NCBI RefSeq assembly: GCF_007483665.1
Contig: NZ_VIQO01000010.1
Location: forward strand, 124,001 to 188,000
Source of the DNA: Catellatospora sichuanensis
Lineage (GTDB): Bacteria > Actinomycetota > Actinomycetes > Mycobacteriales > Micromonosporaceae
Direction of reading: 5' to 3'
DNA length: 64,000 nucleotides
Shown one piece after another: positions 1 to 64,000 of the stretch; within the stretch, counting starts at the first letter, position 1; each line of letters opens with the position of its first letter. Both the position numbers and the translations under genes were made by a program. The notes under the pieces were generated by a model. That model was not told the DNA's origin, did no database searches, and saw nothing but the letters and a program-made list of their open reading frames with translations.

Positions 1-1899
1 CGCGTTGAAGCGCGGGCGCTCCCCGGTGTCGCGGAGGCTGTCCTGCTGGAAGCCGCTGCGGGCACGCTCGGCGAGTTCGTTGGCCAGCCGCTCGGCGGCC
101 GACGGCTGGTAGCCGCGCTGGGCGCGGTCGTCCAGGTCGCCCGCCCGGTCCACGGCGGGCTGCTGGTAACCGCCGCGGGGGCCGCGGTCGTTCGCGGGCT
201 CGACAGGCTGCTGGTAACCGCCGCGGTGGCCGCGGTCGTTCATGGGCTCGGCGGGCTGCTGGTAACCACCACGCGGGGCGCGGTCGTTCGCGGGCTCGGC
301 GGGCTGCTGGTAACCGCCGCGGGGGGCGCGGTCGGCCCGGTCGCTCGGCAGGTCGGCAGCGAGCTGCTGGTATCCGCGCGGCGCGTCGTCCACGGGCTCG
401 GCGGGCTGCTGGTAGCCGCGCGGCGCCTGCTCGGCGAGGTCGGCGGCGGGCTGCTGGTAGCCGAGATGTCCCTGCTCGACGGTCTCGTCGGGCAGGTCCG
501 CGGACGGGGCCTGGTTGAACCCGCGCGCTGCGCGCTCGCCGCTGATGACGGCGTTGGTCAGGGTCGGCACGAACGGCTTGCCCGCGTCGGCCGGCGGCCG
601 CGAGGTGCGCTGCGCCGGGATGGGGGCCTGCCGCGGCGGGATCGGGGTGGGCATCTGCCGGGTGGGCGCGGCAGGGGCCTCCTGGCGCGCCGCCACGGGC
701 ATGGCGACCATCGGGGTACCCGCGATCGGGGTCGGCTCGAAACCGGGCGGCACGGGCGGCGTGGAGGGCGCCCACGCGGGGCGGTCCACCGGCGGCGGCG
801 CGAGCGGCGTGCTCGACACCGGCTCGGGCGCGGTCGGCGGGGCCTGCACCGGGCGCGGCTGCGCCGGGGCGGCGTTCACGGCGGTCGGCTGCACGCGGCG
901 GCGGGCGCCGGTCGCGGCGGCCATCGCGGGCGGTGCCGAGGTGACCGGGACACCGGTCCGCCGAGCGGCGGGCTGGGCGGGCGCGGCGACCGGCGGCGGG
1001 GCCATCCGGTCGGCGAGCGTGTCGATGAGGGCGGCGCCGGCGGCGTCGGAGGAGCGCACGGCGGCCACGCTGTGGCGCACGGAGTCGGCCACGGCGGCGG
1101 TCAGCTGCTTGCCGATGCCGTTGCGGCGGGGGGTCTCCGCGATGGCGACGCGCAGCGCGGTGACCGCCTCCAGGGCGGTGCCGCTGTCGCAGACGCCGTC
1201 GGCGACGAGCCGGGCGGCGACGGTCTCGGCGGTCGCGCCGTTGTCACGGTTGCGGGAGCCGGACTGCCCGGCGAGCATGCCCGGCTCGGGCAGCGCCTCG
1301 AGCACGGCCAGGGCGACCGGGGCGGCGGGGTCGGGGTAGGCGCGCAGCGCGGCGGGATACAGCTCGCGCAGCACTTCGCGCAGGGCCACCGCGGCGGCGT
1401 GCCGGCCGACGGCCAGCGCCGCGTGCGCGGCCAGCACCGGCTTGAAGGCGACGAACTCGCGGGGCGCGGGACCGACCACTGCGGACAGCGCACCGGCCTG
1501 CAGCGCGCGGGCGAGCCCGACGGCACGGCGTTCGTCGGGGGAGGAGTTGGCCTCGTCGAGAGACTCGTCGTCGGCGAACCGGTCGGCGAAGTCGTCGGCG
1601 GACTCGTCATCGGTGTACGCGATCGCCCGGCCTGCCGCGGCGAGCAGCGAGATGACCTGCTGGTCGTCGCTGTCCGCGGCCACCGTGACCATCGTCGAGC
1701 CGCCGAACCTCTCCGCCAGCAGCGACGTCACCAGCGCGTAGCCGGCAGGATCGTCGTTGATGACGCAGAACTCCAGCAGCCTGCCGGAGTCGTCGACAAC
1801 GGCGACGGTCAGCCGGTTCACGGCCGCCGCAAGGTTGTCCCCCGCGTCGACCTCCGGAGCTGTCGACGCGATACCGCAGTACACCCGCACGAGCGCCAC
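1..1899 (-). CDS. Domesticated IS110-transposase-like protein with GYQQP-repeat tail (partial, 3' end outside window)
   Basis: 633 codons are visible from a GTG at 1899 with AGGAGG 8 nt upstream. The frame is open to the window edge, so the gene is incomplete at its 3' end. Residues ~1-215 resemble the N-terminal RNase H-like (DEDD) half of IS110-family transposases: opening strand VYCGI, second strand VAVVDDSGRLL (32-42), and a late helix REVLRELYPAALRAY (174-188) followed by ALAVLEALP. The catalytic acids are missing: Ala11 replaces the Asp expected after CGI, the strand that should carry Glu reads VTVAAD, and there is no DPGDA-like motif. Residues ~300-478 are Pro/Ala-rich. After that come seven GYQQ(P/L) units and a GYQP unit. 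No flanking terminal repeats are seen. I infer an exapted, non-transposing protein, possibly nucleic-acid binding. It lies 59 nt after the 277-residue gene and is probably co-transcribed. The fold assignment is by eye. Confidence 0.7.
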   Translation of the reverse strand, partial: MALVRVYCGIASTAPEVDAGDNLAAAVNRLTVAVVDDSGRLLEFCVINDDPAGYALVTSLLAERFGGSTMVTVAADSDDQQVISLLAAAGRAIAYTDDESADDFADRFADDESLDEANSSPDERRAVGLARALQAGALSAVVGPAPREFVAFKPVLAAHAALAVGRHAAAVALREVLRELYPAALRAYPDPAAPVALAVLEALPEPGMLAGQSGSRNRDNGATAETVAARLVADGVCDSGTALEAVTALRVAIAETPRRNGIGKQLTAAVADSVRHSVAAVRSSDAAGAALIDTLADRMAPPPVAAPAQPAARRTGVPVTSAPPAMAAATGARRRVQPTAVNAAPAQPRPVQAPPTAPEPVSSTPLAPPPVDRPAWAPSTPPVPPGFEPTPIAGTPMVAMPVAARQEAPAAPTRQMPTPIPPRQAPIPAQRTSRPPADAGKPFVPTLTNAVISGERAARGFNQAPSADLPDETVEQGHLGYQQPAADLAEQAPRGYQQPAEPVDDAPRGYQQLAADLPSDRADRAPRGGYQQPAEPANDRAPRGGYQQPAEPMNDRGHRGGYQQPVEPANDRGPRGGYQQPAVDRAGDLDDRAQRGYQPSAAERLANELAERARSGFQQDSLRDTGERPRFNA

Positions 1900-1958
1900 G
1901 GACTCGTCCTCCTCCCGGACCCCTCGTGTGCCAAAGACTGATGTTCCCTGGTTAGGGG

Positions 1959-2792
1959 TCAGTCGCGCCAGTCCACAGCGCCAGAGATCTTGCCAATAAT
2001 CGAGCGCCAGCCGATGGATGCCTGCTCTGCCCCGATTTTCTTCAGCTTTCGCTTGGCGAAGAAAGCGCCGACGCCGCCCTCTTCCGACGCGCGCAGCGCA
2101 TCGTCGAGGTCGTCGAGCGGGGAGCCGGGGGAGAGCGCCACCATGACGGGCTTGAGGCGAAGAGCGTAGCTCACGTCCCTGGCAAACTCCCCGGCGCGCA
2201 GCACCAGCTCGGCATCCCAGGCGTCCGGCCCGCCGCGCAGGTTCTCCACGACGAGGTCCAGTTCGTACGCGTCGTCCTCGCCCGCCACCACGTCGGTGGC
2301 CTTGACCGACTTCGCCAGCTTCGACCAGCCTTCGAGCTGCTTCATGTCGTGCGGTGCACCGGAGCGCACAAAGTCCGCCAGGCCCTTGGCCGACAGGAAC
2401 AGCAGCAGGCGGCCCTTGTGTGAGAGGAAGACGGGCACCTCCTCGTCGGAGACGACGGCGGCGTCCTCGTCGTCCTCCTCGTCGGCAGCCTCATCGGCCT
2501 CGGCGGTCTCCACGGCGCGCTCGGCGATCTCGTCCTCGGCGGGTGCCGCGGCGACCTCGTCCAAGGCCTCCTTGGTCCACTGGAACTCCGGCAGCTCCTC
2601 GTCGTCGGCGACGCCGATGGGGCGGCCGGTGCGACCGGCGAAGATCGCGTCGTCGTCCTCGCGGTCGGCGATGTCGGTCGGCGTCAGCTCGCTCGCGGGA
2701 CGGTACGCCCGCAGCGTCAATCCGACCTTGCCACCGGGCAGGGCTACCTCGACCGGCGAGACCTGGTACTCGTCCCAGAGCGTGCTTGCCAC
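1959..2792 (-). CDS. Conserved acidic hypothetical protein (277 aa)
   Basis: I do not recognise a characterised domain. The GTG start at 2792 has GGAGG 6 nt upstream. The N-terminal ~60 residues (opening ASTLWDEYQVSP) look folded. Residues ~75-120 are extremely acidic and disordered, rich in Glu/Asp/Ala. Residues ~120-277 look like a second folded domain, with VFLSHKGRLLLFLSAKGLADFV near the start and a basic FFAKRKLKKIG patch near the end. There is no signal peptide or membrane segment. Similar proteins occur in Micromonosporaceae and, as I recall, have sometimes been labelled 'primosomal protein'; nothing visible here supports that. It is the first gene of a probable two-gene unit with the IS110-like protein. 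Confidence 0.75.
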   Translation of the reverse strand: MASTLWDEYQVSPVEVALPGGKVGLTLRAYRPASELTPTDIADREDDDAIFAGRTGRPIGVADDEELPEFQWTKEALDEVAAAPAEDEIAERAVETAEADEAADEEDDEDAAVVSDEEVPVFLSHKGRLLLFLSAKGLADFVRSGAPHDMKQLEGWSKLAKSVKATDVVAGEDDAYELDLVVENLRGGPDAWDAELVLRAGEFARDVSYALRLKPVMVALSPGSPLDDLDDALRASEEGGVGAFFAKRKLKKIGAEQASIGWRSIIGKISGAVDWRD

Positions 2793-2863
2793 TGCTGACC
2801 TCCGCCGTTCAGCTGCCGACCTCTACCGGGTCGGTGACTCTCCGCACACCCTAGTGGTTCGTG

Positions 2864-4660
2864 TCAGCCCCCGTGCGCCCGCACCCAACCCTGCGTTCCG
2901 CGCTCCTTCACCCGGCCACCGTCCAGCACCACGACCTCGTCGAACGCGTCGAGACCGGTCAGCCGGTGGGTCACCAGCACCACCGAGCGGTCGCCGCGGT
3001 GCGCCAGCACGGCGGCGAGGACCGCGTCCGCCTGCGCGGGATCGAGGCCTTCGGTCGGCTCGTCGAGCAGCAGCACCTGCGGGTCGGCCAGCACCGCGCG
3101 GGCCAGCGCCAGCCGCTGCCGCTGGCCGCCGGACAGCTCCGCGCCGTCCTCGCCGACGCGTACGTCCAGCCCGTGCGCGTCCACCCAGTCCCCCAGCCCG
3201 GCGGTCCGGCACGCGGCGACCAGCTCGTCGTCCGTCGCGGCAGGGCGGGCCAGCAGCAGGTTGTCGCGCACCGAGGCGTGGAACAGGTGCGCGTCGGCCA
3301 GCAGGCCGGTCACCGCCGCAGGCCACCGCTCCCGGTCGAACGCCGCGATCGGTGTGCCATCGGCTCCGGTCCCGTCGGCGTCCGCGGTCGGCGGATCCGG
3401 CTCGCCGCCCGCCCCGGACCGCGGGGCGCCGGGCACGGTCGGCTGCGCGGGGGCCGGGCCGGCCGTCACACGGCCGGAGTCCGGGGTGATCGCGCCGGTG
3501 AGCAGGGCGAGCAGAGTGCTCTTGCCCGCGCCGGACGGGCCGACGACCGCGACCCGGCGGCCGGGCGGCAGATCCAGGTCGATGTCGTGCAGGGCCGGCG
3601 GGGCGTCAGCCCGGTAACGCACCCCCGCGCCGCGCAGCCGCAGGTGTACGGATCCGTCCGGGACCGGCAGCCCGCCGGAGGCGGCGGGAGCAGGTTCACC
3701 CAGCAGCTCGGCCACCCGGCGCAGGCTGCCCTGGATCTCGGCGCCCTTGCGGGCGGCGGCCAGCAGCGACAGCGCCAGCTCCCCGGCGGCCAGGGTGGCC
3801 ACCGCGAGCACCGCGAGCCACACCCCGGGCAGGCCGCGCGACATGGCGGTGATCATTACGGCCATCGCGGTCACCCCGCCGAACGCGGTCGCCGCGGCGT
3901 CCACCGCGAACGAGCGCCGGGCCAGCGCGCGCTCCACCCGGGCCAGCTCGTCGGCGTGCGCCGCGCCGCGGGCCTCGTACTCGGGGCGGGCGCCGAAGGC
4001 GGCGAGGTCGGCCGCGCCGTGCACCAGGTCGACGGTGTCCACCGCGTACGCGGCGCGCAGCGGGGCCAGCCGGGCCGAGCCGTGCCGGGCCAGCCGGGCC
4101 GCCAGCAGCGGCAGCGCCACCCCGGTGACCAGAAGTCCGGCCAGCAGCACCAGGGCGACGGCCGGGTCGGCGAGCAGGGCGGTGCCGACCGCGGCGACGG
4201 CGACCAGCCCGGCCGCCGCCATCGGCAGCAGCACCCGGATCACCAGGTCCTGCACGGCGTCGACGTCGGAGACCATCCGGCTGAGCGCGTCCGCCCGGCG
4301 GGCCGGGGGCCGGTCGACGAGCGCCGCGAAGATCCGGGCGCGCACCTCGGTGACCATGCGCAGTACGGCGTCGTGGCTCGCCAGCCGCTCCACGTACCGC
4401 AGCACGCCGCGGCCGATGGCCAGCGCCCGCACCAGCACGATGGCGATCGACAGCGCGATCAGCGGCGGCTGTCCGGCCGCCGTCGCCAGCAGCCACGTCG
4501 CGGCGGCCATGAGGCCCAGGCCCGCCGCCTCGGTCCCGGCCGCCAGCAACCCGGCCCCCACAAAACGCCACCGCAACGGGTACGCGAACGCCAGCACCCG
4601 CCGCATCACGGAGTCGCGCCGCATCCCGCGCACCGCCGCCTCCCCGATCCCGCTCATCAC
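2864..4660 (-). CDS. cydC: Thiol reductant ABC exporter subunit CydC
   Basis: This is one half of the heterodimeric CydDC exporter, which moves glutathione or cysteine-type thiols outward and is needed for cytochrome bd assembly. The 598 residues comprise a six-helix membrane domain (~25-305) and a nucleotide-binding domain with Walker A GPSGAGKST (374-382), signature [14 protein letters not shown] and Walker B VLLLDEPTEGLD (529-540). Two oddities: a ~37-residue low-complexity Gly/Pro/Asp insert (~401-437) between Walker A and the Q-loop region, and that region reads LLADAHLF, without the usual Gln. It lies 121 nt downstream of cydD on the same strand, separated by a dyad repeat. The cytochrome bd genes cydAB are not in the window. 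Confidence 0.93.
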   Translation of the reverse strand: MMSGIGEAAVRGMRRDSVMRRVLAFAYPLRWRFVGAGLLAAGTEAAGLGLMAAATWLLATAAGQPPLIALSIAIVLVRALAIGRGVLRYVERLASHDAVLRMVTEVRARIFAALVDRPPARRADALSRMVSDVDAVQDLVIRVLLPMAAAGLVAVAAVGTALLADPAVALVLLAGLLVTGVALPLLAARLARHGSARLAPLRAAYAVDTVDLVHGAADLAAFGARPEYEARGAAHADELARVERALARRSFAVDAAATAFGGVTAMAVMITAMSRGLPGVWLAVLAVATLAAGELALSLLAAARKGAEIQGSLRRVAELLGEPAPAASGGLPVPDGSVHLRLRGAGVRYRADAPPALHDIDLDLPPGRRVAVVGPSGAGKSTLLALLTGAITPDSGRVTAGPAPAQPTVPGAPRSGAGGEPDPPTADADGTGADGTPIAAFDRERWPAAVTGLLADAHLFHASVRDNLLLARPAATDDELVAACRTAGLGDWVDAHGLDVRVGEDGAELSGGQRQRLALARAVLADPQVLLLDEPTEGLDPAQADAVLAAVLAHRGDRSVVLVTHRLTGLDAFDEVVVLDGGRVKERGTQGWVRAHGG

Positions 4661-4689
4661 GCGACCCCGCCGTGCGCGATCGCGGTCCG

Positions 4690-4749
4690 GCAGTTTCGGG
4701 GAAAGTGCAGGAAAGGGCAGGCCGATTCCTGCGGGTTCCCCGAAACTGC
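4690..4749. repeat. Intergenic dyad repeat, family C copy 1
   Basis: A 60-bp element between cydD and cydC, bounded by GCAGTTTCGGGGAA at the left and TTCCCCGAAACTGC at the right. It has a near twin at 44477-44536 of identical length and orientation, with about 50 of 60 positions matching by eye. The 14-bp outer arms are identical in both copies. Its position inside a probable operon argues against a simple strong terminator. Confidence 0.8.
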
Positions 4750-4781
4750 AAGCCGCGTGGCGGGGCGTCGGCGTGGGGCGG

Positions 4782-6440
4782 TCATGCGGTCACCAGTTCG
4801 TGGAGGGTGCCCTGGTCGATGCGGACCACGCGGGTGGCGGCGGCGAGCAGGGCGGGGCGGTGGGCGACCAGCAGTGCGGTGCGGCCCTCGACCAGGGACA
4901 GGGTGGAGGAGACCACCGCCTGCTCGCTGGCGGCGTCGAGGCGGGCCGTCGGCTCGTCGAGCAGCAGCAGGGGAGCGTCGCGCAGGAAGGCGCGGGCCAG
5001 CGCGAGCCGCTGGCGCTCGCCGCTGGACAGGCCGTGTCCGCGCTCGCCGAGCACGGTGTCCAGGCCCTGCGGCAGCGCGTCGACCACGGGGCCGAGCGCG
5101 GCTGCGCGAGCGGCCTGCGCGATGCGCTCCCGGGGGGCGTCCGGCGTGCCCAGCGCGATGTTGGCGGCCAGCGTGTCGGCGAACAGGTGGGCCCGCTGCG
5201 GCACCCAGCCGAGCTGCCGCCGCCAGCCGTCGAGGTCGAGTTCGGCCAGGTCCACGCCGTCCACCAGGATGCGGCCCGCGGTCGGCGTGGTGAAGCCGAG
5301 CAGCAGGTCGAGCAGCGTGCTCTTGCCGCCGCCGCTCGGGCCGACCAGGGCGATCCGCTCGCCGGGCCGGATCGTGAGGTCGACGTCGCGCAGCGCGGTG
5401 GTGCGCTCGTACGCGACGGTCACCCCGCGCAGCTCGATCACGCCGCCGCGCGGCGCGGTGCGCGTACCCCCGGCTGATCCGCCGCCGGCGGCCGCCAGCA
5501 GGGTGAACGCCTGGTCCAGTGCGGTCAGGCCCTCCATGCTCGCGTGGAACTTCGTGCCTGCGGCACGCAGCGGGGCGTACGCCTCCGGGGTCAGCAGCAG
5601 CACGGTGAACGCGGCGGTCAGCGTCATCCCGCCGCCCAGCAGCCGCAGACCCACCGGCACCGCCACCAGCGCGACCGAGATCGTGCCGACCAGCTCCAGC
5701 ACCAGCGCGGACAGGAAGGCGATGCGCAGCGTGCGCATCGTCGCCTCGCGGTGCCGGTCGGCCATCTCGCGCACCGCGGTGACCTGCGCGCGGGCCCGGC
5801 CGAACGCCTTCAGCGTGGGCAGGCCGGACAGCATGTCCAGGAAGTGGCCGCCGAGCATGCTCAGCCGCCGCCACTGGCGCTCGGTCGCGATGCGGGTCTG
5901 CCAGCCGACCAGGATGCCGAAGATCGGGATGAGCGGCAGGGTGACCAGCACGATCACCGCCGAGGCGAGGTCGGCGAACGCGAGCATGGCCAGCACCCCG
6001 ACCGGCACCGTCACCCCCAGCACGAGCTGCGGCAGGTATCCGGTGAAGTAGCCGTCCAGCGCGTCCAGGCCCCGCCCGGTGAGTGTGGCCAGCTCTCCCG
6101 CCCGCTGCCCGGCCAGCCAGCCCGGCCCGCGGCGGCCGACCGCCCCGAGCAGGTCGGCCCGCAGGCTCGCCTTGACCGTGGCCGCCATGCGCGCCGCCAC
6201 CACGCCCAGCCCGCTGGTGAGCGCCGCGCGGGCGGTCAGCGCGAGCAGGAACCCGGTGATCGCGGCCGGGTCCAGCCGCAGCTCGACGGCGGCGGCCAGC
6301 GCTCGGGCGAGCGCGGCCGCCGCGGTGACGACGGTGATGGCGACAGCCGCCCCGAGCACCCCCAGCAGGACCACGTCACGCCGGGTGGACGGGACCTGCC
6401 GGAGCAGACGGGGATCGAACGGACGCGCCACGCTGTCCAT
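4782..6440 (-). CDS. cydD: Thiol reductant ABC exporter subunit CydD
   Basis: Partner of CydC in the inner-membrane thiol exporter. The 552 residues comprise a transmembrane domain (~20-315) and an ATPase domain with Walker [10 protein letters not shown], an atypical signature [14 protein letters not shown] (Ser for Gly in LSGGQ) and Walker [13 protein letters not shown]. Membrane helices are clear in [15 protein letters not shown] and [16 protein letters not shown]. It is transcribed ahead of cydC. The ATG at 6440 is 18 nt from the end of the upstream sigma factor gene, so read-through from that gene is possible. Confidence 0.93.
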
Positions 6441-6458
6441 CGTGCCCGATGGCGTGGG

Positions 6459-7904
6459 TCACTGCCCGGCAGGCCCGGCCACCGTGATGCTCTCGGCGAA
6501 CCTGATCAGGTCGACCTCGCTCAGATCGCTCCGGCTCTGCATGATCAGCAAGATCCGCCGCTCGTCGAGCAGGATCGCGAGTTCGGTAATTCTGCCCTCG
6601 GCGACCCGGGTCATCTGGGCGGGCCGTCCGCCAACCGTCAGTGAGCTGGTCGGCGGCACCAGGCTCGTGTCGTTCCCGACGTTGACGCAGACGCCCTCCG
6701 GATCCTGGTACGTCAGCCGGGGCTCGCGGCTCAGGCAGACGTGTCCCGAGTCGAGGCTGCTGACCTCGTATCCGTCCGGCATCAGCGTGTAGGTGATCTG
6801 CGGAGTGGCGGTCATCCGGCCGGGCCGCAGCTCGCGGGCGATCCGTTCGACCTGCGCCACGGTCAGGTCGCGGAAGCTCTGCACGGTCACCCACCGGCCG
6901 TCGCGCCGCCAGGTCAGGCCGACCCGGAGCTCACCGTTCTCGCCGGTGCCCGTGCGCAGCGTCGCCGCCACCCCGTTCACCTGCGTGTTCTTCGTCTCGG
7001 CCGCCTCCCAGTCCCAGTCGTACGGGGTCGGCCCGGCGTAGATCAGCAGCTGCTGCGGGCCGCCGGTGCTCTCCACACCCGTCATGTCGAGCGCGGAGAC
7101 GACCTGCAGCGGTCCGGTCTGCGCCGGTACGAAGCCCAGTTGGTACGGGAACACCGGCAGCGGCTCCGTGGCCGGCCGCGGCACGAGCGCCGCCGTGGCG
7201 GTGGCCGACGGGCTGACGCTTACGGCCGGGGTCGGCGTCGGCGTCGGGGTGACCACGGGCGGCGGCTGCTCGCCCCGCCAGACCGGCGCCAGCACGAGCA
7301 GCGCGGCGAGCACCGCGGCCGCGGTCGCGGCCAGGGCCGCCCGGCGGCGCAGCCGCACCCCGGCCGACCGGCGGCGCACCGCGTCCACCGGCACACCGGG
7401 GAAGTTCCGCTCGCCCGCGGGCACGGGTGTCGGCGCGTCGACCCGGTCGCGCAGCGTGGCCAGTCCGCGAGACGCGTGCACCCGCACCGTGGCGGGCGCG
7501 CAGTCCATCAGCTCGGCGATGCGCTCGTCGTCCAGATCCTCGAAGTAGCGCAGCACGAGCACGGTGCGCTGGCGGCGGGGCAGCGTGCCCAGCAGCGCCC
7601 AGAGCTCGTCGCGCACCGCGTGGCGCTGCGCGAAGTCGCCGGCGTCCGCGGTGTCCGGGGTGGTCCCCAGCGGGCGCTCCCGGTGCGACAGCCGCCGCCA
7701 CCAGGAGGAGTGCGCCCACACGACCGCCTTGCGCAGGTAGGCGTCCGGGTTCTCCGCCTCGATGCGGTCCCACCGGTGGTACGCCTTGGCCAGCACGTCC
7801 TGCACCAGGTCCTCGGCCAGGTGCCGGTCGCGGCAGAGCAGGTACGCGAAGCCGACCAGTGGCCCGGAACGGGCGCGGACGTAATCCTCGAACTCCGGGT
7901 GCAC
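6459..7904 (-). CDS. SigE-family ECF sigma factor fused to a membrane anchor and extracytoplasmic domain
   Basis: Residues 1-155 are an ECF sigma factor of the actinobacterial SigE family. Region 2 is ~14-75 (GFAYLLCRDRHLAEDLVQD, then ENPDAYLRKAVVWAHSSWWR). Region 4 is ~98-155, with helix-turn-helix DERIAELMDCAPATVRVHAS. A basic linker and one membrane segment (~189-208) follow, then a Thr/Pro-rich stretch and a ~260-residue extracytoplasmic domain of unknown fold. The usual SigE-family length is ~170 residues, so the C-terminal two thirds are an appended receptor-like module. Since the sigma regions sit on the cytoplasmic side, activity probably depends on membrane release or conformational change (inference). 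The GTG start at 7904 has GAGGAG 6 nt upstream. A 9-bp inverted repeat lies 20-53 nt upstream. Confidence 0.88.
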   Translation of the reverse strand: MHPEFEDYVRARSGPLVGFAYLLCRDRHLAEDLVQDVLAKAYHRWDRIEAENPDAYLRKAVVWAHSSWWRRLSHRERPLGTTPDTADAGDFAQRHAVRDELWALLGTLPRRQRTVLVLRYFEDLDDERIAELMDCAPATVRVHASRGLATLRDRVDAPTPVPAGERNFPGVPVDAVRRRSAGVRLRRRAALAATAAAVLAALLVLAPVWRGEQPPPVVTPTPTPTPAVSVSPSATATAALVPRPATEPLPVFPYQLGFVPAQTGPLQVVSALDMTGVESTGGPQQLLIYAGPTPYDWDWEAAETKNTQVNGVAATLRTGTGENGELRVGLTWRRDGRWVTVQSFRDLTVAQVERIARELRPGRMTATPQITYTLMPDGYEVSSLDSGHVCLSREPRLTYQDPEGVCVNVGNDTSLVPPTSSLTVGGRPAQMTRVAEGRITELAILLDERRILLIMQSRSDLSEVDLIRFAESITVAGPAGQ

Positions 7905-7923
7905 GGGGGTCTCCTCAGCCGGT

Positions 7924-7957
7924 GTGCGGTGGTCTCGCGGCTAAGACGCCACCGCAC
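7924..7957. promoter_or_regulatory. Inverted repeat upstream of the SigE-type sigma gene
   Basis: GTGCGGTGG (7924-7932) and CCACCGCAC (7949-7957) are perfect 9-bp arms around a 16-nt spacer that itself contains TCT/AGA. They lie just 5' of the sigma gene start at 7904. They could be an operator or the leader hairpin of that gene. A separate dyad, CTGCCGCA/TGCGGCAG (~8009-8036), lies nearer the acyl-CoA dehydrogenase stop and may terminate that gene. Confidence 0.4.
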
Positions 7958-8082
7958 GAGCGCGGTGTTTACGATGCCGGAAGAAATCTCGGACCGCCGA
8001 TGCCGAGCCTGCCGCAGCCGAGCGAGCGGTGCGGCAGATCGCCGCACTGGCACAGGCACTGCGGTGCGGGCAGCCCGGTGGA

Positions 8083-9090
8083 TCACCGTGGGGGAATGGC
8101 CCGCAGTCGCGTCAGCAGGGCGTCGCGAATGGCCGGACGGTTGCCGAACACCAGCAGGAACGCCGCCTCCCGGAGCAGCCGCTGGGCATGGTCGCCACGC
8201 AGCACGGCCCGCGCTCCGGTCTGCACCGCCAGCTGCGCGGTGGCCCGCAGCACCAGGTCGGAGGCGGCCGCACGGGCGGCGGGCACCGCGTTCGCGTCAG
8301 CGGCCAGCAGCGCGACGCGGGCCGTGGCCAGTTCGGCGTCGAGCGGGCTCGGCCCGATCAGCCGGCAGCAGCGATTCACCACACCGAGCGCGAGGAAGCC
8401 GTTCAGGGCCGAGCCGCTCGCGTCCGATGACGACCATTTCCCGTACGCCTGCACGTCGGCGAGCCGGTCCGCGGGCACGAAATGGCCGTCGAAGCGCACG
8501 TCGACGGTCCGGCTCGCCTGCACCGCGACCAGCTCCAGCGGCGTGGCGGCCAGGGTCGGCGCGTCGATCGCGTCGACGAACAGGAAATGCACGTCGTCGT
8601 GCTCGTCGCGGGCGGCGGTGTACAACGTGTCGATCATGTGCCAGCCGGTCACCCACGGCACCACCCCGTCGAGCAGGTAACCGCCGTCGACGGCGCGCAC
8701 CCGCATCGGTGCGGTGGGGCTGCGCAGCCCGGCCAGCGCGATGCCGGCCCGGCGTGCCCCCTTGGCCAGGGGTTCCAGCCAGGTCGCACGGATGCCGGGA
8801 CGGTCGCTGTAGGCCGCGGCCAGCACCGGGCCGTGGTGCTGCAGCCAGACGAACGCGGTGCTCAGGCAGCCGCTCGCCAGGCTCTCCACGAGCGAGGCCG
8901 CGAACGGGAGGTCCATCCCGAAACCGCCGGCGTCCGGTGGCGCGGCGACGCCGTAGAAGCCCTCGGCGGCGAGCAGGTCCAGTTGCGACGCGGGCACCCG
9001 GTCGGCGGCGTCGACCGCGAGCGCGGCCGGGAAGAGGACCTCGTCCGCGATCTCCTGCGCGCGTGCCCGCATCCAGCTCGCCTCACCCAC
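8083..9090 (-). CDS. Acyl-CoA dehydrogenase family protein
   Basis: A flavoprotein-fold protein of 335 residues. The N-terminal helical region has the family pattern QLDLLAAEGFYGVAAPPDAGGFG (split at ~36-58). The central beta-domain stretch has GSALN and the C-terminal helices end FLLVFGNRPAIRDALL. It is shorter than typical acyl-CoA dehydrogenases (~380), mostly at the C-terminus, and I cannot identify the catalytic Glu, so its substrate and even its dehydrogenase activity are uncertain. A GTG start at 9090 follows AAGGGGG at 6 nt. It is flanked upstream by a long dyad repeat and downstream by the sigma factor. Confidence 0.85.
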   Translation of the reverse strand: MGEASWMRARAQEIADEVLFPAALAVDAADRVPASQLDLLAAEGFYGVAAPPDAGGFGMDLPFAASLVESLASGCLSTAFVWLQHHGPVLAAAYSDRPGIRATWLEPLAKGARRAGIALAGLRSPTAPMRVRAVDGGYLLDGVVPWVTGWHMIDTLYTAARDEHDDVHFLFVDAIDAPTLAATPLELVAVQASRTVDVRFDGHFVPADRLADVQAYGKWSSSDASGSALNGFLALGVVNRCCRLIGPSPLDAELATARVALLAADANAVPAARAAASDLVLRATAQLAVQTGARAVLRGDHAQRLLREAAFLLVFGNRPAIRDALLTRLRAIPPR

Positions 9091-9143
9091 GCGGCACCCC
9101 CTTCACCCGACCCAGGATCGCAGAGCGCCCACCGAACGGAACA

Positions 9144-9191
9144 GATCTTGTGCACTTTGTGCGGCCAGGGCGACACGAAGTGCACAAGATC
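9144..9191. repeat. Long GATC-bounded dyad (single copy, family F)
   Basis: GATCTTGTGCACTT (9144-9157) pairs perfectly with AAGTGCACAAGATC (9178-9191). The stem extends four more pairs inward with one G-T wobble, giving an 18-bp stem around a 12-nt loop. It lies between two minus-strand genes and could terminate the membrane-protein gene. There is no T tract on the minus-strand side. Confidence 0.7.
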
Positions 9192-9228
9192 CGGGAGGGA
9201 TCGTGGCGGGCGAGCGATTGCCGGGGAT

Positions 9229-10359
9229 TCAGGGGGTGCGGGGTCGGATCTCGTCGTCCGGGTCCGGGTCGATGAGCAGGCCGCCCTGCACCCCGATGAA
9301 GTGGTAGCTGACCTGGCGCAGCGGCCACAGCACCCAGGGGCGCTCGTCCGCGGCGATCGTGCGGCCGTCGGCGTGCCCGCCCGCGCCCACCAGCACCCAG
9401 GTGTAGGTGGTGGACAGCACGGTGATCGCACTGCCGGTGACACCGACCGGGGTGAGCCCGCGGGGCAGGCCGGCGCGCACCTCGTCGGCGGTCTCGGCGT
9501 CGGCGTACAGCACGGCCCGGAAGGTGGCGACCGCGTCGCTGTCGTCGGTGGTGAACGTCGCGCGCACGGTCAGGTAGCAGTTGCGCCGGTTGAGCAGCGC
9601 GTCGTCGGGCAGCACCCCGTCGCAGCCGCGTATCTCGTCGGCGGCGGTGCGGACGAGGCGGTCGCCGTTCATGGTCAGCTCGGCGGGGAAGATCTCGGTG
9701 GCGCGTACCCAGGTCGGGTCGCTCTTGGCGATGGCGACCGGCAGCGCGCTGATCATCAGCGCCATCGCGGCGTACAGCGCGATGGTGTTGTAGCGGCGCT
9801 CGACGACCGGGACCGCCTTCGCGACGAACACCATGATCAGCAGGAACAGCAGGATCGCCCCGGCCCCGCCGAGCCCCCACAGGATGCCGTCGGCGAACGC
9901 GTCGCTACCCGGGCCCTTGAGCAGGTCGGACATGTCGCGCCCGCGGCCGGGGATGAAGCTGAGGGCGACCAGGTCGATCACGCCGGTCGCCACGCCGAGA
10001 GCGATCCGGCCCGGCTTGCCGAGTCTGGTCCAGAACAGGCTGACCGAGACCATCGCAGCCGCCGGGGCGGCGATCACCAGCCAGCCTGCCGTCGTCATCC
10101 CGGCCGCGGAGCAGGCCGACACCTGGCAGGCGACGGCCAGCACCGCCCCGCGGACGTACCCGCCGAGCACGAGGTAGGTGACGAACAGCGCGACCAAGCC
10201 GAGGACCGCCAGCAGGCTCCACAGCCGTCCGGACCGCGACCCAGCGGTTTTGCCACCGGACGGGGCAGGGCCGGCGGCCTTTCCGGCGATCATGGGACGG
10301 CGACGGCTCGCCTTGCCGACATGCTGGACCGGGCCGGAGTCGGAGGAGGGGCTGCTCAT
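9229..10359 (-). CDS. Multipass membrane protein of unknown function
   Basis: I do not recognise the family. The 376 residues start with a ~45-residue basic, Ser/Gly-rich cytoplasmic tail. About five hydrophobic segments follow between ~47 and ~200 (LLAVLGLVALFVTYLVLGGYV, GWLVIAAPAAAMVSVSLFW, IALGVATGVIDLVALSF, AILLFLLIMVFVAKAV, IALYAAMALMISALPVAI). The C-terminal ~170 residues form a soluble, probably extracytoplasmic domain with two Cys (in EIRGCDG and NRRNCYL) that could form a disulfide. The ATG at 10359 is preceded by TAGGGT 8 nt upstream, so the message may be leaderless. Confidence 0.75.
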   Translation of the reverse strand: MSSPSSDSGPVQHVGKASRRRPMIAGKAAGPAPSGGKTAGSRSGRLWSLLAVLGLVALFVTYLVLGGYVRGAVLAVACQVSACSAAGMTTAGWLVIAAPAAAMVSVSLFWTRLGKPGRIALGVATGVIDLVALSFIPGRGRDMSDLLKGPGSDAFADGILWGLGGAGAILLFLLIMVFVAKAVPVVERRYNTIALYAAMALMISALPVAIAKSDPTWVRATEIFPAELTMNGDRLVRTAADEIRGCDGVLPDDALLNRRNCYLTVRATFTTDDSDAVATFRAVLYADAETADEVRAGLPRGLTPVGVTGSAITVLSTTYTWVLVGAGGHADGRTIAADERPWVLWPLRQVSYHFIGVQGGLLIDPDPDDEIRPRTP

Positions 10360-10411
10360 GGTCGGCCACCCTAGCGAACCCGCGCACCCAGCTCAGCGAC
10401 CGGGAATGTCG

Positions 10412-10456
10412 GGAAGGGCACCTTCACAACGCATGGCGATGTGCAGGTGCCCTTCC
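10412..10456. terminator. Hairpin terminator, AAGGGCACCTT family (E1)
   Basis: GGAAGGGCACCT (10412-10423) and AGGTGCCCTTCC (10445-10456) form a 12-bp perfect stem downstream of the truncated aldehyde dehydrogenase gene. The same stem sequence recurs at 18900-18943. Hairpins of this sequence are frequent in Micromonosporaceae intergenic regions (recalled, not searched). Confidence 0.7.
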
Positions 10457-10487
10457 TCCCAAACGATGTGCGGGGGCGCTTCTTTCG

Positions 10488-11384
10488 TCAGATGCCCTTG
10501 GGGTGCCAGACCGTCTTGGTTTCGAGGTAGGCGGTCATGGGGGCGAGGCCGGGGTCGGCGGACCAGTCGACGGCGGCCGGGCGGCGTACCCGCTTGAGGG
10601 TCTCCGCGGCGGCCTGCTCCAGCTCCAGGGCCAGCTTGGCGTCGGCCAGGCCGGTCAGGTCCAGGCCGTTGACGTCGCTGTGCGAGGCCAGCCAGGGGGC
10701 CATCTCGGCAGCGGAGCCGGTGAGGATGTTGACCACGCCGCCGGGCACGTCGGAGGTGGCCAGCACCTCGGCCAGGGTGATCGCGACGCGCGGGGCGTCG
10801 GTGATCACGACGACCGTGTTGCCGGTGGCCATCGCCGGGGCGATGACGCTGACCAGGCCGAGCAGGGTCGGCGCGGACGGCGCGACCACCGCGACGACGC
10901 CGCTTGGCTCGGGCGACGAGATGTTGAAGTACGGCCCGGCGACCGGGTTCGCCCCGCCGACGACCTGCGCGAGCTTGTCGGTCCAGCCGGCGTACCAGAC
11001 CAGGCGGTCGACCGCCTCGTCCACCTCGGACGCGGGCACCTCCAGCGCGGCGAATTCGTCGCGGCGGCCCTCGAGCATCTCCGCGACCCGGTAGATGACC
11101 TGGCCCTTGTTGTATGCCGTCGCGCCGGACCACTTGCCGAACGCAGCCCGCGCGGCTAGCACGGCGTCACGGGCGTCCTTGCGGGAAGCCTGGGCGGCGT
11201 TGGCCACGAACTGCCCCTTGCTGTCGGCGACGACGTAGGTGCGGCCCGACTCGCTGCGCGGGAACGCACCACCGATGTAGAGCTTGTACGTCTTGCGTAC
11301 GGCCAGCCGCGGCAGGACGGCGCCCGCGGTGACCCGGGTGGCGGAGGCGACGGAGTCCGCGGACTCCTTCTTCTTAGCCGGCAA
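10488..11384 (-). CDS. Truncated aldehyde dehydrogenase-like protein, probable pseudoenzyme
   Basis: 298 residues, against ~480 for the family. The start is a TTG at 11384 that overlaps the stop of the upstream aldehyde dehydrogenase by 11 nt and has GGAGG 8 nt before it; codons after it run PAKKKESADS. Homology to aldehyde dehydrogenases is clear (YKLYIGGAF, FVANAAQASRKDARDAV, GNTVVVITDAPRVAITLAEV), but the chain ends before the position of the catalytic Cys. The usual NAD-contact motif PWNFP is APSAPT, and the KPAE lysine is replaced (VITD). No frameshift is evident and codon use is normal, so it looks like a maintained non-catalytic partner of the full-length enzyme. It is third in a deoC operon. 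Confidence 0.85.
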   Translation of the reverse strand: MPAKKKESADSVASATRVTAGAVLPRLAVRKTYKLYIGGAFPRSESGRTYVVADSKGQFVANAAQASRKDARDAVLAARAAFGKWSGATAYNKGQVIYRVAEMLEGRRDEFAALEVPASEVDEAVDRLVWYAGWTDKLAQVVGGANPVAGPYFNISSPEPSGVVAVVAPSAPTLLGLVSVIAPAMATGNTVVVITDAPRVAITLAEVLATSDVPGGVVNILTGSAAEMAPWLASHSDVNGLDLTGLADAKLALELEQAAAETLKRVRRPAAVDWSADPGLAPMTAYLETKTVWHPKGI

Positions 11385-12804
11385 GGTAGGCCTCCAGCCC
11401 GTGGCGGCCGCCCTCGCGGCCGTATCCCGATTCCTTGTAACCACCGAACGGCGAGGCCGGGTCGAACTTGTTGAACGTGTTCGCCCAGACGACACCGGCC
11501 CGCAGCTGGTCGGCGATGGCGAGGATGCGGGAGCCCTTCTCGCTCCACACCCCGGCCGACAGCCCGTACGGCGTGTTGTTGGCCTTCTCGACCGCCTCGC
11601 CGGGGGTGCGGAAGGTCAGCACCGACAGCACCGGCCCGAAGATCTCCTCGCGGGCGATGCGGTGCGCCTGGGACACGCCGGTGAAGATGGTCGGCGCGAA
11701 CCAGAAGCCGCGGTCGGGCAGCTCGCACGCGGGCGACCAGCGCTCGGCGCCCTCGGCGGAGCCGATCTCGGCCAGCGCCTTGATCCGGGACAGCTGCTCG
11801 GCGGAGTTGATCGCGCCGACGTCGGTGTTCTTGTCCAGCGGGTCGCCGACGCGCAGGGTGGCCATGCGCCGCTTGAGCGACTCCAGGAGCTGGTCGGCGA
11901 CGGACTCCTGGACCAGCAGCCGGGAGCCCGCGCAGCAGACGTGGCCCTGGTTGAAGAAGATGCCGGTGACGATGCCCTCGACGGCCTGGTCGATCGCGGC
12001 GTCGTCGAAGACGATGTTCGCCGCCTTGCCGCCCAGCTCCAGGGTGACCTTCTTGTTCGTGCCGGCCACCGCGCGGGCGATGATCCGGCCCACCTCGGTC
12101 GAGCCGGTGAAGGCGACCTTGTCCACGTCGGGGTGGTTCACCACGGCCGCGCCGGTCTCGCCCGCGCCGGTGACGATGTTGACCACACCCGGCGGCAGCT
12201 CGGCCTGCTGGCAGATCTCCGCGAACAGCAGCGCGGTCAGCGGGGTCGTCTCGGCGGGCTTGAGCACCACCGTGTTGCCCGCGGCCAGCGCCGGGGCGAT
12301 CTTCCACGCGAGCATGAGCAGCGGGAAGTTCCACGGGATGACCTGCCCGGCCACGCCCAGCGGGCGCGGGTCCGCGCCGAAGCCCGCGTACGGCAGCTTG
12401 TCGGCCCAGCCCGCGTAGTAGAAGAAGTGTGCCGCGGCCAGCGGCACGTCCACGTCGCGGGACTCCTTGATCGGCTTGCCGTTGTTCAGCGACTCCAGTA
12501 CGGCCAGCTCACGGCTGCGCTCGGCGATGAGGCGCGCGATCCGGAACAGGTACTTGGCCCGCTCCCGGCCCGGCATCACGCCCCACACGTCGGTGTAGGC
12601 ACGGCGGGCGGCCTTGACGGCCCGGTCCACGTCGGCGGTGGAGGCCTCGGCGATCTCGGCCAGCACCTCCTCGGAGGCGGGGGAGATGGTCTTGAAGCTG
12701 CCCGCGCCGTCGACGAACTCGCCGTTGATGAACAGCCCGTACGAAGGCTGCAGCTTCACGATCGAGCGCGACTCCGGCGCCGGCGCATACTCAAAAGCGC
12801 TCAT
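11374..12804 (-). CDS. Aldehyde dehydrogenase (NAD-dependent), deoC operon
   Basis: A full-length 476-residue enzyme oxidising an aldehyde to the acid. Family motifs are intact: PWNFP (158-162), KPAE (182-185), FTGSTEVG (232-239), ELGGK with general-base Glu256, and the nucleophile region NQGHVCCAGSR with Cys290 at the catalytic position. It starts 2 nt after the deoC stop codon. Next to deoC the likely substrate is acetaldehyde or a related product of deoxyribose-5-phosphate cleavage (inference from context). It overlaps the downstream truncated paralogue, which suggests coupled translation and possibly a hetero-oligomer. Confidence 0.92.
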   Translation of the reverse strand: MSAFEYAPAPESRSIVKLQPSYGLFINGEFVDGAGSFKTISPASEEVLAEIAEASTADVDRAVKAARRAYTDVWGVMPGRERAKYLFRIARLIAERSRELAVLESLNNGKPIKESRDVDVPLAAAHFFYYAGWADKLPYAGFGADPRPLGVAGQVIPWNFPLLMLAWKIAPALAAGNTVVLKPAETTPLTALLFAEICQQAELPPGVVNIVTGAGETGAAVVNHPDVDKVAFTGSTEVGRIIARAVAGTNKKVTLELGGKAANIVFDDAAIDQAVEGIVTGIFFNQGHVCCAGSRLLVQESVADQLLESLKRRMATLRVGDPLDKNTDVGAINSAEQLSRIKALAEIGSAEGAERWSPACELPDRGFWFAPTIFTGVSQAHRIAREEIFGPVLSVLTFRTPGEAVEKANNTPYGLSAGVWSEKGSRILAIADQLRAGVVWANTFNKFDPASPFGGYKESGYGREGGRHGLEAYLAG

Positions 12805-12806
12805 GA

Positions 12807-13754
12807 TTAGTCCAGGGTGAAGTAGTCGGGGCCGCTGTAGTGGCCGGTGGCGAGCTTGGTGCGCTGCATCAGCAGGTCGTTGAGCAGCGTGGACGCGCCG
12901 AACCGGAACCAGTCGGGGTCGAGCCAGCCGTCGCCGGCGATCTCGTTGACCATGACCAGGTACTTGATGGCGTCCTTGGTGGTGCGGATGCCGCCCGCGG
13001 GCTTCACGCCGACCTTGCGGCCGGTGGTGTCGAGGAAGTCCCGCACCGCCTCCAGCATGATCAGCGTGACGGGCAGGGTGGCCGCGGGGGCGACCTTGCC
13101 GGTGGAGGTCTTGATGAAGTCGCCGCCGGCCAGCATGGCCAGCCAGGACGCGCGCCGCACGTTGTCGTAGGTGACCAGCTCGCCGGTCTCCAGGATGACC
13201 TTCAGGTGGGCGCTGCCGCAGGCTTCCTTGATCGCCACGATCTCCTCGAACACCTCGAGGTACCGGCCGGACAGGAAAGCGCCCCGGCTGATCACCATGT
13301 CGATCTCGTCGGCCCCGGCCGCGACCGCGGCCCGGGTGTCGTCCAGCTTCACCTTCAGCGGCGCCTGCCCCGACGGGAAGGCGGTGGCGACGCTGGCCAG
13401 GTGGATGCCAGAGCCGCGCAGCGCCTCGTGGGCGGTCGGCACCATCGACGGGTAGACGCAGATCGCGGCCACGGGCGGGCAGCTCGGGTCACCCGGGTCG
13501 GGCTGCCGGGCCTTCGCGCACAGCGCCCGGACCTTGCCCGGGGTGTCGGCACCCTCCAGCGTGGTCAGGTCCACCATCCGGATGGCGAGGTCGATCGCCC
13601 ATGCCTTCGCGGTCGTTTTGATCGAGCGGGTGCCCAGGCCCGCGGCGCGCGCATCCGCGCCGACCCGGTCGACGCCGGGCAGGCCGTGCAGGAAGGTCCG
13701 CAGCGCCGCGTCGGAGCGCGTGACCTCGGACAACGGTGAGATGGTGGCCGTCAT
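12807..13754 (-). CDS. deoC: Deoxyribose-phosphate aldolase
   Basis: Cleaves 2-deoxyribose-5-phosphate to acetaldehyde and glyceraldehyde-3-phosphate in deoxynucleoside catabolism. It has 315 residues, the longer actinobacterial form. The Schiff-base lysine motif FIKTSTGK and the second active-site lysine in GVKPAGGIRT are both present, as are EIDMVISRGAFLSG and VILETGEL. I chose the ATG at 13754 (TATISPLSEV) because TAGACT lies 7 nt upstream, which fits a leaderless transcript; a longer frame extends to 13859 without such a signal. It leads a three-gene operon with the two aldehyde dehydrogenase homologues and is divergent from the glycosyltransferase gene. Confidence 0.94.
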   Translation of the reverse strand: MTATISPLSEVTRSDAALRTFLHGLPGVDRVGADARAAGLGTRSIKTTAKAWAIDLAIRMVDLTTLEGADTPGKVRALCAKARQPDPGDPSCPPVAAICVYPSMVPTAHEALRGSGIHLASVATAFPSGQAPLKVKLDDTRAAVAAGADEIDMVISRGAFLSGRYLEVFEEIVAIKEACGSAHLKVILETGELVTYDNVRRASWLAMLAGGDFIKTSTGKVAPAATLPVTLIMLEAVRDFLDTTGRKVGVKPAGGIRTTKDAIKYLVMVNEIAGDGWLDPDWFRFGASTLLNDLLMQRTKLATGHYSGPDYFTLD

Positions 13755-13892
13755 GCCGCGAAGTCTACGCGGTCTCATGAATATCGATCTTGTCCACGTC
13801 GTGGGATCGGGCGGATCGGTGGCCGTCGTCACTACACACATCCGACATGCCGTGTTCACGCCACATCAACGCTGGTCACCGACCGTCTTGGG

Positions 13893-15251
13893 GTGCGCAT
13901 CATGCACTTCACCGACACGTACCTGCCGCGCCGCGACGGAGTCGTCACGTCGCTGCGAACGCTGCGCGCGGCCCAGGCCGCCGCCGGGCACGACGTGCAC
14001 TGCGTCGTCCCGGCCCACGGGGACCAGGCGGACGAGCCCGGCCTGCTCCGGTTGCCGGCGCTCGCCTGCGGGGTCGCCGACCTGCGGCTGGCCCGCTGGG
14101 CGCTGTGCGCCCGGGGAACCCGCGAACAGCTGGTCGCCGACCTCGGCGCATACCGGCCCGACGTGGTCCACGTGCACACCCCCGGGCCCGCGGGCCTGCT
14201 CGGCGTGCTGCTGGCCGCCCGGCTCGGGGTGCCGCTCGTCCAGACGTACCACACCGACCTGCACGCCTACGCCGAGGCGTACCGGGTGCCCGGCTGGGCG
14301 CTGCGGCTGCTGCTGCGCCTTTATGCCGGGCGGCTCGGCGTACCCGCGGCGCTGCGGGGCGACCGCGCCGCGGTGCTCAGCGAGGGCAACCGGCTGCTGC
14401 TCGGCGACGCCCGCGCGGTGGTGGTGCCGACCCGGGCCGTGCTCGACCGGGTCGCCCTGCCGGTGCCCGTGCAGCGGATGGCGCTGGTCCCCACCGGCGT
14501 GGCCGAGCGGCCGGCGTCGCGGGCCGAGGCCGGGGCGTTCCGGGCGGGGCACGGCATCGGCCCGAAGGACCCGGTGGTGCTGTTCGTCGGCCGGGTCAAC
14601 CGGGAGAAGGGCGTCGACCTGCTGGTCCCGGCGTTCGCCCGGGTGCTGGCGGCGTCACCCCGGGCCCGGCTGGTGCTGGTCGGCGCGGTCTACGAGCGGC
14701 GCTGGCTGGCCCGGCTGCTGCGCCGTTCCGGGCCCGGCGTCGCCGACCGGGTGGTGCTGACCGGCCAGCAGCCCCCGCACGTGGTGGCCGCGGCGTACGC
14801 GGCGGCGGACGTGTTCGCCTTCCCGTCGCGCACCGACACGCAGGCCCTGGTGCTGCAGGAGGCCGCGCTGGCCGGGCTGCCCGCGGTGCTGGCCGACCCG
14901 TCGCTGCACCGCTACGGCACGCTCGACGGCAACGCGGTGCTGGCCGACCCGGACCCGGAGGCGTTCGGCGACGCGGTGCTGCGGCTGCTCACCGACCGCC
15001 GGGCCGCCCGCCGCCTCGGCGCCGCCGCACGAGCCTGCGCGGCCGGACACACCCCGCAGCGGTACGCCGAAGCGATGCACGCGGTCTACGCCGCCGCCCA
15101 CGCCCCGGAACCGCCGGCAGCGGTCACCCACGCGGCTGCCGATCGGGTGCCGGGTGAGCCGGCTCGTGCCGTGCACGTCGCGGACGCGCTGGTCGCCGCT
15201 GCGCACGCGGCCGACGAGCGGGTCCGTGTCGCGGTGCACGGGGCGGGCTGA
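13893..15251 (+). CDS. GT4-family glycosyltransferase
   Basis: A GT-B fold glycosyltransferase of 452 residues. The acceptor half opens RIMHFTDTYLPRRDGVVTS and includes VVHVHTPGPAGLLG and QTYHTDLHAYAE. The donor half has GRVNREKGVDLLVPAFARV and VLTGQQPPHVVAAAYAAADVFAFPS, and the nucleotide-sugar segment is TDTQALVLQEA in place of the more usual E(x7)E pattern. The set resembles the MgtA/PimB group of lipid mannosyltransferases of actinobacteria; the exact acceptor cannot be read from sequence. The C-terminal ~60 residues are Ala-rich and atypical. The GTG start at 13893 lacks a clear Shine-Dalgarno sequence. Confidence 0.88.
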   Translation: MRIMHFTDTYLPRRDGVVTSLRTLRAAQAAAGHDVHCVVPAHGDQADEPGLLRLPALACGVADLRLARWALCARGTREQLVADLGAYRPDVVHVHTPGPAGLLGVLLAARLGVPLVQTYHTDLHAYAEAYRVPGWALRLLLRLYAGRLGVPAALRGDRAAVLSEGNRLLLGDARAVVVPTRAVLDRVALPVPVQRMALVPTGVAERPASRAEAGAFRAGHGIGPKDPVVLFVGRVNREKGVDLLVPAFARVLAASPRARLVLVGAVYERRWLARLLRRSGPGVADRVVLTGQQPPHVVAAAYAAADVFAFPSRTDTQALVLQEAALAGLPAVLADPSLHRYGTLDGNAVLADPDPEAFGDAVLRLLTDRRAARRLGAAARACAAGHTPQRYAEAMHAVYAAAHAPEPPAAVTHAAADRVPGEPARAVHVADALVAAAHAADERVRVAVHGAG

Positions 15252-15330
15252 GGCGTCTACACCACCGGCGTCGGAGCTTTCGACGCCGGTTGGCGCGACG
15301 CGGGCGGCCACGGGCGGGTAGTTTCACGTC

Positions 15331-15963
15331 GTGGACGTACTCGTCGTTGATCACCCGTTGGCCCAGGCCCGCCTCACCGCCATGCGCGACTCCCGCACCG
15401 ACTCGAGCAGCTTTCGGGCCGCGTTGCACGAGCTCACGACCATGCTGGCGTACGAGGCCACGCGCACCTTCAAGGCCGACACGTTCCCGGTCGAGACCCC
15501 GGTCGCGACCGCGGTGGGCACCCGTCTGGCGAACCCGCCGCTGCTGGTGCCGGTGCTGCGCGCCGGGCTCGGCATGGCCGACGCCGCGCTGAGCCTGCTG
15601 CCCGAGTCCTCGATGGGCTTCGTGGGCCTGGCCCGCGACGAGCACACCTTCGAGCCGCGCGCCTACATGGAGTCCCTGCCCGGCGACCTCACCGGCAAGC
15701 CGGTGCTGGTCCTGGACCCGATGCTGGCCACCGGCGGCTCGCTCGAACACTGCTGCCGCCTGCTCGCCGACCGCGGCTGCACCGACATCGTGGTGCTCTG
15801 CGTCCTGGCCGCCCCCGCCGGCATCGAGCGCCTCCGCAATTCCGGCCTCCCCCTCCGCATCGTCACCGCCTCCATCGACGACCACCTGAACGACCAGATG
15901 TTCATCGTCCCCGGCCTCGGCGACGCCGGCGACCGCCAATTCGGCGGCATGCCCCGCTTCTGA
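15331..15963 (+). CDS. upp: Uracil phosphoribosyltransferase
   Basis: Salvage of uracil: uracil + PRPP to UMP + PPi, in the cytosol. 210 residues, the normal length. PRPP loop [12 protein letters not shown] and uracil-binding region [12 protein letters not shown] near the C-terminus are intact, as is [17 protein letters not shown] hexamer ends 6 nt before the GTG start, so it is probably leaderless. Downstream lie two inverted copies of a dyad repeat. Confidence 0.96.
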
Positions 15964-15983
15964 CCCCGCCCGCGCCGGTACGC

Positions 15984-16043
15984 GTTGATCATGGACTTAT
16001 GGCACGGCTCGTCGGCGTGTCGCCGCCATAAGTTCATGATCAC
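15984..16043. repeat. Dyad repeat family A, copy 1
   Basis: TGATCATGGACTTATGGC (15986-16003) pairs at 17 of 18 positions with GCCATAAGTTCATGATCA (16025-16042) around a 21-nt loop. The element lies 3' of upp and could terminate it. The loop ggctcgtcggcgtgtcg is also largely shared with copy 2, read in the opposite orientation. Confidence 0.85.
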
Positions 16044-16101
16044 CTAGGGCCGTGCGCCGACCCACGGCCCTGGTTCTGCTCGCCTGCCTGGCCGTCAGAT
16101 T

Positions 16102-16162
16102 GTTGATCATGAAGTTGTTCGCGCGACACGCCGCTGACCCGTGCCATAAGTTCATGATCAAC
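16102..16162. repeat. Dyad repeat family A, copy 2 (inverted)
   Basis: On the complementary strand this element reads GTTGATCATGAACTTATGGC..., matching copy 1 through its left arm and loop. Its other arm (GTTGATCATGAAGTTGTTC on the plus strand) has diverged, so the stem here is imperfect. It is 58 nt from copy 1 and in inverted orientation, just 3' of the methyltransferase gene. Confidence 0.8.
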
Positions 16163-16179
16163 GCGGCAAAAAGGGTGGG

Positions 16180-16920
16180 TCAGGTGGGGCGGCGGAGGAC
16201 GGCCAGGACGGATTGGCCGAAGGGTGGGCGGAGGCGGGACTCCAGGCGGCGGGTGACCGGGGTGACCAGGGAGTCGTAGACGCGCATCATCACGCCGCCC
16301 TTGGGGGACATGCCCAGCAGGCGCGCGGTGATGAAGTAGCAGATGAAGCCGAGCGAGTTGACGTACTCCATGCGCTCGACGGTCAGGCCTGCCGCCACCG
16401 CGACGTCGGTGAGGGTGCGGCGGGTGTAGCGCCGCCAGTGGCCGGTCGCCACGTCGACCTTGCTCATCGCGATCGGGAACGCGGGCACCACCAGCACCAT
16501 CGGCGCGCCGGGCTGGATGAGCCGGGCCATGCTGCGCAGCGCCGCCACGTCGTCCTCGATGTGCTCCAGGACGTTGTAGCTGACCAGGGCCGTGTGGTCG
16601 CCGTAGGAGTCGGTGGGCAGCAGCATCTCGCGGGCCTCGACCCGCGGGTCGTCGGCGAAGCGCTGCTTGAGGTCGACCAGCCGCTCCGGATCGGCCTCGG
16701 TGGCCGTGAAGCGGTCCACGTACGGCAGCCACTCCAGCAGGTAGTCGCCGAGCCCGCTGCCGATCTCGATCGGGTGCGCGCCGAGGTAGGGGGTGGCCAT
16801 GCCGGCGAACCAGGTGCGGTGGTTCACCGCCTCGGCCAGGCTCTCCAGCACCGCGGCCTGGATCTTCTGGTCCCCGGTGAGGAGGCTCGGCTCCGTGGCG
16901 TACGACGTCATCGACTGCAT
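16180..16920 (-). CDS. Class I SAM-dependent methyltransferase
   Basis: 246 residues. The SAM-binding Rossmann motif I reads PIEIGSGLGDYLLEWL, with the acidic motif II residue at TATEADPERL. The post-motif stretch is VSYNVLEHIEDDVAALRSMARLIQPGAPMVLVVP, the typical UbiE/COQ5-like Methyltransf_11/12 layout, and the motif GHWRRYTRRTL follows. Proteins of this type often act with membrane glycosyltransferases in envelope glycan synthesis. Here it is divergently paired with a polytopic membrane protein, which fits but does not prove that role. The substrate is unknown. Confidence 0.87.
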   Translation of the reverse strand: MQSMTSYATEPSLLTGDQKIQAAVLESLAEAVNHRTWFAGMATPYLGAHPIEIGSGLGDYLLEWLPYVDRFTATEADPERLVDLKQRFADDPRVEAREMLLPTDSYGDHTALVSYNVLEHIEDDVAALRSMARLIQPGAPMVLVVPAFPIAMSKVDVATGHWRRYTRRTLTDVAVAAGLTVERMEYVNSLGFICYFITARLLGMSPKGGVMMRVYDSLVTPVTRRLESRLRPPFGQSVLAVLRRPT

Positions 16921-16975
16921 CCGTCCGATAGCTGCAACGAGAATTGGTTTCCTATTTGTCCCCAGCTTTCGGGGC

Positions 16976-16991
16976 TAATCCGGACAGATTA
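16976..16991. promoter_or_regulatory. Short inverted repeat in divergent promoter region
   Basis: TAATC-cggaca-GATTA lies in the AT-richer segment between the methyltransferase start (16920) and the membrane protein start (17047). It is placed where an operator could affect both genes. Only 5-bp arms, so the call is weak. Confidence 0.25.
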
Positions 16992-17046
16992 CCTAAATGC
17001 CGTACATTCGACGCTCGTGAAGACCGAAATTCAGGAGTGGCACCGG

Positions 17047-18840
17047 GTGCGATCCAGCCCCGCCGAGCGCCGCAATCGTGCGAAAAACCGCGTTGACCAG
17101 CCAAGACGTCTCAACGTGAACGTGGCAGTCGGTGCCGGGTTCCTGATCGCGGCGATGTTCGTGACGTCCGGCCTGTGGAAGGACGGGTCGCGCGCGCTGC
17201 TCTCCGTCAACATCCCTGACCAGGTCTTCTTCCAGTTCGTGCTGCGCCACGCCCTCGACGTGCTGAGCGGCGACGCGGCTCCGTTCTTCTCCACCCGGAT
17301 GAACGCCCCGCACGGGGTCAACCTGATGGCGAACACGGTGATCCTCGGCCTGGGCATCCCGCTCGCGCCGGTCACCGCGATCTGGGGGCCGCAGATCAGC
17401 TTCGCGGTGCTGCTGGTGCTGGGCCTGGCCGGCACAGCCACCGCCTGGTACTGGTTCCTGCGCCGGCACGTGACCACCTCGACGGTGGCCGCCGCCGCGG
17501 GTGCGGCGCTGTGCGGCTTCGGCCCCGGCATGATCAGCCAGGCGAACGGGCATCCGAACTGGACCGCGCAGTTCCTCGTGCCGTTCCTGGTGCACCGGGC
17601 GTTGCGGATGGGCGAGCCGGGGCGCTGCCTGCGCAACGGCGTGGTGCTCGGGCTGCTGGTGACCGCGCAGGCGTTCGTCAACGAGGAGGTGCTGCTCTAC
17701 ACCGTGCTGGCCAGTGCCGCCTTCCTCGCCGCGTACGCCGCGCTGACCTGGCCCGCGCAGCGGGCGGCGATCCGCCCCGTGCTGGCCACGGCCGGGATCG
17801 CCGCGCTGGTCGGGGGTGCGCTGCTGGCGTACCCCCTGTGGTCGCAGTTCTTCGGCCCGCAGAGCTTCCGCGGCCTGCCGCCCGGCGCGTCCGCCTATGG
17901 CGCGGACCTGGCCAGTTTCGCCGCCTTCCCGCGGCTGTCGCTGGGCGGCAACATCGACGCGGTCCGGCTGCTGGCGCCCAACGCCGCCGAGGAGAACACC
18001 TTCCTCGGCTGGCCGCTGCTGGCCGTGCTGGCCCTGGCCGTGACGGGCTGGCTGTGGCAGCGTGCGCTGGTCCGGGCGCTGCTGGCGACCGGTGCCCTGT
18101 TCGCGATCTTCGCGCTGGGCAAGCAGGTGTCCGCGGGCGGCGAGCGCACCGCGCTGCCCGGGCTGTGGCGGCCGCTGGGACAGTTGCCGCTGCTGGAGTC
18201 CGTGGTGCCGGTCCGGTTCGGGCTGGTGCTGCTCCCGGTTGCCGGGGCGCTGCTGGCGCTGGCGATCGAGGCGGTGGCGCGGCTGCCGCGGATGGGTGAG
18301 CTGCCGGTGCGGCGGCTGGCGTACGCCCTGATCGTCCTGGCCCTGGTGCCGCTGCTGCCGCTGCCGCTGCTGACCCACCGCGGGATGCCGGTGCCGCGGT
18401 TCGTCACCGAAGGGACCTGGCGGGCGTACGTCCCCGCGGGCAGCACCCTGGTCACGGTGCCGGTGACCAGTAGCAGCCACAGCGACGGGATGCACTGGTC
18501 GGCGCAGTCCGGCGCGGACTTCACGTTCCCGGGCGGGTACTTCATCGGGCCGGGGCGGCTGCCGGGCACCGCCACGTTCGGGCCGCCGCCGCGACCAAGT
18601 GACCTGCTGCTGGCCGCGGTCGCGGAGGGCGCGAAGGCGCCGCGGGTCACCGCGCGGATGCGCGAGGGACTCATCGCCGACCTGCGGTTCTGGCGGGCCG
18701 GCGCGCTGGTGCTGTCCGATCGCGAGCCGCGCGCCGACGTGCTGCGCGAGCTGGTGGACGACCTCGTGGACGACGAGGGCGTACGCACCGGCGGCGTCAC
18801 GGTGTGGAACGTCGCCCCGCTGGTGACGCCGACGGCCTGA
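17047..18840 (+). CDS. Polytopic membrane protein, possible GT-C glycosyltransferase
   Basis: 597 residues with a short basic N-tail, roughly ten to eleven hydrophobic helices up to residue ~450 (for example AVGAGFLIAAMFVTSGLW, ILGLGIPLAPVTAIW, AVLLVLGLAGTATAWYW, LLALAIEAVARL), and a C-terminal ~150-residue extracytoplasmic domain. The first periplasmic loop contains IPDQVFFQFVLRHALD and STRMNAPHGVNLMAN, a layout seen in large GT-C-like membrane enzymes. I see no unambiguous catalytic motif, so glycosyltransferase is inference. The GTG at 17047 was chosen because AGGAG (17033-17037) sits 9 nt upstream; an in-frame GTG at 17017 is an alternative. Confidence 0.75.
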   Translation: MRSSPAERRNRAKNRVDQPRRLNVNVAVGAGFLIAAMFVTSGLWKDGSRALLSVNIPDQVFFQFVLRHALDVLSGDAAPFFSTRMNAPHGVNLMANTVILGLGIPLAPVTAIWGPQISFAVLLVLGLAGTATAWYWFLRRHVTTSTVAAAAGAALCGFGPGMISQANGHPNWTAQFLVPFLVHRALRMGEPGRCLRNGVVLGLLVTAQAFVNEEVLLYTVLASAAFLAAYAALTWPAQRAAIRPVLATAGIAALVGGALLAYPLWSQFFGPQSFRGLPPGASAYGADLASFAAFPRLSLGGNIDAVRLLAPNAAEENTFLGWPLLAVLALAVTGWLWQRALVRALLATGALFAIFALGKQVSAGGERTALPGLWRPLGQLPLLESVVPVRFGLVLLPVAGALLALAIEAVARLPRMGELPVRRLAYALIVLALVPLLPLPLLTHRGMPVPRFVTEGTWRAYVPAGSTLVTVPVTSSSHSDGMHWSAQSGADFTFPGGYFIGPGRLPGTATFGPPPRPSDLLLAAVAEGAKAPRVTARMREGLIADLRFWRAGALVLSDREPRADVLRELVDDLVDDEGVRTGGVTVWNVAPLVTPTA

Positions 18841-18899
18841 CGCGGAGGACTGCACGAATGGTGTGCTGTTTGCCCAGGTCAAAGACTACGCGATGTTAA

Positions 18900-18943
18900 G
18901 AAGGGCACCTTCTATAACGCGGAGCGTTAAGAAGGTGCCCTTC
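18900..18943. terminator. Bidirectional hairpin terminator, AAGGGCACCTT family (E2)
   Basis: GAAGGGCACCTTCT (18900-18913) and AGAAGGTGCCCTTC (18930-18943) form a 14-bp perfect stem, with an inner TAACG/CGTTA extension. It lies between convergent genes (membrane protein and phosphosugar mutase) and is well placed to serve both. It shares its stem with the hairpin at 10412-10456. Confidence 0.8.
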
Positions 18944-18951
18944 CTTTGTCC

Positions 18952-20625
18952 TTACGGGCTGACGGACCAGATGCCGAGAGCGGCGGCCACCTCGGTGCGC
19001 AGGGCGCGGATGGTGGCGGCGGCGCGTCCGCGCGATGAGGCGACGTCGGCGTCGGTGACCGGCTCGACCACCTCCAGGTATGCCTTGAGCTTGGGCTCGG
19101 TGCCGGACGGGCGGACCACGACGCGGGCCGTGTCGGTGCGCAGGATGACCACGTCGGCGGCCGACTCGGCGGGGCGGTCGAGCAGGTCCTCGGTGGACGT
19201 GACGGGCTCGTCGAGCAGCGAGGTCGGCAGCTTGGCGCGCAGGTGCGCCATCATCCGGCCGATCTCGTCCAGGTCGTCCACGCGCACCGAGAGCTGGTCG
19301 GTGACGTACAGGCCGAACTCGGCGGCCAGCTCGTCCAGCCGGTCGGTGAGGGTGCGCAGCTCCGCCTTCAGGCCGGCGGCCAGCTCGGCGACCATCAGCG
19401 CCGCGGTGATGCCGTCCTTGTCGCGGGACAGCCACGGCGCGACGCAGATGCCCAGCGCCTCCTCGTAGCCGTAGGCGAGGTCGGGCGCGGCGCGGGCGAG
19501 CCACTTGAACCCGGTGAGCGTCTCGGCGTACCCGACGCCGCGCTTGGCGGCCATCGCCCGCAGCATCGACGACGACACGATGGTGGTGGCGTACGTGCCG
19601 GTGCGGCCCAGCCGCATCAGGTGGTCGGCGAGCAGCACGCCCACCTCGTCGCCGCGCAGCATGCGCCAGCCGTTGCCGTTGCCGACCGGCACCGCGACGG
19701 CGCAGCGGTCGGCGTCGGGGTCGTTGGCGATGACGATGTCGGCGCGGCGCTCGGCGGCCAGCGCGAGGACCAGGTCCATCGCGCCCGGCTCCTCCGGGTT
19801 GGGGAAGGCCACCGTCGGGAACGTACCGTCCGGCTCGGCCTGCGCGGGCACGGTCGCGGGCAGGGCGAACCCGGCGCGCAGGAACGCGTCGCCGAGCACC
19901 TTGCCGCCGACGCCGTGCAGCGGCGTGTACGCCACCGCCAGGTCCTTGGGCTGGTCGTCCTGCACCACGGCGGCCGCCGCGGTCAGGTACGAGTCGAGGA
20001 TGTCCTCACCGAGCACCGTGCCGGGGTGGCCGAGCGGCACCTCCGACAGCAGCTTGACCGCGCGGATCTCCGCCTCGATCTCCTGGTCGGCCGGGGGCAC
20101 GATCTGCGCGCCCCCGCCGAGCGGGCCGCCCAGGTGCTCGCCCAGGTAGACCTTGTAGCCGTTGTCCTGGGGCGGGTTGTGCGACGCGGTCACCATCACG
20201 CCCGCGACGGCGTCCATGGCGCGTACCGCGTACGCCAGCACCGGCGTGGGCAGCGGGCGCGGCAGCAGCGCGGCGCGCATCCCGGAACCGGTCGCGACGC
20301 GGGCGGTCTCCAGCGCGAACTCGTGCGAGCCGCGGCGCGCGTCGTAGCCGATGACCACCAGGCCGCCGGGTTCGTGTTTGGTGAGCCAGTTGACCAGACC
20401 GGCGGCGGCCTGGCGGACGACGGCCAGGTTCATGCCGTTCGGGCCGGCCCGCAGCGGGCCGCGCAGGCCCGCGGTGCCGAACGTGAGCGGTCCGCTGAAC
20501 CGGTCGGCGAGCTCCGCCCCGGTGGCCGGCAGGGCGTCCAGCAGCTGCTGGAGCTCCGTGCGCGAGTCGGGGTCGGGGTCCTGGGCGATCCAGTGGCGTA
20601 CGCGATCGGCAAGTGTGTCGGTCAT
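18952..20625 (-). CDS. Phosphoglucomutase/phosphomannomutase family phospho-sugar mutase
   Basis: Alpha-D-phosphohexomutase interconverting hexose-1- and hexose-6-phosphates. 557 residues with all four family signatures in order: the phosphoserine loop VTASHNPPQDNGYK, the metal loop NDPDADRC, the sugar loop YEEALG, and the C-terminal phosphate-binding RPSGTEPKLKAY. It resembles the actinobacterial PmmB/PgmB group more than the short PMM. Substrate preference (glucose, mannose or ribose phosphate) cannot be settled from the motifs. It is convergent with the upstream-mapped membrane gene and same-strand with the kinase gene. Confidence 0.93.
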   Translation of the reverse strand: MTDTLADRVRHWIAQDPDPDSRTELQQLLDALPATGAELADRFSGPLTFGTAGLRGPLRAGPNGMNLAVVRQAAAGLVNWLTKHEPGGLVVIGYDARRGSHEFALETARVATGSGMRAALLPRPLPTPVLAYAVRAMDAVAGVMVTASHNPPQDNGYKVYLGEHLGGPLGGGAQIVPPADQEIEAEIRAVKLLSEVPLGHPGTVLGEDILDSYLTAAAAVVQDDQPKDLAVAYTPLHGVGGKVLGDAFLRAGFALPATVPAQAEPDGTFPTVAFPNPEEPGAMDLVLALAAERRADIVIANDPDADRCAVAVPVGNGNGWRMLRGDEVGVLLADHLMRLGRTGTYATTIVSSSMLRAMAAKRGVGYAETLTGFKWLARAAPDLAYGYEEALGICVAPWLSRDKDGITAALMVAELAAGLKAELRTLTDRLDELAAEFGLYVTDQLSVRVDDLDEIGRMMAHLRAKLPTSLLDEPVTSTEDLLDRPAESAADVVILRTDTARVVVRPSGTEPKLKAYLEVVEPVTDADVASSRGRAAATIRALRTEVAAALGIWSVSP

Positions 20626-20750
20626 GCCGAAACCCCGCTTCGCGTGCTTTCGGCATGGCCGTCTACCGGGCTGTGCCGCCTGATTCGCTCGCTTCGCTCA
20701 CTCATCGGTGTTTCATAACACGCGGACAGGTGCTGCGCTCGGCGAACCCC

Positions 20751-22553
20751 TCAGGTCGCGGCGATCGTGAAGGAGTCGACCGCCTGGTCGAAGACCGCCT
20801 TGTCCTGGGCGAACGAGTCGTCCCACGTCGACAGGTAGACGTGGAACGCCGTGCCGCCCTCGACGCCGATGCGCCAGACCGCGTGCCGCGAGTTCTTCTG
20901 CGGCGGCGTGCACCGGTATTCGAGCTGCGCTGCGGTCTCCAGGGTGCCCAGCTTCTGGTCGCTCAACTCGATGCGCTCGTAGGTGTCCTTCTGGCAGCGG
21001 TCGACCTTCTTGAAGTTCTTCTCCGCGCCTTCCAGCTCCCGGGTCGGGTTGCCACCGGACCGGTAGACGTTGATGCGCAGCCAGCGCTCCTTGTCGTCGG
21101 GGTCGCGGTAGTCGACGTAACTGCCCGACTTCACCGGCGTCCACCCCTTGGGGACCAGCACCGTGACGTTCTTGAAGGTCACCCGCTCCATGCCCTCGGG
21201 CACCTGCGCGGAGGCGGAGGAGGCGGCGGGGGCGCTCGGCGAGGGGCCGGGCGCGGCACCGGGCGTGGTCTCGTCGTCGCCGCCCATCACGGCCCAGGCC
21301 ACGCCGGTGACCACGAGCACGCCGACGAGTCCCGCGCCGACGGCCAGGCGCATCTTCTTCGGCCAGGCCTTGACCTGCCCGAGCACGCCGTCCAGCGCCG
21401 GCGGACGGGCGGGCTTGGCGGCCTTGGGCGCGACCGTCTGCATGGCGCCGGTCGGCGCGGGGTGCGCCCCGGTCGGCAGGTCCAGCGGGTCCGGCGCGCC
21501 CGGCCGGGCGTGGCCGCCCGCGCGGGAGGACGGCATCTCGCCGGTGTGCAGCAGCGCCCGGCCGCCGATCTCCTTGGCGGGGCGCTCGGGCTGCGCCGCG
21601 GCGGGGGTGACCCACGCGGTAGTGCTGGGCTGCGGCGCGACGACCGCCCATGGGTCGGTGACGTGCTGCGGCACGGCGTGCTGGGCCAGCGGGCCGGCCA
21701 GCAGCTCGCGCAGCGTGGCGCGCGCGGTGGGCACGTCCCAGCGCCGGTCCGGGTCCTTCTCCATGAGGCCGTAGAGCACCTCGCGCAGCGGGCCGCAGCG
21801 CTGCGGCGGAACGGGCTCCTCCTCGACCACGGCGTGCATGGTGGCCAGCGGGTCGCCCTTGTCGAAGGGCGGGCGGCCCTCCACCGCGGTGTACATGGTC
21901 ACGCCGAGCGAGAACAGGTCGCTGGGCGGGCCGAAGCGGTGGCCCAGCGCGCGCTCGGGGGAGATGAAGTGGGGCGAGCCCAGCACCATGCCGGGGGTGG
22001 TCAGCTGCACGTCGGTCGGCAGCTTGGCCACGCCGAAGTCGGTGAGCACGCAACGGCCGTCCTTGGTGATCAGGACGTTGGCCGGCTTCACGTCGCGGTG
22101 CAGCACGCCCGCAGCGTGCGCCACCTCCAGCGCGCCCAGCAGCGCAATGCCGATCTTGGCGACCGCGCGGGGGGCCAGCGGCCCGTCCTCGATCACCATG
22201 TCGGCGAGGCCGCGGGCGTCGAGCAGCTCCATCACGATCCAGGGCCGGCCGCCCTCGGTGACCACGTCGAAGACCTGGACCACGCTCGGGTGCGACAGGC
22301 TGGCGGCGGCGCGGGCCTCGCGCAGGGTGCGCTCGTACATCGAGGCGGCGTCGCTGGCGGCCAGGCCCGGGGGCAGCACGACCTCCTTGACCGCGACCTC
22401 GCGGCGCAGCACCGTGTCGGCGGCGCGCCACACGGTGCCCATGCCGCCGTTTCCGATCGCGGTACGGAGTGAATAGCGTCCGCCGATGACGGTGCCCGGA
22501 GCCGCACGGCCCGGAGTGGGGCTGCCGCTCCAGGTGGATGCATGGGTGGTCAC
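20751..22553 (-). CDS. Membrane receptor Ser/Thr protein kinase (PknB/PknD type)
   Basis: 600 residues: kinase domain ~24-285, a Pro/Ala-rich juxtamembrane linker ~290-400, one membrane segment at ~402-424 and a ~170-residue extracytoplasmic domain. Kinase motifs are intact: glycine loop GNGGMGTV (34-41), VAVKE with Lys56, HRDVKPAN with Asp154, DFG at 172-174, and the APE-equivalent SPE. The extracytoplasmic part includes VPEGMERVTFKNVTVLVPKGW and three Cys. It is not a PASTA-repeat protein, so the ligand is unlike PknB's. I chose the GTG at 22553 because the 17 codons up to the alternative GTG at 22604 use many A/T third positions, unlike coding sequence here. Confidence 0.9.
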   Translation of the reverse strand: MTTHASTWSGSPTPGRAAPGTVIGGRYSLRTAIGNGGMGTVWRAADTVLRREVAVKEVVLPPGLAASDAASMYERTLREARAAASLSHPSVVQVFDVVTEGGRPWIVMELLDARGLADMVIEDGPLAPRAVAKIGIALLGALEVAHAAGVLHRDVKPANVLITKDGRCVLTDFGVAKLPTDVQLTTPGMVLGSPHFISPERALGHRFGPPSDLFSLGVTMYTAVEGRPPFDKGDPLATMHAVVEEEPVPPQRCGPLREVLYGLMEKDPDRRWDVPTARATLRELLAGPLAQHAVPQHVTDPWAVVAPQPSTTAWVTPAAAQPERPAKEIGGRALLHTGEMPSSRAGGHARPGAPDPLDLPTGAHPAPTGAMQTVAPKAAKPARPPALDGVLGQVKAWPKKMRLAVGAGLVGVLVVTGVAWAVMGGDDETTPGAAPGPSPSAPAASSASAQVPEGMERVTFKNVTVLVPKGWTPVKSGSYVDYRDPDDKERWLRINVYRSGGNPTRELEGAEKNFKKVDRCQKDTYERIELSDQKLGTLETAAQLEYRCTPPQKNSRHAVWRIGVEGGTAFHVYLSTWDDSFAQDKAVFDQAVDSFTIAAT

Positions 22554-22762
22554 TGCTGATGCCGCCAAAGGAGAGGGGACGATGGCAAAAGGGGAATGGG
22601 TCACTCGACCCCTATCCTGTACGACGCCGCGCCGCAGCGAAAGCCGTGGGCGGGTTCTGAGACCGAATTTCACTGTTCCGTCCGCTTGCCATCACCCTGG
22701 GTGTACGTGATGTGTGCAATCCCTCGCCCCGGAACGCGGCGCCGCCGCCTAACATCCCGGGT

Positions 22763-24328
<1,566 letters not shown>

Positions 24329-24341
24329 CCGAACATTTCAT

Positions 24342-24372
24342 CCACCCCGGCGGGCGACCCCCGCCGGGGTGG
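24342..24372 (+). terminator. Rho-independent-type terminator of the mutase gene
   Basis: CCACCCCGGCGGG (24342-24354) and CCCGCCGGGGTGG (24360-24372) form a perfect 13-bp GC stem with a 5-nt loop 14 nt after the stop codon, followed by TTCCGTTT. Confidence 0.85.
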
Positions 24373-24386
24373 TTCCGTTTCCGCGA

Positions 24387-24422
24387 TGATCATGAACTTC
24401 GGGCTCGGGTCGGCGGTGTGCC
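24387..24422. repeat. Dyad repeat family A, half copy
   Basis: TGATCATGAACTTC and the following gctcgggtcggcggtgtgcc match the left arm and loop of the complementary strand of copy 2 (16102-16162). The right arm is absent. It is a degraded or solo half element downstream of the mutase terminator. Confidence 0.6.
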
Positions 24423-24630
24423 GTGGCCACCGGCCCCCGATCGACCCGGCCGTCGGGTCATCCTTGCGGGGCAACGGAATCGGTGCGCACGTCGTGTGCG
24501 ATGGAAATATCGGCGGTGATGTCAGTCTCGGGTGATGCGTGACCCGGCACGTCGTCACCCGTTGTAGGAGGTGAGGACACTTGCAATCGAGGGTCCCGCA
24601 CGCTTGCGAACGCTCCTACCTGCTCGAATG

Positions 24631-24678
24631 TGACTCTGAGCAACACAACTACTACAAGAACGTAGTTGCGCAGAGTCA
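24631..24678 (+). promoter_or_regulatory. Alternative hairpins in the M20 gene leader
   Basis: TGACTCTGAGCAAC (24631-24644) pairs at 13 of 14 positions with GTTGCGCAGAGTCA (24665-24678). An inner pair, CAACTAC (24646-24652) with GTAGTTG (24662-24668), competes for the same GTTG bases. The segment is markedly AT-richer than its surroundings and ends 59 nt before the chosen start. It could be an operator or an attenuator-like RNA switch. Confidence 0.45.
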
Positions 24679-24736
24679 CCGGTGCAGGGCTAGGCTGGAC
24701 GCTGTTTATCCCATCGACCGAGATCGAGAATCTGCC

Positions 24737-25999
24737 GTGACGAGTGCGCTGGCGCTGCCCAAGAGCAGCTTGCTGACGTCGTCCATGGTGTCCGAGATCA
24801 TGTCGGACACCGATCCGCTACCCGGCCGGCTCGACCGCTGGCTCACCGCGCACGGCGCGAACCTGGTCGCGGTACGACGTCACCTTCACGCGCACCCGGA
24901 ACTCTCGCACCAGGAGTTCGAGACCGCCGCACTGGTCGCCCGCGAACTCGCGGCCGTGGGCCTGCAGCCGAAATTCCTGCCCCGGGGCAACGGCGTCATG
25001 TGCGACATCGGCTCCGGCGACCGGGTCATCGCGCTGCGGGCCGATCTCGACGCGCTGCCGCTGCCGGACACCAAGGACGTCGCATACCGCTCGACGGTGC
25101 CGAACGCGGCCCACGCCTGCGGCCACGACGTGCACACCACGGTGCTGCTCGGCGTCGGCCTGGCGCTGGCCCAGCTGGAGCAGCAGGGCGGCATCGGCGG
25201 CCGGGTGCGGCTGATCTTCCAGCCCGCCGAGGAGTCGATCAACTCCGGTGCGCCTGAGATGATCTCCGCGGGGGCGCTGAAGGACGTCGCGGCGATCTAC
25301 GCCCTGCACTGCGCGCCGCAGCTGCCCGTGGGCATCGTGGGCGTGCGCTCCGGCGCGATCACCGCCGCCTGCGACGCGGTCGAGGTGCGGCTGAGCGGCA
25401 AGGGCGGCCACACCGCCCGCCCCCACCTGACCGCCGACCTGGTGTACGCGCTGGGCCGGGTGGTGACCGAGGTGCCCGCACTGCTGGGCCGCCGGGTCGA
25501 CCCGCGGGCCGGGCTGTCCATGGTCTTCGGCTCGATCCACGCCGGTGAGGCCTCCAACGCCATCCCCAACGAGGGCAGCGCCAAGGGCACCATCCGGGTG
25601 CTCAACCGCGACGCCTGGCGCGAGGCGCCCGACCTGGTCACCCAGCTGATCAAGGATGTGGTGGCCGGCACCGGGGCGAAGGCCGACGTGCGCTACACCC
25701 GCGGTGTGCCGCCGGTGATCAACGACCGGATGGCCTCCGCGGTGATCGCGGGCGCGGCCGGCGCGGCGCTGGGCGCGGAGCGGGTCGTCGAGGCCGAGAT
25801 CAGCATGGGCGGCGAGGACTTCGCGTTCTACCTCGAGCACGTGCCCGGCGCGATGATCCGCCTGGGCACCGGCATCCCCGGCGCCGCCCCGATGGACATC
25901 CACCAGTCCGCCTTCGACGTCGACGAGCGCGCCATCGGCTACGGCGTGCGCACCATGGTCCACACCGCGATGGCGGCCCTGGCCTCCCCCTCGTTCTGA
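24737..25999 (+). CDS. M20-family metal-dependent amidohydrolase
   Basis: Zinc (or Mn) amidohydrolase of the peptidase M20D group, releasing acyl groups from N-acyl amino acids or similar substrates. About 420 residues. Metal-binding motifs are intact: HPELSHQEFETA, the first catalytic Asp in LRADLDALPLPD, NAAHACGHDVHTT, QPAEES, and MGGEDFAFY near the C-terminus. The lid/dimerisation insert runs from GKGGHTARPH. I chose the GTG at 24737 (TSALALPKSS) because upstream in-frame codons look non-coding by third-position GC. The rival is a TTG at 24581 with a much better Shine-Dalgarno sequence, adding 52 residues. Confidence 0.88.
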   Translation: MTSALALPKSSLLTSSMVSEIMSDTDPLPGRLDRWLTAHGANLVAVRRHLHAHPELSHQEFETAALVARELAAVGLQPKFLPRGNGVMCDIGSGDRVIALRADLDALPLPDTKDVAYRSTVPNAAHACGHDVHTTVLLGVGLALAQLEQQGGIGGRVRLIFQPAEESINSGAPEMISAGALKDVAAIYALHCAPQLPVGIVGVRSGAITAACDAVEVRLSGKGGHTARPHLTADLVYALGRVVTEVPALLGRRVDPRAGLSMVFGSIHAGEASNAIPNEGSAKGTIRVLNRDAWREAPDLVTQLIKDVVAGTGAKADVRYTRGVPPVINDRMASAVIAGAAGAALGAERVVEAEISMGGEDFAFYLEHVPGAMIRLGTGIPGAAPMDIHQSAFDVDERAIGYGVRTMVHTAMAALASPSF

Positions 26000-26095
26000 C
26001 CTGATCGACGACTTCAGCTGAACCGACGACCTCATGTGATCGACGACCGAGCCCCCGGCACCCTGCGGTGCCGGGGGCTTCGTCGTTCTCCGGGG

Positions 26096-27070
26096 TCAGT
26101 CGTCGTCGGATCCGGCGGGGGGAGCCGCGGCCGCGGTCGCCGGGACCTCGGCCGGGGCCGGGGGCGGCGGTGGGGCAGCCCGACGGCGGCGCAGGGCGAC
26201 CACCAGGCCCACCGGGATCGCGAGCGCGACCAGGAACGGCAGCAGGAAGCCCAGGACCGCCAGGGCGACCTGCACCGTGGCGACGAACGCGTCCCAGCCG
26301 GCCTCCAGGCCGCCCAGGAAGCCCGGTGCGGGCTCCTTCTCGGGTTCGGGCAGCTCGGTGTGCGGCCCGACCAGCGTGACGGTGATCGTGGACAGCGAGA
26401 CCAGGTCGTCCAGGCCGGCCTTCTTGCGCTCCAGGGAGGCCAGCTCGGCCTGCCGCTGGTTGAGCTCGCGCTCCAGCATCACCACTTCGCTGAGCTGCTT
26501 GGCCTGCGTGAACATCCGGCGTACCGACTCGACGCTGGCGCGCTGGGCGGCGATGCGGGTGTCCAGGTCGACGACGGCCTCGGTGACGTCCTCGGTGTTC
26601 GAGCTGCGGTTGACCTCGGTGCCCAGCTTCGCGATCTGCTCCACCACGCCGTGGAACTGCTTCGCGGGCACCCGGACCGTGATCCAGGCCTGGGACTCGG
26701 TGCCGTCGTTCACGCGCTTCTCCGCGCCGATGTGCCCGCCCGCGGTGCTGACCAGCGAGGTCAGCCGCTCCGCGGACGCGGGGACGTCGTCGACACGCAC
26801 GGACAGCTCGCCGCGGTAGATCAAGGATCGGCCGACGACCGGGCCGCCGGTGGCGGTCACGCCATCTTGTGCGGGTGCTGCGGGGGCTTGCCCGGCCTCG
26901 CCCTTCTGCTCCTGGTAGCCCAGGTTGTTGTTGGGCATGCCCGCGGCGGGCACCTCGGCCCCGCTGTCGGTCGAGGCCTTGTCCGACGCCGAACACCCCG
27001 CGAGCAACAGCAGGCCGCCGAGCACCGCTACTACGAACGTCTTCTTCATGCCTTTCCGGACGTCACTCAT
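26096..27070 (-). CDS. DUF4349-containing lipoprotein
   Basis: 324 residues with a lipoprotein signal peptide (KKTFVVAVLGGLLLLAGC, lipobox LAGC). The DUF4349 body covers ~75-245: LIYRGELSVRVDDVPASAERL, VNDGTESQAWITVRVP, then a coiled coil LNQRQAELASLERKKAGLDDL. A C-terminal membrane helix (VALAVLGFLLPFLVALAIPVGLV) and an RRRR stop-transfer precede a Pro-rich tail. It is thus anchored at both ends. The function of the family is unknown. The start may be the ATG at 27070 or at 27049; both give the same signal peptide. Confidence 0.88.
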   Translation of the reverse strand: MSDVRKGMKKTFVVAVLGGLLLLAGCSASDKASTDSGAEVPAAGMPNNNLGYQEQKGEAGQAPAAPAQDGVTATGGPVVGRSLIYRGELSVRVDDVPASAERLTSLVSTAGGHIGAEKRVNDGTESQAWITVRVPAKQFHGVVEQIAKLGTEVNRSSNTEDVTEAVVDLDTRIAAQRASVESVRRMFTQAKQLSEVVMLERELNQRQAELASLERKKAGLDDLVSLSTITVTLVGPHTELPEPEKEPAPGFLGGLEAGWDAFVATVQVALAVLGFLLPFLVALAIPVGLVVALRRRRAAPPPPPAPAEVPATAAAAPPAGSDDD

Positions 27071-27153
27071 GACCCCTCAGGTTCCGGCAGACTGGTCACG
27101 GAAGGACGACAGTCGGGACACGGATCCGGACCGAGACGGAAAGGCGGCCACCG

Positions 27154-27792
27154 ATGCGGGTGACGAAGTTCTCGCACTCCTGCCTGCGCATCGAGCACGA
27201 CGACGCGGTCGTGGTGATCGACCCGGGCGTATGGAGCGAGTCGGAGCGCGCCCTCGACGGGGCCGACGCGGTGCTGCTCACCCACGAGCACGCCGACCAT
27301 GTGGACGCCGACCGGCTGGCCGACGCGCTGGCCAAGCGGCCGTCCACCATGATCTATGCCCACCCGGACGTGGTGGACAAGTTCTCCGGGCAGTGGGAGG
27401 GTGCGGCGGTCCCGGTCACCTCCGGTCACGCGTTCACCGCGGCCAACCTGCTGGTACGCGCCTACGGCGGGCTGCACGCCGTGATCCACCCGGAGATCCC
27501 GCAGGTGGCGAACCTGGGCTTCCTGATCAACGAGTCGCTCTACCACCCCGGGGACTCCTTCGACGTGCCCGAGGGCGCGACCGTGCAGACGCTGTTCGTG
27601 CCGGTCTCCGCGCCCTGGCTGAAGATCGCCGAGTCGATCGACTTCGTCCGCGCGGTCGGCCCGCAGCGGGCGTACGCGCTGCACGACAGCCTGCTCTCGG
27701 ACAACGGGCTCACCCTGACCGACGCCCTCATGACGGCCCGGGCCGGCGCCGAATACGCCCGGCTCGCCCCGGGGGCGACCGTGGACGTCTAG
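27154..27792 (+). CDS. Metallo-beta-lactamase-fold hydrolase (UlaG-like)
   Basis: 212 residues. The metal motif is LLTHEHADHVDADRL (HxHxDH), preceded by VVVIDPGVW; later ligands are likely the Asp in YHPGDSF and the His in YALHDSLL. The compact form without the long metallo-beta-lactamase insert resembles UlaG-type and L-ascorbate-6-phosphate-lactonase-like proteins, often annotated as MBL fold metallo-hydrolase. The substrate is unknown. Its TAG stop overlaps the stop of the convergent exonuclease gene within a CTAG. Confidence 0.9.
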   Translation: MRVTKFSHSCLRIEHDDAVVVIDPGVWSESERALDGADAVLLTHEHADHVDADRLADALAKRPSTMIYAHPDVVDKFSGQWEGAAVPVTSGHAFTAANLLVRAYGGLHAVIHPEIPQVANLGFLINESLYHPGDSFDVPEGATVQTLFVPVSAPWLKIAESIDFVRAVGPQRAYALHDSLLSDNGLTLTDALMTARAGAEYARLAPGATVDV

Positions 27793-28346
27793 GGCTGCCA
27801 GGACATCAGGTTCGCGAACAGGTCGGCCTGCTCGACCGCGTCGTCGAGGGCGTGGTGCGTGTGCCGCCGGTCGGACAGCAGCTGCTTCGGCATCGCCCGC
27901 TTGTGCGCCCGGCCGAACGGCACGCCCGCCCGGATCGCGTACGCCGTCTTCACGTCCAGGCAGCCGGAGTGCCCGAACACGCTCGCGCCGGTGAACCGGA
28001 TCAGGTACCAGTACACGAACATCCAGTCGAAACTGGCCGGATAGGCCACGAACACCGGTCGGCACTCGCCCGCGGTCGCGGTCACCCATCGGCTGAACTC
28101 GCGCATCGCCACCGCCGGATCGGCCCCCTCGCGCTGCAACGCCGCCCGGTCCAGCCCGGACACCTCCAGCGCCGCGGGCACGAAGTCGTCGCTGATCGGC
28201 CGCAGCTCGCGGTAGAACGTCGCCGCGGTCGGGTCGGTCCGCGCGAACGCCTCGCCCATGGTCCCGGCCACCGCCGCGCCGAAGCTCAGCATCGAGTACG
28301 GCCCCGGGATCGGGCCGTCGGCCTCGACGTCGACCGAGAAGTACAT
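27789..28346 (-). CDS. DnaQ-like 3'-5' exonuclease
   Basis: 185 residues of the DEDD exonuclease superfamily. Exo I is YFSVDVEADGP (Asp and Glu), Exo II lies around VFVAYPASFDWMFV, and Exo III is HHALDDAVEQADLF with the DEDDh-type His. It acts on single-stranded or mismatched nucleic acid ends, target unknown. The ATG at 28346 begins exactly at the conserved strand; an in-frame GTG and TTG lie a few codons upstream. It is convergent with the metallo-hydrolase gene, and the two stop codons share the same CTAG. Confidence 0.87.
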   Translation of the reverse strand: MYFSVDVEADGPIPGPYSMLSFGAAVAGTMGEAFARTDPTAATFYRELRPISDDFVPAALEVSGLDRAALQREGADPAVAMREFSRWVTATAGECRPVFVAYPASFDWMFVYWYLIRFTGASVFGHSGCLDVKTAYAIRAGVPFGRAHKRAMPKQLLSDRRHTHHALDDAVEQADLFANLMSWQP

Positions 28347-28478
28347 GTCCGCGCGCACCGCGCACCACGCTTTCGACGAGGGTGTATGCAACCCGGCCAG
28401 CCTAGGTGCGGGCCGGTCCACGTCGCACCCGCTTTCCGGGGGGCTGACCCGGCGCGTCCGGCGCGGCACAATCCACAT

Positions 28479-29243
28479 GTGACACCCCCCTTGACGGCGA
28501 CGCCCATGCAGACCGCGGCGATGGCGGCCGATGCGGTGAACCGGCTCGGCGGCGCGTTCCTCGAGTGCCCCCGGACCCTGCGCCGCGCCCGCGAACTCGG
28601 CCTCACCGGCTGGGCGTGCTACGTCGCCGGGCGGGGCGGGGCACTGGGTGACGTACGCCCCGACACCGTCGCCGCCGCGCTGGGCCTGATCACGCCCGAG
28701 GCGGTGCGCGACGGCTGGGACGCGGCCCGGCGGGCGTTGTCGCCCCGCGAGGTCGCCGCCCACCTGCTGGCCGAGTGCTGCCGCTGGGGCAGCGAGCACC
28801 TCGCCGACGCGCCCAAGGTGGACCGCCTGGTCGAGCTGACCGAGAAGGCGGTGCTCGCCGCCGACGGCGCGGGCCTGCCGCTGTTCGCCGCGTGGCGGGC
28901 GATGCCGGTGCCCGGTGACGGGCCCGGCGCCCGCGCCGCCGTCGCGCTGCACCTGCTGCGCGAGCACCGGGCCGGGGCGCTGCTGCTCGGGGTGCGGTCC
29001 AGCGGCCTGAGCCCGATGGAGGCGCTGATCGCCGGGCCCGAGGGCGAGGCGGCCGCGGTCGCGTTCGGCTGGCAGCCGCCGTACCCGCCGGTGGCGCCGC
29101 TGCTGCGCCGCCGCGCCTGGGCCGACGCGGTAGCCGACCGCATCAGCGGCCAGGCCGTGCAGAACTTCACCCCCGCCGAGCGCGGCGAACTGGTCACCAT
29201 CCTCAAGGACACCACCCGCACCGTCTTCACCCGCCGCCGCTGA
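28479..29243 (+). CDS. SCO6745-like helix-rich protein
   Basis: 254 residues, all-alpha by composition. The N-terminal pattern (RLGGAFLECPRTLRRARELGLTG split around residue 20-42, then YVAGRGGALGDV and VAAALGLITPEAV) matches the actinobacterial group often named SCO6745 family or SalK/EvbL-like. No catalytic role has been demonstrated that I know of. CACAAT ends 6 nt before the GTG at 28479, so it is probably leaderless. It is followed at 10 nt by a dyad repeat. Confidence 0.8.
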   Translation: MTPPLTATPMQTAAMAADAVNRLGGAFLECPRTLRRARELGLTGWACYVAGRGGALGDVRPDTVAAALGLITPEAVRDGWDAARRALSPREVAAHLLAECCRWGSEHLADAPKVDRLVELTEKAVLAADGAGLPLFAAWRAMPVPGDGPGARAAVALHLLREHRAGALLLGVRSSGLSPMEALIAGPEGEAAAVAFGWQPPYPPVAPLLRRRAWADAVADRISGQAVQNFTPAERGELVTILKDTTRTVFTRRR

Positions 29244-29252
29244 CCCCCCTTT

Positions 29253-29320
29253 CTTGATCGTCCGACTTGCCTGGCACCTGTGCGTATCTTGAGCTCGCAT
29301 TCGCCCACCTGCCTGGCAAG
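29253..29320. repeat. Dyad repeat family B, copy 1
   Basis: A 68-bp element starting CTTGATCGTCCGACTTGCC and ending TGCCTGGCAAG. CTTGCCTGGCA and TGCCTGGCAAG pair at 10 of 11 positions. Its reverse complement matches 38662-38729 at about 58 of 68 positions. It lies 3' of the SCO6745-like gene. Confidence 0.85.
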
Positions 29321-29396
29321 CCGGCCGGTACTGGGCCGCGCGTGCGGGGCGGCTAATCCGGTGGTGGTCATGGGGGCGGGTTGTCAGGATGGCGGC

Positions 29397-30326
29397 GTGA
29401 CGGACGACGAACTTCCCCAGGGCTGGTCCTTCCGGCCGACTACCAGCGAGGACGCCGGTGACCTGCTGGCGCTGGTGCACGCCAGTGACATGACCGCGGT
29501 CGGGTTCGCCGACTTCGCCCCGGAGGACGTCGCCGAGGCGCTGGCCGGGCCGTACAGCACGGTCGCGGTCACCGCTGCCGGCGCGATCGCGGGCTGGGGC
29601 TACCTGGAGAACCCGGGCGACGCCCCGCGCGACTTCCTCGAGGTGTACGTGCACCCCGAGGGCGGCCGCCCCGCGATGCGGCCCCTGCTGGCCCGGATGC
29701 TGGCCGAGACGGGCCGCCGGGCACGCGAGCGCGGCGGCGAGGGCACGGTGCGGGCCGGGGCCATCCCGGTCGAGCTGCCGTGGATCGAGTCGCTGACCGC
29801 GGCGGGCTTCGAGTTCGTGAAGCAGTACGCCCGCATGCAGCTCGACCTGCCCGCACCCGCGCTCGACCCGGTGCCCGGCGTGACCGTGCGCCCGGTGCGG
29901 GACGAGGAGATGCCCGAGTTCTTCGCCGTGCTCGACGCGGCGTTCCGGGACACCCCCGACTACCAGCCGACCGGCTACGACCGGTGGCGCGAGCGCTTCC
30001 TGGACGGCCACCGGGTGCGCCTGGACGAGTGGTTCGTCGCCGAGGTGGACGGGGCCGTGGCCGGCATCCTGCAGTCCTCGGAGCAGAGCGAGGCCGTCGA
30101 CGAGGGCTGGGTGAAGCACCTGGCGGTGCGCGCGGAGTTCCGCAAGCGCGGGGTGGGCCGGGCGCTGCTGGCCGCCGCGTTCGCGCGCTACCTGGCCAAC
30201 GGCCGGGTCTCCGCGGGCCTCGGTGTCGACCTGGCGAACCCGACCGAGGCCATCCGGCTCTACACCGGCGTGGGCATGCGGGCGGCCTACCAGGCCAACA
30301 TCTACGAGCGGCCGGCCCTGGGCTAG
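29397..30326 (+). CDS. Tandem GNAT N-acetyltransferase, mycothiol-synthase-like layout
   Basis: 309 residues made of two GNAT folds, ~10-150 and ~160-309. Only the C-terminal domain has a good acetyl-CoA loop (VKHLAVRAEFRKRGVGRALL), ending in LGVDLANPTEAIRLYTGVGM. The N-terminal one is degenerate. This arrangement is like MshD (mycothiol synthase) and other tandem actinobacterial GNATs; nearby genes do not support mycothiol synthesis, so the substrate is left open. The GTG at 29397 has CAGGAT ending 6 nt upstream, consistent with leaderless translation. Its stop overlaps that of the convergent downstream gene. Confidence 0.87.
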   Translation: MTDDELPQGWSFRPTTSEDAGDLLALVHASDMTAVGFADFAPEDVAEALAGPYSTVAVTAAGAIAGWGYLENPGDAPRDFLEVYVHPEGGRPAMRPLLARMLAETGRRARERGGEGTVRAGAIPVELPWIESLTAAGFEFVKQYARMQLDLPAPALDPVPGVTVRPVRDEEMPEFFAVLDAAFRDTPDYQPTGYDRWRERFLDGHRVRLDEWFVAEVDGAVAGILQSSEQSEAVDEGWVKHLAVRAEFRKRGVGRALLAAAFARYLANGRVSAGLGVDLANPTEAIRLYTGVGMRAAYQANIYERPALG

Positions 30327-30778
30327 GGGCGGACCGTGCGGGTGGGCCGGGCGCGCAGCGCGGCGACGTAATCGTCCGGCGCGCCCGCCTTCTCCGCCGC
30401 GTTCGCGATCTCCGACAGGTACCACGCGGTCGGCAGGCCGCCCTCGTAGCCGTGGAAGACGTAGACGTAGGCCAGCGCGCTGCCGTCGAGTGTCGCGACG
30501 CGCAGTTGCAGCTTGGTGTAGGTGCCCGCGTTCGCGCCCTCGACCTCGTCGAGTGCGGCCTCGTCCCACGGGTGCACGTCGTAGAGCGCCACGAAGATCC
30601 GGTCTCCGGGGGATTCGACGATCGTGGTGACCGCGCCTTCCCAGCCGACCTCGTCCTCGCCTGCGAAGGTCAGCCGCCAATCTTCGAGCCAGCCGGTCCC
30701 GACCATAGGCGAGTGCGGACAGTAGGCCCGCATGCGGGCTGGGTCCAGGTTCGAGCCGTACGCTGCGTAATGACGCAC
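30323..30778 (-). CDS. Gamma-glutamylcyclotransferase family protein
   Basis: 151 residues of the GGCT/AIG2 fold. The diagnostic substrate loop YGSNLD is at residues 6-11, and the proposed acid/base Glu is in LDEVEGANAG. It would cyclise a gamma-glutamyl amine to 5-oxoproline; in a mycothiol-using organism the real substrate is unclear. TATCGT ends 7 nt before the GTG at 30778 (leaderless pattern). The stop codon sits in a CTAG shared with the GNAT gene stop. Confidence 0.88.
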   Translation of the reverse strand: MRHYAAYGSNLDPARMRAYCPHSPMVGTGWLEDWRLTFAGEDEVGWEGAVTTIVESPGDRIFVALYDVHPWDEAALDEVEGANAGTYTKLQLRVATLDGSALAYVYVFHGYEGGLPTAWYLSEIANAAEKAGAPDDYVAALRARPTRTVRP

Positions 30779-30924
30779 GGCGATGACGATAGCCGCCCGG
30801 ACCGCTCGCTGAGAATACGCCCGTGCGTGTCGGACCACTCGGTGTCTTTTCGGGCACACCGGGTGAGCGTGAGCCGGGTCGCATCCGCGCCTGGCGGACT
30901 TGCCCGGTAGGGAAGAATGACACC

Positions 30925-32328
30925 GTGAGTCGGATTGTGATCATCGGTGGCGGCCCCGCCGGATACGAGGCGGCGCTCGTCGCCGCGCAGCTCGACGCGG
31001 ACGTCACGGTCGTGGAAGCCGACGGTGCCGGCGGCGCCTGCGTGCTGCACGACTGCGTCCCGTCCAAGACCTTCATCGCCAGCTCCGAGGTCGTGACGAG
31101 CTATCGCGACACCGAGGAGTTCGGCGTCCACTCCGACGGACTGGAAGCCGTCACGGTCGACGCCGACGCGGTGCACAGCCGGGTCAAGCGGCTGGCCCTG
31201 GCGCAGTCCGCGGACATCCACGCGAAGCTGATCAAGGCCGGGGTGACCCTGGTCAAAGGCACCGCCAAGATGGGCGACGACACCCTCGGCCACACCCACC
31301 GGGTGCGGGTGCGCCCGGCCGACGGCGACGCCGAGTACGCCATCGACGCGGGCACGGTGCTGATCGCGACCGGCGCGACGCCGCGGCGGCTGCCCTCCGC
31401 GGTGCCCGACGGCGAGCGCATCCTGACCTGGCGGCAGGTGTACGACCTGCCCGCGCTGCCCGAGCACCTGATCGTCATCGGCTCCGGCGTCACCGGCGCC
31501 GAGTTCGCCTCGTCCTACCTGGCCATCGGCGTGCCGGTGACCCTGGTGTCGTCCCGCGACCGGGTCATGCCGCACGAGGACGCCGACGCGGCGATGGCGA
31601 TCGAGCGGGTGTTCCGGGCCCGCGGCATGACCATCCTGAACAACTCGCGGGCCGACGCGGTCAAGCGGGTCGGCGACGGCGTCGAGGTGACGCTGTCCGA
31701 CGGCCGGGTGGTCACCGGCTCGCACGCGCTGATGGCGGTCGGCTCCATCCCCAACACCACCGACCTGGGCCTGCCCGAATACGGCGTCAACGTGGGCCCC
31801 GGCGGTTACGTCACGGTCGACCGGGTGTCGCGCACCAACGTGCCCGGGGTGTACGCGGCCGGCGACTGCACCGGTGTGCTCCCGCTGGCCAGCGTCGCGG
31901 CCATGCAGGGCCGGATCGCGATGTGGCACGCGCTCGGCGAGGCGGTGGCTCCGCTGCGGCTGCGCACCGTCGCCGCGAACGTCTTCACCGACCCGGAGCT
32001 GGCCACGGTCGGCGTCTCGCAGGCCGACGTGGACAGCGGCAAGGTCCCGGCCCGGCAGGTCATGCTGCCGCTGGCCGGCAACGCGCGCGCCAAGATGGCC
32101 GGCCTCGACGACGGCTTCATCAAGCTGTTCTGCCGCCCGGCCAGCGGCATCGTGGTCGGGGGCGTCGTCGTCGCACCCCGCGCCAGCGAGCTGATCATGC
32201 CGCTCACCATGGCGGTCGAGAACCACATGACGGTGGACCAGCTGGCCCACACCATCACCATCTACCCGTCGCTGAGCGGCAGCCTCGCCGAGGCCGCCCG
32301 CCAGCTGATGCAGCACGACGTCGAGTAG
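30925..32328 (+). CDS. lpdA: LpdA-type NAD(P)H:quinone reductase (flavoprotein disulfide reductase family)
   Basis: 467 residues, orthologous in pattern to mycobacterial LpdA (Rv3303c), which reduces quinones with NAD(P)H and protects against oxidative stress. FAD motif IVIIGGGPAGYEAAL, redox-type CVLHDCVPSK, NAD motif IVIGSGVTGAEFA and FAD motif VYAAGDCTG are all present. The C-terminal His-Glu dyad of true lipoamide dehydrogenases (HPTLSE) is replaced by YPSLSG, so lipoamide dehydrogenase activity is not expected. AAGAAT ends 6 nt before the GTG start. It is followed by a large hairpin. Confidence 0.9.
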   Translation: MSRIVIIGGGPAGYEAALVAAQLDADVTVVEADGAGGACVLHDCVPSKTFIASSEVVTSYRDTEEFGVHSDGLEAVTVDADAVHSRVKRLALAQSADIHAKLIKAGVTLVKGTAKMGDDTLGHTHRVRVRPADGDAEYAIDAGTVLIATGATPRRLPSAVPDGERILTWRQVYDLPALPEHLIVIGSGVTGAEFASSYLAIGVPVTLVSSRDRVMPHEDADAAMAIERVFRARGMTILNNSRADAVKRVGDGVEVTLSDGRVVTGSHALMAVGSIPNTTDLGLPEYGVNVGPGGYVTVDRVSRTNVPGVYAAGDCTGVLPLASVAAMQGRIAMWHALGEAVAPLRLRTVAANVFTDPELATVGVSQADVDSGKVPARQVMLPLAGNARAKMAGLDDGFIKLFCRPASGIVVGGVVVAPRASELIMPLTMAVENHMTVDQLAHTITIYPSLSGSLAEAARQLMQHDVE

Positions 32329-32332
32329 GCAT

Positions 32333-32393
32333 GATCGTCGTTTCGTGTCAGAACCCGTGGTCAGACCTCGGGTTCTGACACGAAACAGCGATC
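32333..32393. repeat. Long GATC-bounded dyad (single copy, family G)
   Basis: Arms 32333-32356 and 32370-32393 (each 24 nt, beginning or ending in GATC) pair at 22 of 24 positions around a 13-nt loop; the inner 17 bp, 32340-32356 with 32370-32386, are perfect. It starts 5 nt after the lpdA stop and is a likely terminator or exported-transcript end. The bases immediately after it, GATCTTGTGCA, also occur in the dyad at 9144. Confidence 0.8.
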
Positions 32394-32474
32394 TTGTGCA
32401 TCGTCCTAAAGGGACGGCCTCCCACATCTCACATCGTTTACGCAATCGCAACGCGGTCCGCGTAGCGTCGGGAC

Positions 32475-34064
32475 ATGGCGGACCTTTTCGAGGATTACCC
32501 GCTCGGTCCCGGCTGGGACGAGATGTTCGGCGTTCCCGGTGAGCCCCGGCCGACCTACGAGGCCCTGCACGCCACGCTGCGGCCGCTGGCCGGCAGCGAG
32601 CTGAGAATCCGGGCCGAGGTGCTGGCCAGAGCCTTCCTCGACCAGGGCATCACGTTCGCCCTCAAAGGTGTCGAGCGGCCGTTCCCGCTGGACATCGTGC
32701 CCCGCATCATCGCCGCCGAGCAGTGGCGTCAGGTCGAGGCCGGAGTCGCCCAGCGGGTGCGGGCGCTGGAGGCGTTCCTGGCCGACGTGTACGGCGAGTG
32801 CCACGCGCTGCGCGACGGCATCGTGCCCCGGCGCATCATCGTGACCAGCGCCCACTACCACCGCGAAGCAGCCGGCATCGTGCCGCCGAACGGGGTGCGC
32901 GTGCACGTCGCCGGGGTCGACCTGATCCGCGACGAGGCCGGCGAGTTCCGGGTGCTGGAGGACAACGTGCGCACCCCGTCCGGGGTGAGCTACGTGATGG
33001 AGAACCGGCGCGCCATGGCGCACGTGCTGCCCGAGGTGTTCGCGCAGACGCGGGTGCGTCCCGTCGATTCGTACCCCGGCATGCTGCTGCAGGCGCTGCG
33101 CGCGTCCGCACCGGCCGGAGTGGACGATCCGACCGTGGTGGTGCTCACTCCCGGCGTGCACAACTCGGCCTACTTCGAGCACGCGCTGCTGGCCCGGGAG
33201 ATGGGCGTGGAGCTGGTCGAAGGGCGTGACCTGGTCTGCGCGGGCAACGAGGTCGCCATGCGCACCACCGCGGGCGAGCAGCAGGTCGACGTCATCTACC
33301 GGCGCATCGACGACGAGTTCCTGGATCCGGTGCATTTCCGGGCCGACTCGATGCTCGGCTGCGCGGGTCTGGTCAACGCGGCGCGGGCGGGCAACGTCAC
33401 CATCGCCAACGCGATCGGCAACGGCGTCGCCGACGACAAACTGCTCTACACGTACGTGCCGGACCTGATCCGCTACTACCTCGGCGAGGAACCACTGCTG
33501 TCCAACGTGGAGACGTACCGCCTCGACGACCCGGACGTGCGCACCCACGTGCTGAGCCGCCTCGACGACCTGGTGCTCAAGCCGGTGGACGGCTCCGGCG
33601 GCGCGGGCATCGTGATCGGCTCGCAGGCCACCGAGGAGCAGTTGGAACACGTACGCCAGCGCATCCAGCTCGACCCGCGCGGCTGGATCGCTCAGCGCGA
33701 GGTGAAGCTGTCCATGGTGCCGACGCTGATCGAGGACCGGCTCCGCCCGCGGCACGTGGACCTGCGGCCGTTCGCCGTCAACGACGGCGGCCAGGTGCGG
33801 GTCCTGCCCGGCGGGCTGACCCGGGTGGCGCTGCCCGAGGGCGCGCTGGTGGTCAACTCCAGCCAGGGCGGCGGTTCCAAGGACACCTGGGTGCTGCCCG
33901 AGCCGGGCGCCCCCGCCGAGGAATGGCAGCAGGACCCGTTCCCCGGCGAGATCGCGGTGATCCCCTCGCCGCGCCGCCCGGACCCCGGGCCCGGCCAGTC
34001 CGGCAACAACCAGCAGCAGCAGCAACAGCAACAGGCACGAGCCGACGGGAGGGTTCAATGCTGA
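32475..34064 (+). CDS. Circularly permuted type 2 ATP-grasp protein
   Basis: 529 residues of the CP-ATP-grasp_2 (former DUF404/407) group. Recognisable segments are VHVAGVDLIRDEAGEF, LEDNVRTPSGVSYV, VVLTPGVHNSAYFEHALLA, VYRRIDDEFLD-like VIYRRIDDEFLD, and the late nucleotide-binding region LKPVDGSGGAGIVIG. ATP-grasp enzymes form amide or thioester bonds through acyl-phosphates. Families of this kind are encoded with alpha-E and transglutaminase-like proteins in a predicted peptide-ligation or modification system whose product is unknown. TAGCGT ends 6 nt before the ATG. The C-terminus carries a Gln run of eight residues and overlaps the next gene by 7 nt. Confidence 0.9.
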   Translation: MADLFEDYPLGPGWDEMFGVPGEPRPTYEALHATLRPLAGSELRIRAEVLARAFLDQGITFALKGVERPFPLDIVPRIIAAEQWRQVEAGVAQRVRALEAFLADVYGECHALRDGIVPRRIIVTSAHYHREAAGIVPPNGVRVHVAGVDLIRDEAGEFRVLEDNVRTPSGVSYVMENRRAMAHVLPEVFAQTRVRPVDSYPGMLLQALRASAPAGVDDPTVVVLTPGVHNSAYFEHALLAREMGVELVEGRDLVCAGNEVAMRTTAGEQQVDVIYRRIDDEFLDPVHFRADSMLGCAGLVNAARAGNVTIANAIGNGVADDKLLYTYVPDLIRYYLGEEPLLSNVETYRLDDPDVRTHVLSRLDDLVLKPVDGSGGAGIVIGSQATEEQLEHVRQRIQLDPRGWIAQREVKLSMVPTLIEDRLRPRHVDLRPFAVNDGGQVRVLPGGLTRVALPEGALVVNSSQGGGSKDTWVLPEPGAPAEEWQQDPFPGEIAVIPSPRRPDPGPGQSGNNQQQQQQQQARADGRVQC

Positions 34065-35014
34065 GCCGGATCGCGGAATCGCTCTACTGGATCGGGCGCT
34101 ACGTCGAGCGCGCCGAGGACACCGCACGCATCCTCGACGTACACCTGCACCGCATGCTGCAGGACCCGTGGACCGACGAGGAGCAGGCCTGCCGGTCCCT
34201 GCTGGCGGTGATGGGGCTGCCGATCGGCGAGCACGAGAGCGCCAGCCTGCCGGGCGTGGTGGAGCGGCTCGGCCTCGACCTGACCAGCACGAGCTCGGTG
34301 CTGGGCGCGCTGGCGGCGGCCCGGGAGAACGCCCGCGGCGCCCGCGAGACGGTCAGCGCGGAGATGTGGGAGTGCCTCAACACCACCTGGCTCGGCCTGG
34401 CCGGATCGCGCCGTCGCATCGAGGAGGGCGGCGTGCACCAGTTCTTCACCTGGGTGCGCGAGCGCTGCTCGGTGCTGGCCGGGCTCGCCGACGCCACCAT
34501 GAGCCGCGACGAGGGCTGGCTGTTCCTGGTGCTGGGCCGCAGCGTGGAGCGGGTCGACATGACCGCCCGGCTGCTGTCCACGCACACCCGCGCGGGCGGC
34601 AGCATCCCGAACTGGCTGACCCTGCTGCGCTCGTGCGGGGCGTGGGAGACCTACCTGCGCACCTACCGAGGGTCGCTGAGCGACCGGCACGCCGCCGAGT
34701 TCCTGCTGCTCGACCGGCTGTTCCCGCGGTCCATCCTGGCCGCGCTGGTCACCGCCGAGTCCTGCCTGGCCGAGCTGGAGCCGACCGGCGGCACCACCCG
34801 CACCGGCCGGGTCGGCGTGGGCACCGACGCCCAGCGCATCCTCGGCCGCGCCCGCACCGACCTCGCCTACCGCGCCCCCGACGAACTACTCGCCGACCTC
34901 GGCCCGGTCCTGTCCGGCCTGGAACGCACCTGCTCCCAGGTCAACGACGCGATCTCGGCCCGCTACTTCCGCCAGACCGCCGCCGTCCACTGGCAGGCCG
35001 GAGCGGTGGCATGA
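34058..35014 (+). CDS. Alpha-E domain protein
   Basis: 318 residues, entirely helical by pattern, opening LSRIAESLYWIGRYVERAEDTARILDVH (split here, residues 2-29), the signature of the alpha-E family (former DUF403). Other typical pieces are FFTWVRERCSVLAGLADATMSRDEGW and FLVLGRSVERVDMTARLL. The biochemical role is unknown; it is an obligate neighbour of the permuted ATP-grasp protein across bacteria. Translation is coupled to the ATP-grasp gene by a 7-nt overlap, and GGGAGGG lies upstream of the ATG. Confidence 0.92.
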   Translation: MLSRIAESLYWIGRYVERAEDTARILDVHLHRMLQDPWTDEEQACRSLLAVMGLPIGEHESASLPGVVERLGLDLTSTSSVLGALAAARENARGARETVSAEMWECLNTTWLGLAGSRRRIEEGGVHQFFTWVRERCSVLAGLADATMSRDEGWLFLVLGRSVERVDMTARLLSTHTRAGGSIPNWLTLLRSCGAWETYLRTYRGSLSDRHAAEFLLLDRLFPRSILAALVTAESCLAELEPTGGTTRTGRVGVGTDAQRILGRARTDLAYRAPDELLADLGPVLSGLERTCSQVNDAISARYFRQTAAVHWQAGAVA

Positions 35015-35042
35015 CACTGAAATCCGCGGAAGGGCGGCGCGC

Positions 35043-35903
35043 ATGACGATCTCGGGCCCGGGGTGGCGGTTGCAGATTCGGCACCGGACGGGTTTTCAGT
35101 ACGGGGGGCCGGTGGCTTCGTCGTACAACGAGGCGCGCATGTCGCCCAGTTCGGAGGCGCGGCAGACGGTGCTCGAGGACCGGGTCAGCGTGTGGCCGAC
35201 CGCCCGCACCTACCGCTACCAGGACTACTGGGGGACGACGGTGACGTCGTTCGACGTGCAGGTGGCGCACGAGGTGCTGGAGGTGATCGCCGACGCGACC
35301 GTGGAGACGTCCGGCCCTGCCGTGCTGCGTACCGACGGGCCGTCCTGGGCGGAGCTGACCGACCCGGACGACGTCGACCGGTGGCAGGAACTGCTGCTGC
35401 CGACCCCGCGCACCGCGCTCGACGAGGAGCTGGGCGCGCTGGCCGTCGAGCTGCGCGCCGCGCACGGCCCGGACGAGGCGGCGCTGGCCGTGTTCGACCT
35501 GGTCCGTCGTGAGGTGGAGTACACCCCGGGGGCGACCGGGGTGATGACCGACGCGGTGCACGTGTGGCGCCAGAAGCAGGGCGTGTGCCAGGACATCTCG
35601 CACCTGTCCGTGGCGCTGCTGCGGGCCATGGGCCTGCCCGCGCGCTACGTCTCCGGCTACCTGCACCCCACCCCGAACGCCCCGCTGGGCAAAGCGGTGA
35701 CCGGGCAGAGCCACGCTTGGGTCGAGTGGTGGTCGGGGGAGTGGCACGCGTACGACCCGACGAACGGCGTGCCGATCGGGGAGCGGCACGTGGTGGTCGG
35801 CCGCGGCCGCGACTACGGCGACGTGCCCCCGCTGAAGGGCGTCTACGCAGGCCCGTCGAACACGGGCCAGTCCGTCGAGGTCACCCTGACCCGCATCCGC
35901 TAA
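35043..35903 (+). CDS. Transglutaminase-like cysteine protease family protein
   Basis: 286 residues. An N-terminal beta-rich half (~10-120, HRTGFQYGGPVASSYNEARM) precedes the transglutaminase core with a full Cys-His-Asp triad: Cys182 in KQGVCQDISHL, His224 in GQSHAWVEWW and Asp238 in AYDPTNG. It is cytosolic, with no signal peptide. As third member of the ATP-grasp/alpha-E set it may hydrolyse or transfer the amide bond made by the ATP-grasp partner (inference). It starts 28 nt after the alpha-E stop. Confidence 0.92.
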   Translation: MTISGPGWRLQIRHRTGFQYGGPVASSYNEARMSPSSEARQTVLEDRVSVWPTARTYRYQDYWGTTVTSFDVQVAHEVLEVIADATVETSGPAVLRTDGPSWAELTDPDDVDRWQELLLPTPRTALDEELGALAVELRAAHGPDEAALAVFDLVRREVEYTPGATGVMTDAVHVWRQKQGVCQDISHLSVALLRAMGLPARYVSGYLHPTPNAPLGKAVTGQSHAWVEWWSGEWHAYDPTNGVPIGERHVVVGRGRDYGDVPPLKGVYAGPSNTGQSVEVTLTRIR

Positions 35904-35914
35904 AACACTTAGCG

Positions 35915-35966
35915 CAATGAGCTAAACTTACTAATCGAGGCGGATCTTAGTATGTTTAGCTCATTG
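35915..35966. promoter_or_regulatory. 20-bp inverted repeat over the fic promoter
   Basis: CAATGAGCTAAACTTACTAA (35915-35934) pairs at 19 of 20 positions with TTAGTATGTTTAGCTCATTG (35947-35966) around a 12-nt spacer. It is strongly AT-rich against its surroundings. A CAGGTT at 35972-35977 ends 6 nt before the fic GTG, so the right arm overlies the expected -35 and spacer. This is the geometry of an autoregulatory operator. It could also terminate the transglutaminase transcript. Confidence 0.7.
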
Positions 35967-35983
35967 ATTGGCAGGTTTCCGAG

Positions 35984-37030
35984 GTGCATGGGTTCACCGA
36001 GCTCGATTCGCTGCTGGATCGAGTCCCGGCGCGGGTGGTCACGCTGCTCAGAACGGTCGACATCGGCCAGGGTTCCGAGGGCCTGTACCGCAACCAGCTG
36101 CCCGGTGTGCTCGCCTCGTTGGCCAGGCGCGCCCGGGTCGCCAGCGTAACCGCGTCGTCGGAGATCGAAGGCATTGTCGTCCCGGACCAGATCCGCGCGG
36201 AGAACATCATCGAGGGCCGCGCCATGGTGTTGCGCACTCGCAGCGAGCAGGAGCTGGCTGGATACCGTGATGCGCTGGACCATCTCTTTCAATCGTCGTG
36301 GCAACCCGTGAACCTGGGCCTTGTGCTGCACCTTCACCGGCTGCTCTTCGGCCGGACGCAGAGTCCCGGCGGACGGTTCAAGCCGCACGACAACGTGGTG
36401 GTCGACCGGGCGGCCGACGGTGGCACCACAGTCAGGTTCCGTCCGGTGTCCGCCGCGCGCACCGAGTTCTTCATGGCCGAACTGATCGACCGGTTCCGGG
36501 CCGCGATGGCTACCGGTACGCACCACCCGGTGCTGCTCATAGGGTTGTTCGTGCTGGACCTGACCATCGTTCACCCCTTCGAGGACGGCAACGGACGGGT
36601 GGCCCGGGTGATCACCAACGCGCTGCTGGCCGACTCCGGATATGGGGTGGTCCGCTACGTGAGCCTCGAGGAGCTGATCGCGGACTCGGCGGACGAGTAC
36701 TGCCAGGCCCTGCTGAACTCCACCCGTGGCTGGCACGACCATCGGTTCGACCCGTGGCCCTGGCTCAGCTATTTCGTCGCGACGCTGGCCGAGGCGTACC
36801 AGTTGTTCGGTCAGCGAGCGGCCGCCGACCGCAGCGTGGGGAACAAGCAGGACCGCGTCCGCGACTATGTCCTCCGCCGAGCGCCCGATGTATTTCGGCT
36901 GGCCGATATTCGTCAAGCGCTTCCAGGGATCAGCGACCCGACCATTCGGATCGTGCTCGACCAGCTCCGGAAGGACGATGTCGTGGCTGTGGACGGGGTC
37001 GGGCGCGCTGCGACATGGCGGCGCATCTGA
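35984..37030 (+). CDS. Fic-family AMP-transferase with inhibitory helix and C-terminal winged helix
   Basis: 348 residues. The Fic motif is complete, HPFEDGNGRVAR, with the catalytic His, so the protein should be able to transfer AMP (or another nucleotide) to a hydroxyl on a target protein. An N-terminal inhibitory motif (S/T)xxxE(G/N) is seen as SSEIEG (~residues 59-64), marking self-inhibited class II Fic. The beta-flap region is FKPHDNVVV. The last ~60 residues (DYVLRRAPDVFRLADIRQALPG, then PTIRIVLDQLRKDDVV) look like a winged helix-turn-helix. With the large palindrome at the promoter this suggests direct autoregulation. The GTG at 35984 has no Shine-Dalgarno sequence. Confidence 0.9.
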   Translation: MHGFTELDSLLDRVPARVVTLLRTVDIGQGSEGLYRNQLPGVLASLARRARVASVTASSEIEGIVVPDQIRAENIIEGRAMVLRTRSEQELAGYRDALDHLFQSSWQPVNLGLVLHLHRLLFGRTQSPGGRFKPHDNVVVDRAADGGTTVRFRPVSAARTEFFMAELIDRFRAAMATGTHHPVLLIGLFVLDLTIVHPFEDGNGRVARVITNALLADSGYGVVRYVSLEELIADSADEYCQALLNSTRGWHDHRFDPWPWLSYFVATLAEAYQLFGQRAAADRSVGNKQDRVRDYVLRRAPDVFRLADIRQALPGISDPTIRIVLDQLRKDDVVAVDGVGRAATWRRI

Positions 37031-38527
<1,497 letters not shown>

Positions 38528-38590
38528 GCGCCTTCTAGATCACTCGAGGAGTCGCGCGGCCGGTGCGAGCGGATACCTGTCGCCGGTGGC

Positions 38591-38628
38591 TGCTCGTTTC
38601 GGGACGCCGAAGCGTCCCGAAACGAGCA
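38591..38628 (+). terminator. Hairpin terminator after guaB1
   Basis: TGCTCGTTTCGGGACGC (38591-38607) and GCGTCCCGAAACGAGCA (38612-38628) form a perfect 17-bp stem closed by a CGAA tetraloop, 63 nt after the guaB1 stop. No T tract follows. It lies between convergent guaB1 and the carboxylase alpha gene, so it can act on both. Confidence 0.8.
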
Positions 38629-38661
38629 CACCGCGGGTGGCTTACCGTCTCGCGGTGACGC

Positions 38662-38729
38662 ATTGCCTGGCACATGGGCGAATGGCGCTTCAAGATACGC
38701 ACAGGTGCCAGGCAAGTCGAACGATCAAG
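38662..38729. repeat. Dyad repeat family B, copy 2 (inverted)
   Basis: A 68-bp element whose sequence matches the reverse complement of 29253-29320 at about 58 of 68 positions, including the loop segment TCAAGATACGCACAGGTG. Arms TTGCCTGGCAC and GTGCCAGGCAA pair perfectly. It lies 3' of the carboxylase alpha gene. Confidence 0.85.
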
Positions 38730-38761
38730 GATCCGGGCGGCGAACCGCGGATGCGTGCGGG

Positions 38762-40522
38762 CTACTTGATTTCGCAGATGGTGGTGCCGGACTGGACCAC
38801 CTCGCCCACCGCGGCGGACAGCCCGGTGATGGTGCCGGCCTTGTGGGCGGTGAGGGGCTGTTCCATCTTCATGGCCTCCAGGACCACGACGGTGTCGCCC
38901 TCGGCCACGGTGTCGCCGTCGGCGACCGCGAGCTTGACGATGGTGCCCTGCATGGGGGCGGCCAGCGCGTCACCGCCGGCGGCGACGTTCGCGCCCCGCT
39001 TGCCGGCGGCCCGCTTGGCGGGACGTCCGGCCGCGGCGGGCGCGGCAACGGCCGTACCCCCGAACGAGGCGGGCAGGGAGACCTCCAGGCGCTTGCCGCC
39101 GACCTCGACCACGACGGTCTGCCGCTCGCCGGCCTCGTCGTCCGCGGCCGCGGCCTGGCCGAACGGCGCGACGGTGTGGTGCCACTCCGTCTCGATCCAC
39201 CGGGTGTGCACGGTGAACTCGACGAACGCGGGGTCGCGCACGATGGCGCGATGGAACGGCAGGGCGGTGGCCATGCCCTCGACGACCATCTCGTCCAGGG
39301 CGCGGCGGGCCCGCTCCAGGGCCTCGGTGCGGTTCTCGCCGGTGATGATGACCTTGGCCAGCAGCGAGTCGAAGTTGCCGCTGATCTCGTTGCCGGCCTC
39401 GAAGCCGGTGTCCACCCGCACGCCGGGGCCGCCGGGCAGGTGCATCTTCGTGATCACGCCCGGTGCGGGCAGGAAGTTGCGGCCCGGGTCCTCGCCGTTG
39501 ATGCGGAACTCGATGGAGTGACCGCGCGGGGCGGGGTCTTCGGTCAGGCGCAGCTTCTCGCCCGCGGCGATGCGGAACTGCTCGCGGACCAGGTCGATGC
39601 CGGAGGTCTCCTCGGTGACCGGGTGCTCGACCTGCAGCCGGGTGTTGACCTCCAGGAAGGAGATCGTGCCGTCCACGCCGACGAGGTATTCGACCGTGCC
39701 CGCGCCGTGGTAGCCGGCCTCGCGGCAGATCGCCTTCGCGGAGTCGTGAATGGCGCTGCGCTGCGTATCGGTCAGGAACGGCGCGGGGGCCTCCTCGACC
39801 AGCTTCTGGTGGCGGCGCTGCAGCGAGCAGTCGCGGGTGCCCACCACGATGACGTTGCCGTGCTGGTCGGCCAGCACCTGCGCCTCGACGTGCCGGGGCC
39901 GGTCGAGGTACCGCTCGACGAAGCACTCGCCCCGCCCGAACGCGGCGACCGCTTCGCGGGTGGCCGAGTCGAACAGCTCGGGGATCTCCTCGAGGGTGCG
40001 GGCGACCTTGAGTCCGCGGCCGCCGCCGCCGAACGCCGCCTTGATGGCGACGGGCAGGCCGAACTCCTGCGCGAAGGCGACGATCTCGTCGGCGTGCTTC
40101 ACCGGGTCGGCGGTGCCGGGCACCAGCGGCGCGCCCGCGCGCTGCGCGATGTGCCGGGCGGTGACCTTGTCGCCGAGGTCGCGGATGGCTTGCGGGGTGG
40201 GGCCGACCCAGGTCAGGCCCGCCTCGATGACGGCTTCGGCGAAGGCGGCGTTCTCGGACAGGAAGCCGTAGCCGGGGTGCACCGCGTCCGCGCCGGAGCG
40301 CTGGGCGACCTCGATCAGCTTGTCGATGCGCAGGTACGTGTCGGCGCTGGTCTGACCGCCGAGGGCGTACGCCTCGTCGGCGATGGTCACGTGCAGCGCG
40401 TCGCGGTCGCCGTCGGCGTACACGGCGACGCTGGCCAGGCCCGCGTCGCGGCACGCGCGTGCCACGCGTACGGCGATCTCGCCACGGTTCGCGATCAACA
40501 CTTTGGACAGCATCGTCATCAT
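38762..40522 (-). CDS. Acetyl/propionyl-CoA carboxylase alpha subunit (biotin carboxylase + BCCP)
   Basis: 586 residues, AccA3 type. The biotin carboxylase domain is ~1-450 ([22 protein letters not shown] loop [23 protein letters not shown]). A linker follows, then the biotinyl carrier domain ~515-586, with the biotinylated Lys in [12 protein letters not shown]. It carboxylates biotin for the beta subunits; BirA encoded at 53.1 kb would attach the biotin. GGGGAGG precedes the ATG cluster at 40522-40511. A TAGACT -10 lies at 40549-40554 (minus) and two TGAACG-type operators overlap or precede the -35. Confidence 0.93.
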
Positions 40523-40570
40523 CGTCCTCCCCGAACGGGCCTGCGCGGAGTCTATCGGTGGAGTTGATCA

Positions 40571-40619
40571 TTAACGAGCGCTCAGGAGCCATGTGACCTG
40601 TGTCATGAACGCTCGTTCA
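40571..40619 (-). promoter_or_regulatory. Two operator-like palindromes upstream of the carboxylase alpha gene
   Basis: 40606-40619 is the perfect palindrome TGAACGCTCGTTCA. 40571-40584, TTAACGAGCGCTCA, matches it at 12 of 14 positions and overlaps the -35 region of the TAGACT promoter at 40549-40554. Centres are 35 bp apart. The same palindrome lies on the mutase gene start (22764) and a two-mismatch version lies on the beta-subunit promoter (52086). The distal site also lies 61 nt upstream of the divergent padR gene. Confidence 0.6.
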
Positions 40620-40679
40620 GATCACTGCTGGTGGGGGTGGCATACCCGCGATCGCCGATCCGGCCGCACACTGTTCACC

Positions 40680-41294
40680 GTGTCGACGACCCGAATGATG
40701 ATCCTCGGCGTGGTGCGCCTGTTGCAGCCGGTGCACGGCTACGACGTACGCCGGGAGCTGCTGAGCTGGCATGCCGACAAGTGGGCCAACGTGCAGCCGG
40801 GCTCGGTCTATCACGCGCTGAAGAAGCTGGCCGACGAGGGCGCGCTGAGGGAGGCCGGCAGCGAGCAGGTCGGCGGCCGTCCCGCGCGGACGCGCTACGA
40901 GATGACCGTCAAGGGTGACGAGCAGTTCCGTGACCTGCTCAGCGGCGCGCTGTGGGAGCAGCGGGAGGTAGAGGACCCGTTCCTGGCGGGCTTCTCGCTG
41001 ATGACCGAACTGCCCCGGGAGGAGGTCGCCGCGGCGCTGCGGCATCGGGCGCGGCGGCTGCGGGCAGACAACGAAGGCGCGGGGGCCGCGATCGCCTCGG
41101 GCTGGGCCGTGCCGGACAACAAGCCGACCCACGTGCGGTGGATGCTCGAGTTGGGCATCGCCCGCAACGAGGGCGAGATCGCGTGGTGTGAGCGGGTGGC
41201 CGAGCGGATCGATTCGGGCGAGCCCTACCTGTCGGAGGAACTGCTGGCGCGCTGGAAGCAAGCACGCGGCGAACGGGATCACGCAACCGATTAA
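40680..41294 (+). CDS. PadR-family transcriptional regulator
   Basis: 204 residues. The N-terminal winged helix-turn-helix is typical of PadR (MMILGVVRLLQPVHGYDVRRELLS, split, then WANVQPGSVYHALKKLADEGALRE). The C-terminal helical dimerisation half makes it a PadR-s1/Vir-like member. PadR proteins usually repress an adjacent multidrug exporter or detoxification gene. Here the same-strand DrrAB-like ABC transporter 65 nt downstream is the obvious target. The GTG at 40680 is chosen; the methionines at residues 6-7 are possible starts. Confidence 0.9.
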   Translation: MSTTRMMILGVVRLLQPVHGYDVRRELLSWHADKWANVQPGSVYHALKKLADEGALREAGSEQVGGRPARTRYEMTVKGDEQFRDLLSGALWEQREVEDPFLAGFSLMTELPREEVAAALRHRARRLRADNEGAGAAIASGWAVPDNKPTHVRWMLELGIARNEGEIAWCERVAERIDSGEPYLSEELLARWKQARGERDHATD

Positions 41295-41300
41295 TCAAAC

Positions 41301-41330
41301 TTGACTAGTGTCGGACCCCGGTCCTACGCT
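41301..41330 (+). promoter_or_regulatory. Vegetative-type promoter of the DrrAB-like operon
   Basis: TTGACT (41301-41306) and TACGCT (41325-41330) are spaced 18 bp and lie 30 nt before the ATG at 41360. The overlapping TCAA-AC-TTGA (41296-41305) is a small dyad on the -35 that might be a PadR operator. Confidence 0.55.
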
Positions 41331-41359
41331 CCAGGTCTCCCCCGACCTTGGAGCTAAAA

Positions 41360-42313
<954 letters not shown>

Positions 42314-42316
42314 GCA

Positions 42317-43078
42317 GTGAAGTTCCTTCGTGACACCTGGCTGGTCTTCCAGCGCCAGATGCAGCTGCTGCTGCGCAACCCGGTCTGGGTGGCCGTCGGC
42401 ATCATCCAGCCGCTGTTCTACCTGCTGCTGTTCGCACCGCTGATGAAGCAGGCGCTCAGCGCGGGCGGTCCGATGACCGACGAGCAGGCATACCGGATCT
42501 TCGTGCCCGGCATGCTGGTCATGGTGGCCCTGTTCAGCGCCTTCTCCGGGTTCGGCATCATCGCCGAGCTGCGGGCGGGGGTGATCGAGCGCAACCGGGT
42601 CACCCCGGTCAGCCGGGTGGCGCTGCTGCTCGGCCGGTCGCTGCGCGACGTCGTGCAGCTGCTGTTCCAGGCCGTGCTGGTGACCCTGCTCGCGGTGCCG
42701 TTCGGGCTGCGGGTCGCGGTCGGCGACGCGCTGCTGGCATACCTGCTGATCGGCCTGATGACGCTGCTGCTGTCGTCGACCGGCTACGCGCTGGGCCTGA
42801 CCCTGCGCAGCGAGGACGCCATGGCGCCGATGCTGAACACGGTCATCCAGCCGATCATGCTGCTGGCCGGCATCTTCCTGCCGCTCACCTTCGCCCCGCA
42901 ATGGCTGAAGAACGTCGCCAACGTCAACCCGTTCAAGTGGGCGACCGACGGTGTGCGCGCGCTGTTCGCCGGCAACCCCGGCGACGACGCGGTCTGGCAG
43001 GCGCTGGCGATCCTCACCCCGCTGACCGTGCTCGCGCTGTTCATCTCGTCGCGTACGTTCGCGAAGTCGGTCCGCTGA
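42317..43078 (+). CDS. ABC-2 type permease (DrrB-like)
   Basis: 253 residues with six membrane segments (for example VAVGIIQPLFYLLLFAPL, GMLVMVALFSAFSGFGII, LLAYLLIGLMTLLLSSTGYAL, VLALFISSRTFAKSV) and the DrrB-type central stretch ELRAGVIERNRVTPVSR. It forms the membrane channel for the preceding ATPase. The GTG start is 3 nt after the ATPase stop. PadR, ATPase and permease form one regulatory and transport unit; the exported substrate is unknown. Confidence 0.92.
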   Translation: MKFLRDTWLVFQRQMQLLLRNPVWVAVGIIQPLFYLLLFAPLMKQALSAGGPMTDEQAYRIFVPGMLVMVALFSAFSGFGIIAELRAGVIERNRVTPVSRVALLLGRSLRDVVQLLFQAVLVTLLAVPFGLRVAVGDALLAYLLIGLMTLLLSSTGYALGLTLRSEDAMAPMLNTVIQPIMLLAGIFLPLTFAPQWLKNVANVNPFKWATDGVRALFAGNPGDDAVWQALAILTPLTVLALFISSRTFAKSVR

Positions 43079-43142
43079 CCCGGCGTGATCGGCTTCCGCG
43101 CCGACCGCCCTGGACACGGCGTTAGCTCCGTCTCAACCCGAG

Positions 43143-43186
43143 GCCGGGGCACCTGTAAGGAGCGTAGCTTCGGTAGGTGCCCCGGC
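43143..43186 (+). promoter_or_regulatory. Inverted repeat flanking the leaderless promoter of the MFS gene
   Basis: GCCGGGGCACCT (43143-43154) and AGGTGCCCCGGC (43175-43186) are perfect 12-bp arms, 20 nt apart. Between them lies TAGCTT (43165-43170), ending 6 nt before the GTG start at 43177, which is inside the right arm. As DNA it looks like an operator spanning the promoter. As RNA the right arm would bury the start codon. Confidence 0.5.
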
Positions 43187-44460
43187 TCTCGCGTGACCTC
43201 GCCACCTGGTTGATCTACCTCCAGCTGGGGCTCTGGGGCTACTTCAACTACGGCTTCGGTCCGATCGTGCCGCTGCTACGCGCCGAGCAGGGCACCTCCG
43301 CCGCCGTGGCCGGGCTGCACAGCACCGCGATCGCGGTCGGCGCGGTCGCGGGCGGCGCGCTCTACCCGCACCTGTCCCTTCGCTTCGGCCGCGGCCCCGT
43401 GCTCTGGGCCTGCCAGGCCGTCATCGGCGTCTGCGTGCTCGGCTACGTGCTGCTGCCCGCGTACTTCGCGGTCACCATCGGGCTCACCGTCGTGATCGCC
43501 ACGGCCGGCATCGCCGCGATCGGCGGCATCGTCTCCGCGCTGTCCGAGCGGCACGGACCGGCCGGTCCCGCGGCGATCAGCGAGGCCAACGCGGTCGCCT
43601 GCGCCGCCGGTCTGGTCGCCCCGCTGCTCATCGGCGGGGCCATGCGCGCCGGGCTGGGCTGGCGCGCCGGGCTCGCCCTGCTGGTCGCCCTGATTGCTTT
43701 GGTCGCGGCCGTGGCCATGATCAAGAGGGTGCGCATCCCGTCCGGCCTTCCAGCGCCGGTTCTCGCTGGAACAGGCGCTCGCACGCCGCTCGTTGCCACG
43801 GCCGGGCCGGTCGGGGCCGGCGGCGAGCTGCCCGCCGAGGTGGCCGCGCTGCGTGCGCCGGGCACGCGGCGGCCGCTGCCCCCGGCGTACTGGCTGGCCT
43901 GGGGCATGATGACGGTCACCGGCGCGGTCGAGGTCGTGCTGTCGATGTGGACTGCCGAGGTGCTGCGCGACCAGGTCGGGCTGTCCGCGGGCGGGGCCAC
44001 CGCGGTCATGTCGGCCATCGTCGGCGGTATGTTCGCGGGCCGTCTGGCCGGGGCCCGGATCGCGCTGCGCCTGCCTTCGATCCCGCTCTACCTCGGCGCG
44101 CTGGCGCTGAGCCTGGCCGGGTTCACCGTCTTCTGGGGCGCGGGCAGCGCCGCGGTGGCGGTGGCGGGCCTGGTAATCGTCGGTCTCGGCAACGCCATGC
44201 ACTACCCGCTGGCCATCTCGCTGGCGGTGGCCGCCGCCCCGGGCCAGGCCGACCGGGCCGCCGGGGTGGCGTCGTACTCGATGGCGGTCAGCTTCGGCGC
44301 CGGCCCGCTGCTGCTCGGCCTGGTCGCCGACCAGGTCGGCGCGCACACCGCGTTCCTGTTCATCCCGGTGCTGATCGCGGGCGCGGCCTTCCTGGCCTGG
44401 CGCTTCGCCACCACCACCCGCACTCCGCTCACCCCCGCCCTGGCGGCCGACCTCGCCTGA
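43177..44460 (+). CDS. Major facilitator superfamily transporter
   Basis: 427 residues with twelve predicted helices in two halves separated by a ~50-residue central loop (~185-240). Helix 1 is WLIYLQLGLWGYFNYGFGPIV. The loop after helix 2 reads YPHLSLRFGRGP, a weak form of the MFS A motif. GTARTPL and LPPAYWLAWGMMTVTGAVEVV mark the linker and helix 7. No feature identifies the substrate. The GTG start lacks a well-spaced Shine-Dalgarno sequence and fits the leaderless pattern. Confidence 0.88.
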   Translation: MPRLSRDLATWLIYLQLGLWGYFNYGFGPIVPLLRAEQGTSAAVAGLHSTAIAVGAVAGGALYPHLSLRFGRGPVLWACQAVIGVCVLGYVLLPAYFAVTIGLTVVIATAGIAAIGGIVSALSERHGPAGPAAISEANAVACAAGLVAPLLIGGAMRAGLGWRAGLALLVALIALVAAVAMIKRVRIPSGLPAPVLAGTGARTPLVATAGPVGAGGELPAEVAALRAPGTRRPLPPAYWLAWGMMTVTGAVEVVLSMWTAEVLRDQVGLSAGGATAVMSAIVGGMFAGRLAGARIALRLPSIPLYLGALALSLAGFTVFWGAGSAAVAVAGLVIVGLGNAMHYPLAISLAVAAAPGQADRAAGVASYSMAVSFGAGPLLLGLVADQVGAHTAFLFIPVLIAGAAFLAWRFATTTRTPLTPALAADLA

Positions 44461-44476
44461 GCCGGTCGCGGCGACT

Positions 44477-44536
44477 GCAGTTTCGGGGAAACTGCGGCAA
44501 TGCGGCGGCCGATTCCCGCAGTTTCCCCGAAACTGC
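44477..44536. repeat. Dyad repeat family C, copy 2
   Basis: A 60-bp element with perfect arms GCAGTTTCGGGGAAACTGC (44477-44495) and GCAGTTTCCCCGAAACTGC (44518-44536). The arms are reverse complements and each also contains a smaller internal GCAGTTTC/GAAACTGC dyad. It matches 4690-4749 at about 50 of 60 positions and lies between the convergent MFS and O-methyltransferase genes. Confidence 0.85.
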
Positions 44537-44565
44537 GCGACTGGGGGCCGGGTCCCGGGGGGCGG

Positions 44566-45225
44566 TCAGCGTTTGCGGGCCAGGGTGACGCCGTCGGAGA
44601 AGGGGAGCATGACGACGTCGACGCGTTCGTCGGCGGCCGCTCTGGCGTTGAAGGCGATCAGCGCGGCGGTGGAGGTGTCCTTCGGCTTCTCGTCGAGGAC
44701 GTGGCCCGACCACAGCACGTTGTCCACGATCAGCATCCCGCCCGAGCGCATCCGCGGCACCAGAGCGTCCCAGTACGCCGCATAGCCCTCCTTGTCCGCG
44801 TCGATGAACGCGAGGTCCAGGTGGGGCTCCTCGGGCAGCGCGGCCAGCCCTTCGGCGGCCGGGCCGAGCCGCAGCTCGATCCGGTCGTCCAGCCCGGCCC
44901 GCTGCCAGTAACGCTGCGCGATGGCCGTGTACTCCGCCGAGATGTCGAAGCAGACGAGCTTGCCGCCGTCGGCCAGTCCCCGGCCGATGGCCAGCGAGGA
45001 CATGCCGGTGAACGTGCCCACCTCGACCGCGTTGCGGGCGTCGACCAGGCGGGTCAGCATCGTCAGCAGCGCGGCGTACTCGGGCTCGATCTGCATCCGC
45101 GACGCGCCGCCGGTCGCCCGCAGCGTCTCCGCGACCAGGTCGCGCTCCAGGTCGCCGGGCGGAGTGCCGTGCGCGACGATGTAATCGTGCAGCTCGTCGG
45201 TGACCGTGATGAAGGCGCGGCCCAT
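44566..45225 (-). CDS. Class I O-methyltransferase (caffeoyl-CoA/catechol OMT family)
   Basis: 219 residues. SAM motif NAVEVGTFTGMSSLAIG, the acidic loop LVCFDISAEY, and the metal-binding FIDADKEGYAAYWD followed by LIVDNVLWSG are those of the Methyltransf_3 family. It methylates a vicinal-diol or catechol-like hydroxyl using a divalent metal; homologues such as mycobacterial Rv0187 have unclear natural substrates. The ATG at 45225 has GAGGAGG 7 nt upstream. Confidence 0.92.
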   Translation of the reverse strand: MGRAFITVTDELHDYIVAHGTPPGDLERDLVAETLRATGGASRMQIEPEYAALLTMLTRLVDARNAVEVGTFTGMSSLAIGRGLADGGKLVCFDISAEYTAIAQRYWQRAGLDDRIELRLGPAAEGLAALPEEPHLDLAFIDADKEGYAAYWDALVPRMRSGGMLIVDNVLWSGHVLDEKPKDTSTAALIAFNARAAADERVDVVMLPFSDGVTLARKR

Positions 45226-45304
45226 CGTTTCCTCCTCGCTACGCGCGCCGTGGGCATGTCCGCGGCGGATCAGCTCATACGCCGACCCTATGCCAGGGCA
45301 CGCG

Positions 45305-45928
45305 TCAGCGCGGCCTCCACAGATCCGTGATCGAGATGTCCAGCGTCGCCAGCAGGCGGCGCAGCAGCGGCAGGGAGAGCCCGACGACGTTGCTGTGGTC
45401 GCCCTCGATGCGCTCGACGAACGGGCCGCCCAGCCCGTCGATGGTGAAGGAGCCGGCGACCCACAGCGGCTCGCCGGTGGCGACGTACGCCTCGATCTCG
45501 GCGTCGCTGAGGTCGGCGAAGTGGACCACGGTCGAGCCGACCTCCTCGGCGACCCGGCCGGTGTGCAGCTCCACCAGGCAGTGGCCGGTGTGCAGCACGC
45601 CGCTGCGGCCGCGCATGGCCTGCCAGCGTTTGAGCGCCTCGTCGGCGTCGTCGGGCTTGCCGAGGATCTGCCCGTCGAAGGCGAGCACCGAGTCGCAACC
45701 GAGCACCAGCGCCCGGGCCGGGGCCGCGGCGCTGTGCTTCAGGCGCTCCTCCACGGCGTGCGCCTTCATCCGGGCCAGCACCGCGCTGAGCGCCTCGGCC
45801 GTGGTCGCCTCGACGGCGTCCTCGTCGACACCGCTGACGATCACCTCGGCGTCGATGCCGGCCGAGTCGAGCAGGGTGCGCCGGGCCGGGCTCGCAGAGG
45901 CGAGGATGAAGGTCGGTGGAGCTGCCAT
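45305..45928 (-). CDS. maf: Maf family nucleoside triphosphate pyrophosphatase
   Basis: 207 residues. Opening FILASASPARRTLLDSAGI and the catalytic/metal segment VLGCDSVLAFDGQILGKP, plus SGVDEDAVEA, are typical of Maf/YhdE. It hydrolyses dTTP, UTP or modified pyrimidine nucleotides to monophosphates and is linked to septum control. TACGCT ends 6 nt before the ATG at 45928, so it is likely leaderless. In many actinobacteria maf sits next to the carboxylase epsilon gene; here the type VII genes separate them. Confidence 0.93.
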   Translation of the reverse strand: MAAPPTFILASASPARRTLLDSAGIDAEVIVSGVDEDAVEATTAEALSAVLARMKAHAVEERLKHSAAAPARALVLGCDSVLAFDGQILGKPDDADEALKRWQAMRGRSGVLHTGHCLVELHTGRVAEEVGSTVVHFADLSDAEIEAYVATGEPLWVAGSFTIDGLGGPFVERIEGDHSNVVGLSLPLLRRLLATLDISITDLWRPR

Positions 45929-45950
45929 GCAGCGAGCGTACCGGCCGCCG

Positions 45951-45975
45951 GCCCGGGTGGCCCCGCCACGCGGGC
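45951..45975 (-). terminator. Hairpin after mycP
   Basis: GCCCGGGTGGC (45951-45961) and GCCACGCGGGC (45965-45975) pair at 10 of 11 positions around CCC. It sits between mycP and maf on the minus strand, upstream of the maf promoter. Confidence 0.5.
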
Positions 45976-46091
45976 CGGCGCCGCGCATGGCCGTCTCGTG
46001 CGCGGCCAGGCCGCGTGGCGGCGACACGCATCGCAGCGACACGCGCCAGAGCGGTGCCGGTACCCGGCAGTAGAGCCGGTAGTGGCGACGG

Positions 46092-47240
46092 TCAGCGGCG
46101 TTTGCGCAGCACCAGGAACACCACGACGGCGACGACCACCAAGACCCCGCCGACGAGCACGAGGACGAGCAGGCCGACGCCAAGGAGGAGACCGCTGCCG
46201 CCCCCGCGGGTGTCGGGCAGGTCGGGGATCTCGGGCAGGGAGACCTCGATCGACGGCGCGATCGTCGGGGCGGACGGGGTCGCGGCCGGTGCGGTGAGCG
46301 CCGCGACCGGATCGATGAGGCCGAAGCCGTAGTCGCGGTCCCGGCCGGCCGGGCCCTTGTCCACGGCGGTGCGGGTCATCCGCTCCAGCACCTGGTCGGC
46401 GGTGAGCTGCGGATACTTCGACCAGACCAGGGCTGCGACGCCGGCCGTGATGGCGGTCGCCGGACTGGTGCCGCTGGACCGCCGGTACTGCGTGTTCGCG
46501 GCCGTGTTGATGCGGCTGGTGCTGGTGATGTCGATGCCGGGCGCGACCAGCTGCACCTCGTCGCCGCGCACCGAGACCGGGGCGACCGTGCCCTTCTGGT
46601 CGACCGCGCCGACGGCGACCGCGCCTTCGTACCGGGCCGGGGCCGCGACGTAGAAGTCCTTCGGCTGGTTGCCCGCGGCGGCGAAGATCAGTACACCTGC
46701 CGCATGCGCCCGCGCCACGGCTTTGATCAGCACGGACGAGTCGGCCGAGGGGGCCGACTCCGAGATCGAAATGATCTTCACGCCGCGCTTCACGGCCTCG
46801 TCGATGCCGATGGCGATGGCGTCGCCGCCGCCGTGACCCTTGGCCGTGGAGATCCGGATCGGCAGCACCTTCGCCTTCGGCGCCATGCCCAGCACGCCGT
46901 CCTTGTTGCCGGAACCGTGGCCGTGGGCCGCGACCAGGCCGGCCATGCCGCTGCCGTGGCCCTCGTCGTCGCCCCAGCCGTCGCCGTCGCCGCCGACGAT
47001 CGTGTCGAAGCCCTTGAGCATGTTGCCGGTGAGGTCGGGGTGCTTGCCCTCCACGCCGCTGTCGATGACGGCGACGGTCACCCCTTCGCCCTGGCTGATC
47101 GCGTGCGCCTCGGCCACGCGGAGGAAGGGCAGATACCACTGGTCGTTGCGGTACCGGTCGGCGTGGGCGGGCGTGCCCACGCCGACCGTGGTGACGGCGG
47201 CGAGCAGGCTCACCGCCGCCAGACGTGCGGCCAACCTCAT
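46092..47240 (-). CDS. mycP: Mycosin: type VII secretion-associated subtilisin-like protease
   Basis: 382 residues: signal peptide 1-27 (ending GTPAHA), S8 peptidase domain ~30-330, a Pro-rich linker, one membrane helix (~350-378) and a basic RKRR tail. The catalytic triad is intact: Asp60 in VAVIDSGVEG, His95 in DEGHGSGMA and Ser259 in SGTSPATA; the oxyanion Asn is in FAAAGN. Mycosins are core, membrane-anchored components of ESX/type VII secretion. The ATG at 47240 overlaps the stop of the preceding gene as ATGA. No EccA-E core genes are in the window, so the partner secretion machine must be elsewhere. Confidence 0.92.
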   Translation of the reverse strand: MRLAARLAAVSLLAAVTTVGVGTPAHADRYRNDQWYLPFLRVAEAHAISQGEGVTVAVIDSGVEGKHPDLTGNMLKGFDTIVGGDGDGWGDDEGHGSGMAGLVAAHGHGSGNKDGVLGMAPKAKVLPIRISTAKGHGGGDAIAIGIDEAVKRGVKIISISESAPSADSSVLIKAVARAHAAGVLIFAAAGNQPKDFYVAAPARYEGAVAVGAVDQKGTVAPVSVRGDEVQLVAPGIDITSTSRINTAANTQYRRSSGTSPATAITAGVAALVWSKYPQLTADQVLERMTRTAVDKGPAGRDRDYGFGLIDPVAALTAPAATPSAPTIAPSIEVSLPEIPDLPDTRGGGSGLLLGVGLLVLVLVGGVLVVVAVVVFLVLRKRR

Positions 47241-48505
47241 CGGGCGAGCCCGATCGCCGGTCCCGGGTCCACCGGGCCCGGCGCGTCCGGCGAGTCCAGC
47301 ACCGGCGCGCCGCCGGAGTCCACGGCCCACATGGTGTCCGGATCGAAGTCGGGATCGTCCTCGTCACGTCGCCTGCCGGCGCCGGGCGCACCGCCCATGG
47401 GCGCGCCGAAGCCGTTGGTGCCGCGGCCGCTGACGGTGCCCGCCGCGCCGCGGCCGCCCACACCGCCGCCACCGGGGCCGCCGATCATGCCGCCGACCGG
47501 GTTGGTCCGCGCGCCCGCGGCACCGGCGCGAGCGCCCATGCCGCCGCCGCCGGGAGCGCCGCCGATGACGCCGCCCGCCGGCATCGCGCGGGGCGCGCCG
47601 GTGTTGGGCCCGAGGCCGCCGATGACCGGGTTGCCCGGGCCGGGCTTGCCGCCCATGCCGGGCAGGCCGGGGACCGGCGGCGGAGCGCCGATCACGCTGA
47701 GCGGCGGCGTGCCACCGAGCGGCGGCGTGCCGCCAGGGGTCACCGGGCCGGGCATGCCGGGCATCGTGGGCGTGGGCGCGGTGGGCGGGGGTGCCAGACC
47801 GGTCAGGTCGGGTCCGGTGGCCACCGGCACCGGGGTCAGCGTGGCACCCGTCACAGTCGGCATCGGAGCGACGGCCCCGCCGTAGGGCATCACCGGCGGG
47901 ATCACCGGCGGCACCACGCCGCCGTAGTTGGTCTCGCCCTCGTCGCGGTGCCCGACCGGCGGAAGGTAGGGCCGCGGCGGCGCCATGCTGACCCGGACCA
48001 GGGACAGGTCCGCGGACAGCCCGCGCATCACGGTCCGGGCCTCGCTGAGCTTGCCCTGCAGGTACTTCTCCGGCGTCTGTCCACTCGGGAGCGCGACCGG
48101 CTCGCCCATGCGCACCGCGCGGTCGATGCGGTTGTAGTCGTCGCGGATCGGCTGGAGCTTGCGCTCTGCCTCGTAGAACGCGGCCGGGATGTCGCGGGAG
48201 TACTGGTGGTTCTGGGTGGACACGCGGGCCACGTCCTCGACGGCGGTGATCAGCTCGTCGAGTTTGGCCAGGTATGCCTTGGCGGCGTCGCTGGACTCCG
48301 GCGGCCACGCCTGCGCCAGCTTCTCCCGGTAGGTCTGCAGGCGGCTCTTGTGCAGGGAAGCGAGCTCGCCGGCGCGCTTCCAGCCGGACGCCTGGGTGTA
48401 GTGGGGATCCAGCTGGCGGCCCGCCGTCAGCTCCCACATCTGCTGCATCGACTTGTCGTACCAGTTGGTGCCGGCCGGTGCCCGGTCCTCGGGTGGGAGC
48501 GCCAT
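47237..48505 (-). CDS. WXG-like helical protein with long Pro/Gly-rich tail, probable type VII substrate
   Basis: 422 residues. The N-terminal ~165 residues are helical (SGWKRAGELASLHKSRLQTY, YLAKLDELITAVEDVAR, YSRDIPAAFYEAERKLQ) and include DDYNRID, which fits the YxxxD/E export motif of type VII substrates. The remainder is low complexity: PPxP runs, then Gly-rich GGxGG repeats, ending in an acidic DEDDPDFDPDTMW segment. No signal peptide is seen. Its start shares one base with the previous stop and its stop overlaps the mycP start, so the three genes are translationally coupled. Substrate status is inference. Confidence 0.78.
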   Translation of the reverse strand: MALPPEDRAPAGTNWYDKSMQQMWELTAGRQLDPHYTQASGWKRAGELASLHKSRLQTYREKLAQAWPPESSDAAKAYLAKLDELITAVEDVARVSTQNHQYSRDIPAAFYEAERKLQPIRDDYNRIDRAVRMGEPVALPSGQTPEKYLQGKLSEARTVMRGLSADLSLVRVSMAPPRPYLPPVGHRDEGETNYGGVVPPVIPPVMPYGGAVAPMPTVTGATLTPVPVATGPDLTGLAPPPTAPTPTMPGMPGPVTPGGTPPLGGTPPLSVIGAPPPVPGLPGMGGKPGPGNPVIGGLGPNTGAPRAMPAGGVIGGAPGGGGMGARAGAAGARTNPVGGMIGGPGGGGVGGRGAAGTVSGRGTNGFGAPMGGAPGAGRRRDEDDPDFDPDTMWAVDSGGAPVLDSPDAPGPVDPGPAIGLAR

Positions 48506-49089
48506 CAGTAGTCCCCTCCGGTGTCGGTCGCGGTGCCGCCCGTCGGCGTGACCTGCGGGATCGTGGTCGTCGGCTGGGTCGTGCCAGGCGTCTGCGCGGT
48601 GGACGTCTGCGTCGTGCCGGGCGGCTGCGTGGTGCCGGGCACCTGCGCGGTCGTGGGCACCGACACGGTGAGGTTGCGGTTCACGTCCTGCGCCTTGGCC
48701 GCGCCGAGCGCGTCGGCCTCGCCGTACTTCTTGCTGATCTCGCGGGCCGCGGCGACGAACGCCAGCACCGCCTGGTCGTGCTTGAGCAGCGCATCGGAAG
48801 TCTGCACCAGCAGCTCGCGTTGCCAGCCCAGGCTCGAGCACAGCTCGATGAAGTCGGCGTGCGGGTCGGCGACCTTGACCGACATGTCCTTGAAAACCTC
48901 GTCCGCGTGCGGACGGTAGTCCTTGGTGTGCTCCGTCTCCAGCGCCTCGGCGAAGTCGACCAGGCTCTGCAGGTCCACGGCGAGGGAACCCTCGTCGTAA
49001 CCCGTCATCGCGTTCGACTTGGTGTACCCGCTCTCGCGACCGTAGTCGCGCAGCCAGGCAGGCCCTTTGTCCTCTTCGGGCAGACCCAT
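48505..49089 (-). CDS. Helical type VII secretion-associated protein with Thr/Pro-rich tail
   Basis: 194 residues. Residues ~15-125 form a predicted helical hairpin (LAVDLQSLVDFAEALETEHTKDY, then ELLVQTSDALLKHDQAVLAFV) with GWQRE at the turn, in the style of WXG100/PPE-like proteins. KKYGEAD supplies a YxxxD/E motif at the end of the last helix. The C-terminal ~60 residues are Thr/Pro/Gln-rich and disordered. The ATG at 49089 has GGAGGG 8 nt upstream, which is why I start there and not at 49143. It heads the three-gene cassette with the 422-residue protein and mycosin. Confidence 0.78.
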   Translation of the reverse strand: MGLPEEDKGPAWLRDYGRESGYTKSNAMTGYDEGSLAVDLQSLVDFAEALETEHTKDYRPHADEVFKDMSVKVADPHADFIELCSSLGWQRELLVQTSDALLKHDQAVLAFVAAAREISKKYGEADALGAAKAQDVNRNLTVSVPTTAQVPGTTQPPGTTQTSTAQTPGTTQPTTTIPQVTPTGGTATDTGGDY

Positions 49090-49225
49090 CTCGCACGCCC
49101 TCCCCAGGGGTTCCTCGTCCGCGATCGGCGGTGCCGCGGTCAACGACCAACGCGGTCCAGCATTGGCAGACTACCGAAATGGGGCAAGGATGCACACCGG
49201 GCTTCGGGCCGGGCTTGCCCGCAGG

Positions 49226-49426
49226 TCAGCGGGGAAGTCCCGAGCGCCGCCAAGCGCCCGGTCCGGCCGCGGTCACCGGCGGCAGACCGCTGCGCCACCA
49301 CGCGGACACCTCCGCCGGGGGCGCGGGCGCCGCCGCGGGCCGTGCCGACAGCACCGCCACCAGGGCCGCGACCTCCTCGGCCGTCGGCGTGCCGCGTTCG
49401 ATCCGGATCACCGGCTGCTCCGTCAT
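49226..49426 (-). CDS. accE: Acyl-CoA carboxylase epsilon subunit
   Basis: 66 residues, the normal size for this small actinobacterial subunit. It opens with PVIRIERGTPTAEEVAALVAVL and ends with two copies of a W(R)RSGLP motif. AccE/PccE stabilises and activates the alpha-beta carboxylase complex. GGGAGGG lies 5 nt before the ATG, and the start is 1 nt after the stop of the upstream NYN gene. That nuclease gene separates it from its beta-subunit gene. Confidence 0.9.
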   Translation of the reverse strand: MTEQPVIRIERGTPTAEEVAALVAVLSARPAAAPAPPAEVSAWWRSGLPPVTAAGPGAWRRSGLPR

Positions 49427-49427
49427 G

Positions 49428-50390
49428 TCAACCCTCCCCGTTCGGCCTGGCCAGGCCGAACTCCCGATACACCCGTGACCAGAAGCCGTCGCGGACCCAC
49501 AACCGTGCCTTCTCGAAGGGGCGCAGCGAGATGCCCAGCTCCTTCTCCGCCTCCACCAGCAGCTCCTTGTCGATGACCGTGGGCAGCAGCGGACCCGGCA
49601 GCAGCTCGCCGATGTTGTCACGGCCCCGGGTCAGGATCCACTTCTGGGCCACGTACTCGCCGATCTCGACGATCTCCAGGCGGTCCGGCGGCTGCGGGTG
49701 GGCGCGCCGCGCCGGGGGCACCGGGCGCGGCTCGGGAGGAGCCGAGACCTGCGCGGCGGGCAGCGCGATCGCGGGCCGCCCGGAGAACACCTCGGCGGGC
49801 GTGGGGGTGCGGATCCGCCCGGTCGCCGCGAAGTACGGCCGGACGAACTCCGCGTCCAGCGTGTACACCGTGTCGCTCTCCCACACCAGCCGCTCGGCCT
49901 GGTTGGTGCCGTACGGCGGCTCGACGCCCCACAGGTGCACCCGCACGCCGTAGCTCTGCGCCGCCTCGACCGCCGACAGCATGTCCTCGTCCCCGGCGAC
50001 CAGCACCGCGTCGGTGACCGAGCGGTGCCGGGCCAGCGTCTCCAGGTCGCTGCGGATCTGCGCGTCCACGCCCTTCTGCTGGCCGCGCAGGTTCAGGTTG
50101 CCCAGCCGCAGCTTGACCTGTGCCATCTGCGCGATGACCCGCTGGTCGATGGTGGGCACCCGGTCGCGCGCCGCGTCGAACCAGTACAGCCGCAGCAGGT
50201 CGGCACCGAGGCAGCTCGCGGCCTGCCCCATGAGCGCGCGGATCATACGCTCGGCGTCCACTTTGAACTCCGAGCGGTTCGAGGTGCCGAGCAGCAGCTC
50301 ACCGGAGGCCGCGTACAGGTAGCCCACATCCACCAGCACCGTGTACCGGCGTGGCAGCAGGTGACGATCGGCAGGCTCCTGCACGGTCAT
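49428..50390 (-). CDS. NYN-domain ribonuclease-like protein
   Basis: 320 residues. The PIN-like NYN domain is ~14-185, with conserved acids Asp21 (VLVDVGYLYAA), Asp109 (KGVDAQIRSDLETLA) and Asp134/Asp136 (VAGDEDMLSAVEAA), the pattern of metal-dependent RNases. A Pro-rich linker (~195-245) follows. The conserved C-terminal ~75 residues (IVEIGEYVAQKWILTRG, LPTVIDKELLVEAEKELGI) may be a LOTUS-like helical RNA-binding module (uncertain). The RNA target is unknown. It lies between carboxylase beta and epsilon genes, nearly contiguous with the latter. AACCAT ends 6 nt before the ATG. Confidence 0.87.
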   Translation of the reverse strand: MTVQEPADRHLLPRRYTVLVDVGYLYAASGELLLGTSNRSEFKVDAERMIRALMGQAASCLGADLLRLYWFDAARDRVPTIDQRVIAQMAQVKLRLGNLNLRGQQKGVDAQIRSDLETLARHRSVTDAVLVAGDEDMLSAVEAAQSYGVRVHLWGVEPPYGTNQAERLVWESDTVYTLDAEFVRPYFAATGRIRTPTPAEVFSGRPAIALPAAQVSAPPEPRPVPPARRAHPQPPDRLEIVEIGEYVAQKWILTRGRDNIGELLPGPLLPTVIDKELLVEAEKELGISLRPFEKARLWVRDGFWSRVYREFGLARPNGEG

Positions 50391-50467
50391 CCCGACATGG
50401 TTACACAGCGACCCGTCGACGTGAACGTTCTGCCACATGGCCGTCACTCATTGGTTAATAGACGCCG

Positions 50468-52063
50468 TCACAGCGGGATGTTCCCGTGCTTCTTGGGCGG
50501 CAGCGTCTCCCGCTTGGCGGCCAGCGTGCGCAGCCCCCGCACGATGTGCGCACGGGTCGCCGACGGCCGGATCACCGCGTCCACGTAACCGCGCTCGGCG
50601 GCCACGTACGGGTTGGCCAGGGCGTCCTCGTACTCGTTGATGAGTTCGGCGCGGCGGGTCACCGGGTCGTCGGCCGCGGCCAGCTCCGCTCGGTAGAGGA
50701 TGTTGACCGCGCCCTGCGCGCCCATCACCGCGATCTGCGCCGTCGGCCACGCGAAGTTGAGGTCCGCGCCGAGGTGCTTGGAACCCATGACGTCGTACGC
50801 GCCGCCGTACGCCTTGCGGGTGATCACGGTGATCTTCGGGACGGTGGCCTCGGCGTACGCGTAGATGAGCTTGGCGCCGCGGCGGATGATGCCGTCCCAC
50901 TCCTGGCTCGTGCCGGGCAGGAAGCCGGGCACGTCCACGAAGGTCAGCACGGGGATGTTGAACGCGTCACAGGTGCGCACGAAGCGCGCGGCCTTCTCCG
51001 ACGCGGCGATGTCCAGGCAGCCCGCGAAGTGCATGGGCTGGTTGGCGACCACGCCGACCGGGCGGCCCTCGACCCGGCCGAAGCCGGTGAGGATGTTCTG
51101 CGCGTACAGCGGCTGCACCTCGAGGAACTCGCCGTCGTCGAGGATCGACTCCAGCACCGAGTGCATGTCGTAGGGCTGGTTGGCCGAGTCCGGGATCAGC
51201 GTGTCCAGCTCGGTGTCGGCGTCGCTCGTGGCGAGGTCCGCCGCGACCGGCCAGACCGGCGGGGCGTCCAGGTTGTTGCTCGGCAGGTACGCCAGCAGCG
51301 CCTTCACGTAGTCGACCGCGTCCTGCTCGTCACTGGCCAGGTAGTGCGCGTTGCCGCTCTTGGTGTTGTGGGTGCGCGCGCCGCCCAGCTCCTCCATGGC
51401 CACGTCCTCGCCGGTGACCGTCTTGATGACGTCCGGCCCCGTGATGAACATGTGCGAGGTCTGATCGACCATCACGGTGAAGTCGGTGACCGCGGGGGAG
51501 TACACCGCACCGCCCGCGCACGGCCCCATCACCAGCGAGATCTGCGGGATCACGCCGGAGGCTCGCACGTTGCGGAAGAAGATCTCCCCGTACAGCCCGA
51601 GCGAGACCACGCCCTCCTGGATCCGCGCGCCACCGGAGTCGTTGATCCCGACCACCGGGCACCCCGTCTTCATCGCCAGATCCATCACCTTGACGATCTT
51701 CTGGCCGAACACCTCGCCCAGCGACCCGCCGAACACGGTGAAGTCCTGCGCGAACACGCACACCGGCCGCCCGTCCACGGTCCCGTACCCGGTGACGACG
51801 CCATCGCCGTACGGCCGGTTGCGCTCCTGCCCGAACGCCGTCGACCGGTGCCGCGCCAGCTCGTCGAGCTCCACGAACGACCCCTCGTCGAGCAGCATCG
51901 CGATCCGCTCCCGAGCAGTCTTCTTGCCCCGCGCATGCTGCTTCTCCACCGCCCGCGCCGACCCGGCGTGCACGGCCTCCTCGACCCGCCGCTCGAAGTC
52001 CGCGAGCTTGCCCGCCGTCGTCCTGCCATCGACCCGGCCACTATCCGGCACCGTAGTAGTCAC
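50468..52063 (-). CDS. Acyl-CoA carboxylase beta subunit (propionyl-CoA type)
   Basis: 531 residues of the carboxyltransferase family, AccD5/PccB-like. It moves CO2 from carboxybiotin to acyl-CoA. Oxyanion-forming segments [50 protein letters not shown] and [15 protein letters not shown] are intact. Acyl-chain selectivity (acetyl or propionyl) cannot be fixed by eye; length and sequence resemble propionyl-CoA enzymes. TAGAGT ends 7 nt before the GTG at 52063 (leaderless). The TGAACC..GTTCA operator at 52086-52099 overlaps the -35. Confidence 0.93.
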
Positions 52064-52085
52064 GCCCCGGACTCTATAACCCACC

Positions 52086-52099
52086 TGAACCCCCGTTCA
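52086..52099 (-). promoter_or_regulatory. Operator-like palindrome on the carboxylase beta promoter
   Basis: TGAACCCCCGTTCA differs from the palindrome TGAACGCTCGTTCA (40606-40619) at two central positions and keeps both TGAAC/GTTCA half-sites. It lies 9 nt upstream of the TAGAGT -10 (52071-52076), covering the -35 region. Confidence 0.5.
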
Positions 52100-52127
52100 G
52101 TCATCTACACCACACCGCCCCTTGCCG

Positions 52128-52207
52128 CGACGATCTTGCGCGGGCTGTGGGTACGACACACTCGTATCGGACGAATGGGTAGCAGTTCGCGCAAGATCGT
52201 CGTGATC
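52128..52207. repeat. Dyad repeat family D, copy 1
   Basis: An 80-bp element with outer arms CGACGATCTTGCGCG (52128-52142) and CGCGCAAGATCGTCG (52188-52202), perfectly complementary, around a ~45-nt interior. It matches 62239-62318 at 63 of 80 positions, same orientation, with the interior motifs CTGTGGG, GACACAC and CGGACGAAT shared. It lies between divergent carboxylase beta and the 52.3-kb membrane gene, so it is not a terminator of either. Confidence 0.85.
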
Positions 52208-52271
52208 ATGCGTCGTTCGGGTCGTTCGGGTCGTTCGTTTCGTCCGGTTCGGGCGAATCGTTGAGATTGTT

Positions 52272-53039
52272 GTGACGATGTTCGGGGTGCTGCTGCTGGT
52301 AGGCGGCTTTACGGTGCTTGCCGTGGTGCGGCCGTGGCAGTCGGACGACCGCGACCGCGAGGAGGTCGACCCGCCCGCCAAGGGCGGGTTTCCGCCGGCC
52401 CGTCCGCGTCCCGGACCGCGGCGGGCCGCGACAGGGACCAGGGCCGCGGCGGTGACCAGGGCCGCGGCGGTGACCGGGGCGGCGGCGGTGACCGGGGCCG
52501 CGGTGGCGGGCGGTGTGCCGACGCCGAGCGGGGCCGTGGCGGTGGGCGGTACGGCCGCGCGCCGGCCCAAGCCGGTGCGCGGGGTCGGGGCCGCAGTGCC
52601 CGGCGCCGTGGCGGGCGGCTCCGTTCCGGGGGACGTGACCACCATGATCCCGCGGATCGCTCCGGCGCCGACCGCACCGGCCGGTACGCGGACCAGGGTC
52701 CTCGAGACACCGGTGGGGGTCGCGCCTTCGGCTCTGCGGGATCCGGTCGGGGGCTCGCCCTCGGCTCTGCCGGATCCGGCCGGGCCGTCGGGTCGCGGCG
52801 AGCGGGTGCCGGCCGGCAGGCCCAGCCCCGTGGTGCCGCTGAAGCCGCGTCCTGCCGCTCGGCGGGCCGAGCCCGGATCCGACCGGGTGCCGGTGCGCCA
52901 TCACCGGGTGGAGAGCATCCAGCGCGGGCGGCGGGTGTCGACCGAGCCGGGGGACACCGAGATCGTGCTCCCGGAATGGCTCGGCCCGATGACCGTCCCC
53001 GACGACGCCACGCCGGTGCGCGCCCGCCACGCAGGCTGA
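52272..53039 (+). CDS. Single-pass membrane protein with low-complexity Ala/Val repeats
   Basis: 255 residues, unrecognised. An N-terminal membrane anchor (FGVLLLVGGFTVLAVV) is followed by a charged RPWQSDDRDREEVD segment. A tandem low-complexity block built on AAAVT(R/G) is encoded by ~18-bp repeats around 52437-52510. A Pro/Arg-rich body leads to a better-conserved-looking C-terminus TEIVLPEWLGPMTVPDD. Third-position GC is high in this frame. It is 23 nt upstream of birA on the same strand. The start (GTG 52272 or ATG 52278) is not fixed. Confidence 0.6.
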   Translation: MTMFGVLLLVGGFTVLAVVRPWQSDDRDREEVDPPAKGGFPPARPRPGPRRAATGTRAAAVTRAAAVTGAAAVTGAAVAGGVPTPSGAVAVGGTAARRPKPVRGVGAAVPGAVAGGSVPGDVTTMIPRIAPAPTAPAGTRTRVLETPVGVAPSALRDPVGGSPSALPDPAGPSGRGERVPAGRPSPVVPLKPRPAARRAEPGSDRVPVRHHRVESIQRGRRVSTEPGDTEIVLPEWLGPMTVPDDATPVRARHAG

Positions 53040-53062
53040 CCGGCGGCGGATACGCTCCTGCG

Positions 53063-53857
53063 GTGGACATGAGCAGGCTGCCGCTGGACCCGGCCCCCCT
53101 CGCGGCGCTGCCGCGCTGGCGCGTCGAGATGAGGGCGGAGACCGGCTCCACCAACGCCGACGCCGCCGTGGCTGCGCGGGAGGGCGCGGCGGAGGGCCTG
53201 GTCGTCACCGCCGAGTCACAGACGGCCGGGCGGGGCCGGCTCGGCCGCACCTGGGTGTCCCCGCCGCGCGCCGGGCTGGCCGTGTCCGTGCTGCTTCGCC
53301 CCGCGTCGGACGTCTCGGGCTGGGGCTGGCTTCCGCTGCTCGCCGGGGTCGCGCTGGCCGAGGCGGTGCGTGCGGTGACGGGCCTGGAGCCCGCCCTGAA
53401 GTGGCCCAACGACCTGCTGATCGGTGGGCGTAAGTGTGCGGGGCTGCTGGCCGAGGTGCCGGTGCCCGGCGCGGTGGTGATCGGCATCGGGCTGAACGTG
53501 AGTTTGGGGGCCGACGAACTGCCGGACACCCCGACCGGCCTGCCCGCGACCTCGCTGCTGCTGGCCGGCGCGGCCGAGGCCGACCGGACCGCACTGCTGG
53601 CGGCGCTGCTGGAGCGGCTGGGCGCGCACTATGACGTGTGGCAGGCGGCGGGCGGTGACCCGGACAAAAGCGGCTTGCGCGACGCGTACCTGCGGATGTG
53701 CGCGACCCTCGGACGGCAGGTGTCGGTGATCCTGCCCGGTGGCGCCACGGCCATGACCGGTGCGGCGGTGACGGTCGACTCCGACGGCCGTCTCGTCGTG
53801 CGGACCGCGACGGGCGATCACCCGGTCGCCGCCGGCGACGTCGTCCACCTGCGCTGA
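53063..53857 (+). CDS. birA: Biotin--[acetyl-CoA carboxylase] ligase
   Basis: 264 residues, class I (no DNA-binding domain). The biotinyl-AMP loop GRGRLGRTW, LKWPNDLLIGGRKCAGLL and VIGIGLNV are intact, and the C-terminal SH3-like domain ends HPVAAGDVVHL. It attaches biotin to the EAMKM lysine of the carboxylase alpha subunit, linking this locus to the 38.8-kb gene. TACGCT ends 6 nt before the GTG at 53063 (leaderless pattern); an ATG two codons later is the alternative. Confidence 0.94.
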   Translation: MDMSRLPLDPAPLAALPRWRVEMRAETGSTNADAAVAAREGAAEGLVVTAESQTAGRGRLGRTWVSPPRAGLAVSVLLRPASDVSGWGWLPLLAGVALAEAVRAVTGLEPALKWPNDLLIGGRKCAGLLAEVPVPGAVVIGIGLNVSLGADELPDTPTGLPATSLLLAGAAEADRTALLAALLERLGAHYDVWQAAGGDPDKSGLRDAYLRMCATLGRQVSVILPGGATAMTGAAVTVDSDGRLVVRTATGDHPVAAGDVVHLR

Positions 53858-53982
53858 CCCTCCGAAGTCGAGGTCTGGCAACGATTCGGGCCGAGCGCTC
53901 CGCCGCCCGGTGCGGGTCAACGGTTCGTGGTCAATCCTGCCGACCCTGCATCCGGAAACGGGATCTCGAACGTGAAGTTGTT

Positions 53983-54000
53983 GATGCGAGTATTCGCATC
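53983..54000. promoter_or_regulatory. Inverted repeat upstream of a secreted-protein gene
   Basis: GATGCGAGTATTCGCATC is an 18-bp near-perfect palindrome (8 of 9 half-site positions) ending 19 nt before the ATG at 54020, in an AT-richer stretch. It is a plausible operator. Confidence 0.45.
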
Positions 54001-54019
54001 GACCTCACGGGAGGAAATC

Positions 54020-54961
54020 ATGACCAACGGAAGACGCCGGGCGCTGCTCGGTATCGCCACGATGATGGCGGTGGGTGTCGGCACGCTCGCGACGCCGGCC
54101 GTGGCGAGCGCCGCCGAGGCGACGTCCGCGTCCGTGTCCATCGGCAGCCTCGTCCTGGAACCGACGGATCGCGGCTACGCGGGCACGCTCGCCACGACCG
54201 TGACGAACACCGGCACGGAGCCGGCCTGGCTGAGCATCTCCATCGTCGAGCCGGTCGCCAACTCCTGGCAGAAGATCGAGATCGACGATGTCTGCTTCTG
54301 GAACTGGAACGCGGACGGCCGCCGCACCATCACCTGCGGCATCGGGAGCCAACTCGCGCCGGGCGAGGAGCGCCGGGTCGACTCGACGTTCCGGGTGCTG
54401 AGCAAGACGCGCAAGTACGCGATGGAGGCGCTCGGCGGTGAGATCGGCGTCCTCCACAACGACGGGACCTCCGGTCCCACGACGCCGTTCTCCGCGCTGT
54501 TCCGCAGCACGACCGGCTCGGTGGCCGATCCGCGGCCGTTCGTGCAGGACACCCGGTCGAACATCACGCTGAAGGTCGGCAAGGCCCTGAAGCTGAAGAA
54601 GGACACCGACGGCCGGTTCCGCGGCCGCCTGCCGGTCACCGTGACCTGGCGCGGCAACGCCCCCCACCAGTACGTGCCGGTCGACCTGGTCGGCCTGCCG
54701 GACGGCGTATGGGCCGACGGCACGGACCCGGACGGCGGCATGCCGTGCTTCACCGGGTGCGCCGCTCCGGGTGGCGAGTTCATGCAGGGCGAGACCCGCA
54801 CGTTCGACCTCATCGTGTCCGCCGCTGAGGACGCGGTCGTCGGCGACTACGGCACGATCACGGCGACGTCCGGCGTCAGCTGGGGTCCCGACTGGGAAAC
54901 CACGCCCGACGTCGACCCCGCGGACAACACCCGCACCCTTACCTTCAAGATCGTCGCTTGA
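54020..54961 (+). CDS. Secreted protein of unknown function
   Basis: 313 residues with a twin-Arg-like or Sec signal (RRRALLGIATMMAVGVGTLATPAVASA, split at ~5-31) and cleavage after ASA. The mature part is beta-rich with immunoglobulin-like repeats: LATTVTNTGTEPAWLSISIVEP, LPVTVTWRGNAPHQYVPVDL and a final segment ending DPADNTRTLTFKIVA. Two Cys pairs (VCFWNW/ITCGIG and MPCFTGCAAP) could form disulfides. It has the look of a DUF11/CARDB-like surface protein without a wall anchor. GGGAGGAAATC precedes the ATG. Confidence 0.82.
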   Translation: MTNGRRRALLGIATMMAVGVGTLATPAVASAAEATSASVSIGSLVLEPTDRGYAGTLATTVTNTGTEPAWLSISIVEPVANSWQKIEIDDVCFWNWNADGRRTITCGIGSQLAPGEERRVDSTFRVLSKTRKYAMEALGGEIGVLHNDGTSGPTTPFSALFRSTTGSVADPRPFVQDTRSNITLKVGKALKLKKDTDGRFRGRLPVTVTWRGNAPHQYVPVDLVGLPDGVWADGTDPDGGMPCFTGCAAPGGEFMQGETRTFDLIVSAAEDAVVGDYGTITATSGVSWGPDWETTPDVDPADNTRTLTFKIVA

Positions 54962-54985
54962 CAGGCGGTTGACAGGCGGTTGACC
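54958..54985. repeat. 11-bp direct repeats TTGACAGGCGG
   Basis: TTGACAGGCGG occurs twice (54958-54968, 54969-54979), then a partial TTGACC (54980-54985). The first TTGA contains the TGA stop of the secreted-protein gene. The 11-bp period is one helical turn. Confidence 0.6.
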
Positions 54986-54988
54986 AGG

Positions 54989-55020
54989 ACGGGCACTCGG
55001 ACCTCAGGCCGGGTGCCCGT
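54989..55020 (+). terminator. Terminator of the secreted-protein gene
   Basis: ACGGGCACTCGG (54989-55000) and CCGGGTGCCCGT (55009-55020) pair at 11 of 12 positions around an 8-nt loop, 28 nt after the stop, followed by CTCCTT. Confidence 0.7.
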
Positions 55021-55099
55021 CTCCTTGCCGCCCTGCGGCCGACCTCGGTGGACGGCGCGGAGCAGACCGGTTGCGGCGGAGGGCTGGTCGTCATCGCCG

Positions 55100-55164
55100 C
55101 GTCCGACCCGCACGTCCGGCCCGCTCGTCCGACCCGCTCGTCCGACCCGCACGTCCGGCCCGCT
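55100..55164. repeat. Minisatellite: five 13-bp tandem repeats
   Basis: Exactly five contiguous 13-bp units of CGTCCG(A/G)CCCGC(A/T), totalling 65 bp with no spacers. Only positions 7 and 13 of the unit vary. Located in the gene-free stretch upstream of the PH-domain gene. Confidence 0.85.
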
Positions 55165-55298
55165 CGCGGCCGCTCGCCCGGCGAACAGACCGATTGCCGA
55201 CGGAGCACCGATGGCGGATGGCCGGGCGTCGCCTCGTGGAACTACCCTGCTCGCGGACAATCGTGCGTTTGATCGCAGGCTGTAACGAGGAGGCACGG

Positions 55299-55850
55299 AT
55301 GGCGTTCCCCGAGGACGTGTTGACCGCAGACGAGCGCGTGGTGCTCGACCTGCACCCCCATTGGAAGGCCATGATCCGGCCGGTGACGGTCCTGGTCCTG
55401 GCGGTGGCGGCGGTGATCACCGCCCTGCTCTTCGACCTCGACGCGATCCTGGTCTACATCGTGGCGGGCCTGGCCGTGGTGGCCGTGGCCTGGCTGACGT
55501 TCTGGCCCTGGCTGGTCTGGCGCACCACGCACTACGTGCTGACGAACGAGCGCGTGCTGCTGCAGACCGGTGTCTTCTCGCGGGACCGGCGGGACATCCC
55601 GCTGTCGCGGGTGAACGACCACGCGATGAGCCAGAAGTTCATCGAGCGGCTGCTCGGCTGCGGCACGCTGACCATCGAGTCGGCGGGCGAGCGCGGCCAG
55701 TCGGTGCTCAACGACATCCCGCACGTCGAGAAGGTGCAGACGACGCTGTACGAGCTGGTCGAGGCCGACCGGGACTCGCACTCCTTCAACGACAACGAGC
55801 GGCGGCCGGTCACCCCGGCGCAGCAGGCCAAGGTCGAAGAGACGCAGTGA
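55299..55850 (+). CDS. PH-domain (bPH2/YdbS-like) membrane protein
   Basis: 183 residues. Two membrane helices in a hairpin (VTVLVLAVAAVITALLFDL and VYIVAGLAVVAVAWLTFWPWL) are followed by a bacterial pleckstrin-homology domain: YVLTNERVLLQTGVFSRDRRDIPLSRVND (split across 88-116), GCGTLTIESAGE, then a charged tail. The family is associated with envelope processes without a defined reaction. GAGGAGG lies 6 nt before the ATG at 55299. It is convergent with the GtrA gene 6 nt away. Confidence 0.88.
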   Translation: MAFPEDVLTADERVVLDLHPHWKAMIRPVTVLVLAVAAVITALLFDLDAILVYIVAGLAVVAVAWLTFWPWLVWRTTHYVLTNERVLLQTGVFSRDRRDIPLSRVNDHAMSQKFIERLLGCGTLTIESAGERGQSVLNDIPHVEKVQTTLYELVEADRDSHSFNDNERRPVTPAQQAKVEETQ

Positions 55851-55856
55851 GTCGGG

Positions 55857-56597
55857 CTACCGCTCTGGGCGCGGCTTCGCCCGCGTGAGCTCCTCGGCGA
55901 GCTCCGTGTCGGTGAACTCCGCGTCCAGGGCGGCCAGCTGCTCGGCGGCCCGGTGCTCGGCGGCGAACTCCGCCTCGAGCGGGGCGGTGAGCCGGGCGAA
56001 GTCGTCGGGGCGCACCTGCGCGGGCACCGGCACACCGGCCAGCGCGCTCGCGGCGGCCTCGGCGTCGACCAGCTCCTCGACACTGTCGACGTGCACGTGC
56101 GCCGGGCCGAAGTCGGCGTCGACGCCGCCGGCCGCGACGGCCACCTGGTTCGCGGGGGCGAACACGAAGGTGCGGTACGTGTAGAAGCGGAACAGCGTGC
56201 CGAGCACGAGGCCCAGGAACTTGGCCGCGTTGAGCGCCAGCAGGCCCTGCAGGCCCAGGGCGTACTTGGTGGCGCCCATGATGGCCAGTTCGATGGCGAG
56301 GCCCGCGATGTTGAACACCACGAACAGCATGAACTCGCGGCCCATGGCCTGGCTCATCCGGTCGCGGTAGGTCCAGTGCCGGTTCATCAGGTAGGACGTG
56401 ACCATCGCCACGATGGTCGCCACGACGTTGGCCTTGAGCTCCCCCTTCGGGAAGATCGTCAGCACCAGAGCGTTCAGCACCACGAAGTTGACCACGGTGT
56501 TCACGCCGCCCACGATGGCGAACTTCAGGGCCTCGGGCCCCATCTTGCGCAGGCGTTCGGGCAGCAGGCGATCGAGCATCGTCAGGTCAAGGCGCAC
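55857..56597 (-). CDS. GtrA-family membrane protein with C-terminal acidic extension
   Basis: 246 residues. The GtrA-like four-helix domain is ~25-160: LKFAIVGGVNTVVNFVVLNAL, VVATIVAMVTSYLMNRHWTYRD and FLGLVLGTLFRFYTYRTFVF, with the typical NRHWTYRDR loop. GtrA proteins are thought to flip polyprenyl-linked sugars across the membrane. The extra ~85 residues are acidic, Ala/Glu-rich and probably helical, not part of the family core. It lies just after a second GtrA gene, suggesting a pair acting together. Confidence 0.88.
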   Translation of the reverse strand: MRLDLTMLDRLLPERLRKMGPEALKFAIVGGVNTVVNFVVLNALVLTIFPKGELKANVVATIVAMVTSYLMNRHWTYRDRMSQAMGREFMLFVVFNIAGLAIELAIMGATKYALGLQGLLALNAAKFLGLVLGTLFRFYTYRTFVFAPANQVAVAAGGVDADFGPAHVHVDSVEELVDAEAAASALAGVPVPAQVRPDDFARLTAPLEAEFAAEHRAAEQLAALDAEFTDTELAEELTRAKPRPER

Positions 56598-56659
56598 TGG
56601 GCCACCTTACGCGAGTCGGTGCGGACGGCTCGGTATCGCAACTCCGAATGCAAGCGAGC

Positions 56660-57175
56660 TCACCCCACCCGGGCGGGTGCGGGCGCCGCCGCAGCCGGCG
56701 CCCCGTTGAAGACGAAGCGGCGGTATGCCCAGAACCGGAAGACGCTGGCGATGCCGGTGCCGAACAGCATCTTGGCGACGTTGTCGGCGAGCCAGGTGTG
56801 GAAGACCCCGGGCCACATACCGCCCAGCACGTCGTGGCTCAGCCACACCACGGCGAGCGTGATGCCCAGGCCGACCAGATTGAAGAAGAAGTAGAGCAGG
56901 TATTCCCTGGTCAGGCTGGAGCGCTCGCGGTCACGCCAGGTCCAGTAGCGGTTGCCGAAGAACGCGCCGGTGGCGGCGACCACGGTCGAGATCGCCGCGG
57001 CGGCCAGCGGGCCGGTGGGCGACCGCAGCAGGTTGAACACGGCGAAGTCGACGATGTACGCGGCACCGCCGACGGCGCCGAACTTGCCCAGCTCGTGGAT
57101 CAGGTGCCGGAACTGCGCGACGAGCCGCAGCGGCAGTGCTGAGGCGGGCGGCGCGGTCGGCGTCTCGGGGGTCAC
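56660..57175 (-). CDS. GtrA-family membrane protein
   Basis: 171 residues, essentially the bare GtrA domain: LGKFGAVGGAAYIVDFAVFNLL, a second helix ending GAFFGNRYWTWRDRE, YLLYFFFNLVGLGITLAVVWL and FGTGIASVFRFWAYRRFVF. Probable membrane flippase component for polyprenyl-phosphate sugars in cell-envelope glycosylation. It starts 9 nt downstream of the 933-residue sigma fusion and is 62 nt upstream of the second GtrA gene, so the three may form one transcript. Confidence 0.9.
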   Translation of the reverse strand: MTPETPTAPPASALPLRLVAQFRHLIHELGKFGAVGGAAYIVDFAVFNLLRSPTGPLAAAAISTVVAATGAFFGNRYWTWRDRERSSLTREYLLYFFFNLVGLGITLAVVWLSHDVLGGMWPGVFHTWLADNVAKMLFGTGIASVFRFWAYRRFVFNGAPAAAAPAPARVG

Positions 57176-57184
57176 CCCGCGAGC

Positions 57185-59986
57185 CTACCGTGTCGCCGCG
57201 CCCGGACCCGCCGTGCGAACCGGCCCGGTGATCACCGCGAGCACGCCGACCTCCATCGGATCTCCGCCCATGCGCAGCTCGGCGATGCTGCCGGCGGGAG
57301 CCTTGCCGGACGCCCAGAGCACGTCCAGCCCGGGGGTGCGCCAGGGGCACAGGCCGGGCACGGTCCGGCAGGCCAGGGCCGCGGCACCGGCGTTGCGGCC
57401 GCCGCCGAGGTTGCCCGGCGCGCCCGCCGGGGAGCCGTCGATGAGCAGCTCGTCGCCGGTCAGCGCGAGGTCGCCGTCCCAGAGGGCGAGGCCCACCCGG
57501 ACCGGTCCCGCGCCGCCCAGTCCGACCGTGGTGGCCGCGTCGCCGCGCCCGGTACGGGGGCCGAGGTAGACCGCGGCCTCGCCGCGGGGGGTGTCTCCGT
57601 GCTCGTACACCACCGCCAGCGTCCAGCCCGCGAACTGCTTCTTCCCGCGCGGCAGCCGCTCGGCCGGGGCGGCCAGCCACCAGTCCCCGCCGCCGCCCTT
57701 GCGGAGCAGCCTGGTCACGTCGGCGAAGCCCTGAGTGAGCGACGCACCCGACTCGGCGTGCCCGAACCGCACCTCCACCGGCTGCCAGGCCCCCTTCGGG
57801 CCGTGCAGCACGACCAGCGCGGGCAGCTCCGCCGCGGACGCGGCGACCACCAGCCCGGCCCAGCGCACCTTGGCGCGGTCCGGCAGCTCCAGCCGGGCTC
57901 CGCTGGCCGCCTTCTCCCCGGCGAGTTCCGTGATCGGCCCCTTCGGCCCGGCCGGCCCCTGCTCGTCCAGCAGGCCGTCGGGTGCGGCCGGTTCGCCGAA
58001 CGCGGGCAGCAGTGGAGACATGTCCAGCACGTTGTTGTCCGTGCCGAGCAGGCACAGCGGGCGCGGGCGGCAGGACAGCAGGGTGCTGCCCGCCAGCGCG
58101 ACGTCGACCCGGCCGCGGGCGGCGTGCCCGAGGCGCAGGCCGGACGGCGCGACGGGCACCCGGAACACGGTCGCGCTACGTCGCTGCCCGTACGTTGCGG
58201 CGACGCCGACCTCCTGGAAGCCGCTGACCGAGGCGTCGGCCAGCACGGGCAGCCGGGCCACCGACCGGGCGCCCTTCTTCCACCGCGGCCGGTCACAGGA
58301 CGCGCCCGTGGCGGTCGCCTCGCACTGCCAGCCGTCCCCGGCCCCGGTCCCGGCCAGCCGCAGGCCCGCGGGCAGCGTCACGTCGATCCGCACCGCCCCG
58401 GGCGGCGCGGCGGCCCCGGCCGCCGGGGGCTCGCCAGGCTCAGCTTCCGCCGCCGAGAGCCCGGGCAGCCGATACGCGGCGGGCAGGAACCGGGCAGCGG
58501 CCGCCGGGGTCGCCATCGGGTCTTCGCCCTGCCGGTCGGCCGGTGCGTCGGTGGCGGCGTCCGGCACGGCAGCGCGGTCGTCGGCGGAGGCGCGCACCGG
58601 GATGGGCAGCGTTCCCGCGCGGCCCGCCGCCAGGTCGACCTCGGTGAACTCCGGAGCGGACACCTGGGCGTCCGGCTCGGCCGGGGGTGCCACGGGTGCG
58701 GGTGCCACGGGGGCCGGTGCCCCCACGGGTGGGGGTTTGGGCACGGTGACGGGCGCGGGCCGGGCCGGGGGCAGCGCGATCGCCGGGGCCTGCGTGGTGC
58801 GGCCGGGCGCCGACGGCGATGGCCGGGTCGTGGTCGCGGCAGGCGACGGCAGCGGGGGTACGAACACCGGCGGCGCGGCCGGCACCGGCACCGGGACCGG
58901 TGCGGCCCGCGACGGGGCGGCCGGTGGCGTGGGGGTGGCCGTCATCGCGACGAACACGGTGATCCCGGCGAGCGCCGCGATACCCACGCCGGTCCCGGCG
59001 ACGATGCTCGCGCCGCCGTACCGGCTGATCAGGCGACCGGGCGCGGCCAGCAGCCACCGCCCACCGGCGATGACGAGCCCGGCCGCGGCGGCCAGCCGCC
59101 CGCCCAGCGTCTCCCAGACCTCCGGCCGCCACAGCACGAGCGCGCCCCAGGCGGTGGCCAGCCAGCCGCCGAGCGCGAGCTTGCCCGCGCCCGCCAGGTA
59201 CGCGGGCGCGGCGGCCCCCAGTAACAGGGGGGCGATGACGCTGCGCAGGCCGGCGTTCTCCTCGGTCAGCTCGCGGTGCAGGCGGCGGCACTCGGCGCAG
59301 GTGGACAGGTGCTCGTCGACCTTGCCGCGGTCGCGTTTGGCCAGCGCGGCCCGCACGTATCCGGCCAGGTGCGAGCCGGTCCAGTGGCAGCGGGGGTTGC
59401 CGGTGAGCGCGATGTGTTCCTGCAGGTACATCTGGCGCAGCCGCTCCCGCGCTCGGTAGGCCAGCGCGGCGACGCCGTTCGGGGTGAGCCCGAGCAGCGG
59501 CGCGACCTGGGACGGGCTCTCGCCCTCCACCTCGGTGTGCCAGAGCACCGCCCGCCAGCGTTCGGGCAGCCGGTTGAAGGCGCGGGCCGCGTACGACGTC
59601 TCCAGCCGGGAGATGGTCGGGTCGTCGACGGGCTCCGCGGTCTCGTAGCGGGTGAGGTCGTCGGTGAGCTCGACGCGGCGCTCGCGCCGGGCCCGGTCGT
59701 AGCGGGTGTGCCGCATGGTGGTGAGCAGGTACGCCCGGAAGGCGGTGTCCGGCCCGCCGCCGTTGCGCAGCACCGTCAGCACCTTGGCGAAGGTGTCGGC
59801 GATCAGGTCGTCGGCGTCGGCGTGGTCGGTGCTGAGCACCCGCGCCAGCCGCCGTGCCGATTCGAGATGGCGTTCGTAGAGCAGCCCGAACGCGTCGGTG
59901 TCGCCGCCGCGGACGAGAGAGATGAGTTGTGGATCGCTCTGCGGGTCGGTGGACTGATCCTGGGCAGGGTAAAACGCACTGGTCAC
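57185..59986 (-). CDS. Sigma factor / zinc-finger anti-sigma / transmembrane receptor fusion (933 aa)
   Basis: The GTG at 59986 has GGAGG 5-6 nt upstream. Residues ~20-190 are an ECF sigma factor: region 2 DAFGLLYERHLESARRLARVL to FRAYLLTTMRHTRYDRARRER (split), region 4 WRAVLWHTEVEGESPSQVAPL with LTPNGVAALAYRARERLRQ. Residues ~200-240 carry a ZAS-like zinc motif (Cys200; His226, Cys230, Cys233 in HLSTCAEC). Two or three membrane segments follow (~250-290, ~328-350). Then comes a ~150-residue Pro-rich stalk and a large extracytoplasmic domain (~590-933) with beta-rich repeats and paired Cys. Sigma, anti-sigma and sensor are thus one polypeptide; release would need proteolysis or a conformational switch (inference). 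The ligand is unknown. Confidence 0.88.
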   Translation of the reverse strand: MTSAFYPAQDQSTDPQSDPQLISLVRGGDTDAFGLLYERHLESARRLARVLSTDHADADDLIADTFAKVLTVLRNGGGPDTAFRAYLLTTMRHTRYDRARRERRVELTDDLTRYETAEPVDDPTISRLETSYAARAFNRLPERWRAVLWHTEVEGESPSQVAPLLGLTPNGVAALAYRARERLRQMYLQEHIALTGNPRCHWTGSHLAGYVRAALAKRDRGKVDEHLSTCAECRRLHRELTEENAGLRSVIAPLLLGAAAPAYLAGAGKLALGGWLATAWGALVLWRPEVWETLGGRLAAAAGLVIAGGRWLLAAPGRLISRYGGASIVAGTGVGIAALAGITVFVAMTATPTPPAAPSRAAPVPVPVPAAPPVFVPPLPSPAATTTRPSPSAPGRTTQAPAIALPPARPAPVTVPKPPPVGAPAPVAPAPVAPPAEPDAQVSAPEFTEVDLAAGRAGTLPIPVRASADDRAAVPDAATDAPADRQGEDPMATPAAAARFLPAAYRLPGLSAAEAEPGEPPAAGAAAPPGAVRIDVTLPAGLRLAGTGAGDGWQCEATATGASCDRPRWKKGARSVARLPVLADASVSGFQEVGVAATYGQRRSATVFRVPVAPSGLRLGHAARGRVDVALAGSTLLSCRPRPLCLLGTDNNVLDMSPLLPAFGEPAAPDGLLDEQGPAGPKGPITELAGEKAASGARLELPDRAKVRWAGLVVAASAAELPALVVLHGPKGAWQPVEVRFGHAESGASLTQGFADVTRLLRKGGGGDWWLAAPAERLPRGKKQFAGWTLAVVYEHGDTPRGEAAVYLGPRTGRGDAATTVGLGGAGPVRVGLALWDGDLALTGDELLIDGSPAGAPGNLGGGRNAGAAALACRTVPGLCPWRTPGLDVLWASGKAPAGSIAELRMGGDPMEVGVLAVITGPVRTAGPGAATR

Positions 59987-60198
59987 GGCCGCCTCCGGGG
60001 GGAATGTCACGGTTTCGCCGGCTGCTAGGGACGTTAGACCAATCACCCGATTTGCGGAATATGCGGAGCTCATGATGAAGTCGCGATAGCTGCGTTCGCC
60101 CGAGCCCGGAACGGGTAAGGGGAAGGAAGTGACCGGGCTCGCACGCGTCAGGGCCGTCGCGCGACGCGGACGCTGCTTGATCAAAAACGGGATTTGCG

Positions 60199-60234
60199 GA
60201 ATCGTGCGCGATCGGCCGAAGAATCGTGCGCGAT
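60199..60234. promoter_or_regulatory. Direct-repeat operator candidate
   Basis: GAATCGTGCGCGAT at 60199-60212 and again at 60221-60234, identical, with start-to-start spacing of 22 bp (two helical turns). The core TCGTGCGCGA is itself nearly palindromic. It lies between the divergent sigma fusion and pckG. Confidence 0.45.
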
Positions 60235-60252
60235 GAAGCACCCGGGCCGACG

Positions 60253-60272
60253 CTTGTGCACTTATTCACAAG
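60253..60272. promoter_or_regulatory. CRP/GlxR-like site upstream of pckG
   Basis: CTTGTGCACTTATTCACAAG has CTTGTG/CACAAG arms and fits the CRP-family consensus TGTGA-N6-TCACA at 9 of 10 positions (TGTGC-ACTTAT-TCACA). It is ~30 nt upstream of the TACGCT at 60304. In corynebacteria GlxR controls central carbon genes; applying that here is inference. Confidence 0.45.
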
Positions 60273-60392
60273 GCGGGAAGGGTCTCAGGCAACAAACCGG
60301 GCTTACGCTGAGGCCACATCCCGGACGACTCGCGGCCACCTGGCCGTGGTCAGTCGTATCCGTCGGTCAAAGACGACCACGAGGAGAACTCC

Positions 60393-62228
60393 ATGACCGC
60401 GCCGGCAGTCATCGCAGGGCTTGACCAGCATCCGACCTCGCACCCGAAGCTGCTCGCCTGGGTGCGCCAGATCGCAGAGCTCACCACACCGGACAGCGTC
60501 GTGTGGTGCGACGGCTCCGAGGACGAGTGGACGCGCCTCACCGCAGAACTCGTCACCGCGGGCAGCCTGGTCCGCCTGGACCCGGTCAAGCGGCCGAACT
60601 CCTTCTGGGCACGCACCGACCCGTCGGACGTGGCCCGGGTCGAGGAGCGCACCTTCATCTGCTCCGTGGACGAGGCCGACGCGGGCCCGACCAACAACTG
60701 GATGGCCCCGTCCGAGATGAAGCAGCTCATGACCGAGCTGTACCGGGGCTGCATGCGCGGCCGCACCATGTACGTCATCCCGTTCTGCATGGGCCCGCTC
60801 GACGCGGAGAACCCCATGTTCGGTGTCGAGATCACCGACTCGGCGTACGTCGTGGCCAGCATGCGCATCATGACCCGGATGGGCACCCAGGTGCTCGAGG
60901 CGATGGGTGAGACGGCGGACTTCGTGCCGGCGCTGCACTCGGTCGGCGCGCCGCTCGAGCCGGGCCAGGCCGACGTGCCGTGGCCGTGCTCGACGACCAA
61001 GTACATCTCCCACTTCCCGGAGAGCCGCGAGATCTGGTCGTTCGGCTCCGGCTACGGCGGCAACTCGCTGCTGGGCAAGAAGTGCTACTCGCTGCGCATC
61101 GCCAGTGTGATGGGCCGCGACGAGGGCTGGCTCGCCGAGCACATGCTGATCCTCAAGCTGACCAACCCGGCCGGCAAGGTGCACTACATCGCCGCGGCGT
61201 TCCCGTCGGCGTGCGGCAAGACCAACCTCGCCATGCTGGAGCCGACCATCCCCGGCTGGAAGGTCGAGACCCTGGGCGACGACATCGCCTGGATGCGGTT
61301 CGGCGAGGACGGCCGCCTGTACGCGGTGAACCCCGAGTACGGCCTGTTCGGCGTGGCGCCGGGCACCGACTGGAAGACCAACCCGAACGCGATGCGTACG
61401 CTCGCCGCCGGCAACTCGCTGTTCACCAACGTGGCCCGCACCGACGACAACGACATCTGGTGGGAGGGCATGGGCGAGCCCCCGGCCCACCTCACCGACT
61501 GGCACGGCAACGACTGGACCCCGGACTCCGACCAGGTCTCCAGCCACCCGAACTCGCGCTTCTGCACCCCGATCACGCAGTGCCCGATCCTGGCGCCGGA
61601 GTACGACGACCCGAAGGGCGTGCCGATCTCGGCGATCCTCTTCGGCGGTCGCCGCAAGACCACGATCCCGCTGGTCAGCCAGGCCCGCGACTGGGTGCAC
61701 GGCGTCTTCCAGGGCGCGACGCTGTCGTCCGAGACCACCGCGGCCGCGGTCGGCCAGGTCGGCGTGGTGCGCCGCGACCCGATGGCGATGCTGCCGTTCA
61801 TCGGCTACAACGCGGGCGACTACTTCCGCCACTGGATCGCCATGGGCAAGGGTGTCGACGGCAACGCCGACAAGCTGCCCTCGATCTTCTACGTCAACTG
61901 GTTCCGCCGCGGTGACGACGGCCGCTTCCTGTGGCCCGGATTCGGCGAGAACTCCCGCGTCCTCAAGTGGGTCGTCGAGCGCCTCGAAGGCGAGGCCGGC
62001 GCGGTCGAAACCCCCGTCGGCTTCGTCCCCCGCGTCGAGGACCTCGACCTCACCGGCCTCGACCAGCCCGCCGCCGACGTCGAACTCGCCCTCGAAGTCC
62101 GCCAGGACGAGTGGGCCGCCGAAATCCCCCAGATCACCGAGTGGTTCGACAAGTTCGGCGACAAGCTCCCCGCCGTCCTCTGGTCCGAGCTCGACGCCCT
62201 CAAAGCCCGCCTCAACGTCACCGAGTAA
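60393..62228 (+). CDS. pckG: Phosphoenolpyruvate carboxykinase (GTP)
   Basis: Gluconeogenic oxaloacetate + GTP to PEP + CO2 + GDP. 611 residues, the normal length for the GTP-dependent class. The P-loop is [11 protein letters not shown] (270-280) with the reactive Cys274. Substrate and metal regions [40 protein letters not shown] and the guanine-site FYVNWFRR are intact. It connects the methylmalonyl/succinyl-CoA branch to gluconeogenesis. GAGGAG precedes the ATG. Likely controlled by the upstream CRP-like and direct-repeat sites. Confidence 0.96.
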
Positions 62229-62238
62229 CCCTCTGAGG

Positions 62239-62318
62239 CGACGATCTTGCGTGAACTGTGGGGATGACACACCTTAAACGGACGAATCCTCAACAGTTCG
62301 CGCAAGATCGTCACGATC
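62239..62318. repeat. Dyad repeat family D, copy 2
   Basis: 80 bp, same length and orientation as 52128-52207, with 63 of 80 positions identical. Arms GACGATCTTGCG (62240-62251) and CGCAAGATCGTC (62301-62312) are perfectly paired. It begins 10 nt after the pckG stop and precedes a separate GC terminator. Confidence 0.85.
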
Positions 62319-62331
62319 TTGGCACAGTCAC

Positions 62332-62362
62332 GCAGGCCCCCCGGCGGAGTCGGGGGGCCTGC
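62332..62362 (+). terminator. Terminator between pckG and the Rrf2 gene
   Basis: GCAGGCCCCCCG (62332-62343) and CGGGGGGCCTGC (62351-62362) form a perfect 12-bp GC stem with a 7-nt loop. It ends 15 nt before the Rrf2 GTG, so it may also affect that gene's initiation region. Confidence 0.75.
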
Positions 62363-62377
62363 GGGCATCATGGGGGT

Positions 62378-62833
62378 GTGCAGATCTCGGCTAGAGGCGA
62401 CTATGCGGTCCGGGCCGCTCTGGAGCTGGCCAACGCGTACCCGGCCACCATCTCGGCACAGGCCCTCGCGGACGCTCAGAGCCTGCCGCGCAAGTTCCTC
62501 GAGGCGGTCCTCGCCGATCTGCGCCGCAGTGGGGTGATCCACGCTGTCCGGGGCGCCGACGGCGGCTACAGCCTCAGCTCGCCGCCCGCCGAGGTGACCA
62601 TCGGCATGGTGCTCAGGGCCGTGGACGGGCCGCTGGCGGGTGTGCGCGGGCACCGCCCCGAGCAGACCAGCTACACCGGCACCTCCACCCATCTACCCCT
62701 GGTCTGGGTCGCCGTGCGGTCCGCCGTGCGCGGCGTCGTCGATGAGGTGACCCTCGCCCAGGCCGTGACCGGCCAGCTGCCGGAGGCCGTCCGAGATCTG
62801 ACCACGGTCCCGGACGCCTGGCAGCCGCGCTGA
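62378..62833 (+). CDS. Rrf2-family transcriptional regulator
   Basis: 151 residues. The winged helix domain (QISARGDYAVRAALELA, LPRKFLEAVLADLRRSGVI and HAVRGADGGYSLSSPP) is the Rrf2 signature. The three Cys that bind an Fe-S cluster in IscR, NsrR or RsrR are absent; there is no Cys in the protein, so it should act without a cluster, more like CymR. The target is unknown. The GTG at 62378 is chosen because it begins exactly at the conserved motif. Confidence 0.9.
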   Translation: MQISARGDYAVRAALELANAYPATISAQALADAQSLPRKFLEAVLADLRRSGVIHAVRGADGGYSLSSPPAEVTIGMVLRAVDGPLAGVRGHRPEQTSYTGTSTHLPLVWVAVRSAVRGVVDEVTLAQAVTGQLPEAVRDLTTVPDAWQPR

Positions 62834-62862
62834 TCTGCGTCGGCGGCGTTAGGCTGCGCAGG

Positions 62863-63633
62863 ATGAAACTCCGCGACCTCGTCTACTCCGTATATGAACG
62901 CCGCCTCACCCAGTTGCTGGCGGGCAAGCCGCGGCCCCGGCACGTCGGCGTCATGTGCGACGGCAACCGCCGCTGGGCGCGCGACATGGGCTACGTGGAC
63001 CCCAACGACGGCCACCGGGTCGGCGCGGCGCGGATCAAGGAGCTGCTGCGCTGGTGCGACGAGGCCGGCATCGCGCACGTCACGCTGTACCTGCTGGCCA
63101 CCGACAACCTGCGCCGCCCGGCCGCCGAGCTGGACCCGCTGCTGCAGATCATCGAGGACCTGAGCACCGAGCTGGCCGAGGACGGCAACCCCTGGCAGCT
63201 GCGCATGGTGGGCGCGCTCGACCTGCTGCCCGCCGACACGGCCGCCGCGCTGAAGGCGGCCCAGGAGCGCACCGCGGGCCGCCGCGACGGCGCCCACGTC
63301 AACATCGCGGTGGGCTACACCGGCCGCCGGGAGATCGCCGACGCGGTGCGCTCGCTGCTGCAGGAGCACGCGAAGGCGGGCGCGACCCTGGAGGAGGTGG
63401 CGGAGAAGCTCGACGTCGAGCACATCGCCGAGCACCTCTACACCCGCGGCCAGCCCGACCCGGATCTGATCATCAGGACCAGCGGGGAGCAGCGGCTGTC
63501 CGGCTTCCTGCTGTGGCAGTCGGCGCACTCGGAGTTCTACTTCTGCGAGCTGAACTGGCCGGACTTCCGGCACGTGGACTTCCTGCGCGCGCTGCGGGCC
63601 TACGCCGGCCGCCAGCGCCGCTTCGGCGCGTGA
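62863..63633 (+). CDS. uppS: Isoprenyl transferase (cis-prenyltransferase, Rv1086-like)
   Basis: 256 residues. Catalytic Asp33 in VGVMCDGNRRWAR, LYLLATDNLRRP, VAVGYTGRREIADAVRSLL-type segment and the C-terminal TSGEQRLSGFLLWQSAHSEFYF are those of UppS-fold enzymes. The GEQRLSGFLLWQS wording is shared with mycobacterial Rv1086, a short-chain Z-farnesyl diphosphate synthase, so the product may be short rather than C50-C55. It supplies polyprenyl phosphate for cell-envelope glycans. TAGGCT ends 7 nt before the ATG (leaderless pattern). Confidence 0.93.
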   Translation: MKLRDLVYSVYERRLTQLLAGKPRPRHVGVMCDGNRRWARDMGYVDPNDGHRVGAARIKELLRWCDEAGIAHVTLYLLATDNLRRPAAELDPLLQIIEDLSTELAEDGNPWQLRMVGALDLLPADTAAALKAAQERTAGRRDGAHVNIAVGYTGRREIADAVRSLLQEHAKAGATLEEVAEKLDVEHIAEHLYTRGQPDPDLIIRTSGEQRLSGFLLWQSAHSEFYFCELNWPDFRHVDFLRALRAYAGRQRRFGA

Positions 63634-63744
63634 GGCTCAGGGTTTTCCACCCATAGCCCGAGTCCGATTCCTTCCCCTCTTCCACCTGCGCTCCCGTTGA
63701 AATTGTGACCTGTTTCACGATCCACGTGACGGACTTGGCACGTC

Positions 63745-63819
63745 GCCGGAAAACCCGGCAGGGTCCCTGACCAGCGCCTTCCTCCCCCCTGAGGCGCGGC
63801 AACCCCCTACGAAGGGACC
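63745..63819 (+). promoter_or_regulatory. Structured leader with possible Shine-Dalgarno occlusion
   Basis: Three helices can form: GCCGG/CCGGC (63745-63759), GGTCCCT (63762-63768) with AGGGACC (63813-63819), and inside that GCGCCT/AGGCGC (63774-63797). The outer AGGGACC includes the GAAGGGA Shine-Dalgarno sequence of the gene at 63825. I cannot match it to a known riboswitch class. Confidence 0.4.
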
Positions 63820-63824
63820 GACTC

Positions 63825-64000
63825 GTGTCGACACCCCGTGACCCTCTGCTGGGCCGCCACCGTGAAATCCGACAGCGCAGCGGCCCGGCCCGGCTGCTGG
63901 CCGTCCACTCCCGAAAGATCGCGATCGGCGTGCTCTGCGCCGCCGTCCTCGGCGCGGTCGGTTACGGCCTCGCCGGGAACAACGCCCCCGCATCCGTCGC
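63825..64000 (+). CDS. N-terminus of a membrane-anchored or secreted protein (partial)
   Basis: 58 codons are visible before the window ends. The GTG at 63825 has GAAGGGA 7 nt upstream. A ~30-residue basic tail (RHREIRQRSGPARLLAVHSRK) is followed by one hydrophobic segment (IAIGVLCAAVLGAVGYGLAG), typical of a type II anchor or uncleaved signal. The product cannot be assigned from this piece. Its structured leader resembles those often found before resuscitation-promoting-factor-like genes, but that is speculation. Confidence 0.6.
   Translation, partial: MSTPRDPLLGRHREIRQRSGPARLLAVHSRKIAIGVLCAAVLGAVGYGLAGNNAPASV

Follow-up and report, generated by a model that had tools for sequence, protein, structure and literature searches.

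In the IS110 recombinase IS621, the RuvC domain spans residues 1–122, the coiled coil residues 123–188 and the Tnp domain residues 189–326, and recombination is abolished by mutating D11, E60, D102, D105 or S241 (PMC11208158). According to the same sections of that study, the Tnp domain reads conserved bases of a bridge RNA whose numbering runs beyond 150. The sections of the TIGR-Tas paper that we cite place the RNA-contacting region of one IS110 at positions 126–207 and describe a dead RuvC domain in Nop5 (PMC12045711). The second group of described systems that bears on our locus is the conservons. The LPxR motif was named by Wuichet and Sogaard-Andersen (PMC4316618), and the part of their paper drawn on here calls the arginine of the motif notable, as conservon GTPases and MglB homologues are without a conserved arginine finger, while remaining cautious on function. 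Here we describe a gene of Catellatospora sichuanensis, referred to below as the dead-DEDD gene, whose product is, with very high confidence from sequence comparison, an IS110 fragment joined to a conservon tail. It seems that part of a mobile element was taken up into bacterial signaling. Searching the open-licence literature by title and the start of the abstract, and through the top-ranked matches where there were many, we found no work that joins IS110 with conservons.

Results

The window, that is, the whole stretch of DNA analyzed, comprises 64,000 nt (G000 C6:124001–188000) of the 9.45-Mb C. sichuanensis genome, in which the dead-DEDD gene is present as a single copy. The gene lies on the minus strand at window positions 1–1899, where its first 633 of 898 residues are encoded; the remainder lies beyond the left edge of the window (whole gene, L045:7203–9899). 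The first-pass annotation had reported an open frame here with a good ribosome site. The frame is real, and its GTG start at position 1899 follows directly on a good GGGAGGAGG-type site (1900–1920, minus strand), but the frame is not complete in the window, since the conserved C-terminus is encoded outside it. The 898-residue protein consists of four stretches: a RuvC-like region (residues 1–145), a helical region (146–300), a Pro-rich linker (about 301–748) and a conserved tail (about 749–898). On the minus strand of the window, positions 1465–1899 encode the probably inactive RuvC/RNase H-like domain, which is of IS110 type, positions 1000–1464 the helical region, which is homologous to the IS110 coiled-coil (dimerization) domain and is not followed by a Tnp domain, and positions 1–999 the part of the linker from residue 301 to residue 633. 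The sequence encoding the conserved LPxR tail falls outside the window on its left side, at G000 C6:123338–123652. The closest named matches to residues 1–300 come from four Catellatospora species, at 96–98%.

What is the origin of residues 1–300? Against the Pfam profile PF01548 the window protein scores 14.8 bits, below the cut-off of 29; its homologue L050 scores 39–41.5 bits, above that cut-off, and 4 of 21 family members match at E≤0.01. Comparison of the family profile with an IS110 profile (hhalign) gave a probability of 99.3 and an E-value of 3.7e-20 over 262 columns, ending with the coiled coil, and the family and IS110 have a YPAALxAF-type motif in common as well. A first structure model, for which 14 close family sequences and no IS110 sequence were aligned, is weak (pLDDT 58.6) and has no PDB match at E≤0.001; its matches 1–9 are all IS110 recombinases (Foldseek, best E 1.5e-3). 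A second model reached pLDDT 78.9 and pTM 0.75 after three IS110 sequences from viral contigs had been added to the alignment, and is for that reason no longer independent of IS110. It displays the strand-helix order of RNase H, followed by a long helix (147–180) and a further helix (268–299). IS110 recombinases hold its ranks 1–6 (best E 8.7e-4), Spt6/Tex chains appear from rank 7, interleaved, and Nop5 stands much lower. The comparison relies on the ranking and not on TM-scores, which are low against the IS110 chains (0.2–0.34), with large rmsd over whole chains. A sequence search of the PDB returned nothing significant, and a viral scan with one IS110 gave no match. Because a homologue passes the Pfam cut-off, the profile probability is 99.3 and IS110 recombinases are the top structure matches, we reject chance resemblance and take residues 1–300 to be homologous to the RuvC (DEDD) and coiled-coil domains of IS110 recombinases.

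The first-pass annotation had proposed an IS110-like domain over residues 1–215. That likeness is present and extends beyond the single sequence, and the fold comparison that had been named as a check ranks IS110 recombinases first with both models; the limit at residue 215 is wrong, as the likeness runs through the coiled coil to about residue 300. If the domain were instead a RuvC/RNase H-like one of YqgF/Tex-like or ROK-like descent, with no more than a resemblance to IS110, this would account for the Spt6/Tex and ROK chains in the structure lists, including those interleaved from rank 7 with the second model. However, IS110 heads each of the two lists, the family has the coiled coil and the YPAALxAF-type motif in common with IS110, and L050 exceeds the PF01548 cut-off, so that we consider another origin very improbable. 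Finally, the Tnp domain (PF02371) is absent from the dead-DEDD locus L045 and from the seven family frames scanned, and present in two of three co-scanned transposases. Judged by the IS621 domain limits, the family keeps the RuvC and coiled-coil parts of IS110 and is without the Tnp domain.

Is the catalytic center intact? In the window protein the four columns read A, D, D and R: D11 is replaced by Ala, E60 by Asp and D105 by Arg, and the Asp equivalent to D102 is kept. We aligned 33 family members with 25 IS110 transposases, all 25 of which were kept for the counts. The D11 column contains Asp in 22 of the 25 transposases and in none of the 33 members, where it is Ala (25), Thr (6), Ser (1) or Val (1). 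The position equivalent to E60 is Asp in 27 members and Glu in one. The D102 column has Asp in four and Glu in four of the 33, and the D105 column has Arg in 22 and Asp in two, counts that depend on the alignment because in some deep members, inspected by eye, a DxxD is retained one residue out of register near D102/D105. A complete DEDD tetrad occurs in 0/33 members versus 22/25 IS110 transposases. As IS621 recombination requires both D11 and D105, we infer that the catalytic center of the family is very probably dead. The earlier statement that all recognizable catalytic acids are replaced stands for D11 and usually for D105, but not for E60, which is Asp or Glu in 28/33, nor for D102, which is still Asp in the window protein and is Asp or Glu in 8/33; loss of all four acids is accordingly rejected. 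The family-wide alignment that had been suggested for this point yields one invariant loss, that of D11. In a tree from which the IS110 rows T_L117, T_L135 and T_L101 were left out, the 33 members lie on one side of a single branch (support 100/98), compatible with one origin.

Of 150 Micromonosporaceae genomes, 148 carry the gene, with a best E-value of at most 1.1e-31 in each, and it is represented in 43 of 44 genera in the GTDB sense. As for the two genomes with no family match, G304 has the family tail on a contig of 5.5 kb, which stops short of the domain, and the conservon contig of G242 is only 3.7 kb long and uninformative. A second copy occurs only in G271 and G273, among the matches listed (E≤1.1e-31). 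Outside the Micromonosporaceae, profile searches of samples of 200 order-level and 197 class-level genomes, with the best 11–12 candidates scored per genome, gave matches that were all weaker (E 8e-21 to 1e-5); most of the frames concerned measured about 150–460 residues, the longest 756. The 22 weaker matches that we fetched, 17 from outside and 5 from within the Micromonosporaceae, all matched the family profile, and none matched the tail. In addition, the 756-residue frame of G450 is an IS110 with an open frame upstream, and the match in G343 is an IS110 in two frames. By these comparisons the dead-DEDD gene is a core gene of the Micromonosporaceae that forms a single clade and is vertically kept.

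Nine gene pairs, drawn from seven of eight aligned genes, gave omega values (Nei-Gojobori) of 0.10–0.23 for residues 1–300, 0.30–0.68 for linker residues 301–748, where the alignments are loose, and 0.18–0.44 for the tail; the values for residues 1–300 indicate purifying selection. The C-terminal half had been described at first as Pro-rich and GYQQP-repetitive, in place of a catalytic-Ser domain. The repeats are present, but they are not the functional end of the protein, whose conserved tail is encoded outside the window. They form TRF arrays within about window positions 123–463, belong to the fast-evolving linker and, among the frames counted, occur in only part of Catellatospora. Could the gene be the functionless remnant of a decaying transposase? 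Lost catalytic residues and a repetitive linker are what decay would leave behind, but a gene present in 148/150 genomes, in conserved order across 40 contexts, with omega at 0.10–0.23 and a conserved tail, makes this hardly credible. The proposal that the protein is a domesticated IS110 member with a disabled active site is instead strongly supported: the family is monophyletic, vertically kept and under purifying selection, and it has lost Tnp.

What, then, is the conserved C-terminus? When 26 family tails were compared with 20 tails of neighboring CvnA proteins, hhalign gave a probability of 98.4 and an E-value of 8e-15; the reversed control gave a probability of 0.1. In the C. sichuanensis genome, where 150 of 278 candidates were scored and five DUF742 genes are above cut-off, the best match to the tail profile is the dead-DEDD protein (1e-43), followed by the CvnA next to it (8e-28), with third place at only 0.0056; other genomes of the family have three (G013) and four (G304) strong matches. 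The motif G[LI]PxR is present in 39/39 family tails and 34/34 CvnA-type tails, the tails having been picked by a profile that contains it, and the tail carries conserved SAWF, D.GW and Y..G motifs besides LPxR. None of NIT, HAMP and HATPase has a Pfam match at E≤0.01 in the 898-residue protein. These comparisons identify the C-terminus of the dead-DEDD protein as the LPxR tail of the conservon sensor kinases (CvnA).

The tail is probably older in CvnA than in the dead-DEDD family, because 53 of 148 class-level genomes, among them G000 and G013, have it, and most of the frames that carry it are 900–1400 residues long. At 13 tail loci outside the family (L121–L133), kinase homology was seen in 8 of the 13 fetched stretches; for the other five, where most frames run off the stretch and kinase homology is absent from it, the label CvnA-type is putative. 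The motif PQANLVPG of the dead-DEDD tails is nearer to PKANLVPG of CvnA-type tails from other families than to PMAQLVPG of the adjacent CvnA, and for this reason the donor of the tail may have been another conservon.

The genes around the locus bear on the same question. The convergent neighbor is a complete conservon, cvnABCD, encoding a NIT/HAMP/HATPase kinase, a roadblock protein, a DUF742 protein and a Ras-like GTPase; the dead-DEDD gene is convergent with this operon and lies outside it. The conservon is convergent with the dead-DEDD gene in 17 of 20 18-kb contexts, and since the other three (L064, L065 and L074) have no conservon in the stretch, the proximity is not absolute. On the upstream side lies a codirectional gene (1959–2792, minus strand) whose product weakly resembles the C-terminal portion of SatS, and such a SatS-like gene is the upstream neighbor in 37 of 40 contexts, several of which come from one genus. 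The core-chromosome neighborhood that had been noted from the window alone is thereby borne out, and the synteny check proposed with it agrees, with gene order conserved in the 40 contexts.

In 18 of the 40 contexts the next gene downstream is a second, codirectional roadblock gene (CvnB/MglB-like), and Robl_LC7 was confirmed in all four of these genes that were scanned. It is present in 17/17 tree rows outside the 16-row main clade and, inside the main clade, in L014. For 17 of these 18 genes the roadblock match starts 0–22 bases after the stop codon of the dead-DEDD gene or overlaps it by 6 bases, and for the remaining one it starts 125 bases downstream; this spacing is operon-like. In the lineage of the window a periplasmic binding protein gene is found downstream in place of the roadblock gene, and the other main-clade members have either a periplasmic binding protein gene or nothing recognized before the conservon. 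A second CvnD gene beside the dead-DEDD gene was not seen in the 40 contexts. As a roadblock gene follows in every row outside the main clade, the older layout was probably [dead IS110 + LPxR tail]–[roadblock], which is the cvnA–cvnB order with the kinase replaced.

Taken together, the tail, the conservon next door and the roadblock partner suggest a role in G-protein signaling. Alternatively, the tail could bind some other partner that CvnA binds too, for example a polarity or envelope protein, and the dead-DEDD protein could be a competitor or co-scaffold of the kinase, independently of GTP hydrolysis. That the adjacent CvnA has the same tail, and that SAWF, D.GW and Y..G are conserved besides LPxR, would fit such a partner. 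The roadblock gene in 18/40 contexts speaks against it and ties the dead-DEDD protein to a regulator of GTPases, not to some unrelated partner; we regard the alternative as unlikely.

Does the protein still act on nucleic acid? The first-pass annotation had raised the possibility of a nucleic-acid-guided or RNA-binding host factor, and this proposal found no support: the Tnp domain is gone, the upstream gaps are short, Rfam has no match in 14 kb of sequence and the domain is acidic. Upstream of the dead-DEDD gene, 30 of 37 contexts have a gap below 100 bases; downstream of it, 17 of the 18 second-roadblock contexts have one below 25 bases, compared with a bridge-RNA numbering above 150 in IS621. 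Mean net charge per 100 residues is −4.4 in the 33 family members versus +0.3 in 19 transposases (IS110 rows T_L117, T_L135, T_L101, T_L104, T_L048 and T_L100 left out), with one third fewer Lys and Arg residues. Given the short upstream gaps and the empty Rfam result, a bridge RNA at the locus was rejected as the main idea, although such an RNA could be encoded at a distance, and an RNA-guided role of the dead-DEDD protein is disfavored by its sequence and surroundings.

A looser form of the proposal holds that the inactive RuvC/coiled-coil region binds RNA or DNA in the manner of archaeal Nop5 and that the tail couples this binding to G-protein signaling. Nop5, in which a dead RuvC-like domain and a coiled coil are combined with an RNA-binding Nop domain, is an example of such a protein acting as an RNA-guided scaffold (PMC12045711). 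Several observations are in line with it. Nop5/Nop56 and Spt6/Tex are found among the structure matches after IS110, the Nop chains weakly (E 0.1–0.2). Residues 166–206, where most of the invariant family columns lie, correspond roughly to the RNA-contacting positions 126–207 given for one IS110 in the cited part of PMC12045711. Likewise, the first coiled-coil helix is still slightly basic (+1.0, versus +2.0 in transposases), and gaps of up to 573 bases occur downstream of the gene in the main clade, room enough for an RNA. Set against these are the loss of the domain that reads conserved bridge-RNA nucleotides in IS621 (PMC11208158, as cited), the short gaps, the missing Rfam match and the acidic charge, and we judge a nucleic-acid-binding host factor to be quite unlikely.

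Discussion

We propose that the dead-DEDD protein is a domesticated IS110 fragment, linked to the LPxR tail of CvnA, that serves as a kinase-independent input or co-regulator of a conservon, a reading that we hold with moderate confidence. In this proposal, the IS110 coiled coil would dimerize the protein, and the inactive RuvC half, standing in for the sensor-kinase half of CvnA, would be a protein-binding or sensing module. The long linker would let the LPxR tail reach the Ras-like GTPase CvnD, the roadblock protein or both. Outside the main clade the roadblock partner would be the protein's own second roadblock; in the lineage of the window it would be the CvnB of the neighboring conservon, and because the second roadblock is absent there, the partner in that lineage must be CvnB or another protein. 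The actinobacterial G-protein system next to the gene would thereby gain a kinase-free, cytosolic second input or a co-GAP-like regulator. Such a gene probably arose by fusion of an IS110 into a duplicated cvnA–cvnB pair.

A more specific version can be imagined, in which the dead RuvC/coiled-coil region has replaced the kinase and the protein, through an arginine-finger-like LPxR tail and the roadblock protein, directly regulates the Ras-like GTPase, possibly while still sensing nucleic acid. We offer this version tentatively and consider it possible rather than probable. If it were true, an exaptation like that of Nop5 would have taken place in bacteria, with an RNA-guided recombinase turned into a G-protein regulator. 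Apart from this version, the family appears to be a bacterial case in which an RNA-guided recombinase, having lost catalysis and its RNA-reading domain, has become part of the core genome of an entire taxonomic family, a course that parallels the dead RuvC of Nop5. It also amounts to a natural experiment on conservons. The role of the LPxR tail is not established in the portions of the literature cited here, and in the dead-DEDD protein the tail is separated from any kinase; action of the tail alone on the GTPase or the roadblock protein is therefore directly testable.

How does the family compare with the systems already described? IS110 recombinases such as IS621 and ISCro4 (PF01548 plus PF02371) share with it the RuvC-like fold, the coiled coil and, as we see it, ancestry, and they are its best-ranked structure matches. 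Unlike them, the family lacks D11, usually lacks D105, and has neither the Tnp domain nor the catalytic Ser; nearly all genomes have its gene once, at a constant position, with no signs of mobility, and the gap upstream is mostly too short for a bridge RNA. Nop5 and Nop56/58 of the box C/D snoRNP combine an inactive RuvC-like domain with a coiled coil and are related to IS110 in the cited account (PMC12045711), and the Nop chains 2nnw, 3pla and 3id6 are weak structure matches to the family models; in contrast to these proteins, a Nop domain was not seen in the family protein.

On the side of the conservons, CvnA resembles the dead-DEDD protein in its C-terminal LPxR tail, in the roadblock gene that follows in 18/40 contexts and in the usual adjacency of a conservon, whereas the family protein has an inactive IS110 half where CvnA has NIT, HAMP and HATPase (Pfam). 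A CvnD belonging to the dead-DEDD gene itself was not seen in the 40 contexts. Non-kinase proteins encoded with some conservons have precedents in CvnF and CvnE, and CvnF8 stimulates its kinase (PMC13343842); these, however, are GAF or P450 proteins that modulate CvnA, and the sections cited mention no IS110 domain in them. Finally, in the cited description of MglB and RomY from Myxococcus (PMC9481161), the GAP activity of a roadblock protein on a Ras-like GTPase is boosted by a second protein, which offers an analogy for the role that we propose for the dead-DEDD protein beside its conservon.

Remnants of the catalytic domain and additional gene copies

What remains of the IS110 catalytic tetrad in the DEDD-plus-tail family? 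By eye, the alignment shows that some deep-branch members (L053, L054, L056, and L147) retain a DxxD pair near the third and fourth catalytic positions, D102 and D105 in IS621 numbering, with a one-residue shift. This pair hints at metal binding or, alternatively, at slower decay in these members. Two genomes encode a second, divergent DEDD-plus-tail copy at another site: G271 at L145:1519–3021, and G273 at L146:449–2330, where the domain and the tail match separate open frames. We also note that a viral contig carries an IS110 gene (L150:1019–2131) that a stop codon divides into two frames, one 170 residues long and the other 200.

Gene neighborhood

A periplasmic binding protein gene (Peripla_BP_6; L045:5788–7083, minus strand) stands where the second roadblock gene would be, both in the lineage to which the window belongs and in some other members of the main clade. 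Upstream, a SatS-like gene (window 1959–2792, minus strand) neighbors the DEDD-plus-tail gene in 37 of 40 contexts, and because this placement is so constant, the two may form one operon. SatS is a mycobacterial export chaperone; the match (NF050072) is weak, scoring 30.7 bits, far under the cut-off of 700, and covers the C-terminal part of SatS. In many main-clade contexts the SatS-like gene follows two ABC transporter genes, which here occupy window 2864–6440 on the minus strand. Each fuses membrane and ATPase parts, matching Pfam ABC_tran and ABC_membrane, the latter under the cut-off in the first gene. The pair resembles CydC/CydD.
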